From Alistipes sp. (GTDB lineage: Bacteria; Bacillota; Clostridia; Oscillospirales; Ruminococcaceae), in contig JAMPAJ010000001.1 of NCBI GenBank assembly GCA_023667265.1, positions 676,797-740,796 on the forward strand: a stretch of DNA of 64,000 bases, written 5' to 3'. Below the pieces are notes generated by a model. It did no database searches. It had not been told where the DNA came from and worked only from the letters and a program-made list of their open reading frames with translations. Position 1 is the first letter of the stretch. Every line of letters begins with the position of its first letter. A program made the translations under genes and the position numbers. Shown here in pieces: positions 1 through 64,000 of this stretch.

Positions 1-3
1 TGT

Positions 4-9
4 TATAAT
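4..9 (+). promoter_or_regulatory. Possible -10 box upstream of hpf
   Basis: TATAAT lies 66 bases upstream of the hpf start. Any -35 box would be outside the window. A short palindrome (ATGAAATTTTCAT) follows it. The call rests on the hexamer and its position only. Confidence 0.4.
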
Positions 10-74
10 ATAAACATGAAATTTTCATTTCATATTATCTTCCATAAGGAAGTCTAAAGGAGGACGATTCGTCT

Positions 75-602
75 ATGAAAACAACCATTACAGCTAAGAA
101 AATGCAGGTTCCACAGAATTTTGCCGAATATGCGGAGAATAAGCTTGAAGCTAAACTCGGTAAGTTTTTCGGCGATGAAGCTGATGCGAAGATCGTAATG
201 TCCGAGGTGAAGAACCAGATCGTTCTGGAGCTTACCGTTAAATATAACAGCATTATTTACCGCTCCGAGCGTAAGGCAGCGGATAAAAACGATGCCCTCG
301 ACGAGGCTGTCGACAAAATTATCCGCCAGATCCGCAAGAATAAGACCAGAGTTGAGAAAAAGCTGAAGGATACCGCCTTCAAGGAGTCCTTCGCCGAGCC
401 TGTCGAGGACGTTTCCGGCTATGAGGTCATCAAGGAAAAGAGGTTCAAGCTCCGTCCAATGGATGTTGAGGAAGCTATCCTCCAGATGAATCTTCTGAGC
501 CACGAGTTCTTCATGTTCCTTAACGCAAAGTCCGGCGACGTTAATGTTGTCTATAAGCGTGCCGACGGAAATTATGCCGTGCTCCAGCCTGATATGGACT
601 GA
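75..602 (+). CDS. hpf: Ribosome hibernation promoting factor, long form
   Basis: The 175-aa product has an N-terminal S30AE/RaiA fold (about residues 1-100, starting MKTTITAKKMQVP) and a C-terminal domain (about 118-173) with the motif KRFKLRPMDVEEAILQMNLL. That two-domain layout is the long HPF typical of Gram-positives. In known long HPFs the N-domain occupies the mRNA/tRNA channel of the 30S subunit and the C-domain dimerises 70S ribosomes into 100S particles during slow growth. A strong AAAGGAGGA site precedes the ATG. A hairpin terminator follows, so the gene appears monocistronic, although its promoter is partly outside the window. Confidence 0.95.
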   Translation: MKTTITAKKMQVPQNFAEYAENKLEAKLGKFFGDEADAKIVMSEVKNQIVLELTVKYNSIIYRSERKAADKNDALDEAVDKIIRQIRKNKTRVEKKLKDTAFKESFAEPVEDVSGYEVIKEKRFKLRPMDVEEAILQMNLLSHEFFMFLNAKSGDVNVVYKRADGNYAVLQPDMD

Positions 603-645
603 ATGGCATCCTTTATGACGGATGCTATCTGAATCAAGAGCAAGA

Positions 646-680
646 ATATGCGGAGATATTTCGTCTCCGCATATTTTAAT
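646..680 (+). terminator. Rho-independent terminator of hpf
   Basis: An 11-bp stem (ATATGCGGAGA / TCTCCGCATAT) with a short loop is followed by a T-rich run. A second smaller hairpin (GCATCC/GGATGC) lies just before it at about 605-624. Confidence 0.8.
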
Positions 681-708
681 TTAATATCCAATTCAAGGAG
701 AAATAATA

Positions 709-1377
709 ATGGACAAAAATAAAAAAACGATCATTGAAAAGAGAATTTTTAAAACAGGCGAAAATCTGAAAAAGAATAACATGGAGTTTTACTATGCTCC
801 TGCCGCCGCTGATGTAAAGGCTATTCTCTCCGGTCTGCTGAAACCGGGCGATGTCATCTCCCACGGCGGCTCGGTGTCAATGGCTGAGTGCGGTATTCGT
901 GAGCTCATCCAGTCGCCGGAGTATCAGTACCTCGACCGTTCTGCCGTTCCTGCGGAGGAGGTGGAAGAGCTGTACAGAAGATCCTTCTTCGCCGACGTGT
1001 ATATCTCCAGCTCCAACGCCATAACCGAGGACGGCGTGCTCTACAATGTGGACGGAAACAGCAACCGCATCGCCGCCATTGCCTATGGCCCGAAGTCGGT
1101 GATAATAATTGCCGGATATAATAAGATCGTCCGGGATCTTGAAGAGGCTGAGATACGCGTGAAGAACACGGCTGCTCCACCGAACTGCGTCCGTCTCGAC
1201 TGCAAAACGCCCTGTGCCGAGACCGGAGAATGTATCTCCCTGAGAAACAGCGGCAGGCAGATCTCCGACGGCTGCCGCGGCGACGGTCGTATCTGCTGCA
1301 ACTACCTGATCTCCGCCCAGCAGCGGCATAAGGGTCGTATCAAGGTCATTATCGTAGGCGAGGAGCTGGGATTCTGA
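709..1377 (+). CDS. LUD (LutC/YkgG-like) domain protein
   Basis: The 222-aa product matches the LUD/DUF162 family in length and pattern: GDVISHGGSVSMAECGI near residue 50, DVYISSSNAITEDGVLYNVDG near 105-125, and YGPKSVIIIAGYNKIV. LUD proteins are related to LutB/LutC of lactate oxidation and are common as orphan genes in anaerobes, where the substrate is usually unknown. A C-terminal stretch carries several Cys residues (CKTPCAETGECIS, GRICC) that might bind metal or Fe-S; this is inference. The ATG follows AAGGAG. The stop lies four bases before the dockerin-LRR gene, so the two are probably co-transcribed. Confidence 0.85.
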   Translation: MDKNKKTIIEKRIFKTGENLKKNNMEFYYAPAAADVKAILSGLLKPGDVISHGGSVSMAECGIRELIQSPEYQYLDRSAVPAEEVEELYRRSFFADVYISSSNAITEDGVLYNVDGNSNRIAAIAYGPKSVIIIAGYNKIVRDLEEAEIRVKNTAAPPNCVRLDCKTPCAETGECISLRNSGRQISDGCRGDGRICCNYLISAQQRHKGRIKVIIVGEELGF

Positions 1378-1381
1378 TAAT

Positions 1382-2935
1382 ATGAAAAAGGTTTTTGCAT
1401 TATTAGCCGTTATTGCCGTAATATGCGGTTCAGCGCCTGCCTATGCGATTCCGGCAAACGCTGTCGAGGCGGCAACTATGAATGAATACTACCAGCAGGA
1501 GGAAGAGCAGTTTCCCGACCCCGACGCGGGATATTCGGAGGTAACGGAGGATGATCTGGTCTTTCGTTTGTACGACGATTACGCAGTCCTTGCGGAGTGC
1601 AAGGACACCGATGTGACAGAGGTCGCAATTCCAGGCGAGATACAGGGGCTGCCCGTTGTCGGCATTACAGGTGAACCCTTTTATTACTGCGGAGGACTTA
1701 CTACTATCATCCTGCCTGATTCCCTGCAATATTTCGACTGGTTCGACATGACCTCCACTACATCCGGAAACAGCGAAGATGCTTTGCCCTTGATCTCAAA
1801 GGTCATTGTATCGGAAACAAATCCATATTTTACCCTGTCGGAGGGTATTCTTTACAGCAAGGATATGAGCACAGTGATCGGATGTCCGCCGGCTATGGAT
1901 ATGAGCGAGCTGAAGATCCCGGCTCAGGCAGAGAGCATCGGCGACTACGCATTTTACGCCTGCTATAAGCTTGAAAAGGCAGTCATCCCCTCGACCGTAA
2001 AGCACATAAACAACGGCGCATTCCTCGCCTGTATCAACCTTAAAACAGTTGAAATTCCCGAAAGCATAACCTCTCTGTCCGGCTATATGTTCTTTTTATG
2101 CCACTCTCTTTCCGAGGTCGTTTTCCATGGCGATATCGAGAAGATCGGATTCGACGCTTTCAATGAATGTACGGCGCTGACGAACTTTACTATTCCCGAT
2201 ACCGTGACATATATCGGAGCAGACGCCTTTGAGGATTCCGGCTGCCTCGAAAACAGAAACGGCGTTCACTACGTCGGAGATTGGGTCGTGGGAAGCGACA
2301 CAGATATCAAAGAAGCCGTAATTCCAGAGGGCACGGTGGGAATCGCCGAAATGTCGTTCTTCATGAGAGATCAGCTTGAATTGCTGGACATTCCGGAGTC
2401 CGTAAAGTATATCGGAGATCTGCTGTTCCCGACCCTGAGCGGAAGCCGGACATTGGCTGAGATACACTACAGAAGTCACACCCTCGGCGAAAAAGCGCTT
2501 ACCTCAGTAAGATCTGCCGCTGATTTTTACATTTATGACCCCGAATGCGAAATATACGACAGCGAAAAGACCATTCCTGCTACCTACAGGGTAACGATTA
2601 CGGACGATGCGCAGACGAAAAGCGTCGTTATACACGGATATGAAAATTCCACAGCACAGGCATATGCCGAAAAATATGGCAGGGAATTTGAAGCTATCGG
2701 GGATAATACGCTTATCGGCGACGTAAACAAGGACGGCGTGTTCGATGTGGCTGATTTAGTCCTCGTCCAGAAATGGCTTCTCGGAGACGGCGGTACAGAG
2801 CTTGCCGACTGGAAGGCTGCCGATTTTTGCGCGGACGATAAGCTTGACGCCTTCGATCTGTGTCTGATGAGGCAGGAGCTTGTGGTATCTGAGGAGGATA
2901 CACGGGACGACGTACTTGGAGTTGATGTGAAATGA
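1382..2935 (+). CDS. Secreted BspA-type leucine-rich-repeat protein with C-terminal dockerin
   Basis: A signal peptide (residues 1-22, ending AYAIPA) leads into BspA/LRR_5 repeats at about 60-430. Repeat units such as IPAQAESIGDYAFYACYKLEKAVIP and VEIPESITSLSGYMFF are visible. A type I-like dockerin follows at about 446-500, with two calcium-loop repeats, GDVNKDGVFDVADLV and the degenerate ADDKLDAFDLCLM. The dockerin implies attachment to a cell-surface cohesin scaffold. No catalytic domain is seen, so a binding or adhesion role is inferred. The start sits four bases after the LUD gene and the end overlaps the next gene by 4 bp (ATGA), so it lies inside an operon, which is unusual for a cellulosome component. 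Confidence 0.88.
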   Translation: MKKVFALLAVIAVICGSAPAYAIPANAVEAATMNEYYQQEEEQFPDPDAGYSEVTEDDLVFRLYDDYAVLAECKDTDVTEVAIPGEIQGLPVVGITGEPFYYCGGLTTIILPDSLQYFDWFDMTSTTSGNSEDALPLISKVIVSETNPYFTLSEGILYSKDMSTVIGCPPAMDMSELKIPAQAESIGDYAFYACYKLEKAVIPSTVKHINNGAFLACINLKTVEIPESITSLSGYMFFLCHSLSEVVFHGDIEKIGFDAFNECTALTNFTIPDTVTYIGADAFEDSGCLENRNGVHYVGDWVVGSDTDIKEAVIPEGTVGIAEMSFFMRDQLELLDIPESVKYIGDLLFPTLSGSRTLAEIHYRSHTLGEKALTSVRSAADFYIYDPECEIYDSEKTIPATYRVTITDDAQTKSVVIHGYENSTAQAYAEKYGREFEAIGDNTLIGDVNKDGVFDVADLVLVQKWLLGDGGTELADWKAADFCADDKLDAFDLCLMRQELVVSEEDTRDDVLGVDVK

Positions 2936-3735
2936 ACGTTTTCAGCGCTTACCAGGTTTTCAGCTTTTTCGTGATATATTCGTTTTTCGGTTGGTGTCTC
3001 GAGGTGGTCTATCAGGCTGTTGAACACGGAAAGTTCATAAACCGCGGCTTTCTCAATGGGCCATACTGCCCTATCTACGGCTTCGGAGCGGTGATAGTCG
3101 TCTCGGCTCTGCTGCCCATAAGCGATAATATCCTGGTGCTGTACGTCGGCTCAGTCGTCCTCACCTCCGCTCTGGAACTGGTGACAGGCTTTGTGCTCGA
3201 AAAAATTTTTAATCAGCACTGGTGGGACTACTCCGACGAAAAATTCAACATCGGCGGGTATATATGTTTAAAATTCTCGCTTCTCTGGGGTGTCGCCTGC
3301 CTTATCGTTGTCAGGATTATACATCCCATTATCTACAGGTTTGTAGACTGGATCCCCCATACTCTGGGCGTAATTCTGCTTTCCGTTATTTACATCGGAT
3401 TCGTCAGCGACTTCATGATAACGGTTTCGGCGATACTTAAAATCAGGAAGAAAATACGTATTCTGGAGAACATTTCAGCTGAAATGCGTAAAATCTCCGA
3501 CAAAACCGGGGAAAAGCTTTTCAGCGGAGTCGAAACTATCCGCAGTAAGAGCGAGGAATGGAACGAGAAAAATGCCCAGCTGAAAAAACGGCTGGAGGAA
3601 CTTGCCGCAAAGTACAAGAAGCTTTCTGAGGAAAAGGGCTTCAACGGCAGACGTCTGGAGCATTCGTTCAGAAAGCTAAGGCTATTTGGTGATAAAAATC
3701 CCGAAAAAACGAATAAAAGCGATGATGAAAGCTGA
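2932..3735 (+). CDS. CmpB-like putative ABC-type permease family protein with C-terminal coiled coil
   Basis: The 267-aa product has about five hydrophobic segments in its first 165 residues. It carries the ABC_trans_CmpB signature (YSFFGWCLEVVYQAV, then NRGFLNGPYCPIYGFGAV). A charged helical tail from about 165 to 245 (KIRKKIRILENISAEMRKI...) is probably a cytoplasmic coiled coil. Members of this family are widespread in Firmicutes and of unknown function; the ABC-permease name is historical. It is translationally coupled to the dockerin-LRR gene by a 4-bp overlap. Confidence 0.8.
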   Translation: MNVFSAYQVFSFFVIYSFFGWCLEVVYQAVEHGKFINRGFLNGPYCPIYGFGAVIVVSALLPISDNILVLYVGSVVLTSALELVTGFVLEKIFNQHWWDYSDEKFNIGGYICLKFSLLWGVACLIVVRIIHPIIYRFVDWIPHTLGVILLSVIYIGFVSDFMITVSAILKIRKKIRILENISAEMRKISDKTGEKLFSGVETIRSKSEEWNEKNAQLKKRLEELAAKYKKLSEEKGFNGRRLEHSFRKLRLFGDKNPEKTNKSDDES

Positions 3736-3797
3736 TTTAGATATACAATATGTTAGCAGAGTATAACATATGGATATTATTCTTTTGTTAAAATCAC

Positions 3798-3826
3798 TTG
3801 ATTAAAAATAAGAAATGTTGTATAAT
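3798..3826 (+). promoter_or_regulatory. Sigma-A promoter of the IscU-like/GGGtGRT operon
   Basis: TTGATT, a 17-base spacer and TATAAT. The leader to the ATG at 3882 is about 50 bases and ends in GAAAGGAG. Confidence 0.75.
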
Positions 3827-3881
3827 ATTATTGTATGTGGGGCGGCTTGTCTGCTCTAATATTTGAAAGGAGTATCAAATC

Positions 3882-4574
3882 ATGATTTATTCTCACGAAG
3901 TTGAAACAATGTGCCCTATCGCTCAGGGCGTTGCTCACGGTGCAGCTCCGATCCCGGAAGAGGCAAAGTGGGTCAAGGCTAAGGAGATCAAGGACATTTC
4001 CGGCTTTACACACGGCATCGGCTGGTGCGCTCCTCAGCAGGGTACCTGTAAGCTCACCCTCAATGTTAAGGAGGGCATTATCCAGGAGGCTCTCGTTGAG
4101 ACTATCGGCTGCTCCGGTATGACTCATTCCGCTGCTATGGCTTCTGAAATTCTTCCCGGCAGAACAATTCTCGAGGCTCTCAATACAGACCTTGTCTGCG
4201 ACGCTATCAATACAGCTATGAGAGAGCTTTTCCTCCAGATCGTTTACGGTCGTTCACAGTCTGCTTTCTCCGAGGGCGGTCTCGTTATCGGCGCAGGTCT
4301 CGAGGACCTCGGTAAGGGTCTCCGTTCACAGGTTGGTACTATGTACGGTACTCTCGCAAAGGGTCCCCGCTATCTGGAAATGACAGACGGCTACGTTACA
4401 GGTCTCGCTCTCGACGAGGACAACCAGATCATTGGCTATAAGTTCGTTAACTTCGGCAAGATGATGGACTTCATCAAGGCTGGCGACGACGCTAACACAG
4501 CTTTTGAGAAGGCTCAGGGACAGTACGGCAGAGTTGCTGACGCCGTTAAGATCGTTGATCCCAGAAAAGAATAA
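3882..4574 (+). CDS. IscU/NifU-like iron-sulfur scaffold-type protein paired with GGGtGRT protein
   Basis: The 230-aa product shows an IscU-like core, TIGCSGMTHSAAMASEIL (Cys77), resembling the FGCG...SSMATELIKG segment of IscU. Other Cys residues are at 11, 49, 56 and 106. The C-terminal part (GRYxLEMTDGYVTG... about 150-225) is not in classical IscU. The family is often annotated as an Fe-S cluster assembly scaffold, but I know of no demonstrated cluster transfer. Codon use is strongly biased to GGT, CGT, GCT and CTC compared with the neighbours, suggesting high expression. The GGGtGRT gene begins 14 bases downstream, behind AAGGAGG. Confidence 0.8.
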   Translation: MIYSHEVETMCPIAQGVAHGAAPIPEEAKWVKAKEIKDISGFTHGIGWCAPQQGTCKLTLNVKEGIIQEALVETIGCSGMTHSAAMASEILPGRTILEALNTDLVCDAINTAMRELFLQIVYGRSQSAFSEGGLVIGAGLEDLGKGLRSQVGTMYGTLAKGPRYLEMTDGYVTGLALDEDNQIIGYKFVNFGKMMDFIKAGDDANTAFEKAQGQYGRVADAVKIVDPRKE

Positions 4575-4588
4575 GGAGGACACTTAAA

Positions 4589-5587
4589 ATGGCTTTATTT
4601 GAATCATATGAGAGACGTGAAAAGCAGATCCTTGACGTTATCAAGGCTTACGGCATCAACTCTATCGAAGAGTGCGCTGATGTCTGCAAGGAAAAGGGTC
4701 TGGACATCTACAAGCTCGTTGAGGGTATTCAGCCTATCTGCTTCGAGAACGCTAAGTGGGCTTACACAGTAGGCTGCGCTATCGCTATCAAGAAGGGCTG
4801 CACAAGAGCTGCTGACGCTGCTGCCGCTATCGGAGAGGGTCTCCAGGCATTCTGCATCCCCGGTTCTGTTGCCGATCAGAGAAAGGTTGGTCTCGGTCAC
4901 GGTAACCTCGGAAAGATGCTCCTCGAGGAGGAAACAGAGTGCTTCGCATTCCTGGCTGGTCACGAGTCCTTCGCTGCTGCTGAGGGCGCTATCGGTATCG
5001 CTGAAAAGGCTAACAAGGTTCGTCAGAAGCCCCTCCGCGTTATCCTGAACGGTCTCGGAAAGGACGCTGCTCAGATCATCGCTCGTATCAACGGCTTCAC
5101 ATATGTTGAGACAGAGATGGATTACCATACAGGCGAGGTCAAGGAAGTATTCCGCAAGGCTTACTCCGAGGGTCTCCGCGCAAAGGTAAACTGCTACGGC
5201 GCAAACGACGTAACAGAGGGCGTTGCTATCATGTGGAAGGAAAACGTTGACGTTTCTATCACAGGTAACTCCACAAACCCCACTCGTTTCCAGCACCCCG
5301 TTGCAGGAACATATAAGAAGGAGCGCACAGACGCTGGCAAGGCTTACTTCTCAGTAGCTTCCGGCGGCGGTACAGGACGTACTCTCCACCCCGACAACAT
5401 GGCTGCAGGTCCTGCTTCCTACGGTATGACTGATACTATGGGACGTATGCACTCAGACGCTCAGTTCGCTGGTTCCTCTTCAGTTCCCGCTCACGTTGAG
5501 ATGATGGGTCTCATCGGTATGGGTAACAACCCGATGGTTGGCGCAACTGTTGCTTGTGCTGTTGCTGTTGAAGAGGCTATGAAGTAA
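4589..5587 (+). CDS. GGGtGRT family protein
   Basis: The 332-aa product contains the family's defining motif SGGGTGRTLHPDN near residue 260. It also has an N-terminal helical domain with conserved Cys (SIEECADVCKEKG, IQPICFENAKWAYTVGCAIA). The family is known only as a conserved anaerobe protein with no assigned reaction. It is recurrently encoded next to the IscU-like protein found here. Codon bias is again that of a highly expressed gene. A strong terminator follows, so the pair forms a closed two-gene operon. A role in Fe-S or redox metabolism is inference from the partner. Confidence 0.85.
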   Translation: MALFESYERREKQILDVIKAYGINSIEECADVCKEKGLDIYKLVEGIQPICFENAKWAYTVGCAIAIKKGCTRAADAAAAIGEGLQAFCIPGSVADQRKVGLGHGNLGKMLLEEETECFAFLAGHESFAAAEGAIGIAEKANKVRQKPLRVILNGLGKDAAQIIARINGFTYVETEMDYHTGEVKEVFRKAYSEGLRAKVNCYGANDVTEGVAIMWKENVDVSITGNSTNPTRFQHPVAGTYKKERTDAGKAYFSVASGGGTGRTLHPDNMAAGPASYGMTDTMGRMHSDAQFAGSSSVPAHVEMMGLIGMGNNPMVGATVACAVAVEEAMK

Positions 5588-5603
5588 TATCTATATAACA
5601 GAT

Positions 5604-5637
5604 AATCCCCTGGATCACGTGTTCGGGGGATTTTTTT
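5604..5637 (+). terminator. Terminator of the GGGtGRT operon
   Basis: AATCCCC / GGGGGATT stem followed by seven T. Confidence 0.85.
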
Positions 5638-5666
5638 GCGTCCGAAATTCCGGCACAACAGGGCAC

Positions 5667-5696
5667 AAAAAAGCTGCTGCAAAAACGCAGCAGCCT
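5667..5696 (-). terminator. Terminator of the small lipoprotein gene
   Basis: On the minus strand, GCTGCTGC / GCAGCAGC with a GTTTTT loop is followed by six T. Confidence 0.8.
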
Positions 5697-5708
5697 CTCA
5701 CCATGCTC

Positions 5709-5885
5709 TTAGCCCAAAAGGTCTTCAAGTGCCTCGGCAGTTTCATAAATTGCGTAGTGAACTTCGCAATATCCTTTCTTGTAAACCTCTTCGTCGCAGC
5801 CGTCCTCTTTACAAGTTCCGCAGCCAACGAGAGCAGTCATCATTACGGCACCCAGTGCCAGTACAGCAAAAATCTTTTTTTTCAT
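5709..5885 (-). CDS. Small cysteine-rich lipoprotein
   Basis: The 58-aa product from the ATG at 5885 has a lipoprotein signal, MKKKIFAVLALGAVMMTALVGC, where Cys22 would be lipidated. The short mature part has a CxxxxC...C pattern (CGTCKEDGCDEEVYKKGYCEVH) reminiscent of a tiny zinc-binding knuckle, followed by an acidic helix. The start was chosen because GGAGG lies 8 bases upstream and a consensus promoter precedes it. An in-frame upstream extension to 5924 has no ribosome site. Function unknown. Confidence 0.75.
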   Translation of the reverse strand: MKKKIFAVLALGAVMMTALVGCGTCKEDGCDEEVYKKGYCEVHYAIYETAEALEDLLG

Positions 5886-5938
5886 TTCAATAAACCTCCG
5901 AAAAAAATTGAGAGCAAGTCTCATTTCATTACCTTATT

Positions 5939-5967
5939 ATCATATCATATAAAATGTCGAATGTCAA
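5939..5967 (-). promoter_or_regulatory. Promoter of the small lipoprotein gene
   Basis: On the minus strand: TTGACA, 17-base spacer, TATGAT. Confidence 0.75.
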
Positions 5968-6044
5968 GAGATTTTTTAAAAACAAATCAGAAAATCTGCC
6001 CAAAATCAACAGCGAAAACTTGTGCACAATTACCTAGAAATGGC

Positions 6045-6081
6045 AAAAAAGACTGCCGCAATATTAATGCAGCAGTCTTTT
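6045..6081 (-). terminator. Terminator of the GH9 cellulase gene
   Basis: AAAAGACTGC / GCAGTCTTTT stem just after the GH9 stop codon, with T-runs on both strands. Confidence 0.75.
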
Positions 6082-6085
6082 GTTT

Positions 6086-8851
6086 TCATTTATAATTGTC
6101 CAGATCATTGAATCTTATGGGGAAATCAGTCTTTCCGATAAGCTTTGCATCGTACATCTGGATAGCCAGAGAGTCCATAGCTGTAATGCCGCCGCCGTTA
6201 TCAACAACATCGGCATTTTTCAAGCCCTTAGCCGAGATCTTGTACTTATCGGAGTTTCCGATATACTGGAGTATCAGCGTAGCATCGGCGATATCCACGA
6301 CTCCGTCGCAGTTCGCATCGCCCCAGAGAATATCGTCAGCCGGAGCTGTAACGTCAGCCTTAGTTCCGTCCGGCTCAACGCCCCAGACAAGCTTTCCGTC
6401 AGCATAAAGGGTGATCTTCTCCGTGATAGCAGCGGCATCGTTGTCGTCCTCGAAGCTTACGAGATCGCCGTAGCTGTAGTCGTTTGTAGAATCCCAGACA
6501 GTGTCATAGGTCTCCTCGTTCATCTTGTTCAGCAGACCGAACTGGTACACACGGCTGCCGTAGAAATCGCAGTTCTGCCACGAAATTTCCACGTAATATG
6601 TGCCGTTGTCGTCGTATTTTACAGGGTCGGAGATAAACGCCTGGTTCTTGCCGTCAGTGAAGCTCTTCTCCTGATCGTAGTCAACGCGGGTGTAGATGTA
6701 GCTTATATCCTCGCCCTTTTCAAGCTGCTCTCCGATATTGAAATAATATCTTGCTTTAAGGTCGCTCTCAAATTTCGGAGGATTTACAGTTCTGTTGTGA
6801 ACCACAATTTTTATCTGGATGCCCTGGTCGTTTTCCTGGGATTTACCGCCGGAGATGTAAAGTCCGGTGGGAAGCGGATCTCCGTTCTCGTCGACCTGGT
6901 CATAGCCGATAGCATTTTCGGACATATCAAAATCAGGAATAACATAGTTTTTATCGGCAAGCTCCTTGCCCTCCGCGCCGTAATAGTGGTAAAGACCTGC
7001 AAGATCGCCGCATATGGCAGCGTTATAGTCGTCCGTTACCTCGTTGTAGATGTAATCCTTGGTGATATCCGAGTGGAAATCGTCCAAGTCAGGACCGCCT
7101 ACAAGCGCGCCCCAGAGAGTGTGTACCTGAGTTACAGGATCCTCCATGCTCTGTGTCGCGGAGCAGTGTGAAGAACGGTGGTGCGGCTGAGACGCAAAAT
7201 TGCTCTCATATCCCACGATATAGGCATATCCCATGGGGTTGTCTCCCAGGATATATTCCATCTGATCTCTCGCCCATTCGGCAAAGATCATGTCGCCGGT
7301 CTCCTTGGTGTAGACCATAGCCTGCAATCCGGCAGCCGTATTGTAACGTGCGCTTCCGTAGCCTGCAACAACAGCATAGCCCTCGGGAGACTTTGCGATA
7401 AAGTTTCCGTCGTTTTCCGGCAGATCAGGGATAGTTGCAGGGTCGATGATCTGATCCCAGATAAGGTCGTCCATGCCGAAATACTTGTGAGTTGTGGTGG
7501 GAACGTAGTAATTTGCGGTTTTCGCAGTTTCCTCGTCAACGCCCGACCAGAATTCCAGATTCCAGCGGAAAATGTACCAGTCACGGGCTGTATTCGTAAC
7601 AGGAGCAAGCTTTGCGAAAACTCCGCCCCAGACTGTGTCCCAGCAGTGTACCCAGATGTTCTGCCAGCAGTTTCCGGTGTCTGTCATGATACGCTTCATA
7701 TAGCCCACATACGGATGTGCGCCCTTGTCGTTTGTGATCGTCTCGTCGACAGCCACGATATCGTCGATGTAGTCATAATTTTCTGTGCAGTAGTACAGCC
7801 ATACAGCCGCCCACGCCAGCTCGTCATAGTCATAGCTCGAGGTGTAGAAGCCGCCGTCATAGCCAAGGCTCGTAGCCGTGGGAGTTGTGCCTATCTCCCA
7901 TTCCTCGGTATGGGTCTCAACGGCAAAATCGTAGAGAGCAACGGCGTATTTCAGGCATTTCTCCGCATAGTCCGGGTCGCTGTCCTTGAAGTTGAGGTAG
8001 TTGACCGCCAGAGATGCCGAAGCTCCGGCGCACTGATCCGAGGCAGGCATTTCGCGTGTGGCGAAGTAAGCAGGACGCTTGACCCCGCATGAAGAGGAAG
8101 CGACGTAAGTGCCGTCGACCTGGAGCTCCGGGGGACACCAGTAGTTATGGTCGTTGTTGCCCTCGCCCACCTGATAGCAGTAAGCGACAACATTTCCGTC
8201 GTCATCCATGAAAGTGGCTTTCATGAAATAGTCGTTTATCCAGCGCAGCTCGTCCTCAACGTGCTTGTCGAGACCGAGTGCTTTATAATCCTCCGGGAAC
8301 TCATAATATCCCCAGCCGAGAGTCGAAGCGGAATAGCTGCCCGGCAGACCAAATTTAACGTGGTCTCCGGCATCATGCCAGCCGCCGGTAAGGTCGAGAA
8401 CTCCGTCGCCGTCGGGGTCGAGGTATTTGCGGTTTTCCTCGATAAATTCCGGGGTCATGTTCACGCCCTCGTAGAGACCCTCCTCGGCGCTTGCGCCGCC
8501 GTCTCCCTCGCCCTCATAAGAGCCGAGACCGTTATCCTTGCCGTCGTCCTCGCCGCCGTCGCCCTTATTCACCGTGGGCATGGGGTTCATGGTTTTCAGC
8601 GGAATTTCGGCGTCCTTGACATGGCAGTTTCCCCGCCAGGAGTAATATCCGTCGTCGGCGACCTCATCGCCGCACTTATTGGCGTCGTAGAAGCAAAGAC
8701 CAAGCTGCAGAGCTTCCGCGAAATTCTGACAATTGTTGGGCTGCTCCGGAGTGATAACAGCGGCATTTGCTGTCACCGCAGTTCCGGAAAGCAGCATAGC
8801 GGCGGCTGAGATAAGAGCTGCCGACCTTTTCAAAAGGCTGCTTTTCTTCAT
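6086..8851 (-). CDS. Secreted GH9 cellulase with CBM3-like module and dockerin
   Basis: A signal peptide (residues 1-30, ending TANAA) is followed by a GH9 catalytic domain. Motifs are GGWHDAGDHVKFG (Asp160 and Asp163, the water-activating pair), QPHHRSSHCS, and NEVTDDYNAAICG (Glu604, the proton donor). After it, about 655-825 looks like a family 3c carbohydrate-binding module (LPTGLYISGG..., VEISWQNCDFYG), as in processive GH9 endoglucanases. A divergent dockerin occupies about 843-915 (GDANCDGVVDIADATLI). An acidic Gly-rich insert (residues 95-125) precedes the catalytic core. The ATG follows AAGGAAA. YerC lies 44 bases upstream on the same strand, so read-through transcription is possible. 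The expected role is attack on crystalline or amorphous cellulose within the cellulosome. Confidence 0.93.
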   Translation of the reverse strand: MKKSSLLKRSAALISAAAMLLSGTAVTANAAVITPEQPNNCQNFAEALQLGLCFYDANKCGDEVADDGYYSWRGNCHVKDAEIPLKTMNPMPTVNKGDGGEDDGKDNGLGSYEGEGDGGASAEEGLYEGVNMTPEFIEENRKYLDPDGDGVLDLTGGWHDAGDHVKFGLPGSYSASTLGWGYYEFPEDYKALGLDKHVEDELRWINDYFMKATFMDDDGNVVAYCYQVGEGNNDHNYWCPPELQVDGTYVASSSCGVKRPAYFATREMPASDQCAGASASLAVNYLNFKDSDPDYAEKCLKYAVALYDFAVETHTEEWEIGTTPTATSLGYDGGFYTSSYDYDELAWAAVWLYYCTENYDYIDDIVAVDETITNDKGAHPYVGYMKRIMTDTGNCWQNIWVHCWDTVWGGVFAKLAPVTNTARDWYIFRWNLEFWSGVDEETAKTANYYVPTTTHKYFGMDDLIWDQIIDPATIPDLPENDGNFIAKSPEGYAVVAGYGSARYNTAAGLQAMVYTKETGDMIFAEWARDQMEYILGDNPMGYAYIVGYESNFASQPHHRSSHCSATQSMEDPVTQVHTLWGALVGGPDLDDFHSDITKDYIYNEVTDDYNAAICGDLAGLYHYYGAEGKELADKNYVIPDFDMSENAIGYDQVDENGDPLPTGLYISGGKSQENDQGIQIKIVVHNRTVNPPKFESDLKARYYFNIGEQLEKGEDISYIYTRVDYDQEKSFTDGKNQAFISDPVKYDDNGTYYVEISWQNCDFYGSRVYQFGLLNKMNEETYDTVWDSTNDYSYGDLVSFEDDNDAAAITEKITLYADGKLVWGVEPDGTKADVTAPADDILWGDANCDGVVDIADATLILQYIGNSDKYKISAKGLKNADVVDNGGGITAMDSLAIQMYDAKLIGKTDFPIRFNDLDNYK

Positions 8852-8895
8852 ATGGATTTCCTTTCGTTAATAATATTATCAAACGGCATTGTTCA

Positions 8896-9195
8896 TCACA
8901 AAACGCCCTTCTTTTTAAGTCTGTCAAAAACAATGCTGTAGCCGTCGCTGCCGTCCTGGAGCGAGCGGTTAACTCTGCTTATTGTAGCCGTACTTGCACC
9001 GGTTTCTGAAACGATGCTGTTGTAGACGCGGTGCTCGTCAAGAAGCCGGGCAACGTGAAAACGCTGAGCAAAGGATTTCAGCTCGATGGTGGTGCAGAGA
9101 TCAACAAAAAATTTATAGCAGTCGTCAACTGATTCCAGTGTAAGGATAGCCTCGAAGAGCTTATCCATATTCTCTGATTTGATTTTATTGTTCAA
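8896..9195 (-). CDS. YerC/YecD family TrpR-like regulator
   Basis: The 99-aa product has the TrpR-like helix-turn-helix of the YerC family: FAQRFHVARLLDEHRVYNSIV, then GASTATISRVNRSLQDGSDGY as the recognition region. Its length is typical. Such proteins are DNA-binding regulators of mostly unknown targets and lack the tryptophan pocket of true TrpR. A consensus promoter lies about 80 bases upstream. The gene ends 44 bases before the GH9 cellulase in the same direction, with no visible terminator between them. Confidence 0.85.
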   Translation of the reverse strand: MNNKIKSENMDKLFEAILTLESVDDCYKFFVDLCTTIELKSFAQRFHVARLLDEHRVYNSIVSETGASTATISRVNRSLQDGSDGYSIVFDRLKKKGVL

Positions 9196-9276
9196 ACTGA
9201 TCTCTCCATTCTGCCGTACAAACAGCTTATTTTTCAGGTAAAATCAGATCTTAGTCCGACACTTCACCTACAGTAT

Positions 9277-9305
9277 ATCATACCACAAAATAAACAATTT
9301 GTAAA
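9277..9305 (-). promoter_or_regulatory. Promoter of yerC (possibly yerC-GH9)
   Basis: On the minus strand: TTTACA, 17-base spacer, TATGAT. Confidence 0.65.
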
Positions 9306-9422
9306 TAGCAATTATTAAAAAAATGTAAATTTGTGAAATATATCCAATGTCCTGCGCCCTGGTATGGTGCTTTTGACAATTGGATATTATCATTAAATAA
9401 TTCTCAGACTTGTCCTAAACTC

Positions 9423-9447
9423 AAAAAGAGAGCCGAAGCTCTCTTTT
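9423..9447 (-). terminator. Terminator of RNase P RNA
   Basis: On the minus strand, AAAAGAGAGC TTCG GCTCTCTTTTT directly follows the RNA's 3' end. Confidence 0.85.
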
Positions 9448-9797
9448 CATGACCAGACCGATAAGCCGGGTTCTGTCGTGTGCGGCAATTTATCTACGCT
9501 TACCGTCGCCGATAAGCTCAAGCCGTCATTACCCTGTATCCCCCGAGCAGGAGTTAAGACACAAAGTACCAATAGACGTTGCATCGGGTAGGGTTTACAT
9601 AGCTATGCAGTCTCCTGCACACTGGTGAGCTCTTACCTCGCCTTTCCACCTTGACCGCGCCGTTTCCGGCATGGCTGAATATCTCTGTTGCACTTGCCCT
9701 AAGGTCGCCCTCGGCTGCCGTTAGCAGCTACCTTGCTCTGTGATGCCCGGACTTTCCTCATAAACTTAACGTTTTCCGCTGCCGCATAGTCTGCTCA
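9448..9797 (-). ncRNA. rnpB: RNase P RNA, bacterial class A-like
   Basis: On the minus strand the 5' part has the P4 core GAGGAAAGTCCGGGC, then GGGCGACCTTAGGGCAAGTGCAACAGAGA. The 3' part has GACAGAACCCGGCTTATCGG, the partner strand near the CCA-binding loop. These are signature RNase P sequences. The molecule is about 350 nt, flanked by a perfect-spacing promoter and a terminator. It is the catalytic RNA that matures tRNA 5' ends. Ends are estimated to within a few bases. Confidence 0.95.
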
Positions 9798-9803
9798 TTA
9801 TTA

Positions 9804-9832
9804 ATTATATCATTTTTCGGGACATTTGTCAA
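9804..9832 (-). promoter_or_regulatory. Promoter of rnpB
   Basis: On the minus strand: TTGACA, 17 bases, TATAAT, a full consensus. It begins nine bases after the stop of the HAD gene. Confidence 0.85.
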
Positions 9833-9840
9833 GACCTTTT

Positions 9841-10629
9841 TCAGATCAGCCCGAAATGCTTCAGCGCATTATATATCCCGTCGTCGTTTATGGCTGTGGT
9901 TACGTAGGAAACGTAGGGATAAATACTCTCTGCGCCGCCCATGGCAATGCTGTTCGGCACTGCTCTGAGCATGGGAAGATCATTTGCGCTATCGCCTATT
10001 GCGTAGGCGTTTTTCAGCGGAATATCCAGCATTTCCAGAATTTTTTCAATCGCCGTGGCTTTGGTGAAGCCCAGAGGCACGTTTTCATAAAATCCGCCGC
10101 CTCTGTCTATAATATCGAAATATCCGCCTATATCCCGTCGGAAACGCTCCATGTCGCAGCCGGGATTCTCCCAGATAACGAACTTGTCAAAGCAGAACTC
10201 CGGATCGTCAGCACGACGGTCGACAGGTATTCCGTCGTCGACGAAATCGGCTAAAAATCCGTCTAAACCGGAGTTATGTACAGCCGTATCATCGAAGAAG
10301 TATCCGTCACGGTGCTCATAAACCGGAGTTACACCGCATTCCCGGAGTATCCCGGCGATTTTCCGGCAGAAGCTCTGTTCAAGACCGTTATAGAGCAGCA
10401 CCTCATCCTTGTACTCGATATACGTTCCGCAGCCGCATATATAGCCGTCAAATCCCAGCTCCCGAACCTCCCGGCTCACATTGAAAATAGTCCGCCCTGT
10501 ATTTATAAACGTAATACAGCCGTTTTCCCGTGCCTGAGCTATCGCTTTCCGTGCGCTGTCCGGGATGCTTCGCCGCCGATCCTCCGTAACGAGAGTGCCG
10601 TCAATGTCGAAAAAAATTGCAGAAGTCAT
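9841..10629 (-). CDS. Cof-type HAD family phosphatase
   Basis: The 262-aa product carries HAD motif I FFDIDGTLV near the N-terminus (nucleophile Asp and general acid Asp), motif II FINTGR, and motifs III/IV FTKATAIEKIL...YAIGDSANDLPML. The C2-type cap between them (about 80-190) and the total length fit the Cof/YidA group, which dephosphorylates sugar phosphates and nucleotide-like metabolites in the cytoplasm. The exact substrate cannot be read. It lies downstream of the signalling operon, separated by about 130 bases that include a copy of the hairpin repeat. Confidence 0.88.
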   Translation of the reverse strand: MTSAIFFDIDGTLVTEDRRRSIPDSARKAIAQARENGCITFINTGRTIFNVSREVRELGFDGYICGCGTYIEYKDEVLLYNGLEQSFCRKIAGILRECGVTPVYEHRDGYFFDDTAVHNSGLDGFLADFVDDGIPVDRRADDPEFCFDKFVIWENPGCDMERFRRDIGGYFDIIDRGGGFYENVPLGFTKATAIEKILEMLDIPLKNAYAIGDSANDLPMLRAVPNSIAMGGAESIYPYVSYVTTAINDDGIYNALKHFGLI

Positions 10630-10677
10630 AGTAATATCAAGTCTCCTCTGTTTTTTGAATACAGACCAAAGGTCTAA

Positions 10678-10750
10678 GGGAATGCCCTCTCCTGCAGGAC
10701 TCCGCCTCTGGACTCTGCAAAAGGAACCAGTCCCTTTTGAAACCCGATTC
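10678..10750 (-). repeat. Multi-hairpin 3' repeat, copy A (partial)
   Basis: On the plus strand this shares GCCTCTGGACTCTGC plus AAAAGGAACCAGTCCCTTTTGAAACCC with copy B at 14124-14254. It lies 12 bases after the stop of the REC-kinase gene, in the same sense as that gene. The distal hairpins present in copies B and C are degraded or absent. Confidence 0.75.
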
Positions 10751-10761
10751 AGGCTATACTG

Positions 10762-11841
10762 CTACGTTCTCGCCGGGAACCAAAGCGAAAACTCCGCGCC
10801 CTTATCGACCTCGCCATACGCCTCAACTCTGCCGCCGTGACGATCCATTATCCGCTTTATCAGGGCAAGTCCCACGCCGCTGCCCTCAAATTCCTCGTCG
10901 GAATGAAGCCGCTGGAACACCTGGAAAAGCTTGCCCGAATAGGTCATATCAAAGCCAGAGCCGTTATCCCTGATCTTTATAACGCTGTAGCCGCTCTCTC
11001 TCCTGCCCGTCAGCTCGATGACCGCCTTTTCACGCTTTGAGGTGTACTTTATTGCATTGGAAAGCAGATTTTTCAGCATAATGCCCACCAGCACCTCGTC
11101 CGCGTCGACCAGCGGAAGCTCTCCAAGCTTAAACTCGATATCCCTGCCCTCCGGCTCAAGCTCGTAAAGGTCGTCGAATATATTCTGTGCGATGCCGGAA
11201 ATGTCGATATGATGAACATTCGCCTTTACATTGCACATCTTCGAGAACTCGAAAAGACGCTCTATCATAGTCTTTGTCTGAGTCGCCTTTGAGACTATCA
11301 TGTCCATTATGGTCGCTATGCCGTCGTCGGCGTCATCGCCAAGCTCCGAACGCAGCATCTCTATAAGCATATTTATAATGTTGAACGGCGCTTTCAGATC
11401 ATGTGAAACGGCTGAGCAGAACTGCGTCAGCTCGTTGTTCATTGCCGTAAGCTGCCGCTGCTGATTGTACACCTGCAAATGGGTCTTTATCCGGGCGAGG
11501 TATTCCTCCTTGATAAACGGCTTTTTTACGTAGTCGCAGCCGCCAAGCTCGAAGCCCTGGACTATCATTTCCGGACTTGTCTCAGAGGTCAGAAAGATTA
11601 TGGGAATATCCCTCGTCCGGTCGTTTGCTTTTATCATGCGGCAGACCTCAAGTCCGTTTATATCCTCCATTTGTATATCCAGAAGTATCAGATCGGGAAT
11701 ACGCTTCTCCAGAAAGCGTATAGCAGCCTTGCCGCTTGACGCCGCAAATACGCGGTAGCCCTCGGCGCGGAGAAGCGTTCCAGAATAAGCGATATGGTCG
11801 GGCATATCGTCGACTACAAGTATTTCAGCATAATTTGTCAT
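10762..11841 (-). CDS. Soluble REC-histidine kinase hybrid
   Basis: From the ATG at 11841 the product is 359 aa. An N-terminal receiver domain (about 5-120, phospho-acceptor Asp55 in LILLDIQM, Lys in VKKPF) joins directly to a HisKA domain (His147 in AVSHDLKAPFN) and an HATPase (LKNLLSNAIKY, IRDNGSGFD, GSGVGLALIKRI). It has no membrane segment or sensory PAS/GAF domain, so the receiver is presumably the input. It is last in a three-gene operon with two other REC proteins, 10 bases after the AraC-type regulator. The start follows GAGGA; an in-frame TTG at 11847 is less well placed. Confidence 0.9.
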   Translation of the reverse strand: MTNYAEILVVDDMPDHIAYSGTLLRAEGYRVFAASSGKAAIRFLEKRIPDLILLDIQMEDINGLEVCRMIKANDRTRDIPIIFLTSETSPEMIVQGFELGGCDYVKKPFIKEEYLARIKTHLQVYNQQRQLTAMNNELTQFCSAVSHDLKAPFNIINMLIEMLRSELGDDADDGIATIMDMIVSKATQTKTMIERLFEFSKMCNVKANVHHIDISGIAQNIFDDLYELEPEGRDIEFKLGELPLVDADEVLVGIMLKNLLSNAIKYTSKREKAVIELTGRRESGYSVIKIRDNGSGFDMTYSGKLFQVFQRLHSDEEFEGSGVGLALIKRIMDRHGGRVEAYGEVDKGAEFSLWFPART

Positions 11842-11851
11842 ATCCAATTCC

Positions 11852-12619
11852 TCACTTTGTCAGCTCCGCTTTGAACTTCGAGGGCGTAACGCCTGTCAGC
11901 TCCTTAAACACCTTTGTGAAATAGTCGACAGAGGAATATCCCAGAATATCGCTGATCTCATAGGCTTTATAGTTTCCCGTGCGCATAAGCTCCTTGGCAT
12001 ATTCGATCTTCACACGCGAGTAGAACTCGTGAAAGGTGACGCAGAAATGCTGCTTGAACAGCTTTCCGAAGTAGTCCTTGCTGTAGCCGTGAGCCTCGGC
12101 AATATCCTCAACGGAAAAAATCTCGCCGTAATTTTTCGAGCAGTACAGCGCGACCTGGCTCACAAATTTATTCGTATCTGCGGAGACTTTAAGCTGATTG
12201 AGGATCACCTGCACTCCCGGCTCGATCTTACTCTCGGCGTTCATCTCGTCGATGCGCTTCTTAACACGGAGCAGTACCTCCTCCATTTTCTTCTGGTCAA
12301 CGGGTTTCAGCAGGTAGTCGAAAGCCCCTAGGATAAGACCCTGCCGTGCATATTCAAATTCGTCGTAGGAGCTGGCGAAAATGACCGGAACGGTATTCCC
12401 TTTTTCGCTGAGGGTACGGAGCATCTCGATACCGTCCACAAAGGGCATCCTTATATCCGTGAAGATCAGGTCGAACTGCTTTTTCTCCAGCAGCTCCAGA
12501 GCAGCCTTGCCGTTTGCAGCCTCCGCCGCTATTTTAAATCCGCACTCAGTCCAGGTTTTCATTTTCGAGTAAATAAAACGGAGAGCCGCATCGTCCTCCA
12601 CCAAAAGAACCTTATACAT
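11852..12619 (-). CDS. AraC-type response regulator (YesN-like)
   Basis: The 255-aa product has an N-terminal receiver (Asp55 in FTDIRMP, Lys near 105 in LLKPVD) and a C-terminal AraC/XylS double helix-turn-helix at about 155-253 (YSKDYFGKLFKQHF..., ISDILGYSSVDYFTKVFKELTG). This layout is the YesN class, which in Firmicutes usually controls carbohydrate-uptake or degradation genes. The start overlaps the end of the REC-Hpt gene by 8 bp. It is the only DNA-binding protein in the operon and so is the likely output. Confidence 0.92.
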   Translation of the reverse strand: MYKVLLVEDDAALRFIYSKMKTWTECGFKIAAEAANGKAALELLEKKQFDLIFTDIRMPFVDGIEMLRTLSEKGNTVPVIFASSYDEFEYARQGLILGAFDYLLKPVDQKKMEEVLLRVKKRIDEMNAESKIEPGVQVILNQLKVSADTNKFVSQVALYCSKNYGEIFSVEDIAEAHGYSKDYFGKLFKQHFCVTFHEFYSRVKIEYAKELMRTGNYKAYEISDILGYSSVDYFTKVFKELTGVTPSKFKAELTK

Positions 12620-13553
12620 TTTCGTACACCTCCCGGTTACTGATTATTTCCAGAAAATCGTATGCCATAACGGCATTTTTCAACTGCTCAAACACAGGAG
12701 CAGTCATATTTTTTTCAAAGCAGCAGATATTTTCCGAGAAAAGCTCCGCCGCGTACACGTCGAAATCCTCGCAAAGGGAAAAGAATTTCTCACGAAGCTC
12801 CTGCCAATTCGTCTCCACGCAGAGCTTCTCCGCCTTTTCGCTAAGTCCGGCTCGCTGTCTTGCGACCTCTTCAATGGTGTCCTGCCATATAGCCGTGAAA
12901 ATATCGAGGCTTCCGCAGCTGTTCTGCCGGAGCTCGCTGCCCAGAGTACAGGCTATCCTGTAGAGCCTTTTGCAGAACATATTTCCGGAAATACCGACGA
13001 TGTTGTGGAGTATCTCACGTGCGCCGAGGTAGTTTCCGTTCCACACATAGTCACGGAGAGCCGTGCAGTCGTTTCCGTGGATATTGAGAAATCTGTCAAG
13101 AAGCCGCAGCACAGCCCTTTCGTCCTTCATCACGGCAAGAAGCTCGTCATAGGCAAAGAGGGAATCCGAGTCAGCCTCCTCTTTTTCTCCGGGCATTTCA
13201 AGGGTGAGATACCTGCCGAGCAGCTCTTTAAGGTCGCTCATTTGCAGCGGTTTAAGGAGTGCGCCGTTCATGCCGCTTTTTTTGAACTGCTGATCGTCCG
13301 GGTCTATCTTATCGGCAGACAGGGCGATGATCGGCGTAGAGCTGTCCGTTTCCCTGATAAGCTCAGCAGCCTGAAAGCCGTTCATATCGGGCATCTGGAT
13401 ATCCATAAAAATCATAAAGAACTTTTTTTCCTGTACAAGTCTGACGGCAGCCGAGCCATTATCGGCAGTCACGACGGTAAGACCGCAGCTCTCCAGCATT
13501 AGCCGCTGGATCTCCAGGGTAATTTCGTTGTCATCGACTAATAGAAATTCCAA
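12612..13553 (-). CDS. REC-Hpt phosphotransfer protein
   Basis: From the TTG at 13553 the product is 313 aa. Residues 2-117 form a receiver (Asp7/8, Asp51 in MIFMDIQMPD, Lys101 in LLKPL). Residues about 135-235 look like an Hpt domain, with candidate His183 in ARELHN-like AREILHNIVGISGN and the downstream helix LYRIACTLGSELR. The last 75 residues are unassigned. REC-Hpt fusions usually relay phosphate between hybrid kinases and response regulators. It is first in the operon. The start choice favours 13553 because GAGG lies 8 bases upstream; a TTG at 13559 is too close to it. Confidence 0.82.
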   Translation of the reverse strand: MEFLLVDDNEITLEIQRLMLESCGLTVVTADNGSAAVRLVQEKKFFMIFMDIQMPDMNGFQAAELIRETDSSTPIIALSADKIDPDDQQFKKSGMNGALLKPLQMSDLKELLGRYLTLEMPGEKEEADSDSLFAYDELLAVMKDERAVLRLLDRFLNIHGNDCTALRDYVWNGNYLGAREILHNIVGISGNMFCKRLYRIACTLGSELRQNSCGSLDIFTAIWQDTIEEVARQRAGLSEKAEKLCVETNWQELREKFFSLCEDFDVYAAELFSENICCFEKNMTAPVFEQLKNAVMAYDFLEIISNREVYENV

Positions 13554-13585
13554 AACCAAGACCTCATTTCTATTTTATTTCTTTT

Positions 13586-13614
13586 ATTATATAATTTTTG
13601 CAGGCGTTTGTCAA
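13586..13614 (-). promoter_or_regulatory. Promoter of the REC signalling operon
   Basis: On the minus strand: TTGACA, 17 bases, TATAAT. Confidence 0.85.
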
Positions 13615-14123
13615 GGCAAAGACAAGATTAAAACAGCAAAAAAAATTGGGCTTCAAAAGGGATGGTTGTCCCTTGTACGTGCGAAATTTCGAGACACACA
13701 AGACGGACACGGCGTGCCGTGTCCCTACATAATCAAATTTCTTCAATTCGCGAAGAAAACCTCGTCTGATGATATATCAGCGACCGTAGGACGCGGCTAC
13801 GTGAAATTGCCAGCGGGTGCTACCCGCCACGCTGAAAGAGGCTGCATAATTGCAGCCTCTTCATGTTATGTTATGTCGGCAAGGAGAGGTGGAAGCCGAC
13901 GGCAGATTTCTTCCGGCGGCTAATTTCTCTCTGCCGCCGATATATCAGGTTTTCTATCCGGGAAATGCCTGTCCATGACTCTTTGTCGCCTTGACTCTTT
14001 TTCATTCACTCATTCAAGGCATTTCCTTTTCTGTTATTATAATACCATATCCGCCGCGGTAATTCCACCGTAATTTTCCGTGATTTTACCATATTATTCC
14101 GTGATTCAGCTTTGCTACATCTA
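13615..14123. other. Gene-free region rich in hairpins and repeat fragments
   Basis: No convincing gene on either strand. It holds a fragment of the dispersed hairpin repeat (about 13652-13677, AAAGGGA/TCCCTT), a perfect 20-base palindrome at 13705-13724, a copy of the 70-bp degenerate repeat (about 13749-13818), a hairpin at 13811-13834, a terminator-like AAGAGGCTGCA/TGCAGCCTCTT stem at 13836-13861, and short direct repeats of TTTCCGTGATT at about 14075-14110. It looks like accumulated intergenic debris between two minus-strand operons. Confidence 0.6.
13705..13724. repeat. Perfect 20-bp palindrome
   Basis: GGACACGGCG / TGCCGTGTCC-type self-complementary sequence, fully palindromic over 20 bases, inside the gene-free region. 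Confidence 0.7.
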
Positions 14124-14254
14124 AGGAGACGCTCTCTCTTGCAGAGCGTCTAAAGGCATCATCGACCTATGGTCGATATGGGACTCTGTCCCATACCCTG
14201 CCAAAGGCGGTGCCTCTGGACTCTGCAAAAGGGACCAGTCCCTTTTGAAACCCA
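14124..14254 (-). repeat. Multi-hairpin 3' repeat, copy B
   Basis: Four hairpins occur in series: GACGCTCT/AGAGCGTC (14128-14150), ATCGAC/GTCGAT (14161-14177), ATGGGAC/GTCCCAT (14178-14194) and AAAAGGGAC/GTCCCTTTT (14227-14246). The order and linkers match copy C at 46017-46207 in reverse complement. It lies directly 3' of the GH31 gene and in its sense. Confidence 0.85.
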
Positions 14255-14272
14255 ATTTAATGGGCTCCCCGC

Positions 14273-16588
14273 CTATGCTATCTCTATCTCCAGTCCCTGG
14301 GTGCTCTCAACCGTAAAGGGCTTATCAGTTCCGGAAACTGTTACGATCAGCTTATCGTGATCTCTCTCGACCCTGATATCCGCAGCGATCTCGCCGTCCT
14401 TGCTGTAAACTGTAGTCTTTGCAGCCGAACCGTCAGCCATATTGTAAACAACTATCCTCATGTTGTCCGCATAATCATATTCAACGCTCTTCTTGAAATC
14501 GCCGTAAACCATGATAGAACCGGGCTTTGCATAGAGCGGCAGTCCGAAGTAATCGTATGTTCTGGTGTACCACTTTCCGCCCTCAAGCTCCTCGCCGGTC
14601 TGGATATCCGTCCATACTCCGCAGTCCGGGAGGTAGAAGCTGCACTGTCCGTCCTCGCTGAATACAGGCGCAACGAGCAGACTGTCGCCAAGCATATACT
14701 GTGTATCGACAGTAAGAGCCGCCTTGTCGTAAGCAAAATCCACAACCATGGCGCGCATCATGGGCACGCCGGTCTTGTGCGTCTCAACAGCGCTGCGGAA
14801 GAGGTAGGGCATCATTCTGCCTTTGAGCTTTACGAAATGGCGTGAAACATCGCAGCTTTCCTCGTCAAAGCTCCAGGGCACGCGGTAGGAGGAGTTGCCG
14901 TGATAGCGCGAGTGAGTGGACATAAGTCCGAACGCCGTCCAGCGCTTGTAGAGATCGGGGGAAGCCGTAGCCTCGAAGCCGGAAATATCGTGTGAGAAGA
15001 AGCCGAAGCCTGAGAGACAGAGGGAAAGTCCACCGCGGAGAGTCTCCCACATGGACTCATAATTTGCAAAGCAGTCGCCGCCCCAGTGTACCGGGAATTT
15101 CTGTCCGCCGACAGTTGCAGACCGGGCAAAGAGGCAGGCGTTGTTCATGCCCTTTGCCTCCTGGAGAGCCTCGAAAACTGTCTTATTATAAAGGTATGTA
15201 TAATAGTTGTGCATCTTGTACGGATCGGAGCCGTCGAAGTAGACAACATCGGTAGGGATACGCTCGCCGAAGTCGGTCTTGATAGCGTCCACACCCAGCT
15301 CGGCCAGCTTTTTGATCTGGTTTGCGTACCACTGGCGCGCCTCGGGATTTGTGAAGTCGATAATGGCAAGTCCCGGCTGCCACAGGTCGCACTGGAAAAC
15401 AGAGCCGTCCTTATTCTTGATGAAATATCCCTTTTCCATGCATTCGTCGAAAATCGGAGCGCGCTGTCCAACGTAGGAATTTATCCATACGCAGACCTTC
15501 AGGCCCTTTTCTTTAAGTCTGGAAATAAAGCCCTTTGGATCGGGGAACATATCGTTGTCCCACTCGAAGCTGCACCACTGGAACTCCTTCATCCAGAAGC
15601 AGTCAAAGTGGAAGACCTCCAGAGGGATATCCCTGCGCTCCATTTCGTTGATAAAGGAGGTCACAGTTTCCTCGTCATAGCTTGTGGTAAAGGAAGTAGA
15701 CAGCCACAGTCCGAAAGTATATGCAGGCGGAAGAGCCGGCTTTCCGGTGAGGTCGGTGTATGCTTCAAGGACATTTGCCACTGTCTCGCCGCCGAAGATG
15801 AAATACTCCATGCGCTGTCCCTGTACTGCAAAGGAAACCTTTGAAACGGTCTCGGAGGCGACCTCAAATGTAACGTTTTCCGGGTGGTTCACGAACACGC
15901 CGTAGCCTCTGGAGGAAACGTAGAAAGGGATCGACTTATAGCTCTGCTCGGAGCAGGTGCCGCCGTCGTTGTTCCAGACCTCCACAGTCTGACCGTTCTT
16001 CACGAAGGTCGAAAACTTCTCGCCGAAGCCGTAGATGTACTCGCCCACGCTGATACCCAGCATCTCCCGGATATACGTATTATCGCCGTTATCCGACTTT
16101 GCAAAGAAGCGGCCGCCCTCCTCTGCTGTCTTTTTATTTCTGGTGAACCAATCCTCCTCCTCGATGAGAGAGGTCGTGCGCCAGCCCTCCTTTGTGAGAA
16201 GTCTGTCGTCGTACCAGTAGGATATCTCGTAGCCGCCGCCCTGGCAGCCGATCTTCACCTTAGTTCTGCCGGAGATCAGCTCATAGCCGCCGTTTTCCAG
16301 CTTATTTACAACAGGTCTGAAGCCTGGGTCCTCGTAAAGCTCAAATGCGGGAGCTTTTTTCACGGCGCCCTTGAAATGCTCGATAGAGACCTTGATGCTG
16401 TTTTCAAGGGTAGAGGTGAAGCTGATAGTGAGCATAGGTCCGCCGAGAGTCATTCCGCGGTTGCCTATCCACTGATTTGTGGCGTACACAGTCACAGAGG
16501 TCTCGTCAGCCTCAACGGTGTACATCTGGGTTGCGTAATTAACGCTGTAGCCCGGCTTATTAAGCCAGAATCCGTCTGAAATCTTCAT
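14273..16588 (-). CDS. yicI: GH31 alpha-xylosidase, YicI type
   Basis: The 771-aa product is full length for YicI. The nucleophile is Asp439 in AIKTDFGERIP and the acid/base is Asp505 in VHWGGDC; the 66-residue spacing is that of YicI. The N-terminal beta-sandwich (about 1-250) and C-terminal beta domains are present. There is no signal peptide, so it acts in the cytoplasm. The family removes alpha-1,6-xylose from the non-reducing end of xyloglucan oligosaccharides (isoprimeverose and larger). It is transcribed alone from a well-spaced promoter, divergent from the aldo/keto reductase, and ends in copy B of the hairpin repeat. Confidence 0.92.
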   Translation of the reverse strand: MKISDGFWLNKPGYSVNYATQMYTVEADETSVTVYATNQWIGNRGMTLGGPMLTISFTSTLENSIKVSIEHFKGAVKKAPAFELYEDPGFRPVVNKLENGGYELISGRTKVKIGCQGGGYEISYWYDDRLLTKEGWRTTSLIEEEDWFTRNKKTAEEGGRFFAKSDNGDNTYIREMLGISVGEYIYGFGEKFSTFVKNGQTVEVWNNDGGTCSEQSYKSIPFYVSSRGYGVFVNHPENVTFEVASETVSKVSFAVQGQRMEYFIFGGETVANVLEAYTDLTGKPALPPAYTFGLWLSTSFTTSYDEETVTSFINEMERRDIPLEVFHFDCFWMKEFQWCSFEWDNDMFPDPKGFISRLKEKGLKVCVWINSYVGQRAPIFDECMEKGYFIKNKDGSVFQCDLWQPGLAIIDFTNPEARQWYANQIKKLAELGVDAIKTDFGERIPTDVVYFDGSDPYKMHNYYTYLYNKTVFEALQEAKGMNNACLFARSATVGGQKFPVHWGGDCFANYESMWETLRGGLSLCLSGFGFFSHDISGFEATASPDLYKRWTAFGLMSTHSRYHGNSSYRVPWSFDEESCDVSRHFVKLKGRMMPYLFRSAVETHKTGVPMMRAMVVDFAYDKAALTVDTQYMLGDSLLVAPVFSEDGQCSFYLPDCGVWTDIQTGEELEGGKWYTRTYDYFGLPLYAKPGSIMVYGDFKKSVEYDYADNMRIVVYNMADGSAAKTTVYSKDGEIAADIRVERDHDKLIVTVSGTDKPFTVESTQGLEIEIA

Positions 16589-16641
16589 AAATTTTTACTC
16601 CTTAAAGCCGCCTGCCTAAAGGCGGAATAGTTTGCAGGATA

Positions 16642-16670
16642 ATTATAACACACAATCGACCAAATTGCAA
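16642..16670 (-). promoter_or_regulatory. Promoter of the GH31 gene
   Basis: On the minus strand: TTGCAA, 17 bases, TATAAT. A CCGCCTTTAGGCAGGCGG-type hairpin lies in the leader, between it and the AAGGAG site. Confidence 0.7.
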
Positions 16671-16724
16671 TAGCCGTATGGAAAATTTTAATAGTCTTTA
16701 CAAACAAAATTGTTGATAAAGTCA

Positions 16725-16753
16725 TTGACACATTTAATTATTTATTGTATAAT
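16725..16753 (+). promoter_or_regulatory. Promoter of the aldo/keto reductase operon
   Basis: TTGACA, 17 bases, TATAAT, a full consensus, with GGGAGGT ahead of the ATG at 16787. Confidence 0.85.
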
Positions 16754-16786
16754 ATAGTCAGTAATCACATTTGGGAGGTACATAAC

Positions 16787-17920
16787 ATGATCTACAGAAA
16801 ATTTCAGGACATCAGTCTGTCCGGACTTGGTCTGGGCATGATGCGGCTGCCTGTCATCGACGGTGACGATTCCAGGATAGACGAGGCGAAGGCTGCTGAA
16901 ATGATCGACTGCGCCATGAAAAACGGCATCAACTATTACGACACAGCCTGGGGCTATCACAGCGGAAATTCCGAGTTCACAGCCGGAAAATTCCTGTCCG
17001 GCTATCCCAGGGATAGCTATTATCTCGCCTCTAAATTTCCCGGCTATGACAACTCGAATATGCCGAAGGTTCGGGAAATTTTTGAGAAGCAGCTTGAAAA
17101 ATGCCAGACGCCCTATTTCGATTTTTACCTGTTCCATAACGTCTACGAGGGAAACATCGACGACTATCTGAATCCGGAATTTGGTATTCTCGACTACCTT
17201 CTCGAGCAGAAGGCAAACGGCAGGATAAAGCATCTCGGCTTTTCTGCACACGGCGATATTGACGTGATACAGCGGTTTTTAGACGCTTACGGCGAGCATA
17301 TGGAATTTTGCCAGCTGCAAATCAACTACATGGACTGGCACTTCCAGAACGCTAAGGAAAAGGTTGAGCTGGTGAGCAGATACAACATTCCGGTGTGGGT
17401 CATGGAGCCTGTCCGGGGAGGCAAGCTTGCCGACGCACCGAAAAAAATGAAGAGCATTATGAAGTCCATGCGTCCGGATGAGAGTATTCCCGGCTGGGCA
17501 TTCCGGTTCTTGCAGGCGATACCGGAGGTCACGATGGTGCTTTCCGGTATGTCCGACATGGCGCAGCTTAAAGAGAATATCGCCGTATGGAGCGAGGATA
17601 AGCCACTTAACGAGGAGGAATTCAAGCGCATCGTTGCCCTTGCGGACGAGGAGACGAAGCTCGGCGGTCTGCCCTGCACAGCCTGCCACTACTGCACGAG
17701 CCATTGTCCGCAGAATTTGCCGATCCCGGAGCTTATCGCCCTGTACAACGAGCATAAGATAACGGGCGGCGGCTTCCTTGCGCCTATGGCAGTGGGCAGT
17801 ATGGAGGAGAACAAGCGTCCGGGAAACTGTATCGGCTGCCGGAGCTGCGAGCAGGTATGTCCTCAGCAGATCGAAATTTCCGCTATGATGAAGGATTTTT
17901 CGGCTATGATTAATATGTAA
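16787..17920 (+). CDS. Aldo/keto reductase with C-terminal 2[4Fe-4S] ferredoxin-like domain
   Basis: From the ATG at 16787 the product is 377 aa. The AKR barrel shows GLGLGMMRLP at the N-terminus, catalytic YYDTAWGYH, the Lys of LASKFPG, and FYLFHNV. A C-terminal segment holds two Cys clusters, CTACHYCTSHCPQ and CIGCRSCEQVCPQ, as in the clostridial ferredoxin-fused AKR group. The reductant is therefore probably ferredoxin or flavin-linked rather than only NAD(P)H; substrate unknown. The start follows GGGAGGT. It heads an operon with an ECF S-component (gap 13 bases) and a DUF1893 protein. Confidence 0.88.
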   Translation: MIYRKFQDISLSGLGLGMMRLPVIDGDDSRIDEAKAAEMIDCAMKNGINYYDTAWGYHSGNSEFTAGKFLSGYPRDSYYLASKFPGYDNSNMPKVREIFEKQLEKCQTPYFDFYLFHNVYEGNIDDYLNPEFGILDYLLEQKANGRIKHLGFSAHGDIDVIQRFLDAYGEHMEFCQLQINYMDWHFQNAKEKVELVSRYNIPVWVMEPVRGGKLADAPKKMKSIMKSMRPDESIPGWAFRFLQAIPEVTMVLSGMSDMAQLKENIAVWSEDKPLNEEEFKRIVALADEETKLGGLPCTACHYCTSHCPQNLPIPELIALYNEHKITGGGFLAPMAVGSMEENKRPGNCIGCRSCEQVCPQQIEISAMMKDFSAMINM

Positions 17921-17933
17921 AGGAGTTTTTATT

Positions 17934-18500
17934 ATGTCAGCAATTTCAAAAACAGCGGAAAAGCCGCGTCTTTCCGTAAAAATTCAGACTCTTGCGGCAG
18001 TTCTCGCCGTTATCGGAGCAGTTGCCGTTCCCCAGCTTTTCCACGTTATGGGCGCGGTTTCCGGACTTGGCACGTCTCTCGGCGAAACGTTCCTGCCCAT
18101 GCACCTGCCTATCATACTGGTGGGACTTCTTGCTGGGCCCTATGCCGGCGCAGCTTCGGGACTTCTCGGCCCTCTCGCAAGCTTTGCTCTGACAGGGATG
18201 CCGGGACAGGTCATGCTGCCCTTTATGATGATAGAGCTTTGTGCATACGGAGCTTTCGCAGGTCTGCTGAGAAACGTGAAAATGCCCAATATCGCTAAGG
18301 TATTCGCGGCTCAGGTCGGCGGACGCCTTATCCGTGCCGCTGCAATCCTGATCGCCGTTTACGCCCTCGGAAACGAAAGCGTCAAGGTTGCTGCTATCTG
18401 GAGATCTGTAGCAACAGGTATTCCCGGACTCGTTCTCCAGTGGAGTCTGCTTCCGCTTCTGATGTACAGGATCGAAAATCCGAAAAGGCATGAGAAGTGA
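17934..18500 (+). CDS. ECF transporter substrate-binding (S) component
   Basis: The 188-aa hydrophobic protein has about six membrane segments and the S-component pattern FLPMHLPIILVGLLAGPYAGAASG, followed by LTGMPGQVMLPFMMIELCAYG. S-components give vitamin or precursor specificity to a shared EcfA/A'/T energising module, which is not encoded here. The N-terminal segment lacks an obvious AxxxA group. Substrate cannot be assigned. AAGGAG precedes the ATG, and the 3' end overlaps DUF1893 by 11 bp. Confidence 0.82.
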   Translation: MSAISKTAEKPRLSVKIQTLAAVLAVIGAVAVPQLFHVMGAVSGLGTSLGETFLPMHLPIILVGLLAGPYAGAASGLLGPLASFALTGMPGQVMLPFMMIELCAYGAFAGLLRNVKMPNIAKVFAAQVGGRLIRAAAILIAVYALGNESVKVAAIWRSVATGIPGLVLQWSLLPLLMYRIENPKRHEK

Positions 18501-18918
18501 TATTGAAAGAGCGGTCTCGCTGCTTGGTTCCTGCGGCTGTACGCTTGCGGCAGTCTGCGGCGATGATGAGCTTACAAGCTGCGAAAGAGGCGTAAAACCG
18601 CTTTTAAGGCTTCTTGACAGCGGAAAAAGCCTTCGGGGATATTCCGCTGCCGACAGGGTCATAGGCAAGGCGGCGGCATTTCTCTACGTTCTGCTCTCCC
18701 CTGCTGAAGTTTACGCCGGAGTCATAAGCAAGCCGGCTCTCGAAACGCTGAAAAGCCACGGGATAAACGTGAGCTATGACGTCCTCGCCGACGCTATACG
18801 AAATCGCGATAATACGGGCTTTTGCCCCATGGAAACGGCCGTCATCAACGACACCGACCCTGAAGCTGCGCTTGCCCATATCCGGGAAAAGCTGCGCAGC
18901 CTATCGTCTGCAAAATAA
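18490..18918 (+). CDS. DUF1893 (TM1506-type) protein
   Basis: The 142-aa product matches DUF1893, a deaminase-like fold first seen in Thermotoga TM1506. Visible features are LLRLLDSGKSLRGYSAADRVIGKAAAFLYVLL, SKPALETLKSHGI, and NRDNTGFCPMETAV near the C-terminus, where Cys and nearby acidic residues could line a pocket. No biochemical role is established. It overlaps the ECF S-component by 11 bp and ends at a terminator, so it is co-expressed with the transporter and the AKR. Confidence 0.8.
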   Translation: MRSDIERAVSLLGSCGCTLAAVCGDDELTSCERGVKPLLRLLDSGKSLRGYSAADRVIGKAAAFLYVLLSPAEVYAGVISKPALETLKSHGINVSYDVLADAIRNRDNTGFCPMETAVINDTDPEAALAHIREKLRSLSSAK

Positions 18919-18922
18919 AGAA

Positions 18923-18967
18923 AAGGCAGTTCCGCACAGAGATCGTGCAGTACTGCCTTAATTTTTT
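18923..18967 (+). terminator. Terminator of the AKR-ECF-DUF1893 operon
   Basis: AAGGCAGT / ACTGCCTT outer stem with an inner GCAC/GTGC stem, then a T-rich run. Confidence 0.75.
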
Positions 18968-21296
18968 ATCTCCAGAACTCAAACAATCTTGCAAACGCCA
19001 TGTAGTTTGCCTGCCATTCGGTATTGAAAAGCTCGGCAGGCGGATAATAGCTGTAAACCTGGATGAAATTCATCACAAGGCTCACGGCTGCAGCAATTAT
19101 CATTGCCGAATTGGTGTGACGGCACATTTCGTCGCTCGCCTTGCCGTGAATTATATAACAGATGATAAGCGCTCCGAGAATAAGCTGCCATGCGAAATCC
19201 ACGCAGTATCTCGTGCCGTAGCCGCTTTCCCATATCGAGAAAATGACCGCAAAGGGGCAGGCAACGCACACAGCAAAAACTATCAGCGCATATAATTTCC
19301 TGTTTTTATTCTCAGTAAGCCTGTACGCCCTTGGGAATCTGAAATACGCCAGTATCGGCAGAGCGCGCCAGAGAAGTCCGAGAGTCGCTCCGGTTGCCAC
19401 GAAATAATAGCCCTGGGGAATAAAAGTGTGCGCATAATCCGCGGTAAAAAACGGAAACTGCGGCGTAAATCCTGGCATTGCAAGGAGATAGGCAAAAAAT
19501 CCGATAAACACAAAATGAGTGTGATATTCGGAATTAATAAAGTCGTTTATAGTCAGCGAATACTGGATGCCGAAGTCAAGGACGCTGCCGAAGCGCGCGT
19601 AGTTGTACCACATCTGGATCGAACCGATGAGCACATAGGGAAGCAGCGCGCAAAGCAGATAGGGCAGGTAATATCTGACCTTCGAGCCTTTCGCATAGCT
19701 CTTTTTCAGCTTCATGAAGCCTGCGAACACAAAAATCATCGCTGCAAGGCAGTACACTGCAAGAGTCGGTCTGCAAAGCACACCCATGCTCAGGAATATT
19801 CCCGATATGGCGAGCCTCCACCTGATTATCTTTCCCTCGCCGATAACCCCGGAGCTGATAAGGAAATACGCTCCGCCGGTAACGCACAGGAAGCCGGAGG
19901 TCTGGGCTATCTCGTAGAAATTCGGGTTGTAGAAATTGAAGAAAATGCCTGTCGAAGCCTGCATTATCACCGCTCCCAGCAAAATGAGCGAGCCGTGTGT
20001 GTTCCTGAAGAATTTATTCACGAAGCACAAATACATTTTCGTCAGGAAGAATATTCCCAGTACGCCGAAGAGCCAGACTGCCCATACCGCAGGGAAATAA
20101 TAGCCTGTCAGCATATGATACGGCAGGAAAAGGACGAGCACAGGGGCTATTCCGTAGTAGGAGTAGATCTTCCCCTCGAAGAGAAGATGATCCCAGGGAT
20201 ATGTCCAGAGTCCTGCACGCTGGCTCTCGTCATAGGGATTTTCCAGCGCAAGCAGCTCCGGGTCTGCGTCGTAAAGGTAAAGCTGACCCTTTTCGAAGGC
20301 GTCGACGATTTCCTGGCTTATCTGGTTGCCGGAGGTCGACATCAGGTCGGCGGAAATGCTGTGCTCCGGATTCAGATAGCGCGACATATTAGCGATAAAC
20401 AGACAGCCTAACATGAGAAACGCCGTAAATGCCCATATTGCCGTATTTACAGTACGTTTCCGCTCTTTGTAGGGTCTGCGGAGAAGCTGCTCCGAGCAAA
20501 GAGCGTACACAGCAACGCTGCCTAAGAACATGAACCAGAAGCGTATCACAGAAAAATGCAGCCTGATCGGCACATTGACCGCAATGCTTTTTATCGTTAT
20601 CGTCTCGTCGTCAGCCGGAGAAAATCTGATGCGGAGATCATGGACGTTTCCCGAAAAATTGCAGGGAACGGTGCTTGTCCGTTCGTATCCCTTTATCACC
20701 GTCGCCTCCGCGATACCATAGCGGTAATCCTTTGAGTAAGTATCGTCGGTGATGTCGATAGCAAAAAATGACGAACTTCGCGTATCTGATTCAGCGTCTA
20801 TCGTCAGAGTTCCCACGGGCATTTCAATTCCCGTAAACTCAATGACAGCTGAACCGCCTGTAGATTTTCCGGCTGCGCTGTCGAAACCCACCACTGCCGC
20901 CGAGCTGAGATCGAGAGCTTTTTCCTCATATTTGCTGTTCAGCAGATGTGCGGAATTGATATTGAACACAAAAAGCTCAAACGCCGCGCATACCATAAAC
21001 GACCGGGAAATGAATTTCAGAAGCCCCGAAAATTTTCCGGTGACTTTTATCCTGTTTATTTCCAGAGCAATTCCGGTAATAACTATTTCCAGCAGCGAAA
21101 CAAAGCGATAGCCGCTCATTCCCGATATTCTGCAAAGATCGAGAACAGCCATAAGCAGCATCACGCCCTCACAGCCGAGAATGAATTTTCGTATTTTTGC
21201 GGTCTTTCCCTCGCCGCGACTTGAGGTGAGCATAAAAATACCGACTCCTGCGGCAATGAAAGAAAGAATATTTATAATGAAAAATATCAACGACAT
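18966..21296 (-). CDS. Large polytopic membrane protein, possible GT-C-type glycosyltransferase
   Basis: The 776-aa product has two N-terminal membrane helices, a luminal-type beta-rich stretch (about 125-240, VGTLTIDAESDT...), then about ten more membrane segments. After the TM near 310, an extracytoplasmic loop has acidic residues (NMSRYLNPEHSISAD), as seen in GT-C enzymes that use lipid-linked sugars. The remainder has YYGIAPVLVLFLPYHMLTGYYFP and IWESGYGTRYCVDF. The assignment is tentative; no signature is decisive. It follows the Wzz-like gene by 63 bases, with a hairpin between them, suggesting a shared role in surface polysaccharide. AAGGAG precedes the start. Confidence 0.6.
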   Translation of the reverse strand: MSLIFFIINILSFIAAGVGIFMLTSSRGEGKTAKIRKFILGCEGVMLLMAVLDLCRISGMSGYRFVSLLEIVITGIALEINRIKVTGKFSGLLKFISRSFMVCAAFELFVFNINSAHLLNSKYEEKALDLSSAAVVGFDSAAGKSTGGSAVIEFTGIEMPVGTLTIDAESDTRSSSFFAIDITDDTYSKDYRYGIAEATVIKGYERTSTVPCNFSGNVHDLRIRFSPADDETITIKSIAVNVPIRLHFSVIRFWFMFLGSVAVYALCSEQLLRRPYKERKRTVNTAIWAFTAFLMLGCLFIANMSRYLNPEHSISADLMSTSGNQISQEIVDAFEKGQLYLYDADPELLALENPYDESQRAGLWTYPWDHLLFEGKIYSYYGIAPVLVLFLPYHMLTGYYFPAVWAVWLFGVLGIFFLTKMYLCFVNKFFRNTHGSLILLGAVIMQASTGIFFNFYNPNFYEIAQTSGFLCVTGGAYFLISSGVIGEGKIIRWRLAISGIFLSMGVLCRPTLAVYCLAAMIFVFAGFMKLKKSYAKGSKVRYYLPYLLCALLPYVLIGSIQMWYNYARFGSVLDFGIQYSLTINDFINSEYHTHFVFIGFFAYLLAMPGFTPQFPFFTADYAHTFIPQGYYFVATGATLGLLWRALPILAYFRFPRAYRLTENKNRKLYALIVFAVCVACPFAVIFSIWESGYGTRYCVDFAWQLILGALIICYIIHGKASDEMCRHTNSAMIIAAAVSLVMNFIQVYSYYPPAELFNTEWQANYMAFARLFEFWR

Positions 21297-21316
21297 TTTT
21301 ATAACTCCTTACAGAA

Positions 21317-21347
21317 AAGGGCTGCTGCATATCCTGCAGCAGCCCTT
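21317..21347 (-). terminator. Hairpin between the Wzz-like and membrane-protein genes
   Basis: AAGGGCTGCTGCA / TGCAGCAGCCCTT, a 13-bp perfect stem, lies right after the Wzz-like stop. On the minus strand it is followed by TTCTGTAAGG, so the T-run is short. It may attenuate rather than fully stop transcription. Confidence 0.6.
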
Positions 21348-21359
21348 ATATATATTACT

Positions 21360-22904
21360 TCAATTGTTCTTCTTTTTCTTATCTGTCTCTGTTTCAGACT
21401 CCTCGCTGTCCTCAGCGTCGTCGTCATCGTCACGCTTTTTCTTTTCGATCCTCTGCTTGTTCCTTCTGGTGTCGGAAACAATAGCTGTAACAAACGCGAC
21501 ACCGAAATAAACAACAATACCGAAAGCCTCCAGGAGCACCAGCGGCATCTTCGCATTGCCGATGATACGCGAGATCTTGTTTGAAGTCGTGTTCGACGCC
21601 GGAACAAGAACATTGTACGCATTGCTGAAGGTTACGTTCTTGTAATAGTCCTCAGATGTGTCGCATACCAGCTCGACCAGAGCGCTTACTCGTTCATCGA
21701 GAGCCGCCAGGTCTTCCTCAAGCTTATTGATCTCATCCTGAGTCGCCATCATCTTGCCGTCGCTGAGAGATTCCTGTCTGTCCTTATAGAAGTTGATCTG
21801 CTGCTTGGTCTGTGCAAGCTGTGTGGAGATACGGTTCTTCTGGGCGAACATATCGTCGTACTGCTGAGATGTCAGCGTAGACTGTGTATTAGTGTCCTCC
21901 GTGCTGCCGAATACTATGATCTGATCCTTCTGATAAGCCTCGATCGAAGCCTCGAGAGCCTTGAGAGTTTCCTCGTACTGAGCCTTATCTCTGCCCAGAG
22001 CCTTTATTCTGTACTCATAGTAAGCAAGAGCCTGATCCTTGTCCTTTGTAATATTATTTACCGTAATAAACGAGGATATCTTGTCAAGCTCTATCTCCTC
22101 AACAGTCTTTATCGACTGATAAAGGTCGGAGAAGGTATAGCCTGTAACCGAAGAACGGAACCGTGTGTCGTCCTCGTCTGCAAGCTGCTTAACATAAGTT
22201 TTCAGTGAAGAAAGACTGTTGGAGAATACGTCGATAGCCTCATTGTAGTCGTAAAGTGTGTAGTCAACAGCGGCAAGAGCGTTTCCCACAGCCTCGTTGT
22301 AGCCGTAAAGCTCGTAAAAATAATCGGTATATGTGTTCAGGATGGTATTCAGAACGCTTACAGCCTCTTCGTCTGTAAGGCTTGTACCGGTGTAATCGAA
22401 ATAGACCTCATATTGAGTTGCGAAATAGGTGGTCTCCAGGATCTTCTCCGCAGCGCTGATAGAACCGTTCGTCGTATTGTCAAGAACATCGTAATAAACA
22501 TTGAGACGCCGGAGAGCGTCATCAGGTATCCTTCCATCAATGGTGATTCCCTCACGGATCGGTTCAAGCTGATCCATATTGATACCCAGTTCTGTAAGAG
22601 CACGCTCGATAACGGCGGGATTCTTTACAGAGTAAACGTCAAATTCTCTGCCATTGGGGTCGAGACCCTTTTCAACTCCGTCAAAGGAGAAGCTTATAAG
22701 AGCCGTAAGCCGCGGCTTTGTGACCTGTGTTGAGATGCCTGAATAACCGAAAGCGATCCCGATAAATACAACCACTGCAACAAGCCAGATCAGGAAATAT
22801 TTTTTCAGTTTCTTAAACAATGTAGAAAAAGAAATTATGACCTCGTTTTCCTCTTCCTTGTTATTAATGGTAATATTCAGATTGCTTGTTTCTTTCTTAG
22901 CCAT
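21360..22904 (-). CDS. Wzz-type polysaccharide chain-length/co-polymerase-like protein
   Basis: The 514-aa product has the Wzz topology: a cytoplasmic N-terminus, TM1 at about 38-58 (YFLIWLVAVVVFIGIAFGY), a long extracytoplasmic domain with coiled-coil stretches (about 230-420), and TM2 at about 455-478 (PLVLLEAFGIVVYFGVAFVTAIV). A highly charged tail follows (KKKRDDDDDAEDSEE...). No tyrosine-kinase domain is fused. Such proteins set the length of secreted polysaccharides. GGAGG precedes the ATG and a consensus promoter lies upstream. Confidence 0.75.
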   Translation of the reverse strand: MAKKETSNLNITINNKEEENEVIISFSTLFKKLKKYFLIWLVAVVVFIGIAFGYSGISTQVTKPRLTALISFSFDGVEKGLDPNGREFDVYSVKNPAVIERALTELGINMDQLEPIREGITIDGRIPDDALRRLNVYYDVLDNTTNGSISAAEKILETTYFATQYEVYFDYTGTSLTDEEAVSVLNTILNTYTDYFYELYGYNEAVGNALAAVDYTLYDYNEAIDVFSNSLSSLKTYVKQLADEDDTRFRSSVTGYTFSDLYQSIKTVEEIELDKISSFITVNNITKDKDQALAYYEYRIKALGRDKAQYEETLKALEASIEAYQKDQIIVFGSTEDTNTQSTLTSQQYDDMFAQKNRISTQLAQTKQQINFYKDRQESLSDGKMMATQDEINKLEEDLAALDERVSALVELVCDTSEDYYKNVTFSNAYNVLVPASNTTSNKISRIIGNAKMPLVLLEAFGIVVYFGVAFVTAIVSDTRRNKQRIEKKKRDDDDDAEDSEESETETDKKKKNN

Positions 22905-22946
22905 TTTTACCTCCGGAAAAATATAATATTTCAGTTTATCATCTAT

Positions 22947-22975
22947 ATAATATCACGTTGAAACACAAAAGTCAA
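22947..22975 (-). promoter_or_regulatory. Promoter of the Wzz-like gene
   Basis: On the minus strand: TTGACT, 17 bases, TATTAT. Confidence 0.75.
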
Positions 22976-22984
22976 TAGGCAGAA

Positions 22985-23030
22985 AAAATTTCCGCTGATT
23001 TTTGGGTGTTTTGCCTAAACAGCGGAAATT
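22985..23030 (-). terminator. Terminator of the glmM-GH43 operon
   Basis: On the minus strand, TTTCCGCTG / CAGCGGAAA stem with a 20-base loop, then six T. Confidence 0.7.
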
Positions 23031-23049
23031 TTGCTGTCAATTTTGTATA

Positions 23050-24498
23050 TTATTCAAAATATATCTCTTTCAGTTCAAATTCTCCGTCAACGTAGAATCT
23101 GATCGTAATATCGAATTTATCCCCGGTTTTAGCCGCAGCCGCAGGAATATCCGTCCATTCTCCGCAGGGAACAAGGCTTATTTTTTCTCCGTTTATCTCG
23201 GCGGTTCCGCTGCCCGAGCCTCTACAGCAGATGCCGATCCTCTCCGGAGCTCCGGAAAAATATCTGTACCGCACAAGTACGTCTCCGGAAATTTCGCCGA
23301 TAAACCGCTCGTCTCCCCTGTTTGTCACATTTGGAAAGCTGTTCCCGAATATCCGGTTTGAACCGTGGGGCATTTTTCCGTTTGTTATATGACAGGCGAT
23401 CGCGGCAGGATAGCGTCCCTCCGCACGAAGCCAGCCGTCGTTAAGACCGCAGCTGGTCAGCTCCGCCTGAGCGATAGTACCGTCAGCCGCAATATAGATC
23501 TTCTCCGCACACGCCTGTCTGCTGTAGTCCGATTTATGCGTCAGCCTGTGGTAGAACACGTACCACTGTCCCTGTATCTCAATAATACTGCCGTGAGTCG
23601 TGCCTGTCATATTCATGCGGCAGCTGTCGTCCACGCCGTTTACGCCTACGTCGCCGTTGGAAACCAGCGTTCCTCTGAACTCGAAATCACGATCCGGGTG
23701 ATCGCTTACGGCATAGCAAAGCTCATGGTTTTTCTGTGAGGAATAGATGAAATAGTATTTATCGCCGACTTTACGCATGGAGCTTGCCTCGAAGAACTCG
23801 TGCCCTCCGAAATCCGCCTCATAGGGGATAATATGCTTCGGCTCTTCCCTGACCGTAAGCATATCGTCCTCCAGCGTCACCATACACGCGCCGTTGACAT
23901 TATCGGCAGTCGAAAGTATCTCCTCCGCCGTCTTGTCATAGCGTTTCATTACATCCGACAGCTTAGCGCTGTCCGCCGCAAGAATATCGTTTGTCTCGTT
24001 CATATACTGTGTGCCGTAGTATATGCGTATCGTACCGCCGTCGTTGAATGCGCACGGGTCGAAGCAGACGTATTTTTTCATGGGCGTTCCGTCGGGATAG
24101 CGGACATATCCGAGATATTCATATTTCCCGGCAGGCGTATCGCAGACGGCGACAGAAACAGGTCCATAATAGCCGCCGAAGCCGTATTTCCCGGAAAGGC
24201 AGTAGTACAGATAATATCTGCCGTCATTGCCCTGAACAGCGTCGGGAGCGTACATATATTTCCGCTCCCCGCAGTAGTCCGGGTCTTGTGACGCGCTGTA
24301 GATAACGCCCTCGCAGCGCCAGTCAGAAAGATCGTCTGTCGGAGCAGACCAGACAGTATAGTCGTCCATACAGAAGGTGCTGCCGCCCTCCCTGTCGTGA
24401 GAACCGTAGAGGTAAACTCTGTCACCGAAAATATGCGGCTCTCCGTCCGGGATATACTCATAAAGGGGCAAAAATGGATTGTAAACTTGTTTTTTCAT
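23050..24498 (-). CDS. Intracellular GH43 family glycosidase
   Basis: From the ATG at 24498 the product is 482 aa. The GH43 five-blade propeller covers about 1-325: NPFLPLYEYIPDGEPHIFGD with the general base Asp, KYMYAPDAVQ with the pKa-modulating Asp, and GGHEFFEASSM with the acid Glu. A C-terminal beta-sandwich (about 345-482) follows. There is no signal peptide, so it probably acts on imported arabinose- or xylose-containing oligosaccharides. The start was chosen because AGGAAA lies 8 bases upstream; a TTG at 24522 would overlap glmM and lacks a ribosome site. It is 20 bases downstream of glmM and probably co-transcribed. Confidence 0.85.
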   Translation of the reverse strand: MKKQVYNPFLPLYEYIPDGEPHIFGDRVYLYGSHDREGGSTFCMDDYTVWSAPTDDLSDWRCEGVIYSASQDPDYCGERKYMYAPDAVQGNDGRYYLYYCLSGKYGFGGYYGPVSVAVCDTPAGKYEYLGYVRYPDGTPMKKYVCFDPCAFNDGGTIRIYYGTQYMNETNDILAADSAKLSDVMKRYDKTAEEILSTADNVNGACMVTLEDDMLTVREEPKHIIPYEADFGGHEFFEASSMRKVGDKYYFIYSSQKNHELCYAVSDHPDRDFEFRGTLVSNGDVGVNGVDDSCRMNMTGTTHGSIIEIQGQWYVFYHRLTHKSDYSRQACAEKIYIAADGTIAQAELTSCGLNDGWLRAEGRYPAAIACHITNGKMPHGSNRIFGNSFPNVTNRGDERFIGEISGDVLVRYRYFSGAPERIGICCRGSGSGTAEINGEKISLVPCGEWTDIPAAAAKTGDKFDITIRFYVDGEFELKEIYFE

Positions 24499-24518
24499 AG
24501 CTTTTCCTATTTCTTTGT

Positions 24519-25904
24519 TCAAATAGTATGACCCTTAGCCCTCAGCACATCAACAACGCTGTCAACGTATTTGCGGCATATCTCCTCAGTCTCAGCCTCT
24601 GCCATAACGCGCACCAGCGGCTCTGTTCCGCTTTCACGCACCAGCATACGTCCCGTTGAGCCAAGCTCCTCCGAAGCCTTTGCCACGGCAGCCTGAACGT
24701 CCGGGTCAGACTGCGCGGCAGCCTTATCCTTTACCCTGACGTTGACAAGGACCTGGGGATATTCCACCATAGGCGCGGCAAGCTCGCTGAGCTTCTGCTT
24801 CTTTGACATTATCACCTGCATGATCTTCAGACTGGTAAGTATGCCGTCGCCTGTCGACGCATATTTTGAGAAGATGATATGACCCGACTGCTCGCCGCCG
24901 AGACAGCAGCCGTGCTCCTTCATATACTCATAGACATATTTGTCGCCTACAGCTGTTTTTGCATAGTCGATGCCTGCCTCTTCAAGAGCCTTAAAGAATC
25001 CGAAATTTGACATTATCGTGGCAACTACGGTATTGTTGACGAGCTTCTCCCTGTCTTTCATATATCTTGCGTAGATGTACAGGATATGGTCGCCGGTTAT
25101 GATATTTCCCTTTTCGTCAACGCAGAGACAGCGGTCGGCGTCTCCGTCGTAGGCGAATCCGGCGTCGAGACCGTTTTCCACTACGAACTTCTGCAAAACC
25201 CCGATATGCGTCGAGCCTGCATTGTCGTTGATATTCACACCGTTAGGAGTGTTGTTGATAACGTAGGTCTCAGCTCCGAGGGCGTCGAAAACAGCCTTCG
25301 CAATGTTCCAGGCTGCACCGTTTGCGCAGTCGAGACCGATCTTCATTCCCCGGAACGAATATACTCCAAGTGAAATAAGATAGCCTATGTATCTGTTTCT
25401 GCCGGAGACGTAGTCCACGGAGTTTCCGATCTTCTCGTTCCTTGCAAAGGGTATCTCATCCCAGCTCTGACCAAAAACCTCAAGCCTTCCGTCAAGATAA
25501 TCCTCAACAAGGTTTATCACCTCGTCCTCCATCTTCTCGCCCTTGCCGTTGATAAGCTTCAGACCGTTGTCGTGATACGGGTTATGGCTTGCAGAGATCA
25601 TAACGGCGCAGTCAAAGCCGTCGACCCTTGAAATATACGCAACAGAGGGCGTAGTTGTAACGTGGAGCAGATAAGCGTCCGCACCTGAAGCCGTGAGCCC
25701 GCCCGCAAGCGAATACTCGAACATATAGCTTGAGCGGCGCGTATCCTTGCCAATGAGGATGCGTGCCGGTGAATCGTCGCCGTTTCTCTTTTTGAGCTCC
25801 CCATAGTACCAGCCGATGAAACGGCCTACTTTATATGCGTGGTCGGCTGTAAGATTTTCATTAGCCGTACCTCTGAATCCGTCTGTGCCGAAGTATCTTC
25901 CCAT
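24519..25904 (-). CDS. glmM: Phosphoglucosamine mutase
   Basis: The 461-aa product from the ATG at 25904 begins GRYFGTDGFRGTANENLT and has the active-site phosphoserine loop MISASHNPYHDNG near residue 100. It also has the metal loop DGDADRCL, the sugar-binding GEQSGHI, and the phosphate-binding RESGTEPLVRVM. It converts glucosamine-6-phosphate to glucosamine-1-phosphate for UDP-GlcNAc and the cell wall. The start is fixed by AAGGAG 8 bases upstream; an upstream in-frame extension to 25985 overlaps the promoter and is rejected. The pairing with a GH43 gene downstream is unusual. Confidence 0.95.
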   Translation of the reverse strand: MGRYFGTDGFRGTANENLTADHAYKVGRFIGWYYGELKKRNGDDSPARILIGKDTRRSSYMFEYSLAGGLTASGADAYLLHVTTTPSVAYISRVDGFDCAVMISASHNPYHDNGLKLINGKGEKMEDEVINLVEDYLDGRLEVFGQSWDEIPFARNEKIGNSVDYVSGRNRYIGYLISLGVYSFRGMKIGLDCANGAAWNIAKAVFDALGAETYVINNTPNGVNINDNAGSTHIGVLQKFVVENGLDAGFAYDGDADRCLCVDEKGNIITGDHILYIYARYMKDREKLVNNTVVATIMSNFGFFKALEEAGIDYAKTAVGDKYVYEYMKEHGCCLGGEQSGHIIFSKYASTGDGILTSLKIMQVIMSKKQKLSELAAPMVEYPQVLVNVRVKDKAAAQSDPDVQAAVAKASEELGSTGRMLVRESGTEPLVRVMAEAETEEICRKYVDSVVDVLRAKGHTI

Positions 25905-25956
25905 AATAGTTCTCCTTAATAGAATCTGTTGATCAAGCCCACAGGCTGCTATGTAC

Positions 25957-25985
25957 ATTGTAACATATAAGATCAATATAGTCAA
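25957..25985 (-). promoter_or_regulatory. Promoter of glmM
   Basis: On the minus strand: TTGACT, 17 bases, TACAAT. Confidence 0.75.
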
Positions 25986-26049
25986 GGCAAAAATTGCGGA
26001 ATATTACAGAACCCAATTTTCGGAATTGTTTCCAAAAAAATATATACGC

Positions 26050-26090
26050 AGGGACAAGGCGCACTATGTATGTCCCTTTTGGAACCTGAC
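26050..26090. repeat. Fragment of the dispersed hairpin repeat
   Basis: AGGGACA / TGTCCCT stem followed by TTTTGGAACC, resembling the GGGAC/GTCCC-TTTTGAAACCC module of copies A and B. Here it is between two divergent genes rather than 3' of one. Confidence 0.45.
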
Positions 26091-26165
26091 GTTTAGCTTT
26101 AATAGATAAAACTGTTGATTTTCTGACATGGAATTTGTTGTAAACGCTGAAAAAGAATAAAACTC

Positions 26166-26194
26166 TTGACAAACGGGAACAATAGTGGTAAAGT
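26166..26194 (+). promoter_or_regulatory. Promoter of the hrcA-dnaK operon
   Basis: TTGACA, 17 bases, TAAAGT. The CIRCE operator begins five bases downstream. Confidence 0.75.
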
Positions 26195-26198
26195 TATA

Positions 26199-26225
26199 TT
26201 AGCACTCAAAGAGCAAGAGTGCTAA
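26199..26225 (+). promoter_or_regulatory. CIRCE operator (HrcA-binding site)
   Basis: A perfect inverted repeat TTAGCACTC-N9-GAGTGCTAA lies just downstream of the -10. It is the classic HrcA operator, so the operon it heads is under HrcA autorepression that is relieved on heat shock. Confidence 0.97.
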
Positions 26226-26260
26226 ACAGTGACGAACTTGGCGAAAGGTTGTGATAGATC

Positions 26261-27301
26261 GTGGATGACAGAAAGCTGAAGGTTCTCGCTGCTGTGGTTG
26301 ACGAATATATCAGAACCGGCGAGCCTGTCGGCTCCAAGGCTGTCGCTAAAATGGAACATATCAATGTCTCCGCGGCTACTATCCGCAACGATATGGCTGC
26401 CCTCGAACAGCTCGGCTATCTCGAACAGCCACACACCTCCGCGGGAAGGATCCCCACATATTCCGGCTACCGGCTCTATATCGACGAGCTTATCGCTCCT
26501 CCGGAGCTTTCCGGTGAGGAGAAAATACGGCTCGACGAGCTGCTTGGCGACGAGAATACTCCGGAGGAGCTGCTTATCCAGAATGCGGCGACTGCTCTTA
26601 CAGAGCTTACTCAATGCGCTGCGGTAGTTGCAAATTCCGCTCCACGCTTCTCGGTCATATCAAAGGTAGAAGTGATACCGACGGGAAAACGCCTTTACGT
26701 TATCCTGCTGATAACCTCGAACGGAAGCATAAAAAATAAGGCCTGCCGGCTGGAATTCGACCTCAGCCACGAACAGCTCGATTTCTTTACGCATTATATA
26801 GACGAAAACCTCAGCGGCGTCTCTGTAGAGGAGCTCAACGAGGAAATGCTGGATAAGATGATAACTGCGGTCTCGGCATATATGGTCAGCCTTTCACCTC
26901 TTGTAAAGGGCATCTGCGAGCTTTCCGCAGACCTGAGACAGCAGCAGCTTACCGTAAGCGGCGGTGAAAAGCTCCTCTCCTGCGAGGAACTGGATAAAAT
27001 GGAGGTCGTGCGGTTCATCGAGCATAAAAACGAGCTTACAGAGCTGCTGGACGATTCCTTCAGCGGCATACAGGTAAAATTCGGCGCAGGCGGAACCTTT
27101 GCCATAGGCAACTCCAGCATGATCGTCTCTAAATACCGGAAAAAGGGAAGGGAAGCCGGTTCGCTGGGAATTATAGGGCCTATGAGAGTGAATTATAAAA
27201 AAATTATTCCATATGTTGAGTATCTCACGCATAAGATATCGGCTCTTATGTCAGAGGATAAAGATACCGGGTCCGACGAGACCCAGGGAAAGGAGCAGTA
27301 A
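26261..27301 (+). CDS. hrcA: Heat-inducible transcription repressor HrcA
   Basis: The 346-aa product begins with GTG and has the winged helix at about 1-75 (VDEYIRTGEPVGSKAVAK, VSAATIRNDMAALEQLGYLEQPHTSAGRIPT). The GAF-like core follows, ending in SLGIIGPMRVNYKKIIPYVEYL. It binds the CIRCE element just upstream and represses the operon, with GroE-type chaperonin normally modulating its activity. GAAAGG lies 13 bases before the GTG. The stop and the grpE start share one base (TAATG). Confidence 0.96.
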   Translation: MDDRKLKVLAAVVDEYIRTGEPVGSKAVAKMEHINVSAATIRNDMAALEQLGYLEQPHTSAGRIPTYSGYRLYIDELIAPPELSGEEKIRLDELLGDENTPEELLIQNAATALTELTQCAAVVANSAPRFSVISKVEVIPTGKRLYVILLITSNGSIKNKACRLEFDLSHEQLDFFTHYIDENLSGVSVEELNEEMLDKMITAVSAYMVSLSPLVKGICELSADLRQQQLTVSGGEKLLSCEELDKMEVVRFIEHKNELTELLDDSFSGIQVKFGAGGTFAIGNSSMIVSKYRKKGREAGSLGIIGPMRVNYKKIIPYVEYLTHKISALMSEDKDTGSDETQGKEQ

Positions 27302-27867
27302 TGGACGAAAAAGAGTTGAATATCGCCGAAGAAAGCGATATTGAGGAAGAGAATACCACGGCAGAAGCAGCCGATGCCTCTTCCGAGGACGAGGAAGACG
27401 CCGTAAGCGAATACAACGACGTTGCGGCACAGATCTCAGAGCTTGAGGAAAAGCTCGAAAAGGCGACGGAAAACCTCTACAGGGTAAACGCCGACTATGA
27501 CAATTTCCGCAAGCGTACAGCAAGAGAAAAGACTGAGACATACGCTAATGCAACGGCAAAATGCGTGGAGGGTCTTCTCCCGGTCATAGACAGCTTTGAG
27601 CGCTGCCTTGAAGCTGAATGCTCCGACGAAAATTTCAAGAACGGTCTGAATATGATCGCTAATCAGCTGGGCAAGTTCATGGCGGATATGAATGTGACCG
27701 CTATCGACGCTCTCGGCAAGGAATTTGATCCCAATTTTCACAATGCAATGCAGCAGCAGAGCGGCACTGATTACGCCGCAAATCATGTCTGCGCCGTCTA
27801 CCAGAAGGGCTATATGCTTGGCGACAAGCTTATCCGTCCGGCTCTGGTGGCTGTGGCAGCGGACTAA
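27301..27867 (+). CDS. grpE: Nucleotide exchange factor GrpE
   Basis: The 188-aa product has an acidic N-terminal tail (1-40), a long coiled coil (about 42-90, ENLYRVNADYDNFRKRTAREK), and the beta-wing with FDPNFHNAMQQQSG and VYQKGYMLGDKLIRPALV. It releases ADP from DnaK. Translation is coupled to hrcA by a 1-base overlap. Confidence 0.96.
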   Translation: MDEKELNIAEESDIEEENTTAEAADASSEDEEDAVSEYNDVAAQISELEEKLEKATENLYRVNADYDNFRKRTAREKTETYANATAKCVEGLLPVIDSFERCLEAECSDENFKNGLNMIANQLGKFMADMNVTAIDALGKEFDPNFHNAMQQQSGTDYAANHVCAVYQKGYMLGDKLIRPALVAVAAD

Positions 27868-27909
27868 ATCACTGCATAAAATATAAAGATTTCTTTGGAG
27901 GTAATTAAA

Positions 27910-29760
27910 ATGGCAAAGATTATCGGAATCGACTTAGGTACAACAAACTCATGCGTAGCCGTTATGGAAGGCGGTCAGGTCGTAGTCATCCCTAACAGCG
28001 AGGGCGCAAGAACTACTCCCTCTGTTGTAGCTTTCACAAACAGCGGCGAGCGTCTCGTTGGTCAGGTTGCCAAGAGACAGGCTATCACCAACCATGACAG
28101 AACGATTTCTTCCATCAAGAGACACATGGGCTCTAATCATAAGGTAAATATCGACGGCAAAAACTATACTCCCCAGGAGATCTCAGCTATGATCCTCCAG
28201 AAGCTCAAGGCTGACGCTGAATCATATCTGGGAGAGCCTGTAACAGAGGCTGTTATCACCGTTCCCGCTTACTTCACCGACTCACAGAGACAGGCTACAA
28301 AGGACGCCGGTCAGATCGCCGGTCTTAATGTAAGACGTATCATCAACGAGCCTACTGCTGCCGCTCTTTCCTACGGTATCGACAAGGAAGAGGAGCAGAA
28401 CATCATGGTATACGACCTGGGCGGCGGTACCTTCGATGTTTCTATCATCGAGATGGGCGAGGATATCCAGCAGGTTCTCGCTACGGCAGGCAACAACCGC
28501 CTCGGCGGCGACGACTTCGACCAGCGTATCATCAACTGGATCGTAGAGGAGTTCAAGAAGAGCGACGGAGTTGACCTTTCCGCAGACAAAATGGCTGCAC
28601 AGCGTCTCAAGGACGCCGCTGAAAAGGCTAAGATCGAGCTTTCCTCCACAACAACCTCAAATATCAATATTCCCTTTATCACTGTTGACGCTTCCGGCAC
28701 ACCTAAGCACCTCGACCTTACACTGACGCAGGCTAAGTTCAACGAGCTGACAGCCGACCTGGTAGAGGCTACTATGGGACCCGTAAGACAGGCTCTCAGC
28801 GACAGCGGTCTTTCCATTTCAGAGCTCGACAAGGTACTCATGGTCGGCGGTTCTTCAAGAATACCTGCCGTTCAGGAGGCTGTTAAGAAGCTCATCGGCA
28901 AGGAACCGTTCAAGGGCATCAATCCTGATGAGTGCGTAGCTCTCGGCGCTGCTTACCAGGGCGGCGTTCTCGGCGGAGACGTTGAAAACGGACTCCTCCT
29001 CCTGGACGTTACTCCACTTTCACTCGGTATCGAGACAGCCGGCGGAGTATGCACAAGAATGATCGAGAGAAACACTACTATCCCGAAGAAGTATTCGCAG
29101 GTGTTCTCAACATATGCCGACAATCAGCCTGCCGTTGACATCAATGTCCTCCAGGGTGAGCGTGAGTTCGCAAGAGACAATAAGCAGCTCGGAACCTTCC
29201 GCCTCGACGGAATCGCTCCCGCACCGAGAGGAATCCCTCAGATCGAAGTAACCTTTGACATCGACAGAAACGGTATCGTTCACGTTTCCGCCAAGGATCT
29301 CGGCACAGGCAAGGAGCAGAATATCACTATCACATCCTCAACAAATATGTCCAAGGAGGACGTTGAAAGAGCCGTTAAGGAGGCTGAGCAGTACGCTGCC
29401 GAGGATAAGAAGCGCCGTGAGGCTGTTGATACAAAGAACGAGGCTGAAAACCTGGTATTCCAGTGCGAAAAGGCTCTGGCTGACTTCGGCGACAAGGTTT
29501 CCGCTGACGAAAAGGCTGATATCGAGCAGAAGTCCGCAGCTCTGAAGGCTGCCTGCGAGGCAAACAATACCGATGAGATCAAGACTCTCAAGGACGACCT
29601 CCAGAAGGCATTCTACGATCTTTCCGCTAAGATCTACCAGCAGGCTAACCCCGACGGACAGGGAATCGACCCGTCACAGTTCGCAAATATGGGCGGCGGC
29701 GAGGCTGATACAAGCTCCTACGACGATGGTGTTGTAGACGCCGACTTTACAGAGGTTTAA
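27910..29760 (+). CDS. dnaK: Hsp70 chaperone DnaK
   Basis: The 616-aa product from the ATG at 27910 begins [21 protein letters not shown]. It has the phosphate loops [12 protein letters not shown] and [11 protein letters not shown], the interdomain linker [13 protein letters not shown], and a helical lid ending in an acidic tail ([12 protein letters not shown]). It is full length. The start follows TTGGAGG; five codons of in-frame upstream sequence were excluded. It is the third gene of the CIRCE-controlled operon. Codon use indicates high expression. Confidence 0.97.
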
Positions 29761-29773
29761 TTAAAAATAATTT

Positions 29774-29799
29774 TTCAGGGCGGAGAACATTCGCCCTGA
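29774..29799 (+). promoter_or_regulatory. Hairpin in the dnaK-dnaJ spacer
   Basis: TTCAGGGCG / CGCCCTGAA stem with an 8-base loop, not followed by T. It could be an mRNA stability or processing element that uncouples DnaK and DnaJ levels. Confidence 0.5.
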
Positions 29800-29873
29800 A
29801 TGTGCAGGCAATACCGTGCAGAGCCGATATGCGGTCTTTGTACGGCGTTGCACTTATATCTGGAGAATAGAAT

Positions 29874-31019
29874 ATGGCTGATAAAAGAGATTATTATGAG
29901 GTGCTGGGACTGCAAAAGGGCGCTTCCGAAGACGAAATAAAAAAGGCTTACAAGAAAAAAGCACGTGAGTTTCACCCCGACCTGCACCCGGACGACCCGA
30001 CCTGCGAGGAAAAAATGAAAGAGGTCAACGAGGCGTATGAGGTGCTTTCCGACTCCGATAAGCGTTCGCGCTACGATCAGTTCGGTCATGCCGGCGTTGA
30101 TCCCAGCTACGGCGGCGGAGATATGGGCGGCATGGGCGGATTCGGCGACCTTGGCGACATTTTCGAGAGCATTTTCGGCGGCTTCGGCGGTTTCGGCTCC
30201 GGACGCTCGGCGGCAAATGCAAACGCTCCAAGACGCGGCAACGACATCCGCGAATCCGTCACCGTCGAGTTTATGGAGGCGTGCCACGGCAAAAAGGTCG
30301 ACCTGAAGATCAATCGGCTTGTTGCCTGCGACGCTTGCAAGGGTACGGGTGCGGACGCCGGAACATCCTCTGAAATATGCCCGGATTGTCAGGGCAGAGG
30401 CAGCATAAAGGTGACTCAGCGCACGCCCATCGGCGCGATATCCTCAACGAAAACCTGTCCTCATTGCAGCGGCAAGGGCAGGATCATCAAGAACCCATGC
30501 GCAAAGTGCCGCGGCGTCGGAAGAGTTCGTGTGCAGAAAACTATCAATGTCACAGTTCCAGCCGGAGTCGACGACGGAAGAACTCTGCTTATTTCCGGTC
30601 AGGGCGACTGCGGAATCAACGGCGGTCCTACAGGTGACCTGCTGCTGACGATAAATGTAAGACCTCATTCATTCTTTACGCGCGACGGCAGCGATATACG
30701 CTGTGAGATCCCGATTACTTATATGGACGCCGTGCTTGGCACAGAGGTCACTATCCCCACCATTGACGGCGATGTAAAGTTCAACCTCAGCGAGGGAACA
30801 CAGAACGGCGATACTGTCCGGCTGAAGGACAAGGGCGTAAAGCGGCTCAAAGGCAATACGCGCGGAAATCAGTACGTGACGTTCTATGTTGAGGTGCCGA
30901 AGAATCTGAATAAGAAGCAGAAGGATCTGCTCCGGGATTTCGAGGCATCGCTGACCGAAAAGAATTACGCTAAGCGTCAGAATTTCTTTGAGAAAATCAA
31001 GGGTTTGTTTAATAAATAA
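29874..31019 (+). CDS. dnaJ: Co-chaperone DnaJ
   Basis: The 381-aa product has a J domain (1-70, with HPD in FHPDLHPDD), a Gly-rich stretch (about 75-120), and four zinc-finger repeats CxxCxGxG (CDACKGTG, CPDCQGRG, CPHCSGKG, CAKCRGVG). Two C-terminal beta domains follow. It stimulates DnaK ATPase and delivers unfolded clients. A 113-base spacer with a hairpin separates it from dnaK. Confidence 0.97.
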   Translation: MADKRDYYEVLGLQKGASEDEIKKAYKKKAREFHPDLHPDDPTCEEKMKEVNEAYEVLSDSDKRSRYDQFGHAGVDPSYGGGDMGGMGGFGDLGDIFESIFGGFGGFGSGRSAANANAPRRGNDIRESVTVEFMEACHGKKVDLKINRLVACDACKGTGADAGTSSEICPDCQGRGSIKVTQRTPIGAISSTKTCPHCSGKGRIIKNPCAKCRGVGRVRVQKTINVTVPAGVDDGRTLLISGQGDCGINGGPTGDLLLTINVRPHSFFTRDGSDIRCEIPITYMDAVLGTEVTIPTIDGDVKFNLSEGTQNGDTVRLKDKGVKRLKGNTRGNQYVTFYVEVPKNLNKKQKDLLRDFEASLTEKNYAKRQNFFEKIKGLFNK

Positions 31020-31039
31020 TTTCCATGATAAATAAAAAA

Positions 31040-31077
31040 GCTTCCGGCTGAAAAATACTCAGTCGGAAGTTTTTTTG
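31040..31077 (+). terminator. Terminator of the dnaK operon
   Basis: CTTCCGGCTGA / TCAGTCGGAAG stem followed by seven T. Confidence 0.85.
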
Positions 31078-31080
31078 TTT

Positions 31081-31458
31081 CTATTTTCGATACGACCTTT
31101 TCACCAGCTTTTTCAGCCTGTCGGCAGTTTCCTCCGGAAAAATCGTTATAAATGTTACTGCCTGCGCCCTTGCGTCCTCCGGCGGCAGCTTCAGAAACCT
31201 GTGGAAAAACGCGTATATCTCGTCGTAATCCCGGAAAATCTCCTGGATCGCGTTTTCACCCTCCGGAGTGAGCACTACGCTGTTGCAGAAATCCTCATAC
31301 ACAAGCCCTGAATTTGCAAGACACCGCATGGTCTTGCTGACGCTTGCTCTTGAAACGCCAAGATACCGCGAAATATCAACACTTTTCACGTCTTCCTTTT
31401 CCGCGGAAAGCTCGCGTACAGCGGCAAGATATTTTATCTGTGCCGAACAGTATTTCAT
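31081..31458 (-). CDS. Short DtxR/MntR-like metalloregulator
   Basis: The 125-aa product has an N-terminal winged helix with VKSVDISRYLGVSRASVSKTMRCLANSGLVYED, the DtxR-type recognition region, and a short dimerisation part (residues 75-120). It ends before any SH3/FeoA-like domain, as in the small MntR group. The expected role is metal-responsive repression. The metal ligands typical of MntR (Asp8, Glu11, His77, Glu99, Glu102, His103) cannot be fully matched by eye, so metal sensing is uncertain. It is last in a minus-strand cluster, 13 bases after pgsA. Confidence 0.75.
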   Translation of the reverse strand: MKYCSAQIKYLAAVRELSAEKEDVKSVDISRYLGVSRASVSKTMRCLANSGLVYEDFCNSVVLTPEGENAIQEIFRDYDEIYAFFHRFLKLPPEDARAQAVTFITIFPEETADRLKKLVKRSYRK

Positions 31459-31471
31459 ATCCTCAGCCCCT

Positions 31472-32056
31472 TTACTTGTCGGAATCTATAAGATGCCAGT
31501 AGCCTTTGAGATAGACAGCTCCAGAAATAACAGTCAGAGCCGTCGAGATCCAGATAAGCCCCGGAATTACCCAATTGTCCACAGCCTTTATCATTACGTC
31601 CGGGAACGGTATCGAAAAGTCGTGAACGAGGCTCAGCCAGGCAAGGGAAAAGACTATCGCTGTCATTGTGAAGGCGGTTTTCAGCTTTCCCCACATTCCC
31701 GCGGCAACGACAACTCCGCTGTCCGCCGCAAGAAGCCGAAGTCCGGAAACCATAAATTCCCTGGCGCTTATAATGATGAGCGGTACTGCGCTCATTTTTA
31801 TCTCCGGCAGTTCTACAAAAACCGTCAGTGCCGCAATGACAAGCACCTTGTCCGCCAGTGGGTCGAGAAATTTTCCGAAATTTGTTACAAGCCCTCTGCT
31901 CCGGGCGATTTTTCCGTCAAGAGCGTCTGTTATGGACGCCGCCGTGAAAATCACCAGAGCGATCAGGAAATGAAAGGGCAGCTTCAGATAAACAAACAGC
32001 AGGAAAAACGGGATCAGAAAAACTCTCAGCAGGGTAAGCTTATTCGGCAGATTCAT
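31472..32056 (-). CDS. pgsA: CDP-diacylglycerol-glycerol-3-phosphate 3-phosphatidyltransferase
   Basis: The 194-aa membrane enzyme has the CDP-alcohol phosphotransferase motif DALDGKIARSRGLVTNFGKFLDPLADK, with its DGxxAR...G...D...D residues. N-terminal NLPNKLTLLRVFLIPFF is typical of PgsA. It makes phosphatidylglycerol-phosphate at the membrane. The start overlaps the rimO stop by 17 bp, giving strong translational coupling. Confidence 0.93.
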   Translation of the reverse strand: MNLPNKLTLLRVFLIPFFLLFVYLKLPFHFLIALVIFTAASITDALDGKIARSRGLVTNFGKFLDPLADKVLVIAALTVFVELPEIKMSAVPLIIISAREFMVSGLRLLAADSGVVVAAGMWGKLKTAFTMTAIVFSLAWLSLVHDFSIPFPDVMIKAVDNWVIPGLIWISTALTVISGAVYLKGYWHLIDSDK

Positions 32057-33383
32057 TCTCTATCACCTCACCCATTAAGTCATAATCAAGCGTATCCGTG
32101 ATTTTCAGCTTAACATAATCTCCCACAGTCAAAGGCTTTCCGGAGGTGAAGAACACTTTTCCGTCAATATCCGGAGCGTCATTTGCCGTCCGTCCGAAGA
32201 AACATTCGCCGAAGCGGTCGTAGCCCTCGACTACGGCGTCAAGCTCCTTATCCAGGTATTTTTTATTGTTGTCATAGCTTATTCCAAGCTGCTGCTCCAT
32301 GATAATATCGGCACGGTGAGCGGCCGTCTCCTCCTCTGTCTGATCCGGGAAGCAGGCTGCCCTTGTGCCCTCCTCCGGCGAAAAGGGGAAGCATCCCAGT
32401 CTGTCGAAGCGAACCTCCTGAACGAACTCTGCAAGCTCCTCGAACTGCTCCTCAGCTTCTCCCGGGAAGCCGGTAATAAGGGTCGTACGCAGGATAACTC
32501 CCGGTATCTTCTCACGGATATGGCTGAACAGAGCTGCAAGCTTTTCACGGTCTCCCCATCGGTTCATACGGCTCAGTATATCGCCGTTGCAGTGCTGGAT
32601 AGGTATTTCCAGATATTTCACCAGCTTCTCCTCCGAAGCGATCGTGTCCAGCAGCTCGTCTGTTATGCGCTCGGGATAGCAATAGAGAGTGCGTATCCAT
32701 TTCAGACCGTCGATCTTACAGAGCTCGCGGAGCAGCTCCGGAAGCTTCGACTCGCCGTACAGATCCTCGCCGTAGCGCGAGGTGTCCTGCGCGATCACCA
32801 CAAGCTCCGTCACGCCGTTTTCCGCAAGAGCTCTCGCCTCTGCAAGAACGTCCTCCATAGGCACGCTGCGGAATTTGCCGCGTATCATGGGTATAGCACA
32901 GTATGTACAGCAGTTCGAGCAGCCCTCCGCCACCTTCAGATAGCTGAAAAACGGCAGGGTGGAAATTATCCTCTCGCCTGTCATTTCCGCGTCAAGCTTT
33001 TTGCCGAACCGCACCACACGCTCGCCAGCCATGACCTCGTTGAGAATATCCACAATGTCCTTGTTGTTGCCGATGCCGATAACAGCGTCCGCCTCCGGGA
33101 AAAGCTCCGCAGCCTCCTCCCTGTACCGCTCTGTAAGGCAGCCGGTGATTATAATTTTTTTCAGTGTGCCGTCGGCTTTAAGCGCCGCAAGCTCCAGTAT
33201 GGTTTCTATAGCCTCTTCCTTTGCGGACTTAATAAATCCGCAGGTGTTGACCACCGCAATATCCGCAAGTCCCGGCTCTGTAACAAGCTGGTAGCCGCTC
33301 TTTTTCAGCTTATAGAGCATCCTCTCGGAGTCCACAAGGTTTTTCGAGCAGCCCATTGATACTAATCCTACCTTCAATGGCAT
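32040..33383 (-). CDS. rimO: Ribosomal protein S12 methylthiotransferase RimO
   Basis: The 447-aa product has an MTTase N-domain (VGLVSMGCSKNLVDSE), a radical-SAM CxxxCxxC cluster in VAEGCSNCCTYCAIP near residue 150, and a C-terminal TRAM domain. It adds methylthio to the conserved aspartate of S12 using two 4Fe-4S clusters. MGCSKNLVDSE distinguishes RimO from MiaB. The gene lies 15 bases after recX in the cluster. Confidence 0.95.
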   Translation of the reverse strand: MPLKVGLVSMGCSKNLVDSERMLYKLKKSGYQLVTEPGLADIAVVNTCGFIKSAKEEAIETILELAALKADGTLKKIIITGCLTERYREEAAELFPEADAVIGIGNNKDIVDILNEVMAGERVVRFGKKLDAEMTGERIISTLPFFSYLKVAEGCSNCCTYCAIPMIRGKFRSVPMEDVLAEARALAENGVTELVVIAQDTSRYGEDLYGESKLPELLRELCKIDGLKWIRTLYCYPERITDELLDTIASEEKLVKYLEIPIQHCNGDILSRMNRWGDREKLAALFSHIREKIPGVILRTTLITGFPGEAEEQFEELAEFVQEVRFDRLGCFPFSPEEGTRAACFPDQTEEETAAHRADIIMEQQLGISYDNNKKYLDKELDAVVEGYDRFGECFFGRTANDAPDIDGKVFFTSGKPLTVGDYVKLKITDTLDYDLMGEVIENESAE

Positions 33384-33398
33384 TTCTCTGTGCTCCTT

Positions 33399-34031
33399 TT
33401 ATGAGAACAAGTTCTCATTCTCAAAATATTCTTTAATGGCTCTGTTTATGTCGTCAAAGCCGTAGCCGTACCGCGCCAGAGCCGCTTTAACCTTTTCAAC
33501 GGCAGCCCTGTCCGAGCCGCCGCCGAGCCTTCCGCCGTACTTTTCCGACATAAGCCTGAGCAGATTCTCGTAGAACTGCTCCTCGTAGACGCCGAGAAGC
33601 TCCTCCGCAAGACCGCTGTCGATGCCCTTAGCCGTAAGCTCCCGGCGCGCGCGGTAATATCCGTATTTTTTGCCCTCCACAAGCCGCCTTGCAAGCTTTT
33701 CGCCGTAGCGTCTGTCGTTGATAAGCCCAGCCTTTGCAAGCTTTTTTATGACCTCAAGACAGAGGGCTTCATTTTTATATGTATTTACCAGCTTTTCAAA
33801 AAGCTCCTCCGCCGAGTAATCACGGTAGTCAAGGCAATACAGCGCGTACTGATACGCCCTGCGGAAGTTGGAGGCACGTATTACATTTTTCAGCTGCTGA
33901 CGATCTATCTCCATATCCTTTTTCAGCCCGAAATCGGAGATTATGTCGATATGCAGATAAATTTTACGCTCATAGTCCAGCTCCGCCTCATATGTAGTGC
34001 CCTTGTACTTTTTAAGCTCCGTAATTTTCAT
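33399..34031 (-). CDS. recX: RecA regulator RecX
   Basis: The 210-aa product has the three-helix repeat pattern of RecX: ALYCLDYRDYSAEELFEKL, then INDRRYGEKLARRLVEGKKYG, YRARRELTAKGI. It modulates RecA filament growth. It follows recA by 9 bases, the usual arrangement. Confidence 0.9.
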   Translation of the reverse strand: MKITELKKYKGTTYEAELDYERKIYLHIDIISDFGLKKDMEIDRQQLKNVIRASNFRRAYQYALYCLDYRDYSAEELFEKLVNTYKNEALCLEVIKKLAKAGLINDRRYGEKLARRLVEGKKYGYYRARRELTAKGIDSGLAEELLGVYEEQFYENLLRLMSEKYGGRLGGGSDRAAVEKVKAALARYGYGFDDINRAIKEYFENENLFS

Positions 34032-34040
34032 CAGGAATTA

Positions 34041-35237
34041 CTACTCGGCAGGCGTGAACTCATCATACTGGTCGTCGATGCTGTCCAGCAGGTCGAGATC
34101 TCCCGGCTCAGGCGCAGCGTCCGGAGCTGCGGCAGCTTCCTCGGCAGCTGCCGCAGCCTTGCCCTTCTTCGCCTTCTTGTCTTCTTTTTTATTCAGAACG
34201 CCGAGCTCCTCCTTGCGTGCAAGCAGCTGCTCCTCGATCTCCTTCATAAGCTCGGGATCATTTTTCAGCAGCTCCTTGACATTGTCGCGTCCCTGACCCA
34301 GCTTTCTGTCGCCGTAGCTGAACCATGCGCCGCCCTTCTTCACGATCTCAAGCTCTGTTGCAAGGTCGAGGACCTCGCCTGTTCTGGAGATTCCCTCGCC
34401 GTACATCATATCGAACTCTGCCTCCTTGAAAGGCGGTGCGACCTTGTTCTTTACGACCTTGCAGCGAGTGCTTGAGCCTATTATCTGCGAGCCGTCCTTG
34501 ATAGCCTCGCCCTTTCGTACCTCGATTCTTACAGAGGCATAGAATTTCAGAGCGCGTCCGCCGGGAGTAGTTTCCGGGTTGCCGTACATAACGCCTATCT
34601 TTTCACGGATCTGGTTAATGAAAATTGCCACGCAGTTGGACTTTGAGATCGCTGCCGTAAGCTTTCTCATAGCCTGGGACATGAGACGCGCAAGCTGACC
34701 GACGTGCTGGTCGCCCATTTCGCCGTCAATCTCCGCGCGGGTAGTCATAGCGGCGATGGAGTCGATGACAATAACGTCGATAGCTCCGGAACGGATAAGA
34801 GCCTCTGCAATTTCAAGAGCCTGCTCGCCGCTGTCCGGCTGCGATACGAGAAGATTGTCGATGTCAACGCCGAGCGCCTTTGCATATACGGGGTCAAGAG
34901 CGTGCTCAACGTCAATAAAGGCGGCTTCTCCGTCCATTTTCTGCGCCTGAGCTATAACTGAAAGGGCAACAGTTGTCTTACCGGAGCTTTCAGGACCGTA
35001 TATCTCGACAATTCTTCCTCTTGGCACGCCGCCTATTCCGAGAGCCATATCCAGGGTCATAGAGCCTGTGGGGATAGCGTCAACGTTGAGCACCTTCGTC
35101 TCTCCGAGCCGCATTACCGTACCCGCTCCGTATTTCTTTTCGAGCAGCTTCAGCGCGCTGTCAAGGGCGGTTTTCTTGTCCTCCTTAGCTGTTACCTGTA
35201 CAACAGCCGGTTTTGATTTAAGTTCCTTTTTAGCCAT
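34041..35237 (-). CDS. recA: Recombinase RecA
   Basis: The 398-aa product has Walker [10 protein letters not shown], Walker [11 protein letters not shown], loop L1 [17 protein letters not shown], and loop L2 [20 protein letters not shown]. The C-terminal tail (about 350-398) is long, Lys/Ala-rich and then acidic, longer than in most homologues. It forms the strand-exchange filament and triggers the SOS response. The start overlaps the prmC stop by 8 bp. Confidence 0.97.
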
Positions 35238-36090
35238 TTTCGTCCTCCGCTTTCATAGCAGAAACGGTACGGATGATACCTCCGCCGTCCCTGCTGAATG
35301 TCATATTATCCAAGCCGTTTCCGGCAAGTATTTTTCCGATCGTATCATGCTGTCCCATGCCAAATTCATAGCACAGACATCCGCCGCTTTTCAATTTATT
35401 TTTCCAGAGCGGAGTCATAGCCCGGTAAAAATACAGACCGTCGTCTCCGCCGTACAGCGCATTTTCCGGCTCACGGCGAACCTCCTCCTGAAGCTCGTTC
35501 ATCTCCTCCGCCGTAAGGTAGGGCGGGTTGCTCGCAATAATATCGAGTTCCGGAAGCAGCTCCGCCGTATCCGACGCGAGCACATCGCCCCTTATTATCT
35601 TTATATCCAGCGCATTAAGCTCCGCGTTTTTTTTCAGATAGCCAAGAGCCTTATCCGAAAGCTCGACTGCGTATATCTCCGCCTCCGGCAGCTCCTTTTT
35701 AAGGGCAAGGGCTATACAGCCGCTGCCGCTGCACAGATCGGCTATTTTCGGCGAATCCAAACCTTTTTTCCGGCATATCCGCAGTACCTCCTCAACAAGG
35801 GTCTCCGTGTCCTGACGCGGTATGAGCACGCCCTCCCCTACCTTTATCGGCAGACTCCAGAACTCCCACTGTCCCAATATGTACTGCAAGGGCTGTCCGG
35901 AAAGCCGCAAAGCCGTCATACGCCGTATTTCAGCCTCTTTCTCAGGCGGGATCTCCTTCCGTCTGTCTGACAGCGCCCAGCGCTCTTCAAGAACGTCCTC
36001 GAAAATACACATTACGTCGAAGCTGCTGTCGGGTATCTCCTGCTCCGCAAGAGCCTCAACACATTCATCAAAAAGCTCTCTTCGGGTCAT
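35230..36090 (-). CDS. prmC: Release factor glutamine methyltransferase PrmC
   Basis: The 286-aa product from the ATG at 36090 has a helical N-domain and a SAM-binding fold ([15 protein letters not shown]) with the substrate loop ASNPPYL. It methylates the GGQ glutamine of RF1/RF2. The upstream in-frame extension to 36150 overlaps the DUF1385 gene and was rejected. The DUF1385 stop lies 1 base before this start. Confidence 0.93.
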
Positions 36091-36091
36091 T

Positions 36092-37102
36092 TTACCACTT
36101 ATCCTCCGACTTGTCGGCAGGTATACAGGGCGTAAGCGCTGCGATCGCAATTTCTATCATACTGTCGTCAGGCTCACGGGTGGTTATCCTCTGCATAGCG
36201 AGTCCGGGAGCTGAAAGTATTTTCGTAAACAGGTTGTCGTGAGTTCCGGCAAGGCGTATGCACTCGTAGGAAATGCTGACGACAAGGGGAAGCGCACAAA
36301 GGCTGATAAGAGATCTCTGCCACCACACAAGCCCTTTCGGAACGAAGCACATAACAAAGATGCCGATTATCAGAACGATGAAAATGAAGCTCGTTCCGCA
36401 GCGTTTATGGAAACGCGACTGCTTCCGGATATTCTCAACGGTAAGGGGCAGCTCCGCCTCGTGGCAGGCTATGGTCTTATGCTCCGCGCCGTGGTACATA
36501 TACTGACGCTTAATGTCTTTCATGAGGCTCACAAGCCACATATAGAGGACGAAAAGCGCGATCTTCACAATGCCCTCCAGCACCGACCGAAGTATGCCCG
36601 ATCTGTCGACGCCGGGGATGAAATTGACGATAAGCTTCGGGGCGAAGATAAACAGCGCCAGAGCGACTGCGACGCCAATGAAAGAGCCTATGAGCATTAC
36701 AACGTCGAATATGCCCTTGCTGAGCTTTTCGTCGTCGTCCTTCCTTTCCGGAGCAGCTCCCGGCTCTGCGCCATCGACGGTCTCCGGAGAACCGGACGGC
36801 TTCCTGTTCTCCTCGTCCTCTTCCTCGACCATCTGCTTTTCCGCAGATTTCATAGTGTATCTGTAGCCCTTTATAAGCGAGGATATGAAGTTGAAGCAGC
36901 CTCTTACAAATGGTGTTTTCTTGTACCACGGAGCTTTTTTTCCGTTGTTTTCGTCCCAGACCTCAAGGTCGACCGTCCCGTCCGGAAGCCGGCACGCCAT
37001 TGCGCCCTTTTCCGGGCCGAGCATCATAATGCCCTCGATAAGAGCCTGACCGCCTATTTTCGACTTGAATTTCTCGCCGCTGACTTGTTTGTTTTTTGCC
37101 AT
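36092..37102 (-). CDS. DUF1385 (YqhQ-like) membrane protein
   Basis: The 336-aa product carries the family signature KIGGQALIEGIMMLGPEKGAM at the N-terminus and YHGAEHKTIACHEAELPLTVENI near residue 205, with paired His/Glu/Cys residues that may bind metal. Four membrane segments lie in the second half. An acidic linker (about 95-125) is variable. The family is commonly next to prmC and prfA in Firmicutes, as here with prmC, but its function is unknown. Confidence 0.85.
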   Translation of the reverse strand: MAKNKQVSGEKFKSKIGGQALIEGIMMLGPEKGAMACRLPDGTVDLEVWDENNGKKAPWYKKTPFVRGCFNFISSLIKGYRYTMKSAEKQMVEEEDEENRKPSGSPETVDGAEPGAAPERKDDDEKLSKGIFDVVMLIGSFIGVAVALALFIFAPKLIVNFIPGVDRSGILRSVLEGIVKIALFVLYMWLVSLMKDIKRQYMYHGAEHKTIACHEAELPLTVENIRKQSRFHKRCGTSFIFIVLIIGIFVMCFVPKGLVWWQRSLISLCALPLVVSISYECIRLAGTHDNLFTKILSAPGLAMQRITTREPDDSMIEIAIAALTPCIPADKSEDKW

Positions 37103-37103
37103 A

Positions 37104-38525
37104 TTATTTCTCCGTTACGCTTAATTTCTTTTTTGCGGGCAGGGTGATAGTGACCGTAGTTCCCTTGCCCTCGCCTTCGCTTGCTATATCGAGCCGTCCG
37201 CCGTGCATTGCGATGATCTCGTCTGCCACGGCAAGACCGATGCCTGAGCCTCTTCTGGTGTGATTAGCCTTGTAGAATTTGGTTTTCACCCTTGCAAGGT
37301 CAGAATCCTTGATGCCGCAGCCCGTATCGGCAACGGCGACCATAACTCTGCCGCCCTTTTCCTTTGCCGTGATCGTTACGGTATCGCCTGGCGAGGAGTA
37401 TTTCACCGCGTTGTCGATAATGTTGATAAAGACCTGCCTTATCCTGTTCTTGTCGCCGTAGACGAAGGGCAGCATCTCCGGCTCGTCGTATATGATGCGG
37501 ATATTTTCGCGCCGTGCCTTGTCGCTGTAGATGAGCACCGCGTCTCCGAGCTCCGCAAGAATGTCCAGATTCGCCTTTTGCAGGGAAAAATGACCGCTCT
37601 GCATACGTGAAAAATCAAGAAGCTCCTCAACCATCTGCGAAAGCCGCTCGGTCTCGTTCACGATAACGCCGACGCCCTTTTTCATGGTATCGGGGTTTTC
37701 ACCGCCGTCCACCATAAGCGTCTCCGCCCAGCCCTTTATAGCCGTAAGAGGAGTTCGCAGCTCGTGGGAAACGGAGCTTATGAACTCGTTTTTCATTGCC
37801 TCCGCCGAAGAAAGCTCGTCCGCCATATGGTTGATAGAGGTGCAGAGCTCGCCTATCTCGTCCTCGGTATTATTCTGTATACGCACGGAGAAATCGCCTC
37901 CGGCATATTTGCTCGTGATGCCGCTTATCTGCCGTATAGGCTTTACGATAGAGCCGGCGAAGAAAAAGCCGGTGGTCAGGATTATCAGTATTATAGCCGC
38001 GCAGACCGCCGTGACCACAAGGACGAAGCCGCGTATGGTGCTGTCTATCTCCGTAAGGGACGTGACCATCCGCAGAGAGCTGTACTCGCCGTTATATGGC
38101 GAAAGAGCCATAGAGACCGCGAGAATTTTCTCGCCGCCGGAAAGTCTGCCGACATAGCTGCCCTCTCCGGTTTTCATTGCCTGCTCATAGTCCGGCATGA
38201 TCATTCCCGAATCCGGAGAAAAGCCCGAGGAGGTCAGCACGACTCTGCCCTTGGAATTTATCGCCATAAGCTCTATTTTATCCTTTTCGTTAAAGGTCTC
38301 CAGCGTATTCCGCACCTCAGCCGAGAAATTCGCAGAGCTGTCCTGGGAATGGACGGTGAGAACGCTTGTAACAGCGTTTATCTTGGATATGAGATACTGC
38401 CTTGCGGAGCTGTAGTAGTAGCTGTGTACCGCATAAATTACCGTAAGCTCGATAACAAACAATACCAGCACTACGACACCAAGGTTATTGAAGAGCCACC
38501 GTCTGGTGATACTTTTTTTAGCCAT
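37104..38525 (-). CDS. Membrane sensor histidine kinase
   Basis: The 473-aa product has TM1 near 12-32, an extracytoplasmic sensor loop (about 33-165), TM2 near 165-190, HAMP (about 190-240), HisKA with SSVSHELRTPLTAIKG, and HATPase (FINIIDNAVKYS, VADTGCGI, GSGIGLAVADEI). It pairs with the OmpR-type regulator immediately upstream (1-base overlap) and resembles WalK/PhoR-class kinases. The stimulus is not readable. Confidence 0.93.
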   Translation of the reverse strand: MAKKSITRRWLFNNLGVVVLVLFVIELTVIYAVHSYYYSSARQYLISKINAVTSVLTVHSQDSSANFSAEVRNTLETFNEKDKIELMAINSKGRVVLTSSGFSPDSGMIMPDYEQAMKTGEGSYVGRLSGGEKILAVSMALSPYNGEYSSLRMVTSLTEIDSTIRGFVLVVTAVCAAIILIILTTGFFFAGSIVKPIRQISGITSKYAGGDFSVRIQNNTEDEIGELCTSINHMADELSSAEAMKNEFISSVSHELRTPLTAIKGWAETLMVDGGENPDTMKKGVGVIVNETERLSQMVEELLDFSRMQSGHFSLQKANLDILAELGDAVLIYSDKARRENIRIIYDEPEMLPFVYGDKNRIRQVFINIIDNAVKYSSPGDTVTITAKEKGGRVMVAVADTGCGIKDSDLARVKTKFYKANHTRRGSGIGLAVADEIIAMHGGRLDIASEGEGKGTTVTITLPAKKKLSVTEK

Positions 38526-39226
38526 TACTGAACGTCATTCCATTTATAGCCGTAGCCCCAGATAGTGATTATATACTTCGGGCTTGAAGGCTCTTCCTCG
38601 ATCTTCATGCGTATCCTGCGGATATTTACGTCAACTATTTTGTCGTCGCCGTAATAGCTTTCTCCCCAGATATGGTTCAGAATACTTGCACGGTCGAGAG
38701 CCGTATTTTTATTGTTCATGAAGTACTCGAGGATCTGATACTCCACCTGCGTAAGCTCGATAGTTTCGCCGTTTTTCGTCACAGTGCGGCTTTTCAGGTT
38801 CAGTGTGAAAGGGCCGCTTTCTATGACCGAGTGCTTCTCGTTCTTGATGAAGCTCATGCAGACGCGGCGGTATATGGCATCCACTCTCGCGGTAAGCTCC
38901 GAGGGTGAAAAGGGCTTTGTGATATAGTCGTCCGCGCCTATCATAAGACCGCTGACCTTGTCCATTTCCTGAGTCCTTGCCGTCAGCATGATAATGCCTA
39001 TGGTAGAGCTTTTCTCGCGTATTTTCTTGCACACCGTAAAGCCGTCGATGCCGGGCATCATGATGTCCAACAGCACAATATCGAAATTGCCGTGTTCCTC
39101 GTCAAAGGTTTTCAGAGCCGCTTCTCCGCAGTTTACGTCAACAACCTCATAGCCTGCCCTTTTCAGGTTTATGACGACAAATTCACGTATAGTGTCCTCG
39201 TCCTCGCATATCAGTATTCTTTTCAT
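38525..39226 (-). CDS. OmpR/PhoB-family response regulator
   Basis: The 233-aa product has a receiver (acceptor Asp in FDIVLLDIMMPG, Lys in ITKPFSP) and a winged-helix output (ILNHIWGESYYGDDKIVDVNIRRIRMKIE). It is the cognate partner of the adjacent membrane kinase. GAGGTG precedes the ATG. A MITE copy lies about 60 bases upstream. Confidence 0.94.
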   Translation of the reverse strand: MKRILICEDEDTIREFVVINLKRAGYEVVDVNCGEAALKTFDEEHGNFDIVLLDIMMPGIDGFTVCKKIREKSSTIGIIMLTARTQEMDKVSGLMIGADDYITKPFSPSELTARVDAIYRRVCMSFIKNEKHSVIESGPFTLNLKSRTVTKNGETIELTQVEYQILEYFMNNKNTALDRASILNHIWGESYYGDDKIVDVNIRRIRMKIEEEPSSPKYIITIWGYGYKWNDVQ

Positions 39227-39285
39227 TTTTAAGCACCTCGCTTTTTCTCTTTATGAGAGCCTTTATCCTTGTATAGCGTGTTCTT

Positions 39286-39446
39286 AGAGCCTGTTCATTA
39301 TCTCAACGTGTGCGGATTTTCGAGAAAATTTTGTCGAGTGCAAGGAGAAAAAGTGAAAGCATACTGTCGTATGGTGAGCTTTTTCAACGCAGCAATCGGC
39401 AAAATTTGCCGAAAAGATGTGCGCGGGGAGATACTGAACAGGCTCT
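39286..39446. mobile_element. MITE-like palindromic element, copy 1
   Basis: About 160 bp. The ends AGAGCCTGTTCA...TATCTC and GAGATA...TGAACAGGCTCT are inverted repeats. The interior carries CATACTGTCGTATG and is itself nearly self-complementary. Internal blocks (GTGCGGATTTTCGAG, CGAGTGCAAGG, GGCAAAATTTGCCGAAAA) match the second copy at 54839-55001. The element is flanked by TTA on both sides, a possible 3-bp target duplication. It encodes no protein. Confidence 0.85.
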
Positions 39447-40762
39447 TAATCAGTAAGCCGGAATCCGAGTGCCGCCTCCGTCTCTGTGAGAGACAAGCCG
39501 TCATCTGACGTATCCGACGATATACCGGCAAGAAACGCGGTATTCCCCTTTGTACTCAGGAGCACATATCCGGAGGACAGCCTGTCCTCTCTCGAAGCCT
39601 CGTCGGAGGAACAGTATATCCGCAGCAGCTCGCGCCCCTGTTTTTCGCCGTCATATGTGCAGACGACGATCTCCTCGTTTACCGCATCCCGACGTACAGT
39701 CACCTTATCCCGCCATTTTTCCGGGAAAATGAACATATATCCGTCGCCTATGCTGTAGTATGACGTGTATTTCCGCACCCTTACGCCGTTTTCGTTGACC
39801 TTCAGCCAGTCCGTGAGCAGAAGCTGCTCACCCTCTGTAGAGCCCTCATAGCCGGGAGCAAGAGCCTGTACCGGGATCTCCAGCATCCCGTCGCCGTCAA
39901 CGTCCTTTGACACGCAGCCGGAGGGACGCAGGGTGGAATAGGACTCCTCCGCATCGGAAAACGCCCTTTTCAAGCCCTTTCCGTCCATGTAGACTATGTC
40001 CGTCTGTATATATCCCGTGCCCGAGGCGGCGTCGATATACAGCCCTGTACAGCCGTTTTCAAGGCTGCCGTAGCGTATGCTGTCAAACTCCGTAAAGGCG
40101 TTGCTCAGCTCTATCCTGTACCTGTGATAGATGCCCTCCGCGTCCAGCTTATATGACTCCGCAGCCGCCGGGTCGCCGTTTGCCGAGCCTTTAAGGAGAA
40201 GAAATTCCTTCGTGCCGTCGGAGTCAAGATCGGTCACATCCATAAAGGAGTAGGAATCGGAAAAGGTTTTCTCCAGCTTCCCCTCCCCGTAGCTGTAAAC
40301 TGCCGCTGTCTTTTCGGAGCGGTTTATGAGACTGCTGCCGATTATAAGGTTGATACGGTCGTTTTCGCCAAGCCGGGAGATCATGACGCGCTCGATCTCC
40401 GTACCCTCCGCAGGGGTGTCGTACACCGACCGCCACTTTCCGCTGTCGCTTCTGTCGAGAATATTGATCCTCAGCGTGTTTTCCGGAGCTGCAAGGCTGT
40501 TTTTCTCGTAGAAAACAACAGCCTCGTTTCCGCCGTCGCCGTCGATATCCTCAACTATAAAAGCGGAGAGATATGTTCCAGACTTGGGATATTTCAGGCT
40601 TATAGCCTCGCCAGCCGCATCGGTCAGCGCGCTGTATATCTGCTCCTGCTCGATACTGAGCTTCGGCGGAGTCATGAGCGTGTCGATGCTCGAACCGAAG
40701 CTGCATCCGGTAAGCAGCAGCGCGGAAAGTCCGGCAGCGGCTTTTTTTGCCGATCTTATCAT
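39446..40762 (-). CDS. Lipoprotein with VCBS/FG-GAP-like calcium-binding repeats
   Basis: The 438-aa product has a lipoprotein signal with lipobox LLTGC (Cys20). It carries repeated DxDxDGxxE motifs, VEDIDGDGGNEAVVFY, VTDLDSDGTKEFLLL and KDVDGDGMLEIPV, typical of VCBS/FG-GAP propeller blades. It is anchored outside the membrane; ligand unknown. It starts 8 bases after citrate synthase, with a weak ribosome site. Its TAA stop is the very trinucleotide that flanks the MITE. Confidence 0.75.
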   Translation of the reverse strand: MIRSAKKAAAGLSALLLTGCSFGSSIDTLMTPPKLSIEQEQIYSALTDAAGEAISLKYPKSGTYLSAFIVEDIDGDGGNEAVVFYEKNSLAAPENTLRINILDRSDSGKWRSVYDTPAEGTEIERVMISRLGENDRINLIIGSSLINRSEKTAAVYSYGEGKLEKTFSDSYSFMDVTDLDSDGTKEFLLLKGSANGDPAAAESYKLDAEGIYHRYRIELSNAFTEFDSIRYGSLENGCTGLYIDAASGTGYIQTDIVYMDGKGLKRAFSDAEESYSTLRPSGCVSKDVDGDGMLEIPVQALAPGYEGSTEGEQLLLTDWLKVNENGVRVRKYTSYYSIGDGYMFIFPEKWRDKVTVRRDAVNEEIVVCTYDGEKQGRELLRIYCSSDEASREDRLSSGYVLLSTKGNTAFLAGISSDTSDDGLSLTETEAALGFRLTD

Positions 40763-40770
40763 ATATCAGA

Positions 40771-42138
40771 TCAGTCTGTTTCTTTTCTGTCAGCCGGCTT
40801 GACGTAATTCAGCTCCTTTGCAACAGCCTTGTACGCCGGTCTGATTATTCTGTTTCCTGTCAGCACCTCTTCCATTCTGTGCGCCGACCAGCCCGCCATT
40901 CTTGCAACGGCGAAAAGCGGCGTGAAGAGCTCGTCGGGGATGCCAAGCATACGGTACACAAGTCCGGAATACATGTCCACATTTGCGCACATCGCCTTGT
41001 CGCTGCCCTTGATCTCCTTGAAGATCTCGGGAGTAAGTCTTTCCACTGTTTCCAGCAGTCTGAATTCTGCCTCTATCTCCTTGCCCTTTGCGAGCTCGAA
41101 AGCCTTTTTCTTGAGGATAACGGCTCTGGGGTCGGAAACGGTATAGACAGCGTGACCCATGCCGTAGATAAGACCTGAACCGTCGTTTGTCTCGCGGCGG
41201 ATGGTTCTGCGCATATAGTCGGCGACCTCTCCCTCGTCCTCCCAGTTCTTTATGTTAGCCTTGAAGTTGTCCAGCATATTTATTACCTGGATATTCGCGC
41301 CGCCGTGACGAGGGCCTTTAAGAGAGCATATTGCCGAAGAGTAGGCAGAATATGGGTCTGTTCCGGAGGATGTCAGCACACGGCAGGTAAATGTTGAGTT
41401 GTTTCCGCCGCCGTGCTCAGCCTGGAGCATAAGCAGACGGTCGAGCATCTGCGCCTCTTCCTTCGTATACTGTCTGTCGGGACGAAGCAGAGAAAGGATA
41501 GTCTGCGCCGTATTCTCCTCATATTTTATCGGGTGCATTATCATGCTTTCGTTATCAAAAACCCGGCGTTTCACCTGATACGCGCTGGACATGATGACGG
41601 GCAGCTTTGCGATAAGGCTTATAGCGGTTTTCATTTCGTTTTCGAGAGTTTTGCACTCGCAATCCTCATCGTAGGAATAAAGAGCCAGAACTGAGCGCGC
41701 GAGCTTGTTCATAATATTCTTCGAGGGCGCTTTCAGGATCATATCCTCCACGAAGCCGTTTGGCAGATCGCGGTTAAGGGATATGTAGGTCGTGAAATTC
41801 TCCAGCTCCTTTTCCGTCGGCAGATAGCCCATGAGGAGCAGGAAAACGGTTTCCTCGAAGCCGAAGCGGTCCTCCTCCTCAGCGTTGTTCACCAGATCGT
41901 TGATATTGTAGCCTCTGTAGATGAGCTGACCGGGGATCGGCTCGACCTCGCCCTCGTTAAGGACATAGCCGTGAACGTTGCATATTTTAGTAATTCCGGC
42001 AACAACACCAGTACCGTCGCTGTTTCGCAGACCTCGTTTAACATGGTATTTTTCGTAAAGCTTCGGGTCAATTGCGGTATTTTCCGCCAGCGACCTGCAT
42101 AGATTTTTAATGTGAGAGTTCGAGTATATCGACGGCAT
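40771..42138 (-). CDS. gltA: Citrate synthase
   Basis: The 455-aa product has the catalytic histidines in LQAEHGGGNNSTF and GPRHGGAN...GMGHAVYTVSDPRA and the Asp/Arg region near FTPLFAVARMAGWSAHRME. It condenses acetyl-CoA with oxaloacetate, in anaerobes mostly for glutamate synthesis. The length is that of the longer gut-Firmicutes type with an N-terminal extension. GGAG and a consensus promoter precede it. Confidence 0.93.
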   Translation of the reverse strand: MPSIYSNSHIKNLCRSLAENTAIDPKLYEKYHVKRGLRNSDGTGVVAGITKICNVHGYVLNEGEVEPIPGQLIYRGYNINDLVNNAEEEDRFGFEETVFLLLMGYLPTEKELENFTTYISLNRDLPNGFVEDMILKAPSKNIMNKLARSVLALYSYDEDCECKTLENEMKTAISLIAKLPVIMSSAYQVKRRVFDNESMIMHPIKYEENTAQTILSLLRPDRQYTKEEAQMLDRLLMLQAEHGGGNNSTFTCRVLTSSGTDPYSAYSSAICSLKGPRHGGANIQVINMLDNFKANIKNWEDEGEVADYMRRTIRRETNDGSGLIYGMGHAVYTVSDPRAVILKKKAFELAKGKEIEAEFRLLETVERLTPEIFKEIKGSDKAMCANVDMYSGLVYRMLGIPDELFTPLFAVARMAGWSAHRMEEVLTGNRIIRPAYKAVAKELNYVKPADRKETD

Positions 42139-42170
42139 AGTAAATCACTCCTATAATTTATTCATAATTA

Positions 42171-42199
42171 ATTATACACCAAATCCGACCATATGTCAA
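42171..42199 (-). promoter_or_regulatory. Promoter of citrate synthase
   Basis: On the minus strand: TTGACA, 17 bases, TATAAT, full consensus. Confidence 0.85.
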
Positions 42200-42240
42200 C
42201 ATTTTAAATGTGACAGACAGATAAAATTTGAGGTAATGCT

Positions 42241-43266
42241 ATGAAAAAGATCGCTGCTGTAATTTTTCTCGTTGCTGCCGGAGCCGCTCTTCCGGCTGTT
42301 CCAGTACTGCTTTCCGGTGCGAAAAACACGGAAAAGCCGCAGGATATCGTACTGAAAGAATATATTTTCGAGGACGAGCAGCCGGAAGCTTCCGTATTTT
42401 CCGACCAGCCCTACAAGATACTTGACATAAGCTCCGGCATAGTCATGGAAGTGCCTGTCAGGGATTACGTCATAGGAGCGGTATGTGCGGAGATGCCTGC
42501 AGCTTTCCACGAGGAGGCTCTTAAAGCCCAGGCTGTCGCCGCCCACACCTATGCGGAACGTCAGCGCGCCCTTGCAGCGGTTTCTCCCGACCCGACGCTA
42601 CTCGGAGCAGACCTTTCCAACGACACCTCCAAATACCAGGGCTACTTCACCGAGAGCCAGATGCGCCATTTTTTCGGGGAAAATTACGACCTGTACTACG
42701 AAAAGATAAGCAGCGCCGTGGACGAGGTGCTGCCCTACGTCCTTACCTATGACGGCGAGCCCATAATCTCTGCCTTTCACTCAATGTCCTCCGGAGTTAC
42801 GGAAAGCGCTGAAAACGCATGGGGAACGGCGGTGGACTACCTTATCCCAGTTGACAGCGAATACGATATGGCAGCTCCCAGGTACACGGAGGAGGTAAGC
42901 TATGAGACGGATTTTCTCCGTCAGAGGCTGGAAAAGGTGTTTGAGGGTGTTCAGTTGGGGGGAAAAGCTGAAAACTGGGTCGTTCCTATGGAAATTTCGC
43001 CCTCTGGAACAGTCCTGACGGCATCCGTGGGCAATTTGCAGGTGACGGGCGGCGATATCCGGGAGGCTCTCGGGCTGCGCTCCGCCGATTTTGAAGTCAG
43101 TGCGGAGGGTGATACGGTGATCTTTACCACTCATGGCTACGGACACGGCGTAGGTATGAGCCAGTACGGTGCTAACACAATGGCGAACGACGGCAGCACC
43201 TGGCGCGAGATACTGGAGCATTACTATGTAGACGTTGCCATAACAAAATACGAAAGCGATATGTAA
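42241..43266 (+). CDS. spoIID: SpoIID/LytB-domain protein
   Basis: The 341-aa product has an N-terminal signal anchor (1-25) and the SpoIID domain: VPVRDYVIGAVCAEMPAAFHEEALKAQAVAAHTYA (about 70-105), ISAFHSMSSGVTESAENAWG, and GYGHGVGMSQYGANTMA near the C-terminus. SpoIID is the peptidoglycan lytic transglycosylase of engulfment; relatives in non-sporulating species also remodel the wall. No other sporulation genes are in the window. Confidence 0.88.
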   Translation: MKKIAAVIFLVAAGAALPAVPVLLSGAKNTEKPQDIVLKEYIFEDEQPEASVFSDQPYKILDISSGIVMEVPVRDYVIGAVCAEMPAAFHEEALKAQAVAAHTYAERQRALAAVSPDPTLLGADLSNDTSKYQGYFTESQMRHFFGENYDLYYEKISSAVDEVLPYVLTYDGEPIISAFHSMSSGVTESAENAWGTAVDYLIPVDSEYDMAAPRYTEEVSYETDFLRQRLEKVFEGVQLGGKAENWVVPMEISPSGTVLTASVGNLQVTGGDIREALGLRSADFEVSAEGDTVIFTTHGYGHGVGMSQYGANTMANDGSTWREILEHYYVDVAITKYESDM

Positions 43267-43278
43267 TATAGTCTCATC

Positions 43279-43307
43279 AAAAGCGTATCTCCGGGTACGC
43301 TTTTTTC
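43279..43307 (+). terminator. Terminator of spoIID
   Basis: AAAAGCGTA / TACGCTTTT stem ending in a T-run. Confidence 0.8.
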
Positions 43308-43359
43308 TACATCCGGCTTTTTATGTCATATTCTGTTCATAAAAAAGTACTATTTTTCA

Positions 43360-43388
43360 TTGACTGTATTTCAGAATTATTGTATAAT
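43360..43388 (+). promoter_or_regulatory. Promoter of the pectate lyase gene
   Basis: TTGACT, 17 bases, TATAAT. Confidence 0.8.
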
Positions 43389-43431
43389 TGAATTACAGAC
43401 AAACTCAGAAATTATATCCAGGAGGTCGATC

Positions 43432-45960
43432 ATGAACAAAACTATAAAACGCTCCGCTGCCGCTCTTGCAGCTATGGCAGTTGTTTTTGCCGGAAATTCC
43501 GCTTATTCCGGCGGCGTTTCTCATATCTCCAACGCCGATGCCGCAGGTCAGCTCATCGCATTCCCCGGCGCTGTCGGTGCAGGAAAATACGCTACAGGAG
43601 GACGCGGAGGAGAAGTCTACCACGTCACCAACCTCAACGACAGCGGAACAGGCTCGTTCCGTGACGCCGTAAGCAAATCCGGACGTATCGTCGTTTTCGA
43701 CGTAAGCGGTACTATCGAGCTGAAAAGCAATATCCTCTGCCAGAGCAACGTCACTATCGCCGGTCAGACCGCTCCCGGAGGCTCTGGTATCACTCTGAAA
43801 AACTACAAAATGGGTATGTCCGGCGACAATATCATCTGCCGCTATATAAGCTCCCGTCCCGGCCCTGACGCCGCTACAAGCTCCGGCAACGACGCCTGGG
43901 GCGGAGCGAAGGGTTCTAAATCCATTATCGACCACTGCTCCATGGGCTGGACAACGGACGAGCAGTGGGGTCTCTATTCCAATAATATGAATTATACAGT
44001 CCAGTACAGCGTCCTCGGCCCTGCGGATTCCTGGGGCGGTCACAAGAAGGGTCTCCACGGCTTCGGTCTTATGATGGGCAAGGGCGACCTGACCTTCGAC
44101 CACAATCTGATAATCCACAACGTTTCACGTAACTTCCGCGGAAAGGTCCAGGGCACGTATACCGCCGATTTCACCAACAATGTAATATACGACTGGGGCT
44201 ATCAGACAGCTTACGGAACTATCGGTCATCTGAACTACGTCAACAATACCCTGAAAGCCGGAAACTCCACCACAGGCGGCTATCACTGGATGTACGTGGA
44301 CAGCGGCACGTCTCCGGAAAATTTCAAGGTTTTCTGCGAGGGCAACCAGCTCATCAACAAGGACGGCACGTTCCACGCCATAACGAACGACAACTGGTCC
44401 GGCGTAACTGTAAAAGAGGCTATCGGCATCACCAAGGACGACCTGTACTCCGCCTCCCATTTCACCACAATGGTGAACGGCGAGGACGTTTCCTCCGTCA
44501 ATGACGTGGAATCTGCACAGGCTTCCTACGAGCACGTTGTAAGCTACGCCGGAAACGGTATCGCACCTGATAAAAGAACAGCTATCGACCAGCAGTGCGC
44601 CTATGAGACCCAGACCGGAACAGGCTCATGCTCCGGTACGGCGGCATACGACTCCACCAAAACAGACCTTGACAAGTACAGCATCCAGTGCGGCGTTGTC
44701 TACGAATATCCCTCCGCAGTCCTCACAAAGGAGATAACCGACAAGGACAACGACGGAATGGCTGACGACTGGGAACTTGCAAGAGGTCTCGACCCCAACG
44801 ATCCCTCCGACTACGCCGGCGACTACTGCGGTCAGGGCTATATGAACATCGAGTACTACATCAACGACCTGACTGTCAATTCCTTCCCCGAGGGCGTTGT
44901 CACACTCTCGCCGGAATCTACTCCCATTCCTGCTATTTCCGCTTTTGAGACGATAGAGGCGGAGTCCTACAGCGACCAGTATGGCATACGCACGGAGGAG
45001 CTGACATCCGGCGGTCAGAACATCGGCTTCATTGAAAACGGCGACTATACTATGTACCGCAAGGTCGACTTCGAGGACGGCGCAAAGAGCCTCAGGCTTC
45101 TCGCCTCCGGAAATGCAGCCATCGTTAAAATTTATATCGACTCTCTCGACAGTGTAGCTGCCGCAACGATCAATTTCCCCGGAACAAAGGGATTTTCCGA
45201 TTATCAGGAGTTTGAATTCAACATTCCGGCGATCTCGGGAACTCATTCCCTTTATCTCCAATTTACCGGCAGCGAAGGATACCTGCTGAACATCGACAGC
45301 TTTGTATTCGGCAGAGAATCGCTTCCCCTCAACGGCGAATTTTTCAAGAACGTTGTTGTAGCTGAGCAGGCTGCTCCGAGCTCGTGGGCTATCGGCGGAA
45401 ATGCAGCTGTCGGCTCGAATGTTTTCGGGGACAGGGCGTTTACGATCACTGCGCTTCCGGACTGTCTCGCAGGCGGGGAGATACTTATGACCTCCTGCGA
45501 CGCCAAGGGAACTTCCGGAGATACAGCCGCTTTTACAGCAGGAAAGGACATGGATATTTACGTTGCCCTTGACAACCGCGTTGAAGCTGTTCCGGATTTT
45601 CTTGCCGGTTTCACAAAAACAGACGACACTGTAACGATCTCAAATGATGTTGTTTTCGACCTTTATAGGCGCAGCGCCGCTGCCGGAGAGGCAATCACCC
45701 TTGGCAGCAACGGTCAGACTTATCAGTGCGTGAATTTCACGGTTTTTGCCGCGCCGAGCCGTGAACAGATAACCGAGCCGGGAGACGTGAACCTTGACGG
45801 CAGAACGGAGGTTGCAGATCTTGTTGCGCTAAGCAGGCATCTTCTGTCGGCAGAGCCGCTTTCGGCAGATTCGCTTGCGGCGGCAGACGTCGACGGCGAC
45901 GGAGTAGTTGACGCATTCGACCTTGCAAGGCTGAGACAAATCATTATAGCTAAGCTGTAA
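43432..45960 (+). CDS. Secreted PL1-like pectate lyase with CBM and dockerin
   Basis: From the ATG at 43432 the product is 842 aa. A signal peptide (1-37) precedes a right-handed beta-helix pectate lyase domain (about 40-440). Motifs are AVGAGKYATGGRGGEVYHVTNL, RIVVFDVSGTIEL, SIIDHCSMGWTTDE and RNFRGK. A calcium-binding DKDNDGMADDWE segment and a CBM6/35-like sandwich (about 500-610, beginning FETIEAESYSDQ) follow. An unassigned beta module and a dockerin (about 780-842, GDVNLDGRTEVADLV...DVDGDGVVDAFDLARL) complete it. It would cleave pectin or polygalacturonate by beta-elimination at the cellulosome. AGGAGGT lies 6 bases before the ATG. A multi-hairpin repeat follows the stop. Confidence 0.88.
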   Translation: MNKTIKRSAAALAAMAVVFAGNSAYSGGVSHISNADAAGQLIAFPGAVGAGKYATGGRGGEVYHVTNLNDSGTGSFRDAVSKSGRIVVFDVSGTIELKSNILCQSNVTIAGQTAPGGSGITLKNYKMGMSGDNIICRYISSRPGPDAATSSGNDAWGGAKGSKSIIDHCSMGWTTDEQWGLYSNNMNYTVQYSVLGPADSWGGHKKGLHGFGLMMGKGDLTFDHNLIIHNVSRNFRGKVQGTYTADFTNNVIYDWGYQTAYGTIGHLNYVNNTLKAGNSTTGGYHWMYVDSGTSPENFKVFCEGNQLINKDGTFHAITNDNWSGVTVKEAIGITKDDLYSASHFTTMVNGEDVSSVNDVESAQASYEHVVSYAGNGIAPDKRTAIDQQCAYETQTGTGSCSGTAAYDSTKTDLDKYSIQCGVVYEYPSAVLTKEITDKDNDGMADDWELARGLDPNDPSDYAGDYCGQGYMNIEYYINDLTVNSFPEGVVTLSPESTPIPAISAFETIEAESYSDQYGIRTEELTSGGQNIGFIENGDYTMYRKVDFEDGAKSLRLLASGNAAIVKIYIDSLDSVAAATINFPGTKGFSDYQEFEFNIPAISGTHSLYLQFTGSEGYLLNIDSFVFGRESLPLNGEFFKNVVVAEQAAPSSWAIGGNAAVGSNVFGDRAFTITALPDCLAGGEILMTSCDAKGTSGDTAAFTAGKDMDIYVALDNRVEAVPDFLAGFTKTDDTVTISNDVVFDLYRRSAAAGEAITLGSNGQTYQCVNFTVFAAPSREQITEPGDVNLDGRTEVADLVALSRHLLSAEPLSADSLAAADVDGDGVVDAFDLARLRQIIIAKL

Positions 45961-46016
45961 CAACAAATCTCCCACGCGTGGAGAATACAGACCAACGAAA
46001 AGCCCAAACGCGACAC

Positions 46017-46207
46017 CGGGTTTCCAAAGGGACAATGTCCCTTTGGTAGTGTCCAGAGGCAACGCCTTTGGCAGGGTATGGGACAGAGTCCCATATCGAC
46101 GGAACGTCGATGATGCCTTCGGGCGCCCTGCAAGGGGTGAATCTGAAAACAGTCCGGTGGACTGTTTTCAGAGAGGGGACGCTCTGCAAGAGAGAGCGTC
46201 CCCTTTT
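46017..46207 (+). repeat. Multi-hairpin 3' repeat, copy C (longest)
   Basis: Six hairpins in series: CCAAAGGGAC/GTCCCTTTGG (46024-46046), AGGC/GCCT (46057-46067), TATGGGAC/GTCCCATA (46077-46095), ATCGAC/GTCGAT (46095-46111), CTGAAAACAGTCC/GGACTGTTTTCAG (46143-46171) and GGGGACGCTCT/AGAGCGTCCCC followed by TTTT (46175-46207). The last one is also a good terminator. Order and linkers match copy B except for the added ACAGTCC hairpin. Confidence 0.88.
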
Positions 46208-46293
46208 GTACTTCCACAGCAAATTCACAATCAATAGAAAGCGTTATATGTTAGCACATATTAACAAAATTCGCGTTTCCGATAGTTAACATC

Positions 46294-46323
46294 TTAACAA
46301 TTCCTGTAATTTTGAGTTATAAT
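46294..46323 (+). promoter_or_regulatory. Promoter of the rnhA-isc operon
   Basis: TTAACA, 18 bases, TATAAT, about 30 bases before the start codon. Confidence 0.6.
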
Positions 46324-46352
46324 AATAATAGGAAATTTTCGGAGGTGTGCCC

Positions 46353-46802
46353 TTGAAAGAAGTTGAAATATTTTCAGACGGCGCGTGCAGCGGCAACCCC
46401 GGTCCGGGAGGCTACGGCGTTATCCTCCGCTTCGGCGGACACGTCAAGGAGCTGTCCGGCGGCGAGGCTCATACTACAAACAACCGTATGGAGCTTATGG
46501 GCGTTATTGCAGGGCTTTCCGCCTTGAAAGAACCTTGCAGCGTGACTCTTACCACCGACAGCAAATACGTGGTGGACAGCGTGACAAAAGGCTGGGTCTA
46601 CGGCTGGAAGAAGCGCGGCTGGATAAAATCCGACAAAAAGCCTGCCCTTAATCCCGACCTCTGGGAGCAGCTTCTCGGGCTTCTGGACAAGCATAATGTG
46701 ACCTTCAACTGGGTCAAGGGTCATGCCGGTCATCCCGAAAACGAACGCTGCGACCAGCTTGCAGTTGAACAGCGCGATCACTACTCAAAGCAGGAGAGAT
46801 AG
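46353..46802 (+). CDS. rnhA: Ribonuclease HI
   Basis: The 149-aa product has the DEDD residues in [31 protein letters not shown] and the His/Asp loop [16 protein letters not shown]. It cleaves the RNA strand of RNA-DNA hybrids. The TTG at 46353 is preferred: GGAGG lies 7 bases upstream and the start KEVEIFSDG aligns with other RnhA. A GTG at 46347 is only one base from that site. It leads the Fe-S operon, with iscS beginning 2 bases downstream. Confidence 0.93.
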
Positions 46803-46804
46803 AA

Positions 46805-47995
46805 ATGGAAAAAAGATTTATTTATGCCGATAATGCGGCAACTACAGCAGTTTCCGAGGAAGTCCTCAACGCTATGCTTCCTCACTTCCGCACAGCTTAC
46901 GGAAACGCTTCAAGCATATACGAGCTCGGCAGAAATGCCCAGAGAGACGTGGAAAACGCCCGTGCAAAGGTGGCTGCGGCTATCGGTGCAGAGCCAAACG
47001 AGATCTTCTTTACAAGCTGCGGCTCGGAGTCCGACAACTGGGCTATAAAGGGCACGGCTGAACGTCTCGGCAAAAAGGGCAAACAGCACATCGTAACCTC
47101 CGTATTCGAGCATCACGCAGTGCTCCATACTACGGAATATCTGGAAAAACAGGGCTTTGAGGTAACATATGTCCCCGTTGACGAAAAGGGACTTATCAAC
47201 CCCGAGGACGTGAGAAACGCCATTCGCGAGGACACGGCTCTCGTAACTATTATGTACGCCAACAACGAGATCGGCACAATACAGCCGATCGACGAGATAG
47301 CCGCGATCTGCAAGGAGAAAAAGGTCCTCTTCCACACCGACGCGGTACAGGCTGTTGGTCATGTTGAGATAGACGTACACAAGCAGGGAATTGATATGCT
47401 CTCCCTGTCCGGTCACAAAATTCACGCGCAGAAAGGAATCGGCGCGCTTTATGTCCGCAAGGGCGTCGCTCTCCCCAACCTTATCCACGGCGGCGGTCAG
47501 GAGCGGAACAAGCGTGCAGGCACGGAGAATGTTCCGGCTATCGTGGGACTTGGCGTGGCTATCGAGTCCGCCTGCCGAAATATTGCCGGGAAGGCAGCTG
47601 TTATAACTCCCAGAAGAAACCGCCTTATCGACGGCATCTTACAGCTCCCCTACACCCGTCTCAACGGCGACAGGGACAAGCGTCTGCCGGGAAATCTCAA
47701 TATTTCCATCGAGGGAATCGAGGGAGAATCGCTGCTGCTTATGCTGGATATGTACGGCATCTGCGCTTCGTCCGGCTCGGCCTGCACCTCCGGTTCGCTT
47801 GATCCTTCCCATGTTCTGCTGTCTATCGGCTTGAAGCATGAGATAGCTCACGGCTCGCTGCGTCTTTCAATAGAAGAGGACGTTACCGACGAGGATGTGG
47901 ACTATATCCTGGAGGTTATCCCGAAGGTAGTTGAAAGACTTCGCTCCATGTCTCCTGTATGGGAGAAGATGATGAAGGGAGAAAGCTACGAATAA
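46805..47995 (+). CDS. iscS: Cysteine desulfurase, IscS/NifS type
   Basis: The 396-aa PLP enzyme begins [16 protein letters not shown] and has [11 protein letters not shown], the Schiff-base Lys in [13 protein letters not shown], and the catalytic Cys in [10 protein letters not shown] near residue 325. It supplies sulfur for Fe-S assembly. Its stop overlaps by one base (TAATG) the start of a small EF-Tu-domain gene, which in turn overlaps iscU. Confidence 0.95.
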
Positions 47996-48408
47996 TGGGG
48001 ATCTTCGACAAGCTTTTCAACCACGACGCAGAGACCGACGACGAAAAAGAACTGCGGGAATACGAAGCGGTCTACTCGCCCGCTTCCGGAGTCGCCGACA
48101 ACACCTACTCGGAATTTATCGTAACTGACACCGATGTTCTGAAGGAGACCGGACTTATCGTTTCCGGAACAGTTACGGCAGGCTCGTTCAGAGCAGGCGA
48201 CAGGATAATTATTGTAAGCCCGGGCGCTGACGCTGTCGAGACAAGGATAGTTGCAGTACGGCAGTTCGGGAAGATGCGCAGCACTGTTTCCGAGGGCGCA
48301 AACGCCGGACTGCTGCTGAACGGCATTGACAGAAAGCAGATAAAGAGAAATGATTTAATAAAAAAAGTTCTTGATTCAAAGGAGAATGATAGCAATGATG
48401 TACAGTGA
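47995..48408 (+). CDS. Free-standing EF-Tu domain II-like protein in the isc operon
   Basis: From the ATG at 47995 the product is 137 aa. After an acidic N-terminal segment, residues about 45-125 form a translation-GTPase domain II barrel pattern (LIVSGTVTAGSFRAGDRIIIV, MRSTVSEGANAGLLLNGIDRKQIKRND), as in EF-Tu/SelB. There is no G domain. It is coupled on both sides, overlapping iscS by 1 base and iscU by 14, so it must be made with the cluster-assembly proteins. It has no known role; an adaptor or regulatory function in Fe-S assembly is inference. Confidence 0.75.
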   Translation: MGIFDKLFNHDAETDDEKELREYEAVYSPASGVADNTYSEFIVTDTDVLKETGLIVSGTVTAGSFRAGDRIIIVSPGADAVETRIVAVRQFGKMRSTVSEGANAGLLLNGIDRKQIKRNDLIKKVLDSKENDSNDVQ

Positions 48409-48811
48409 AAAGGTAATGGACCATTTTTCAAATCCCAGAAATGTAGGCGAGATCGAAAATGCTGACGGCGTAGGAGAGATCGGCAACGCAAAGTGCGGCG
48501 ACATAATGAAGATGTATCTGAAAATCGACAACGGTGTAATAACCGACGCGAAGTTCAAGACCTTCGGCTGCGGCGCGGCTGTTGCAACATCGTCTATGGC
48601 AACGGAGCTTATCAAAGGCAAGTCTATCGACGACGCGCTGAAGCTTACCAACGACGCCGTTGTTGAGGCTCTTGACGGTCTGCCGGCTGTTAAGATACAC
48701 TGTTCAGTCCTGGCTGAGCAGGCGGTACGTTCGGCGCTTTCGGACTACTACACAAGACAGGGAATTGATCCGCTTCCTATTGTCGGCGAAATTCATATGC
48801 CAGAAGAATAA
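48395..48811 (+). CDS. iscU: Iron-sulfur cluster scaffold IscU/NifU N-domain
   Basis: The 138-aa product has the three cluster cysteines in GNAKCGDIMKMYL, FGCGAAVATSSMATELIKGK and AVKIHCSVLAEQA and begins MMYSEKVMDHFSNPRNVG. It receives sulfur from IscS and assembles 2Fe-2S or 4Fe-4S clusters. The first of two adjacent ATGs is 9 bases after AAAGGAGA. The 5' end overlaps the EF-Tu-domain gene by 14 bases. Confidence 0.95.
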   Translation: MMYSEKVMDHFSNPRNVGEIENADGVGEIGNAKCGDIMKMYLKIDNGVITDAKFKTFGCGAAVATSSMATELIKGKSIDDALKLTNDAVVEALDGLPAVKIHCSVLAEQAVRSALSDYYTRQGIDPLPIVGEIHMPEE

Positions 48812-48820
48812 TTCAGAAAC

Positions 48821-48850
48821 AAAAAGGACTGCCGCGGCAGTCCTTTTTTT
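48821..48850. terminator. Bidirectional terminator between iscU and the aldolase gene
   Basis: AAAAAGGACTGCC GC GGCAGTCCTTTTT, a perfect palindrome with T-runs on both strands. Confidence 0.9.
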
Positions 48851-48859
48851 GTATTCTAT

Positions 48860-49837
48860 TTATTCCTGAGCCAGAATTTCCTTGTAAAATTCGGAATAAT
48901 CCGTTCTCTTCTGCTTTGTGAACTCGATAGCAGTTCTCGGATGCTGGTTCAGAAGTCCGGTCATCATGTACTGGAAATCATATCCCCATACCGCGCCAGC
49001 CTCGCGAACCTCCGGCATATGCTCCTCAATGAACTGAATGGTGGGATATACATTATACTTGGGATTCTTCAGGAAGCCCAGAAGAAGCTCCATAGCACAG
49101 TTTCCTGCGCCTCTTCCCATTGCGGCATATGTAGCGTCAAGCCAGTCAACGCCGTCTCCCACAGCCTCAATGGTGTTGGCAAACGCAAGCTGCTGGTTGT
49201 TATGAGCGTGCATACCCAGCTTCTTGCCGTATTTATCGGCATATTCCTTGTAAAGCTCGACAATTCTTGCAATCTGCTCCGGATAAAGCGAACCAAAGCT
49301 ATCAACGATGTAGAAAACGTCCACAGGAGACTTTCCGAGGATCTCCAGCGCAGCCTTGATGTCGGATTCTCTTGCGTTTGAGATTGCCATGATATTGCAG
49401 CTTACTTCATAGCCCTTGCTCTTTGCGTCCTCGATCATGCTTACGGCAGTGGGGATCTGGTGGAGATATGTAGCCACACGAACGAGATCAACAGGGCTTT
49501 CGCTGCGGTCATGGATATCGTTCTTGTAGTCGCAGCGTCCGACGTCAGCCATAACAGCAAGCTTGAGGTCGGTATTATTTTCACCGACGATAGAGCGGAT
49601 ATAGTCGTCGTCGCAGAACTTGCATGGACCGAACTTGTCCACGTCGAACATAGCCTTATCGCCCTTATAGCCGAACTCCATATAGTCCACGCCAGCGCGT
49701 ATATTGGCGAGATAGAGGGCTTTTACGAAGTTATCGGAGAAGCGGAAATCGTTTACGAGACCGCCGTCCCGGAGGGTAGCGTCGAGAACCTTTATCTCGG
49801 CTCTGTAATCCATAAGCTTTGAAACATCTTTTGACAT
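48860..49837 (-). CDS. HMG-CoA lyase-like / 4-hydroxy-2-oxovalerate aldolase family enzyme
   Basis: From the ATG at 49837 the product is 325 aa. The TIM barrel begins IKVLDATLRDGGLVNDFRF (metal Asp and catalytic Arg), includes VDYMEFGYKG and YIVDSFGSLYPEQIARI, and has the metal-binding His pair in LGMHAHNNQQLAFAN. This is the DRE-TIM metallolyase superfamily, aldolase catalytic-domain branch, where the exact reaction is unresolved. The alternative start at 49879 lacks a ribosome site. AAGGAAG precedes the chosen ATG. Confidence 0.85.
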   Translation of the reverse strand: MSKDVSKLMDYRAEIKVLDATLRDGGLVNDFRFSDNFVKALYLANIRAGVDYMEFGYKGDKAMFDVDKFGPCKFCDDDYIRSIVGENNTDLKLAVMADVGRCDYKNDIHDRSESPVDLVRVATYLHQIPTAVSMIEDAKSKGYEVSCNIMAISNARESDIKAALEILGKSPVDVFYIVDSFGSLYPEQIARIVELYKEYADKYGKKLGMHAHNNQQLAFANTIEAVGDGVDWLDATYAAMGRGAGNCAMELLLGFLKNPKYNVYPTIQFIEEHMPEVREAGAVWGYDFQYMMTGLLNQHPRTAIEFTKQKRTDYSEFYKEILAQE

Positions 49838-49902
49838 TTTACTCTTCCTTTCAGTTTGCACTTTCACTTTAAAGCGCAAAAGCGAATTTGTATTACTCGA
49901 AT

Positions 49903-49931
49903 ATTATATCACTTTCAGAAGAATTTGTCAA
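49903..49931 (-). promoter_or_regulatory. Promoter of the aldolase gene
   Basis: On the minus strand: TTGACA, 17 bases, TATAAT, full consensus. Confidence 0.85.
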
Positions 49932-49974
49932 TAATTTCCGGATATATTCAATATATTTGATTAATTGCGGTAGA

Positions 49975-50433
49975 TTACTGCGCGACCTCAAATTCAGCGT
50001 CGAAGCCTATTTCCTCTCCGTCGATGTCAAATGTTTTGATGATACGGTATTTTCCGGGATCAAGGAGATTGTCGAAGCTTATCTTCTGCTCCGTAGTATC
50101 CTTTGATCTGAGCGTAACAGCCACGGACAGCGACATACTGTTGAACTCGGTCTCGTACCAGGTATCGCCGAAAAGCTGCTCAACAAGGAAATCCGTACCG
50201 TAAAGCAGATCGTTGTCGGTGGTATTTGTAATGGAGATAGTCATGCCCGTGTTGCGGACTGTTTCAGGTTTTACCAACAGCTCTATCTCCGTTCTGCCGC
50301 TCTGGGTGTAGCTGGATACAGGAAGCTGTATTTTGCTCGATTCTTCGGCAGTTTTCTTTTTTCCGCAGCCAACGGATAAAACTGTAAGCGCTGCAAGTCC
50401 GGCAGCTAAAAAAGCTCTTGAAAATTTTTTCAT
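49975..50433 (-). CDS. Lipoprotein with a bacterial Ig-like domain
   Basis: From the ATG at 50433 the product is 152 aa. A lipoprotein signal ends at LSVGC (Cys23, GKKK follows). The mature part is a small beta-sandwich (VRNTGMTISITNTTDNDLLYGTDFLVEQLF...FDNLLDPGKYRIIKTFDIDGEEIGF), similar to the bacterial Ig-like domain of Firmicutes lipoproteins. Role unknown. GGGGAGG lies 9 bases upstream of the start. Confidence 0.75.
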   Translation of the reverse strand: MKKFSRAFLAAGLAALTVLSVGCGKKKTAEESSKIQLPVSSYTQSGRTEIELLVKPETVRNTGMTISITNTTDNDLLYGTDFLVEQLFGDTWYETEFNSMSLSVAVTLRSKDTTEQKISFDNLLDPGKYRIIKTFDIDGEEIGFDAEFEVAQ

Positions 50434-50475
50434 AATAAAAATCCTCCCCAAAAACTATGCTTATACTATATTTAT

Positions 50476-50504
50476 ATTATAGTATATTATCATTAGTTAG
50501 TCAA
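50476..50504 (-). promoter_or_regulatory. Promoter of the Ig-like lipoprotein gene
   Basis: On the minus strand: TTGACT, 17 bases, TATAAT. Confidence 0.75.
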
Positions 50505-50569
50505 GTGTTTTATGCGAACAGACCACGGAAATCAATTTTCGGAAAATAACTGTCACGCAGCGTGCCGCA

Positions 50570-50631
50570 TTCAAATTATCCACCTCATGTGCACTTTATA
50601 GGTTGTGAATTTTTTGTTAATATGATATAAT
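50570..50631 (+). promoter_or_regulatory. Xylanase promoter block, copy 1 (GH10 gene)
   Basis: A 62-base block containing TTGTGA, 17 bases, TATAAT at its end. It aligns without gaps to the block upstream of the GH30 gene (54763-54824); by hand count 52 of 62 positions are identical, including TCCACCT and TGCACTTTAT ahead of the -35. Confidence 0.8.
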
Positions 50632-50632
50632 G

Positions 50633-50644
50633 TGATTGCAATCA
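50633..50644 (+). promoter_or_regulatory. Palindrome at the expected GH10 transcription start
   Basis: TGATTGCAATCA, a perfect 12-base palindrome, begins 2 bases downstream of the -10 and so spans the expected start site. It could be a repressor operator. It is not conserved at the GH30 promoter. Confidence 0.45.
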
Positions 50645-50685
50645 AAAAAACCGTAAAATAATATGTTCTAAGGGAGATGATCTGA

Positions 50686-53600
50686 TTGAACAGGAAAAAA
50701 ATCGCTGCGGCCGCCGTGTCCGCACTCTGTCTTATGAGTAATTTCGCAGTCATGCCGGAGTTTGCCGGTATGCAGACCTTCGCCTCCGAGGCTGTAAACA
50801 ACACCTTTGAGGAAACCTATGAGGGCTGGCATCACACCGAGGACGAGGAGCTGCTCATCCCGACCGAGGGCGTGAACGGTACACGCGGTATGCTTGTAAC
50901 AGGAAGAAATACGCCGGAGGAGGGCGCTGCGTCCTCAAAGGGCTTCTACCTCTGGGGAGGAACTGAGTACGATTACAGCGTAATGGTCAAAGCCGACACC
51001 AGCGAGACCTTCCACCTCAGCCTTATGTATAAGGACATGGAAACAGACGAGGCGACCACAGTTGAGCTGGACTCCGTAAAGGCTGAGGCTGGGGAGTGGA
51101 CTGAGCTTTCCGCAAAATTCAGAGCTCCGGCTGACACCTATGAATACGAGCTGACTATAACCACCGACTCCGTCAACGACTTTGTCTTCGACAACGTGGT
51201 GATAACTACCAAGGACAAAAAAGGGCTGGAGGCGAGCGCTGCCGAAGGTAACGGTCTCAAGGATGTTTTTGCAGGCTACGGCTTCCGCATGGGCAATATT
51301 TTCAACGGCTCGACTATAAATAATTCCGCTATCCAGGCAACTATACTCAAGGACTGCAACGCCATCGAGTGCGAGAACGAGACCAAGGCGGATGCGGTTC
51401 TGGTGCAGAGCGGTTCTACTAATACCAACGTCAAGGTCAGCCTCAACAGATGCGCGGCAATTGCGGATTTCTGCGTCAAGAACGATATCGCTTTCCGCGG
51501 TCATGCCTTTGTATGGCACAGCCAGACTCCTGCCTGGTTCTTAAAGGAAAATTTCGACGGCAGCGGAAGCTGGGTAACGCCCTCTGTTATGGATCAGCGT
51601 CTCGAAAGCTACATCAAGAACGTTTTCGCGGCATTTGAAAGCCAGTATCCTACGCTGAATCTCTACGCCTACGACGTCTGCAACGAATGTATCTCCGACG
51701 ACGCCACACGAACTGCCAACAACGGCGGCGCGCGTGAACCCGGCGATAACAACGTCGAGGGCGGAAAGTCCGCATATGTGGCTGTTTACGGCGACAACAG
51801 CTTTGTGGAGAAGGCGTTTACCTACGCAAGAAAATACGCTCCCGAGGGCTGCCAGCTCTACTACAACGACTACAACGAATACTGGGATCACAAACGTGAC
51901 TGTATCATCAATACTATCCTGAAGCCTCTTTCGGAAAAAGGTCTCCTGGACGGTATGGGTATGCAGTCTCACATAGACGCGGCTCACAACACATTCTCCG
52001 GCACGGTGAATTACCTGAACGCGATGGATATGTACCTTTCGCTGGGAATCGACGTACAGGTCACGGAAATCGACGTTTCCATCGACAGCAGCGCAGGTCA
52101 GTCTCTCCAGACTCAGGCTGAGAAATACAAGAACATCGTTCAGCACATAGTCGAGGCTAACACCAGCGGCAAATACAAGGGCAAGGTCACCCTCTTCCAG
52201 GTATGGGGTCCGAACGATGCAAACACCTGGATATCCGGCGATAAGAGCCCTACGCTTTACGACAAGAGCAACAACGCAAAGGCGGCATATACAGCTCTCA
52301 TGGACTACGGCAGAAGCCTGCCCGAGGGTCCCTATGACGATTTCGACTCCCCTGCCGTAACGCCTGAGCCTAACGAGTATGGCTGGTGGTATCAGTGCGG
52401 TTTTGAGAACGGCGACGACAACTGGACTAACAGAGGCGGAAGCAATGCCGAGGTCTCAACCGAGGAGCACTACACGGAATGGGGCAGCCACTCTCTTAAA
52501 GTCACCGACAGAACATCCGCATGGATGGGCGCAAGTCTTGCTCTAAGCCCGTCTGTTTTCAAGTCCGGAGAGCCATACAGCTTCTCCGCCCACGTTAAGC
52601 AGAACTCCGGCGAAAACGTCAGGTTCATGATGAAGCTGGAGTATACGAATGCTGCCGGAGAGACGAATTACAGCGAGATCGCATCGGTGACCGCACCCTC
52701 CGGCACATGGGCACAGCTTGTAAACAAAAGCTACACTATCCCCGAGGGCGCATCGAATATCAAAATATACATCGAGACCGAGGAGTCTCTCACGGACTTC
52801 TATATCGACGAGGCTATCGGCGCAGTTGACGGCATAGGCATCGCCGGCGAGGGTCAGCCCGATCTGCCTGTTGACATTTCCACGATCATTCTCGGCGACA
52901 CGGACATGGACGGCGTTGTAACTGCCTTCGATATGGTAAGCCAGCGCAAGGCAGTTATGGGTCAGATCACGGACGCGGCTGTGAAAAAAGCTGCCGATGT
53001 TGACAGAAGCGGCACAGTTGAGGTGAACGACCTTGTCCTTCTGGAGCAGTTCCTCCTTGGCAAGATAAAAGAATTTCCCGATAACAGACCTGCTATCGAC
53101 GTAAGCGCGCTGGAGGCGGCTTTCAGTGGAGTTTCGATCAACAGCTCCTGGAAATCCGAAGGCGAGAACAACGTGCTCTGGACTCAGCGTTTCGGCGCAG
53201 ATCCGGGCTTCATGGTGTACAACGACAGACTTTACGTATTCACTACAAACGACGCTGCAGAGTATAACTCAAACGGTGAAATACAGGTAAACACCTACAA
53301 TTCCGGCACGATAAACTGCTTTTCGTCAGCAGACCTTGTGAACTGGACAGACCACGGCGCTATCCCGGTTGCCGGACGCAACAGCAGAACTGAAAACGGC
53401 GCGGCTAAGTGGGCGTCATACGCATGGGCTCCAGACGCTTGTTGGAAGAACATCAACGGCAAGGACAAATTCTTCCTCTACTTCGCTGACAGCGCAGGCG
53501 GAATAGGCGTTCTCACTGCCGACTCGCCAGAGGGACCCTACACAGACCCCATAGGCAAGGCTCTGATAAACAAATCTACGCCGGGATTCAGCGACGTTGA

Positions 53601-54525
53601 ATGGCTCTTCGATCCTGCCGTTCTGGTGGACGACGACGGAACAGGCTATCTCTACGTGGGAGGCGGCGTGCCCTCCGGCAAAGCTGCCGATCCCGGCACG
53701 GCAAGAGTTGTCAAGCTCGGCGACGACATGACATCGCTTTCCGGTCAGTACGAGAGACTTAATCCGCCCTATCTCTTCGAGGATTCATCAATTCTCAAGG
53801 TGGGCGACACCTACTACTATTCCTACTGCACAAACTGGAGTACCAGCGGAAATCCCTACGGCTTCGGCAATGCTGAAATAGCTGTAATGACCTCCACCGA
53901 TCCCATGAAGGGTTTCACCTACAAAGGCATCGCTCTGAAAAATCCCGCTTCCTATCAGCTTGACGGCGGCGGAAACAATCATCACTCTATCGTCGAGTTC
54001 AAAGGCAAATACTACGTGCTCTACCATAGCCGGAATCAGTCCAGAGCTATGGATATCCAGGCAAAGGCGACTGACGGAAGCATTGACCTGGGCGGAAATT
54101 ACCGCTCCTGCCACCTCGACGAGGCGACATTCAGCAACGGTATGTTCACGGCTTCCGGTTCAATGAAAGGCGTTTCTCAGATCGAGACCCTGAATCCATA
54201 TGTTACTGTTCAGGCTGAGACAATGTCCAGCCAGTCCAAGGGAATCCAGACATCCGGTCTCCAGAACACCAAGGTCATGGGCAAAAAGGGCGAATGGACA
54301 AAGGTAAGCGGCGTGAACCTTAGCAAGGGCGTAAGCGAGATCAAGGTCAACGCTGAAGGCTCCGGCATCATAAGGATATGCGCAGGCTCTCCCAACGGCG
54401 ACGTTATCGGCTACGCAAACCCTGCAACCGGCGAAAGCGTCGTTGTTAACAGAGTTTCCGGAACTAAGGATATTTACTTCGTATTCAGCGGAGATGTGGA
54501 GTTTGACTCCTGGTCGTTCTCATGA
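50686..54525 (+). CDS. Bifunctional xylanase: CBM22-GH10-CBM22-dockerin-GH43-CBM6
   Basis: The 1279-aa product starts at TTG after GGGAG. Modules: signal peptide 1-33; CBM22 37-178; GH10 189-545, with acid/base Glu334 in YDVCNECI and nucleophile Glu461 in VTEIDVS; a second CBM22 563-715; an internal dockerin 735-798 (GDTDMDGVVTAFDM..., DVDRSGTVEVNDLVLLEQFLLG); GH43 803-1150, with WAPDAC and LFDPAVL; and a CBM6-like module 1171-1279. GH10 cuts the xylan backbone, while GH43 probably removes arabinose or xylose from it. The internal dockerin between two catalytic halves is the layout known from R. flavefaciens xylanases. It is driven by the shared xylanase promoter block. Confidence 0.92.
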   Translation: MNRKKIAAAAVSALCLMSNFAVMPEFAGMQTFASEAVNNTFEETYEGWHHTEDEELLIPTEGVNGTRGMLVTGRNTPEEGAASSKGFYLWGGTEYDYSVMVKADTSETFHLSLMYKDMETDEATTVELDSVKAEAGEWTELSAKFRAPADTYEYELTITTDSVNDFVFDNVVITTKDKKGLEASAAEGNGLKDVFAGYGFRMGNIFNGSTINNSAIQATILKDCNAIECENETKADAVLVQSGSTNTNVKVSLNRCAAIADFCVKNDIAFRGHAFVWHSQTPAWFLKENFDGSGSWVTPSVMDQRLESYIKNVFAAFESQYPTLNLYAYDVCNECISDDATRTANNGGAREPGDNNVEGGKSAYVAVYGDNSFVEKAFTYARKYAPEGCQLYYNDYNEYWDHKRDCIINTILKPLSEKGLLDGMGMQSHIDAAHNTFSGTVNYLNAMDMYLSLGIDVQVTEIDVSIDSSAGQSLQTQAEKYKNIVQHIVEANTSGKYKGKVTLFQVWGPNDANTWISGDKSPTLYDKSNNAKAAYTALMDYGRSLPEGPYDDFDSPAVTPEPNEYGWWYQCGFENGDDNWTNRGGSNAEVSTEEHYTEWGSHSLKVTDRTSAWMGASLALSPSVFKSGEPYSFSAHVKQNSGENVRFMMKLEYTNAAGETNYSEIASVTAPSGTWAQLVNKSYTIPEGASNIKIYIETEESLTDFYIDEAIGAVDGIGIAGEGQPDLPVDISTIILGDTDMDGVVTAFDMVSQRKAVMGQITDAAVKKAADVDRSGTVEVNDLVLLEQFLLGKIKEFPDNRPAIDVSALEAAFSGVSINSSWKSEGENNVLWTQRFGADPGFMVYNDRLYVFTTNDAAEYNSNGEIQVNTYNSGTINCFSSADLVNWTDHGAIPVAGRNSRTENGAAKWASYAWAPDACWKNINGKDKFFLYFADSAGGIGVLTADSPEGPYTDPIGKALINKSTPGFSDVEWLFDPAVLVDDDGTGYLYVGGGVPSGKAADPGTARVVKLGDDMTSLSGQYERLNPPYLFEDSSILKVGDTYYYSYCTNWSTSGNPYGFGNAEIAVMTSTDPMKGFTYKGIALKNPASYQLDGGGNNHHSIVEFKGKYYVLYHSRNQSRAMDIQAKATDGSIDLGGNYRSCHLDEATFSNGMFTASGSMKGVSQIETLNPYVTVQAETMSSQSKGIQTSGLQNTKVMGKKGEWTKVSGVNLSKGVSEIKVNAEGSGIIRICAGSPNGDVIGYANPATGESVVVNRVSGTKDIYFVFSGDVEFDSWSFS

Positions 54526-54646
54526 GATTTGACATACGATGTTCGTTAGTTTACGAGGAGGTCTATTATTTTCCGAAGCCGTTATCTGCACAATCACGGT
54601 TTTGGTGAATGATATATAGAAATTTGTTGTAAGGGACAAATCAGAA

Positions 54647-54672
54647 AAAGCACTGCCTCGGCGGTGCTTTTC
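54647..54672 (+). terminator. Terminator of the GH10 gene
   Basis: AAAAGCACTGCC / GGCGGTGCTTTT stem with one G-T pair, then TCTC. The T-run is moderate. Confidence 0.65.
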
Positions 54673-54683
54673 TCGTTATCTGA

Positions 54684-54757
54684 GTACGCGGAGAAGATTT
54701 TGTCTGACCATTAATAAGCGAGTTTAGCCGCTGTCACGTGAATCATCGACGGGATTT
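54684..54757 (+). repeat. Degenerate 70-bp repeat, copy before the MITE
   Basis: ACGCGGAGAAGATTTTGTCTGA...AAGCGAG...CACGTGAATCATCGACGGG. It aligns to 55024-55095 and, more loosely, to 13749-13818. Confidence 0.55.
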
Positions 54758-54762
54758 TCGCG

Positions 54763-54824
54763 TTCAAATTGTCCACCTTATATGCACTTTATGAGTTGTG
54801 AATTTTTTGTGAATGATGTATAAT
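54763..54824 (+). promoter_or_regulatory. Xylanase promoter block, copy 2 (GH30 gene)
   Basis: Same 62-base block as upstream of GH10: TTGTGA, 17 bases, TATAAT. It lies almost 300 bases before the GH30 start because a MITE sits in between. Confidence 0.8.
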
Positions 54825-54838
54825 ATAAATAGAATTTA

Positions 54839-55001
54839 AGAACCTGTATTCATAGGGAAGATGTGCGGATTTTCGAGCATAATTTTGACGAGTGCAAGGC
54901 GAAAATCCGAAGGCATACTGACGTATGGCAAGGATTTTCAACGAAGCAATCGGCAAAATTTGCCGAAAATACGTGCAGCTTATCCTATGAATACAGGTTC
55001 T
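54839..55001. mobile_element. MITE-like palindromic element, copy 2
   Basis: About 162 bp with terminal inverted repeats AGAACCTGTATTCATAGG / CCTATGAATACAGGTTCT and an internal CATACTGACGTATG. Interior blocks match copy 1 at 39286-39446. It encodes no protein. It lies between the GH30 promoter and the GH30 gene. Confidence 0.88.
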
Positions 55002-55023
55002 GAATAATTTTCACGTCAGCACC

Positions 55024-55095
55024 GCACGCGGAATATTTTCGTCAGACGATAAATCAGCGAGTTCTGCTCGCGGCTGCGTGAATCGCCGGCGGGGG
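55024..55095 (+). repeat. Degenerate 70-bp repeat, copy after the MITE
   Basis: ACGCGGAATATTTTCGTCAGACGA...CAGCGAG...GCGTGAATCGCCGGCGGG. It matches the copy at 54684-54757 and the one at 13749-13818. Confidence 0.55.
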
Positions 55096-55118
55096 ATTCC
55101 CGGGAGAGGATGATTATT

Positions 55119-57245
55119 TTGAACTTAAAAAAATTAGCAGGCAGATTTATCTCTGCCGCAACAGCCGGAATTATGCTGGCGGCAGGCTTCTCTGTTATGC
55201 CTGTAGGCAGCGGCAGAATCGAAGTCGAAGCGGCAAGCGACGTAACTGTCGACATTTCCAAGGAGCACCAGCTTATCCGCGGCTTCGGCGGAATCAACCA
55301 TCCGGAGTGGACTGGTCAGGACATGACCGCCTCACAGCTCCAGACCGCTTTCGGAAACGGCGCAGACGAACTTGGACTTACGGTTCTCCGCGTTTTCGTC
55401 AACCCCGACAAGACTCAGTGGTACAGAGCTCTTCCTGCTGCACAGTATGCAACGGAGCACGGCGCATATGTTTTCGCCTCGCCCTGGGAACCGCCCTCGA
55501 ATTTAGCAGAGTCCGGCGGCTCGAACGGCAAGCTCCACCTGCCGAAAGCCAACTATGAGGCTTATGCAAATCACCTCAACGACTTCGGCACATACATGAA
55601 AAACAACGGCGTCGATCTGTACTCTATCTCAGTGCAGAACGAGCCGGATTACGCCTCGGAGTGGACATACTGGTCTACCGACGAGGTGGTGGACTTTATG
55701 GCGAATTACGGTCATCTCATAACGAGCACACGGCTTATGTCACCGGAGTCCTTCCAGTATTCCCCTGACGGCGCATCCTGGATATCCGGCGGCGACGGCG
55801 GCAAACGATTCTACACCAAGATCATGAACAACGCCAAGGCGATGGAAAACTGCGACCTCTTCGGCACACATTTCTACGGCACAACAAGGGATTGGATGGA
55901 TTTCCCGGCTCTGGAAAACAGCGGCAAGGAGATATGGATGACCGAGGTCTATGTCCCAAACAGCGAGGCTGATTCGGCAAACAGATTTCCGGAAGCTCTC
56001 GACGTTGCAGAAAATATCCACAACGGTATGGTCGTCGGAAATATGAGCGCATATACTTGGTGGTACATACGCCGGAGCTACGGTCTCATGGACGAAAGCG
56101 GCAAAATCACCAAGCGCGGTTATATGATGTCGCAGTATTCAAAGTGGATACGCCCCGGCTATATCCGCGTTGACGCTACGGAAAAGCCCGAAAGCGACGT
56201 GTTTGTTTCAGCTTATAAGGGCGGCGGAGACAAGGTCGTTATCGTTGCCGTAAACAAGGGAACTACCGAGTATAACAAGAATTTCACAGTATCCGGCGGC
56301 AGCATCTCCGACGTTGACCGCTACAGAACCACAGGCAGCGCAAACCTTGAAGAAACAGCGGATATGGCTTATAACGGCAGTACGTTCAACGCTCAGATAC
56401 CTGCTCAGTCCGTGTCTACCTTCGTCGTTACTCTTTCCGACGCCTCCGGTATTCCGGACACAAGCGGCGATCTTCCCGGCGACGTCACAGAAGAACCGAA
56501 CGAGTACGGCTGGTGGTATCAGTGCGGATTCGAGAACGGCGACGACAACTGGGTAAGCCGCGGCAGCAGCACAGCCGAGGTCTCCACAGACGAGCACTAC
56601 ACGGAATGGGGCAGCCATTCCCTCAAGGTCACAGGCAGAGAGAAAACCTGGAACGGCGCGTCTCTCGCCCTTAAATCAAGCATTTTCAAGTCCGGAGAAT
56701 CCTACAGCTTCTCCGCCCACGTTGAACAGAACTCCGGCGAGAACGTCAAATTCATGATGAAGCTGGAGTATACCAACTCCGACGGCGATACCGGCTACAG
56801 CGAAATCGCCACTGTGACCGCGCCCTCCGGCGCATGGGCTCAGCTCAGCAACAAGAGCTACACTATCCCCGACGGCGCGACAAACCTTAAAATCTACATC
56901 GAGACAGAGGAATCTCTCACGGATTTCTATATCGACGAGGCTATCGGCGCAGTTGACGGAACCTCTGTCGCAGGAGAGGGTCAGCCCGAGCTTCCCACAG
57001 AGCCTGCGACCGCACCCACAACCAAGCCTGTCGACTTTATCCCCGGAGATATTGACGGCGACGGAAGGGTTTCGGCTTATGACATGACCGCCATGAGAAA
57101 GGGCGTTATAGGCAGCTTCGGCGGAGACGCTGCGGCTCTTGCGGCTGATGTTAACGCTGACGGTACGGTCGATGTTGCAGATATAGTGCTGCTGGAGCAG
57201 TACCTGCTTGGCAGGAATGTCGATCTGAAAAGGGCGGCGGCATGA
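55119..57245 (+). CDS. Secreted GH30 glucuronoxylanase with CBM22 and dockerin
   Basis: From the TTG at 55119 the product is 708 aa. A signal peptide (about 1-35) leads into a GH30 barrel and side beta domain (about 40-445), with acid/base Glu175 in SVQNEPDYASEW and nucleophile Glu276 in WMTEVYVP. This fits GH30_8 enzymes that cut glucuronoxylan. CBM22 follows at about 465-625, about 82% identical to the second CBM22 of the GH10 enzyme, then a PT-rich linker and a dockerin (about 645-700, GDIDGDGRVSAYDM...DVNADGTVDVADIVLLEQYLLG). The TTG mirrors the GH10 start context; an ATG at 55110 overlaps the ribosome site. A terminator follows at 57295-57330. Confidence 0.92.
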   Translation: MNLKKLAGRFISAATAGIMLAAGFSVMPVGSGRIEVEAASDVTVDISKEHQLIRGFGGINHPEWTGQDMTASQLQTAFGNGADELGLTVLRVFVNPDKTQWYRALPAAQYATEHGAYVFASPWEPPSNLAESGGSNGKLHLPKANYEAYANHLNDFGTYMKNNGVDLYSISVQNEPDYASEWTYWSTDEVVDFMANYGHLITSTRLMSPESFQYSPDGASWISGGDGGKRFYTKIMNNAKAMENCDLFGTHFYGTTRDWMDFPALENSGKEIWMTEVYVPNSEADSANRFPEALDVAENIHNGMVVGNMSAYTWWYIRRSYGLMDESGKITKRGYMMSQYSKWIRPGYIRVDATEKPESDVFVSAYKGGGDKVVIVAVNKGTTEYNKNFTVSGGSISDVDRYRTTGSANLEETADMAYNGSTFNAQIPAQSVSTFVVTLSDASGIPDTSGDLPGDVTEEPNEYGWWYQCGFENGDDNWVSRGSSTAEVSTDEHYTEWGSHSLKVTGREKTWNGASLALKSSIFKSGESYSFSAHVEQNSGENVKFMMKLEYTNSDGDTGYSEIATVTAPSGAWAQLSNKSYTIPDGATNLKIYIETEESLTDFYIDEAIGAVDGTSVAGEGQPELPTEPATAPTTKPVDFIPGDIDGDGRVSAYDMTAMRKGVIGSFGGDAAALAADVNADGTVDVADIVLLEQYLLGRNVDLKRAAA

Positions 57246-57294
57246 TTCCCGATATCTTCTGATCATCCCTCAGGTGGGGAAGCCCCACTATAAA

Positions 57295-57335
57295 AAAGCA
57301 GCACCGCAGGTTTTCCTGCGATGCTGTTTTTCTTT
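57295..57335 (+). terminator. Terminator of the GH30 gene
   Basis: AGCAGCACCGCAGG / CCTGCGATGCTGT imperfect stem with TTTT loop, then a long T-rich run. Beyond it (57336-57541) nothing gene-like is seen apart from a short AGTGCT/GAGCACT hairpin near 57367-57391. Confidence 0.75.
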
Positions 57336-57541
57336 TTTGTAAATCCGGATAAGCCGATTTGATACAGTGCTCCAAACCCATTGAGCACTGTATAGCGGTG
57401 AACCTGATACTGAAGGTTCTCCGCAGCCATAAATTGAACGTTCATTGTGCAGATTGAACACTCAATTTATCGCTCCCCCTTTACTGATTATATTATATCA
57501 CGTCACGCCCGGGAGCGATACATTAAAATTCCGTGATTATC

Positions 57542-58645
57542 CTATAAAATGCAGACAATTGAAAGCAAAGCTGCCAAAAGTCCGAAATTCACAAGGGAGA
57601 AGATCAGCATATACCGCCCGGTTTTCGCACCGGAGGACGTGCGGTAAAACTGAAATGATATAAGACTTGCAAGGGACGCGATTATCGTGCCGAGTCCGCC
57701 CAGATTCACGCCCATAAGCAGCTTTACGCTGTTCTCCGTGAAGCCGCTCAGCATAACTGCCGCCGGAACGTTGCTTATGATCTGGGACAGTCCTACTGAA
57801 ATAAGCAGTTCCCTGCCCTCCATGACAGACCGGAAAAATCCGCTGACCGCCTCGACTCTGGCTATGTTTCCCACGAACACAAAGAAGCAGACAAATGTTG
57901 CAAGCAAGCCGTAGTCGGCTTTAAGAAGCAGCCGACGATCGGTCGCCAGCGCTCCGCAGACCGTAATGATAAGGCACAGCCAGTCCGGGATCACGCGCAG
58001 AACCGTCAGCAGGCAGATCGCGAACATAACCGCATAAACGCCCAGAAGTCTGCCCCGGACTTTTTTGTTTTCACCAGCTCCGGCAGTACACGCTCTCTTC
58101 GGAAGCAGCATACACAGCAGCATCAGTCCCAGGAGACTCGCTCCGGTAAGCGGCAGCATCGTGCGGAAAAAATCGCCCATAGTCAAGCCGTACTCCGAGT
58201 AGATATACAGATTCTGGGGATTTCCTACCGGCGTCGCCATACTTCCGAGATTCGCAGCCGCCGTCTCCAGAACTATCGTGCAGATGCGGCTTTTTTCGTC
58301 GTCAATGCCCTCGTATATCAGCAGCGTGAGCGGAACAAATGTAAGAAGCGCAACATCGTTTGTCACCAGCATCGCCGAGAAAAAGCATACCAGCGTCATT
58401 ATCAGCCCCAGCCTGCGCAGATTTCCGGCGCGCTTCAACAGAGCGGAGGATATGCTCTCGAAAACTCCTGCCGCCCGGAATCCGGCAACAGTTAGCATCA
58501 GACTGAAAAGCAGTATCAGTACCTGGGTATTGCAATAGCCCAGATATTCTCTGTCCGGCGGCACGAAAAACGCCGTCACTACAGCCGCGACAAACGCCGC
58601 AGTCAGAACAGGCTGACCTTTAATAAAGGATATTATCTTATTCAT
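57542..58645 (-). CDS. SLC13/ArsB-like ion or anion permease
   Basis: From the ATG at 58645 the product is 367 aa with about ten membrane segments. The two-part signature is visible: TNDVALLTFVPLTLL plus AANLGSMATPVGNPQNL in the first half, and SQIISNVPAAVMLSG plus GVNLGGLGTIIASLAS in the second. It belongs to the ion-transporter superfamily (ArsB/NhaD/DASS); substrate unknown. It overlaps the stop of the kinase-like gene by 8 bp, with GGAGAAAAGG upstream. A start at 58678 is possible but has a weaker site. Confidence 0.8.
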   Translation of the reverse strand: MNKIISFIKGQPVLTAAFVAAVVTAFFVPPDREYLGYCNTQVLILLFSLMLTVAGFRAAGVFESISSALLKRAGNLRRLGLIMTLVCFFSAMLVTNDVALLTFVPLTLLIYEGIDDEKSRICTIVLETAAANLGSMATPVGNPQNLYIYSEYGLTMGDFFRTMLPLTGASLLGLMLLCMLLPKRACTAGAGENKKVRGRLLGVYAVMFAICLLTVLRVIPDWLCLIITVCGALATDRRLLLKADYGLLATFVCFFVFVGNIARVEAVSGFFRSVMEGRELLISVGLSQIISNVPAAVMLSGFTENSVKLLMGVNLGGLGTIIASLASLISFQFYRTSSGAKTGRYMLIFSLVNFGLLAALLSIVCIL

Positions 58646-59222
58646 TGCCTTTTCTCCGCACATATTGAACAATTTCATCCAGACATTCCCCAGGCATACC
58701 GTTGTTGGAGAAGCGTCTGGTTATTCCGGCTGCAAGGAGCTTCTCCTCTGAAAAATCTTCGGCATCCGCGAGAAAACGCCTGCAAAGCTCCGCATACTTC
58801 GGCTCAGTCTCCTGCCTCTCCCGTTCAAGAGCCCGGTACAGCCGCAAGCCGTCCTCCACCTCGATATACAGCGGAACAAGCAGCTCTCCGAAATACTTTT
58901 TCAGGGCGGAATAGGATTCAAGAGTGCCTATCCCGAGACAGCTTTCACGGCTGAGGTCAACGCTTCCCACGGCGGTAAAATACGTCCATTCGCCCTGGAC
59001 TGTGTTGTACGTCCGGTATTCCAGCACCGAGCCTTCGTCGCGCATCTGGCTGAAAGCATCGCGGCTTACGAAGTAATATTCCCTGCCCTCCTGCTCGTTT
59101 CCACGCATAGGGCGTGTGGTATATAATATTATCGGAGCAAGCTCCAGCCTCTCAAGAAGCCGGCGGAAAATAGTGTCCTTTCCGCTTGAGCTTTTGCCTA
59201 TCAAATAGAAGATATGGTTCAT
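58638..59222 (-). CDS. Guanylate kinase-like protein
   Basis: From the ATG at 59222 the product is 194 aa. It has a P-loop IGKSSSGKDTIFRRLL at the N-terminus and a GMK-like nucleotide-binding section (ILYTTRPMRGNEQEGREYYFVS), followed by the lid-like QGEWTYFTAVGSVD. It differs from housekeeping Gmk, which has SGAGKST, so it is a paralogue of unclear substrate. It is translationally coupled to the permease. AGGAC lies before the ATG. Confidence 0.75.
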   Translation of the reverse strand: MNHIFYLIGKSSSGKDTIFRRLLERLELAPIILYTTRPMRGNEQEGREYYFVSRDAFSQMRDEGSVLEYRTYNTVQGEWTYFTAVGSVDLSRESCLGIGTLESYSALKKYFGELLVPLYIEVEDGLRLYRALERERQETEPKYAELCRRFLADAEDFSEEKLLAAGITRRFSNNGMPGECLDEIVQYVRRKGNE

Positions 59223-59304
59223 GTTTCGTCCTTTTACATTTTGTTTTGGTTGATGTTTACACAAATATCTCCCGTTTCAAATATAATGAATAAGGAGGTG
59301 CATT

Positions 59305-60108
59305 ATGGATAAATTTGTTTTAATGGCATTAGTCGCAACAACGGGCACGTGGCTTGTCACTGCTCTCGGCGCGGCAATGGTAGTATTTTTCAGGTCTCCC
59401 GACCAGAAGCTGCTGAATCTCATGCTGGGCTTTGCTTCCGGAGTTATGATAGCCGCAAGCTTCTGGTCGCTGCTCCAGCCGGCTATCGAGCGTGCGGAGA
59501 CGAGCTCTGATATGCCTGCCTATTTTGTGGCGACTGTGGGATTTCTCTTCGGCGCTGTCTTTATGTGGAGCTCCGATAAGATCGTATCATTTACGCAGAA
59601 AAGGGTCAACAGCAGCCAGGGCAAAAGCAATGAAAGGCTGAACCGGATAATAATGCTCGTTCTCTCCATTACCCTGCACAACATACCCGAGGGTCTCGCA
59701 GTAGGCGTTGCATTCGGCGCTCTGAAAAATACGCCGCTCACAACAGAGGGTCTTATGGGCGCGATCACAATTGCCGTGGGGATCGGTTTGCAGAATTTTC
59801 CGGAGGGCGCGGCAGTTTCCGTTCCACTGCGCCGGGAGGGATATTCCCGGAAAAAAAGCTTTTTTCTTGGTCAGGCGTCGGGTATCGTCGAGCCTGTAGC
59901 CGGAGTTGTCGGCGCGCTGCTTGTGGTCTACGTTGAGGTTATACTCCCCTACGCTCTTTCCTTTGCGGCAGGCGCAATGATACTTGTGGCGGTACACGAG
60001 CTTATCCCGGAATGTCAGAAAAACCAGAAGGCACAGCCGTATTTCGCTACAATGGGCATTGTTTCCGGATTTGCGGTAATGATGCTGCTGGACGTTATGC
60101 TGGGCTGA
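59305..60108 (+). CDS. ZIP family metal transporter
   Basis: The 267-aa product has eight hydrophobic segments with TM4 HNIPEGLAVGVAFG and TM5 GLQNFPEGAAVSVPL, the metal-binding His/Glu pairs of ZIP transporters (ZupT/GufA-like). The predicted role is import of zinc, manganese or iron. AAGGAGG precedes the ATG, and a terminator follows. It is divergent from the guanylate-kinase-like gene. Confidence 0.92.
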   Translation: MDKFVLMALVATTGTWLVTALGAAMVVFFRSPDQKLLNLMLGFASGVMIAASFWSLLQPAIERAETSSDMPAYFVATVGFLFGAVFMWSSDKIVSFTQKRVNSSQGKSNERLNRIIMLVLSITLHNIPEGLAVGVAFGALKNTPLTTEGLMGAITIAVGIGLQNFPEGAAVSVPLRREGYSRKKSFFLGQASGIVEPVAGVVGALLVVYVEVILPYALSFAAGAMILVAVHELIPECQKNQKAQPYFATMGIVSGFAVMMLLDVMLG

Positions 60109-60120
60109 TACCTGCATGAG

Positions 60121-60155
60121 AAATCCGCATTGCCGCAAGCAATACGGATTTTTTT
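60121..60155 (+). terminator. Terminator of the ZIP gene
   Basis: AAATCCGCATTGC / GCAATACGGATTT stem with one mismatch and a T7 run. Confidence 0.85.
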
Positions 60156-60251
60156 CTGGTTATATTATATCATATAATTAGCCAAAAAGCAACCCGCGCG
60201 GAAATAAATTTAAAGCATTATTGGACTAACATCGAAAAATTCAGGATAATG

Positions 60252-60287
60252 TGAAATATAATATCATAAAAATGGTATTATATTTCA
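60252..60287 (+). promoter_or_regulatory. Inverted repeat abutting the GH43-RICIN promoter
   Basis: TGAAATATAATA / TATTATATTTCA, 12 perfect base pairs with a 12-base spacer, ends one base before the -35. It is a good candidate operator. Confidence 0.6.
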
Positions 60288-60316
60288 TTGTAAATTTTAA
60301 ATCAATATGTTATAAT
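60288..60316 (+). promoter_or_regulatory. Promoter of the GH43-RICIN-dockerin gene
   Basis: TTGTAA, 17 bases, TATAAT. Confidence 0.7.
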
Positions 60317-60361
60317 TAAATAAAAATCCGTATATTTCAATATGGATAGAAGGAGGAGTTT

Positions 60362-63115
60362 ATGAAAATCAAAAAAATTCTATCGGGAGTTCTGGCGGCA
60401 GCTATGATCTTAGGCAGTCATGCAGCAGCCGCATTTCCGCAGACCGACTCGCTTGCTGTCGCAAACAAAAGCCGTGTCTCCGTTCACGACCCGTCTGTAT
60501 TCAAGGACGCCAACGGTACATATTACATTTTCGGTTCGCATATCGACGCGGCAAAATCTACCGACCTGCAAAGCTGGAAGACATTCACAAACGGCTATGC
60601 CGCAACAAATAACGCCATTTTCGGCGACCTCTCAAAAAATCTTGCAGGAGCTTTCGCCTGGGCTGGCGAAAACTTAGAGGACTGTGAGGGCGGCTTCTCC
60701 GTATGGGCGCCCGACGTAGTATACAACCCGGATTACATCAATAAGGACGGCTCAAAGGGCGCGTACATGATGTATTTCTGTACCACCTCGACCTATATAC
60801 GCTCGGTCATCGCCTTCGGCGTTTCACAGAACCCCGAAGGCCCATACGAGTTTGTTGATACGCTGATCTATTCCGGATTTACCAAAAACGACAGCTACGC
60901 CACAAGCTCTACCAAAAACGTAAACAGAAAATACACCTCAACCAACGTTGACGAGCTTATTGAAAGCGGTCAGGTCACAATGAACAACAGCTGGTTCAGA
61001 GGCGACTCGTTCAATAACCAGCTCTTCCCCAACGCCATCGACCCGACAATATACTACGATCCTGACGGAAGAATGTATATGACCTACGGCTCGTGGTCGG
61101 GCGGTATCTTCACACTCGAAATAGACAAAACGACGGGAAAGGTCATTCACCCGAAAACAGGCACTACCTCCGACGGACGGCTCGTTGACAGCTACTTCGG
61201 CACGAAAATTTCCGGAGGCTACGGCAAATCCGGAGAAGGTCCATTCATAGAATACAACGACGAAACAGGCTATTACTACCTTTGGGTAACATACGGCGGT
61301 CTTGCTTCTGAGGGCGGCTATAATATGCGTGTTTTCCGCTCAAAAAATCCCGACGGGCCTTTCACGGACGCGGCAGGAAATGCAGCTGTTTTAAACTCAA
61401 ATTCCAATCTGGACAGCATCGGACTGAAGGTAATGGGCAACTATAAATTCAGTTCCCTCAGTCAGGCGTATATGGCTCCGGGTCATAACTCCGTTCTGAA
61501 GGACGACGACGGACGCTGGTATCTCATCAATCACACCAGATTCGACGACGGATACGAGTTCCACCAGGTTCGCGTCCGCTCTATGTACTTCAACAGCGAG
61601 GGCTGGCCTGTGGTCGCGCCCTATGAGTACAGCGGAGACGTGATCTCCGACGGCGGCTACAACGTTACGGATATTGTTGGCGATTATGAGTTCATCAACC
61701 ACGGCAGCGACACAAGCAAGACTATCCATAATTACGTCAATATAAAGCTCAACGAGGACGGCTCTATAAGCGGAGGAGCTTCCGGAACTTGGTCTCAGGC
61801 TGAAGATTCCGCACAGGCAAGCTTTGTTATCGACGGTCAGCGTTACGACGGCGTATTCCTCGCGGCTCAGGACGAAACCGGAAAGGAAAAGAAGGTAATG
61901 TCCTTTACGGCGGTCGGCAGCAACAACCAGACCGTCTGGGGCGCGCAGACAAATGAATATACCGGTACTGACCGTGCCGGACTTACAGACCACACTAATT
62001 CCGACAGCAGTCTGGTGTATAATGCCGACAGGGTCACGGGCACAAACGGAGTGAAGAATATCGGCGATACGGAGCTGCTCAGCGGCGTGTCCTATTTTAT
62101 CTCAAACAAAAACAGCGGTCTGCTGCTGGAGGTCGAAAACGGTCTCACGGCTGAGGGTACGAACATCCAGCAGTGGGAGAAAAACATAGGGCCTCATCAT
62201 GAATGGCGTATTACCGATATGGGAGACGGCTACTGTAAGATTGCCCTTATGTCCGACGAAGCTATGGCGCTTACTGTTGACGGAAATGATGAAACCGACG
62301 GACTGAATATCAAGCTTTCGGAGTACACCGGCGCTGACAATCAGCTCTGGAAGCTTGTAAAGGACGGCGGTTATTACGGAATAGTTTCAAAATGCTCCGG
62401 CGGCACGGCTGGTCTCGACGTATTTGAGTGGAGCACCGAAAACGGCGGCAACATCAATCAGTGGAATTTCTGGAACGGCGACTGTCAGCTCTGGAAGATA
62501 ACTCCCGTTTATCCGGCTGTGAACGACGGAAAATATACTCTTCGCAATGTAAATTCAGGCAAGTTCGTTTCTGTGAACGGCGGCAATGTTCAGCAGGATA
62601 AAAACGCTGAAATATGGACGATTTCAAGCCTCGGAGACGGCACATACTCCATAGCGGACGGCAGCGGAAACGTGCTCACAGTTGACGGCGGAAACGGCAA
62701 TGACGGAAACAACATTTCAGTTACACCCTACACCGGAGCGGCTGCTCAGAAATTCAGTATACAGTGCAGCAGCGACGGTTCTTACTCAGTACTCTCCGCA
62801 GTCTCAGACGGTACAGCCTGTCTCGACGTTTACGAGATAAGCATGAACGACGGCGCAAATATCTGCCAATGGAATTTCTGGGGCGGCGACGGACAAAAAT
62901 TCGTCATCGAGCCTGCCGCGGAGAAAAAAGCTCCCGAAAAGGTTATCGGCGATGTAAATGCAGACGGCGAATTTAACGTGGCTGACCTTGTAACGCTTGA
63001 AAAATGGCTGCTTGGTTCAGGAAAGCTTACCGACTGGACAGCCGGCGACCTTTGTGAGGACGGCAAGATCGACGCATTTGATATGGCGATGATGAGAAAG
63101 CTTATCGTTCAATAA
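60362..63115 (+). CDS. Secreted GH43 glycosidase with RICIN (CBM13) domains and dockerin
   Basis: The 917-aa product has a signal peptide (1-24) and a GH43 propeller (about 35-420) with base Asp43 in VHDPSVF, modulator Asp118 in WAPDVVY and acid Glu292 in SGEGPFIEY. The size and loops suit the endo-arabinanase-like GH43 subfamilies. A C-terminal beta module (about 425-565) follows, then two ricin-type trefoil domains (about 575-720 and 725-850; QW and QQWEKN-type repeats) and a dockerin (about 862-915, GDVNADGEFNVADLV...CEDGKIDAFDMAMMRKLI). AAGGAGG precedes the ATG. The expected role is attack on arabinan or arabinoxylan side chains from the cellulosome. Confidence 0.92.
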   Translation: MKIKKILSGVLAAAMILGSHAAAAFPQTDSLAVANKSRVSVHDPSVFKDANGTYYIFGSHIDAAKSTDLQSWKTFTNGYAATNNAIFGDLSKNLAGAFAWAGENLEDCEGGFSVWAPDVVYNPDYINKDGSKGAYMMYFCTTSTYIRSVIAFGVSQNPEGPYEFVDTLIYSGFTKNDSYATSSTKNVNRKYTSTNVDELIESGQVTMNNSWFRGDSFNNQLFPNAIDPTIYYDPDGRMYMTYGSWSGGIFTLEIDKTTGKVIHPKTGTTSDGRLVDSYFGTKISGGYGKSGEGPFIEYNDETGYYYLWVTYGGLASEGGYNMRVFRSKNPDGPFTDAAGNAAVLNSNSNLDSIGLKVMGNYKFSSLSQAYMAPGHNSVLKDDDGRWYLINHTRFDDGYEFHQVRVRSMYFNSEGWPVVAPYEYSGDVISDGGYNVTDIVGDYEFINHGSDTSKTIHNYVNIKLNEDGSISGGASGTWSQAEDSAQASFVIDGQRYDGVFLAAQDETGKEKKVMSFTAVGSNNQTVWGAQTNEYTGTDRAGLTDHTNSDSSLVYNADRVTGTNGVKNIGDTELLSGVSYFISNKNSGLLLEVENGLTAEGTNIQQWEKNIGPHHEWRITDMGDGYCKIALMSDEAMALTVDGNDETDGLNIKLSEYTGADNQLWKLVKDGGYYGIVSKCSGGTAGLDVFEWSTENGGNINQWNFWNGDCQLWKITPVYPAVNDGKYTLRNVNSGKFVSVNGGNVQQDKNAEIWTISSLGDGTYSIADGSGNVLTVDGGNGNDGNNISVTPYTGAAAQKFSIQCSSDGSYSVLSAVSDGTACLDVYEISMNDGANICQWNFWGGDGQKFVIEPAAEKKAPEKVIGDVNADGEFNVADLVTLEKWLLGSGKLTDWTAGDLCEDGKIDAFDMAMMRKLIVQ

Positions 63116-63121
63116 AACAAG

Positions 63122-63158
63122 AAATCGGACGTTTCTGAATTTGAAACGTCCGATTTTT
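63122..63158 (+). terminator. Terminator of the GH43-RICIN gene
   Basis: AATCGGACGTTTC / GAAACGTCCGATT stem followed by six T. It may serve ogt on the opposite strand as well. Confidence 0.85.
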
Positions 63159-63171
63159 TGCGGCGCCGTAT

Positions 63172-63669
63172 TTATATGACAATGCCCTCCAGACGTAGAA
63201 GCGACTCTTTTTTGTCGATGCCGCCTGCATAGCCGGTAAGACTTCCGTCCGAGCCAACAACACGGTGGCATGGCACGATCACGGATATTTTATTTCTTCC
63301 GACAGCGCCGCCGACCGCCTGGGCGGACATTCGGGCAATTCCGCATTTTTCCGCAAACTTTCGGGCTATTTCTCCGTATGTCGTGGTTTTGCCGTAGGGA
63401 ATAGCACACAGAAGCTTCCAGACCTCTTTCTGGAACGCAGTGCCTGTAAGGTGCAGCGATATTCTGAAATCAGGCTCTCTGCCCGAAAAATAAATGTCCA
63501 GCCAGCGTTTTGCAGCCGTAAGAACTGACGTTTCAGATATCATGGCTTCCATGCACCCCTGAGCAGGGAAATATTTCTGCCCCTCAAACCATACTCCCGT
63601 AAGACCAATGTCGTCGGCTGCAAGGAGAATTTTCCCAAGCGGCGACTGATAATCAGCTGTATATTGCAT
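63172..63669 (-). CDS. ogt: Methylated-DNA-protein-cysteine methyltransferase
   Basis: The 165-aa product has the acceptor Cys134 in IVPCHRVVGSDG, the DNA-binding helix IPYGKTTTYGEIARK, and the expected length. It repairs O6-alkylguanine by suicidal transfer to Cys. The ribosome site is weak (GAGGTAAAAATG, spacing 5). Confidence 0.95.
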   Translation of the reverse strand: MQYTADYQSPLGKILLAADDIGLTGVWFEGQKYFPAQGCMEAMISETSVLTAAKRWLDIYFSGREPDFRISLHLTGTAFQKEVWKLLCAIPYGKTTTYGEIARKFAEKCGIARMSAQAVGGAVGRNKISVIVPCHRVVGSDGSLTGYAGGIDKKESLLRLEGIVI

Positions 63670-63897
63670 TTTTACCTCTTATTTTTTCTCTTGAAAGCTC
63701 TGTGAGCTGTTATATTAGTTAAATTATATCATATTAACAGGAAAATTGAAACCCACGCGGAAATAAATTTGAACCTAAAATTATTGCAGTGTGAATTTGC
63801 TGGCGTAGGCTCTCCGATCATATCATATAAACAGAGAAAAAGCAGCCATATTGATAAACTTGATTATTTATTTTTCCCGCGTAATAATATTGAACAA

Positions 63898-63932
63898 AAA
63901 CTCCCCCGGAATCCCGGAGGAGTTTTTTAGTA
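63898..63932. terminator. Bidirectional terminator before the edge gene
   Basis: ACTCCCCCGG / CCCGGAGGAGT stem with T-runs on both strands. Confidence 0.75.
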
Positions 63933-63952
63933 TCACCAAAGAAATTCAACCC

Positions 63953-64000
63953 TTAATCCTCATAATTTTTTCTGCGTACAGCGAAAGCGGTAGCGGCAGC
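63953..64000 (-). CDS. C-terminal tail of a gene entering from beyond the window
   Basis: On the minus strand, 15 in-frame codons end at TAA, encoding an Ala-rich hydrophobic run then RRKNYED. A hydrophobic segment followed by basic residues at a C-terminus resembles a membrane-anchored surface protein, possibly sortase-type. Too little is present to say more. A terminator follows at 63898-63932. Confidence 0.5.
   Translation of the reverse strand, partial: AAATAFAVRRKNYED

What the first reader, a model, noticed from the sequence alone, without database searches (positions are those of the whole stretch)
46017..46207. Dispersed multi-hairpin element placed 3' of genes, always in the gene's sense
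Three copies (10678-10750, 14124-14254, 46017-46207) share the same ordered hairpins and linkers. Each lies within about 60 bases of a stop codon: the REC-kinase, GH31 and pectate lyase genes. Each has the same orientation relative to that gene, although one gene is on the plus strand and two are on the minus strand. The best-conserved stems differ in loop but keep pairing (GGGACCAGTCCC versus GGGACAATGTCCC; ATCGACCTATGGTCGAT versus ATCGACGGAACGTCGAT), which is covariation-like. Copy C also ends in a good terminator. This fits a structured 3'-UTR RNA, or a non-autonomous repeat with a strong insertion bias. Neither is known to me for this lineage.
Basis: partly seen in the sequence, partly recalled or inferred. 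Interest (0 to 1): 0.75.

Follow-up and report, generated by a model that had tools for sequence, protein, structure and literature searches.

The report
Ruminococcus multi-hairpin interspersed repeat family
A roughly 190-base string of five to six hairpins is scattered at least 53 times through this gut-bacterium genome, mostly near the ends of genes, and behaves like a small parasitic mobile repeat whose fold recurs patchily in several families of its order, although the machinery that moves it is unknown.

Summary
Copy C (46016-46207, +) is one of at least 53 copies in the 2.57-Mb genome. Copy B (14121-14255, -) is an internally deleted member and copy A (about 10675-10749, -) a remnant. 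Stem covariation is strong: 98.6% of cells pair, and 128 cells are changed on both sides against a shuffle mean of 37.

The claim 'always in the gene's sense' fails. In co-directional gaps copies lie 11 sense to 7 antisense (own, paired copies left out), 16 to 11 (relatives) and 7 to 5 (other families); pooled p=0.18. Position is non-random: for 48 of 53 copies a median of about 33 bases from a stop codon, enriched between convergent genes, depleted between divergent ones.

Six of 12 compared sites lack the element in the nearest relative, copy B's among them. The best reading is a non-autonomous, modular mobile repeat of the BOX/BIME kind. No REP transposase (Y1_Tnp) was found in the genome, Rfam has no match, and the fold recurs in 19 of 147 order-level genomes, own included.

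The parts
46016..46207 (+). Copy C, complete element: P1 46024-46046, P2 46053-46071, P3 46078-46094, P4 46095-46111, linker with GGGGTGAAT, P6 46143-46171, P7 46175-46203, then TTTT
   Evidence: CM 193.5 bits, E 4.7e-52; fold z -8.4; 53-copy alignment
14121..14255 (-). Copy B, internally deleted: P1, P2, P3, P4 and P7 kept, P6 region missing; site empty in relative G018
   Evidence: CM 94.7 bits; empty site
10675..10749 (-). Copy A, degenerate remnant: P1 fused to pieces of P2 and P7
   Evidence: CM 30.9 bits over 10636-10747; nhmmer 39.6 bits for P1-P2 and a weak 4.5 bits for the P7 piece
13645..13674 (+). Isolated degenerate P1 in the same intergenic gap as copy B, opposite orientation (weak match)
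   Evidence: nhmmer 11.8 bits, E 0.002; read
13792..13825 (+). Fragment of the 'Y' module that forms part of the centre of most composite copies
   Evidence: blastn E 1.9e-4
55023..55101 (+). Stand-alone copy of the Y module (a second, independent repeat)
   Evidence: blastn E 1.3e-6, 74% identity; Y places in the genome

Best explanation
It is a small, non-coding, modular interspersed repeat that spreads as a non-autonomous mobile element. The unit is an ordered string of hairpins (P1-P2-P3-(P4)-linker-P6-P7, about 175-195 bases) joined by conserved unpaired linkers. It occurs alone, truncated, in tandem (G018), or as a tail-to-tail composite, mostly of about 540 bases, whose centre usually holds another repeat (Y) and a hairpin with a T-run. 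Shown here: many copies, conserved architecture, covarying stems, presence or absence at matching sites between two related species, and location near stop codons in either orientation. Inferred: new copies are inserted by a transposase encoded elsewhere that recognises the folded single strand, which would explain why stems covary and linkers stay fixed. Copies persist mainly 3' of genes, above all between convergent genes, because insertion there harms neither promoters nor coding sequence. Read-through would make them part of mRNA 3' ends as a side effect, with possible effects on transcript stability.
For: At least 53 copies (49 exact core matches, 2 with one and 2 with two mismatches); the reversed-pattern control gave 7 matches in all at up to 3 mismatches, against 73 for the pattern. 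Nine tail-to-tail pairs, eight of them aligned. Covariation: 22 of 60 pairs changed on both sides, 0 of 500 shuffles reaching the covariation score, slid controls 35-54% paired against 98.6%. Convergent gaps 18 of 44 with an element against 9 of 60 without (Fisher p=0.0036); relatives 17 of 48 copies against 38 of 299 gaps (p=0.0004), divergent 4 of 48 against 71 of 299 (p=0.014). Of 12 own sites compared with G018, 6 lack the element there, two with closely aligning flanks (B, 858745); 3 sites are filled only in G018. The same placement is published for BOX/RUP/SPRITE, read there as parasitic repeats (PMC3049150, passages).
Against: No transposase, autonomous partner or consistent target-site duplication was found; only the Y1_Tnp family was searched. 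Presence and absence were not polarised with an outgroup, so deletion in G018 is possible at single sites. Most of the 'present' calls rest on elements at contig ends of G018. One covariation measure, further pair types, was not above shuffles (44 against 41.1; 57 of 500 as high). A multi-hairpin order that recurs in several families is more than a plain parasite needs and leaves room for a host function. Gene calls come from my own ORF/hexamer caller, element ends are approximate, and the relatives' baseline includes records of other phyla.
Confidence: 0.72

Rival explanations
1. A functional structured 3'-UTR RNA that acts in the sense of the upstream gene, for example stabilising or processing mRNA 3' ends.
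For: Strong covariation with conserved unpaired linkers; median about 33 bases from the nearest stop codon for 48 of 53 copies; sense copies slightly more frequent (34 of 57 in co-directional gaps); among distinct hairpins G-U cells outnumber A-C cells 46 to 24 (p=0.012).
Against: Sense bias is not significant in any set (p 0.48, 0.44, 0.77; pooled 0.18); copies differ in presence at matching sites of two species; no single hairpin shows a significant G-U excess and P6 shows none (8 to 10).
Confidence: 0.13
2. The element is a portable (bidirectional) transcription terminator that is selected because it supplies gene 3' ends.
For: Copy C ends CCCC-TTTT. Composite centres carry a hairpin followed by T. 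At two sites (window 31019 and 48811) own has a plain terminator between the genes where G018 has element arrays.
Against: P7 is followed by 4 or more T in only 3 of 48 copies. By my simple caller 15 of 18 convergent gaps have terminators on both strands, several of them outside the element, and 11 of 22 co-directional gaps with a copy have none on the genes' strand.
Confidence: 0.08
3. A REP/BIME system mobilised by a RAYT (Y1-type) transposase.
For: Palindromic, mosaic, extragenic, 3' of genes and between convergent genes, as described for REPs (PMC3733652, PMC1525189, passages).
Against: No Y1_Tnp match in the genome (96.3% complete) nor in G008, G009 and G011, which carry the element; no conserved unpaired GTAG or CGTC tag (CGTC lies inside the P7 stem).
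Confidence: 0.05

Closest known systems
BOX elements of Streptococcus pneumoniae (and RUP, SPRITE); PMC3049150, passages seen
   Same: Small interspersed repeats folded if transcribed, over-represented between convergent genes, regarded as non-autonomous mobile elements; BOX is modular, with boxB absent or repeated.
   Different: Other lineage and architecture (P1-P7, conserved GGTGA linker). BOX sequences were not compared with it here. This family is found in several families of an order at model level.
REP/BIME (GTAG- and CGTC-tagged palindromes); PMC3733652 and PMC1525189, passages seen
   Same: Extragenic palindromes in mosaics and clusters, mostly between convergent or co-directional genes, with alternative complementary stems.
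   Different: REPs are 20-40-base palindromes with an unpaired tag; the GTAG class is tied to RAYT transposases. Here a string of five to six hairpins, no conserved tag, no Y1 gene found in the genome.
[quoted passage not shown]
   Same: Short, non-coding, strongly folded; composites have inverted ends (AACACCGGGTTTC...GAAACCCGGTGTT).
   Different: No terminal inverted repeat was noticed in single copies, no consistent target-site duplication was found, and no matching insertion sequence is known to me.

Membership tests
REP/BIME with RAYT transposase | Y1/RAYT transposase gene in the genome | tested here: not met
   PF01797: 0 matches in the own genome; 10 of 24 genomes searched have one at E 0.001; G018 was not in that search
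REP/BIME with RAYT transposase | Unpaired GTAG or CGTC tag at the hairpin foot | tested here: not met
   No conserved tag seen in the 53-copy alignment (read by eye); CGTC of P7 is base-paired
REP/BIME with RAYT transposase | Extragenic, mainly convergent or co-directional gaps | tested here: met
   Own: convergent 22, co-directional 26, divergent 5 of 53 copies
BOX-like small interspersed repeat | Modular units with modules absent, repeated or recombined | tested here: met
   Copies without P6, tail-to-tail composites, tandem units of about 98 bases in G018
BOX-like small interspersed repeat | Over-represented between convergent genes | tested here: met
   p=0.0036 own, p=0.0004 relatives
BOX-like small interspersed repeat | Sequence relationship to streptococcal BOX | not tested
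   No BOX sequence was fetched
MITE | Terminal inverted repeats | tested here: inconclusive
   Seen in the eight aligned composites; not noticed in single copies
MITE | Target-site duplication | tested here: inconclusive
   Two clean sites show 4-5-base repeats (CTAT, TAGCA, read by eye) that differ and may be chance
MITE | Cognate transposase or parent insertion sequence | tested here: inconclusive
   Only Y1_Tnp was searched; other transposase families not tested
Known structured RNA family | Match in Rfam 15 at the gathering score | tested here: not met
   Window: only RNase P; 8 loci with copies: none
Intrinsic terminator | GC-rich hairpin followed directly by a T-run | tested here: not met
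   P7 with 4 or more T: 3 of 48
Sense-strand 3'-UTR RNA | Constant orientation relative to the upstream gene | tested here: not met
   Co-directional copies 34 sense, 23 antisense, p=0.18

The most novel reading that the evidence does not exclude
A folded nucleic acid kept across several families of a bacterial order: fixed unpaired linkers (GGTGA before P6, GAGG before P7, the P2-P3 linker) with freely exchanged stems are read by a dedicated, unknown machinery that copies the element through a single-stranded or RNA intermediate. The P2-P3 module, also seen in Acetobacteraceae, would be a part shared across phyla.
Probability: 0.22. Interest if true: 0.75.

Novelty: new variant of a known kind. 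Interest (0 to 1): 0.52.

Why it matters
Small interspersed repeats are described for Proteobacteria and streptococci, but I saw none described for Ruminococcus or its order in the paper searches made here (of the longer result lists only the first rows were shown). This family gives cellulolytic gut bacteria many structured 3' regions that seem to break short-read assemblies (in G018 many contigs end in it) and could alter mRNA 3' ends. Its fold, recurring in several families with interchangeable stems, gives a handle for finding the enzyme that moves it.

Tried and rejected
Always-sense 3'-UTR RNA: rejected on orientation counts. Terminator: P7 has a T-run in 3 of 48 copies. RAYT/REP: no Y1_Tnp in the genome. 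Strand test by G-U against A-C pairs: first totals looked decisive (208 to 7; 153 to 33), but with distinct hairpins and only columns that are Watson-Crick in the consensus it fell to 46 to 24, no hairpin significant alone, so I use it as a lean only. A long-range closing helix (columns 60-64 with 117-121 of A3): 91.9% paired, one pair with changes on both sides, but that pair is unpaired in 8 of 27 rows; unproven. Autonomous partner between inverted copies: looked over the hit lists by eye, nothing found; not a systematic scan. Centre of composites as a transposon remnant: most of it is an independent repeat. Plasmids: no match; phages: one weak match. Searching papers for sequence strings: 218 papers, the 20 listed all unrelated. 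Rfam at a lax threshold gave four sub-threshold hits, the best a microRNA family at 35 bits against a cut-off of 211. Alignment A2 held one sequence in the wrong orientation (L055) and was replaced by A3, which has 27 instead of 38 sequences and leaves out deleted or divergent copies; model R1 therefore describes complete copies. A loose anchor pattern for P6 worked on the order-level loci but gave mostly unrelated inserts on the genus loci (first 60 of 105 shown). Duplicate records (for example L071/L171, L058/L177) were not removed from the counts; 19 of its 67 copies lay at contig edges and were left out of context counts, and 3 of 25. The baseline includes loci of other phyla fetched; that had only 8 gaps and was not used.

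Full report
What is in the window. A covariance model from 27 complete copies (A3; R1; copy C is one of the 27) finds C at 46016-46207 on the plus strand with 193.5 bits, B at 14121-14255 on the minus strand with 94.7 bits and A at 10636-10747 on the minus strand with 30.9 bits. C is complete. B lacks the P6 region. A is P1 plus pieces of P2 and P7. About 55, 17 and 12 bases separate them from the stop codons at 45960, 14273 and 10762. C and B fold far better than shuffles (z -8.4 and -4.8).

How many copies. A core pattern finds 49 exact copies plus 2 with one and 2 with two mismatches in the window's own 2.57-Mb genome; the matches with three mismatches are nearly all the same palindromes read backwards. 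The reversed-pattern control gives 3 and 4 matches against 36 and 37. Those 53 copies were aligned. More partial copies exist, such as C11:61243, 128270 and 851434, and copy A is not among the 53. Nine pairs are tail-to-tail composites (eight aligned; a ninth at C11:979025/979376); most have about 145-170 bases between the halves, two about 100. The centre of most contains a module, here called Y, that is a separate repeat: a search with one composite centre gave 42 places (40 candidates scored of 67), 9 covering nearly the whole centre and 32 only the Y part. The closest relative, G018, has many copies and its contigs often end in them; there P1-P2-P3 units also stand in tandem at about 98 bases. 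By matching contig lengths G018 appears to be Ruminococcus sp. RGIG9104 (JAGBGT01) and G008 R. flavefaciens MC2020; this is inference.

Structure. On A3 the structure P1, P2, a closing helix, P3, P4, P6, P7 has 98.6% of 1509 cells paired; 22 of 60 pairs show changes on both sides; 128 cells against a shuffled mean of 37; no shuffle of 500 reaches the covariation score; slid controls pair 35-54%. Further pair types are not above shuffles (44 against 41.1, 57 of 500 as high). P4 is present in 9 of 27 rows and does not vary. In 20 copies from other genera and families the stems differ greatly while GGTGA before P6 is kept in 19 and GAGG after it in 19 (GGGTGA in 17), and of 20 distinct inserts caught between these anchors 19 are inverted repeats of 8-13 pairs, one with 6 looking like chance (inserts with stems under 6 were not listed). 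Stems alone do not separate RNA from single-stranded DNA: the excess of G-U over A-C cells is 46 to 24 on distinct hairpins and absent in P6.

Orientation and place. With an ORF/hexamer gene caller, the 53 own copies lie in convergent gaps 22 times, sense co-directional 15, antisense co-directional 11, divergent 5. Without the paired copies the co-directional count is 11 sense to 7 antisense. In relatives it is 17, 16, 11 and 4 of 48 copies with context, 19 further copies being at contig edges. In other genera and families it is 8, 7, 5 and 2 of 22, with 3 at edges. Sense bias is not significant in any set or pooled (34 to 23, p=0.18). Convergent gaps are enriched: own 18 of 44 against 9 of 60 (p=0.0036), relatives 17 of 48 against 38 of 299 (p=0.0004). 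Of the 53 copies, 48 have a stop codon on a facing side, at a median of 33 bases from approximate element ends; 34 are within 60 bases. The own baseline comes from gaps near copies and from the window, so it is not a random sample, and the relatives' baseline includes some records of other phyla.

Presence and absence. Twelve own sites were compared with G018. Absent there: B, 858745, 851434 (partial copy), 984492 and C40:65786, and 850365. At B and 858745 the flanks align closely; at the others part of the gap differs, and at 850365 G018 has other sequence there. Present: C, where G018 has elements on both sides of the gap; 843784, C40:74152/74499 and C40:82397; 979025/979376; and 972154, where one G018 contig ends in a plus copy and the next begins with part of a minus copy, so a composite is likely. 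Most of these sit at contig ends. Three sites are filled only in G018: after window 31019, between 48811 and 48860, and near 21310, where the gene order beyond differs. At the first two, own has an ordinary terminator between the genes and G018 has element arrays starting within a few tens of bases of the stop codon. No consistent target-site duplication was seen.

Distribution. By BLAST, 17 of the 23 other genomes of the genus (G001-G023) have matches, and 2 of 16 outside it. By model, 19 of 147 genomes of the order, own included, match at E 1e-5 or better; two of another genus of the family reach the limit of 18 scored candidates, and G155, G113, G085 and G127 of other families have 18, 14, 9 and 7. 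Rfam has no match at the gathering score. Plasmids have no match and phages one weak match; 3 of 5 pattern hits in IMG/VR (L335-L337) score 57 to 144 bits, the other two about 21-25, and a P7 pattern gave none.

Interpretation. BOX, RUP and SPRITE repeats of pneumococcus show the same convergent enrichment and strong folding, BOX is modular, and their authors favour non-autonomous parasitic elements (PMC3049150, passages). REPs sit in similar places (PMC3733652, PMC1525189, passages), but their transposase type was not found in this genome and the tags are missing. The family therefore works like a BOX/BIME element without being shown to belong to either. The step from 'present or absent at matching sites' to 'transposed by an unknown enzyme' is inference. 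A candidate list of structured RNAs from human microbiomes exists (PMC8040213, passages); its supplements could not be read, so an entry there is not excluded.

Noticed in passing
window 55023-55101; own genome: A second interspersed repeat (Y module, about 80-90 bases, CGCTCGCGGAATAT...AGCGAGGTACTCGCGG) occurs at dozens of places, many of them without the multi-hairpin element, and forms part of the centre of most composites.
   Followed up: partly
L185 1555-1650; L162, L166, L167, L214 (Acetobacteraceae and Asaia records): The P2 hairpin, linker and a P3-like hairpin also occur in Alphaproteobacteria (L185 scores 64 bits; a plasmid record of Pseudoroseomonas cervicalis matches 56% of it at 87% identity). 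Shared module, transfer or convergence is unexplained; these records were picked by a P2 pattern.
   Followed up: partly
C11:838159, C11:84534, C11:1338856 (own genome): In 3 of the 53 copies the P7 hairpin is inverted (CTCTCTTGCAG instead of CTGCAAGAGAG) within an otherwise normal element.
   Followed up: no
L048, L049, L053, L054, L056, L314, L315, L217: In relatives the element is often followed, and sometimes also preceded in mirror image, by a motif like TTTTTTGACAGACTGAG near a terminator hairpin (read by eye). With one mismatch allowed it occurs once in the window, at 8916, no more than chance.
   Followed up: partly
L282, L293, L295 (G018): P1-P2-P3 plus TCGGC...GCCGA units repeated in tandem at 98 bases, at contig ends.
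   Followed up: no
window 9446-9797 minus strand: RNase P RNA, class A.
   Followed up: no
own genome G000: Of the 53 copies 43 lie on contig C11 (1.49 Mb) and the other 10 on C9, C33, C40 and C41; no core match was listed on the other contigs.
   Followed up: no
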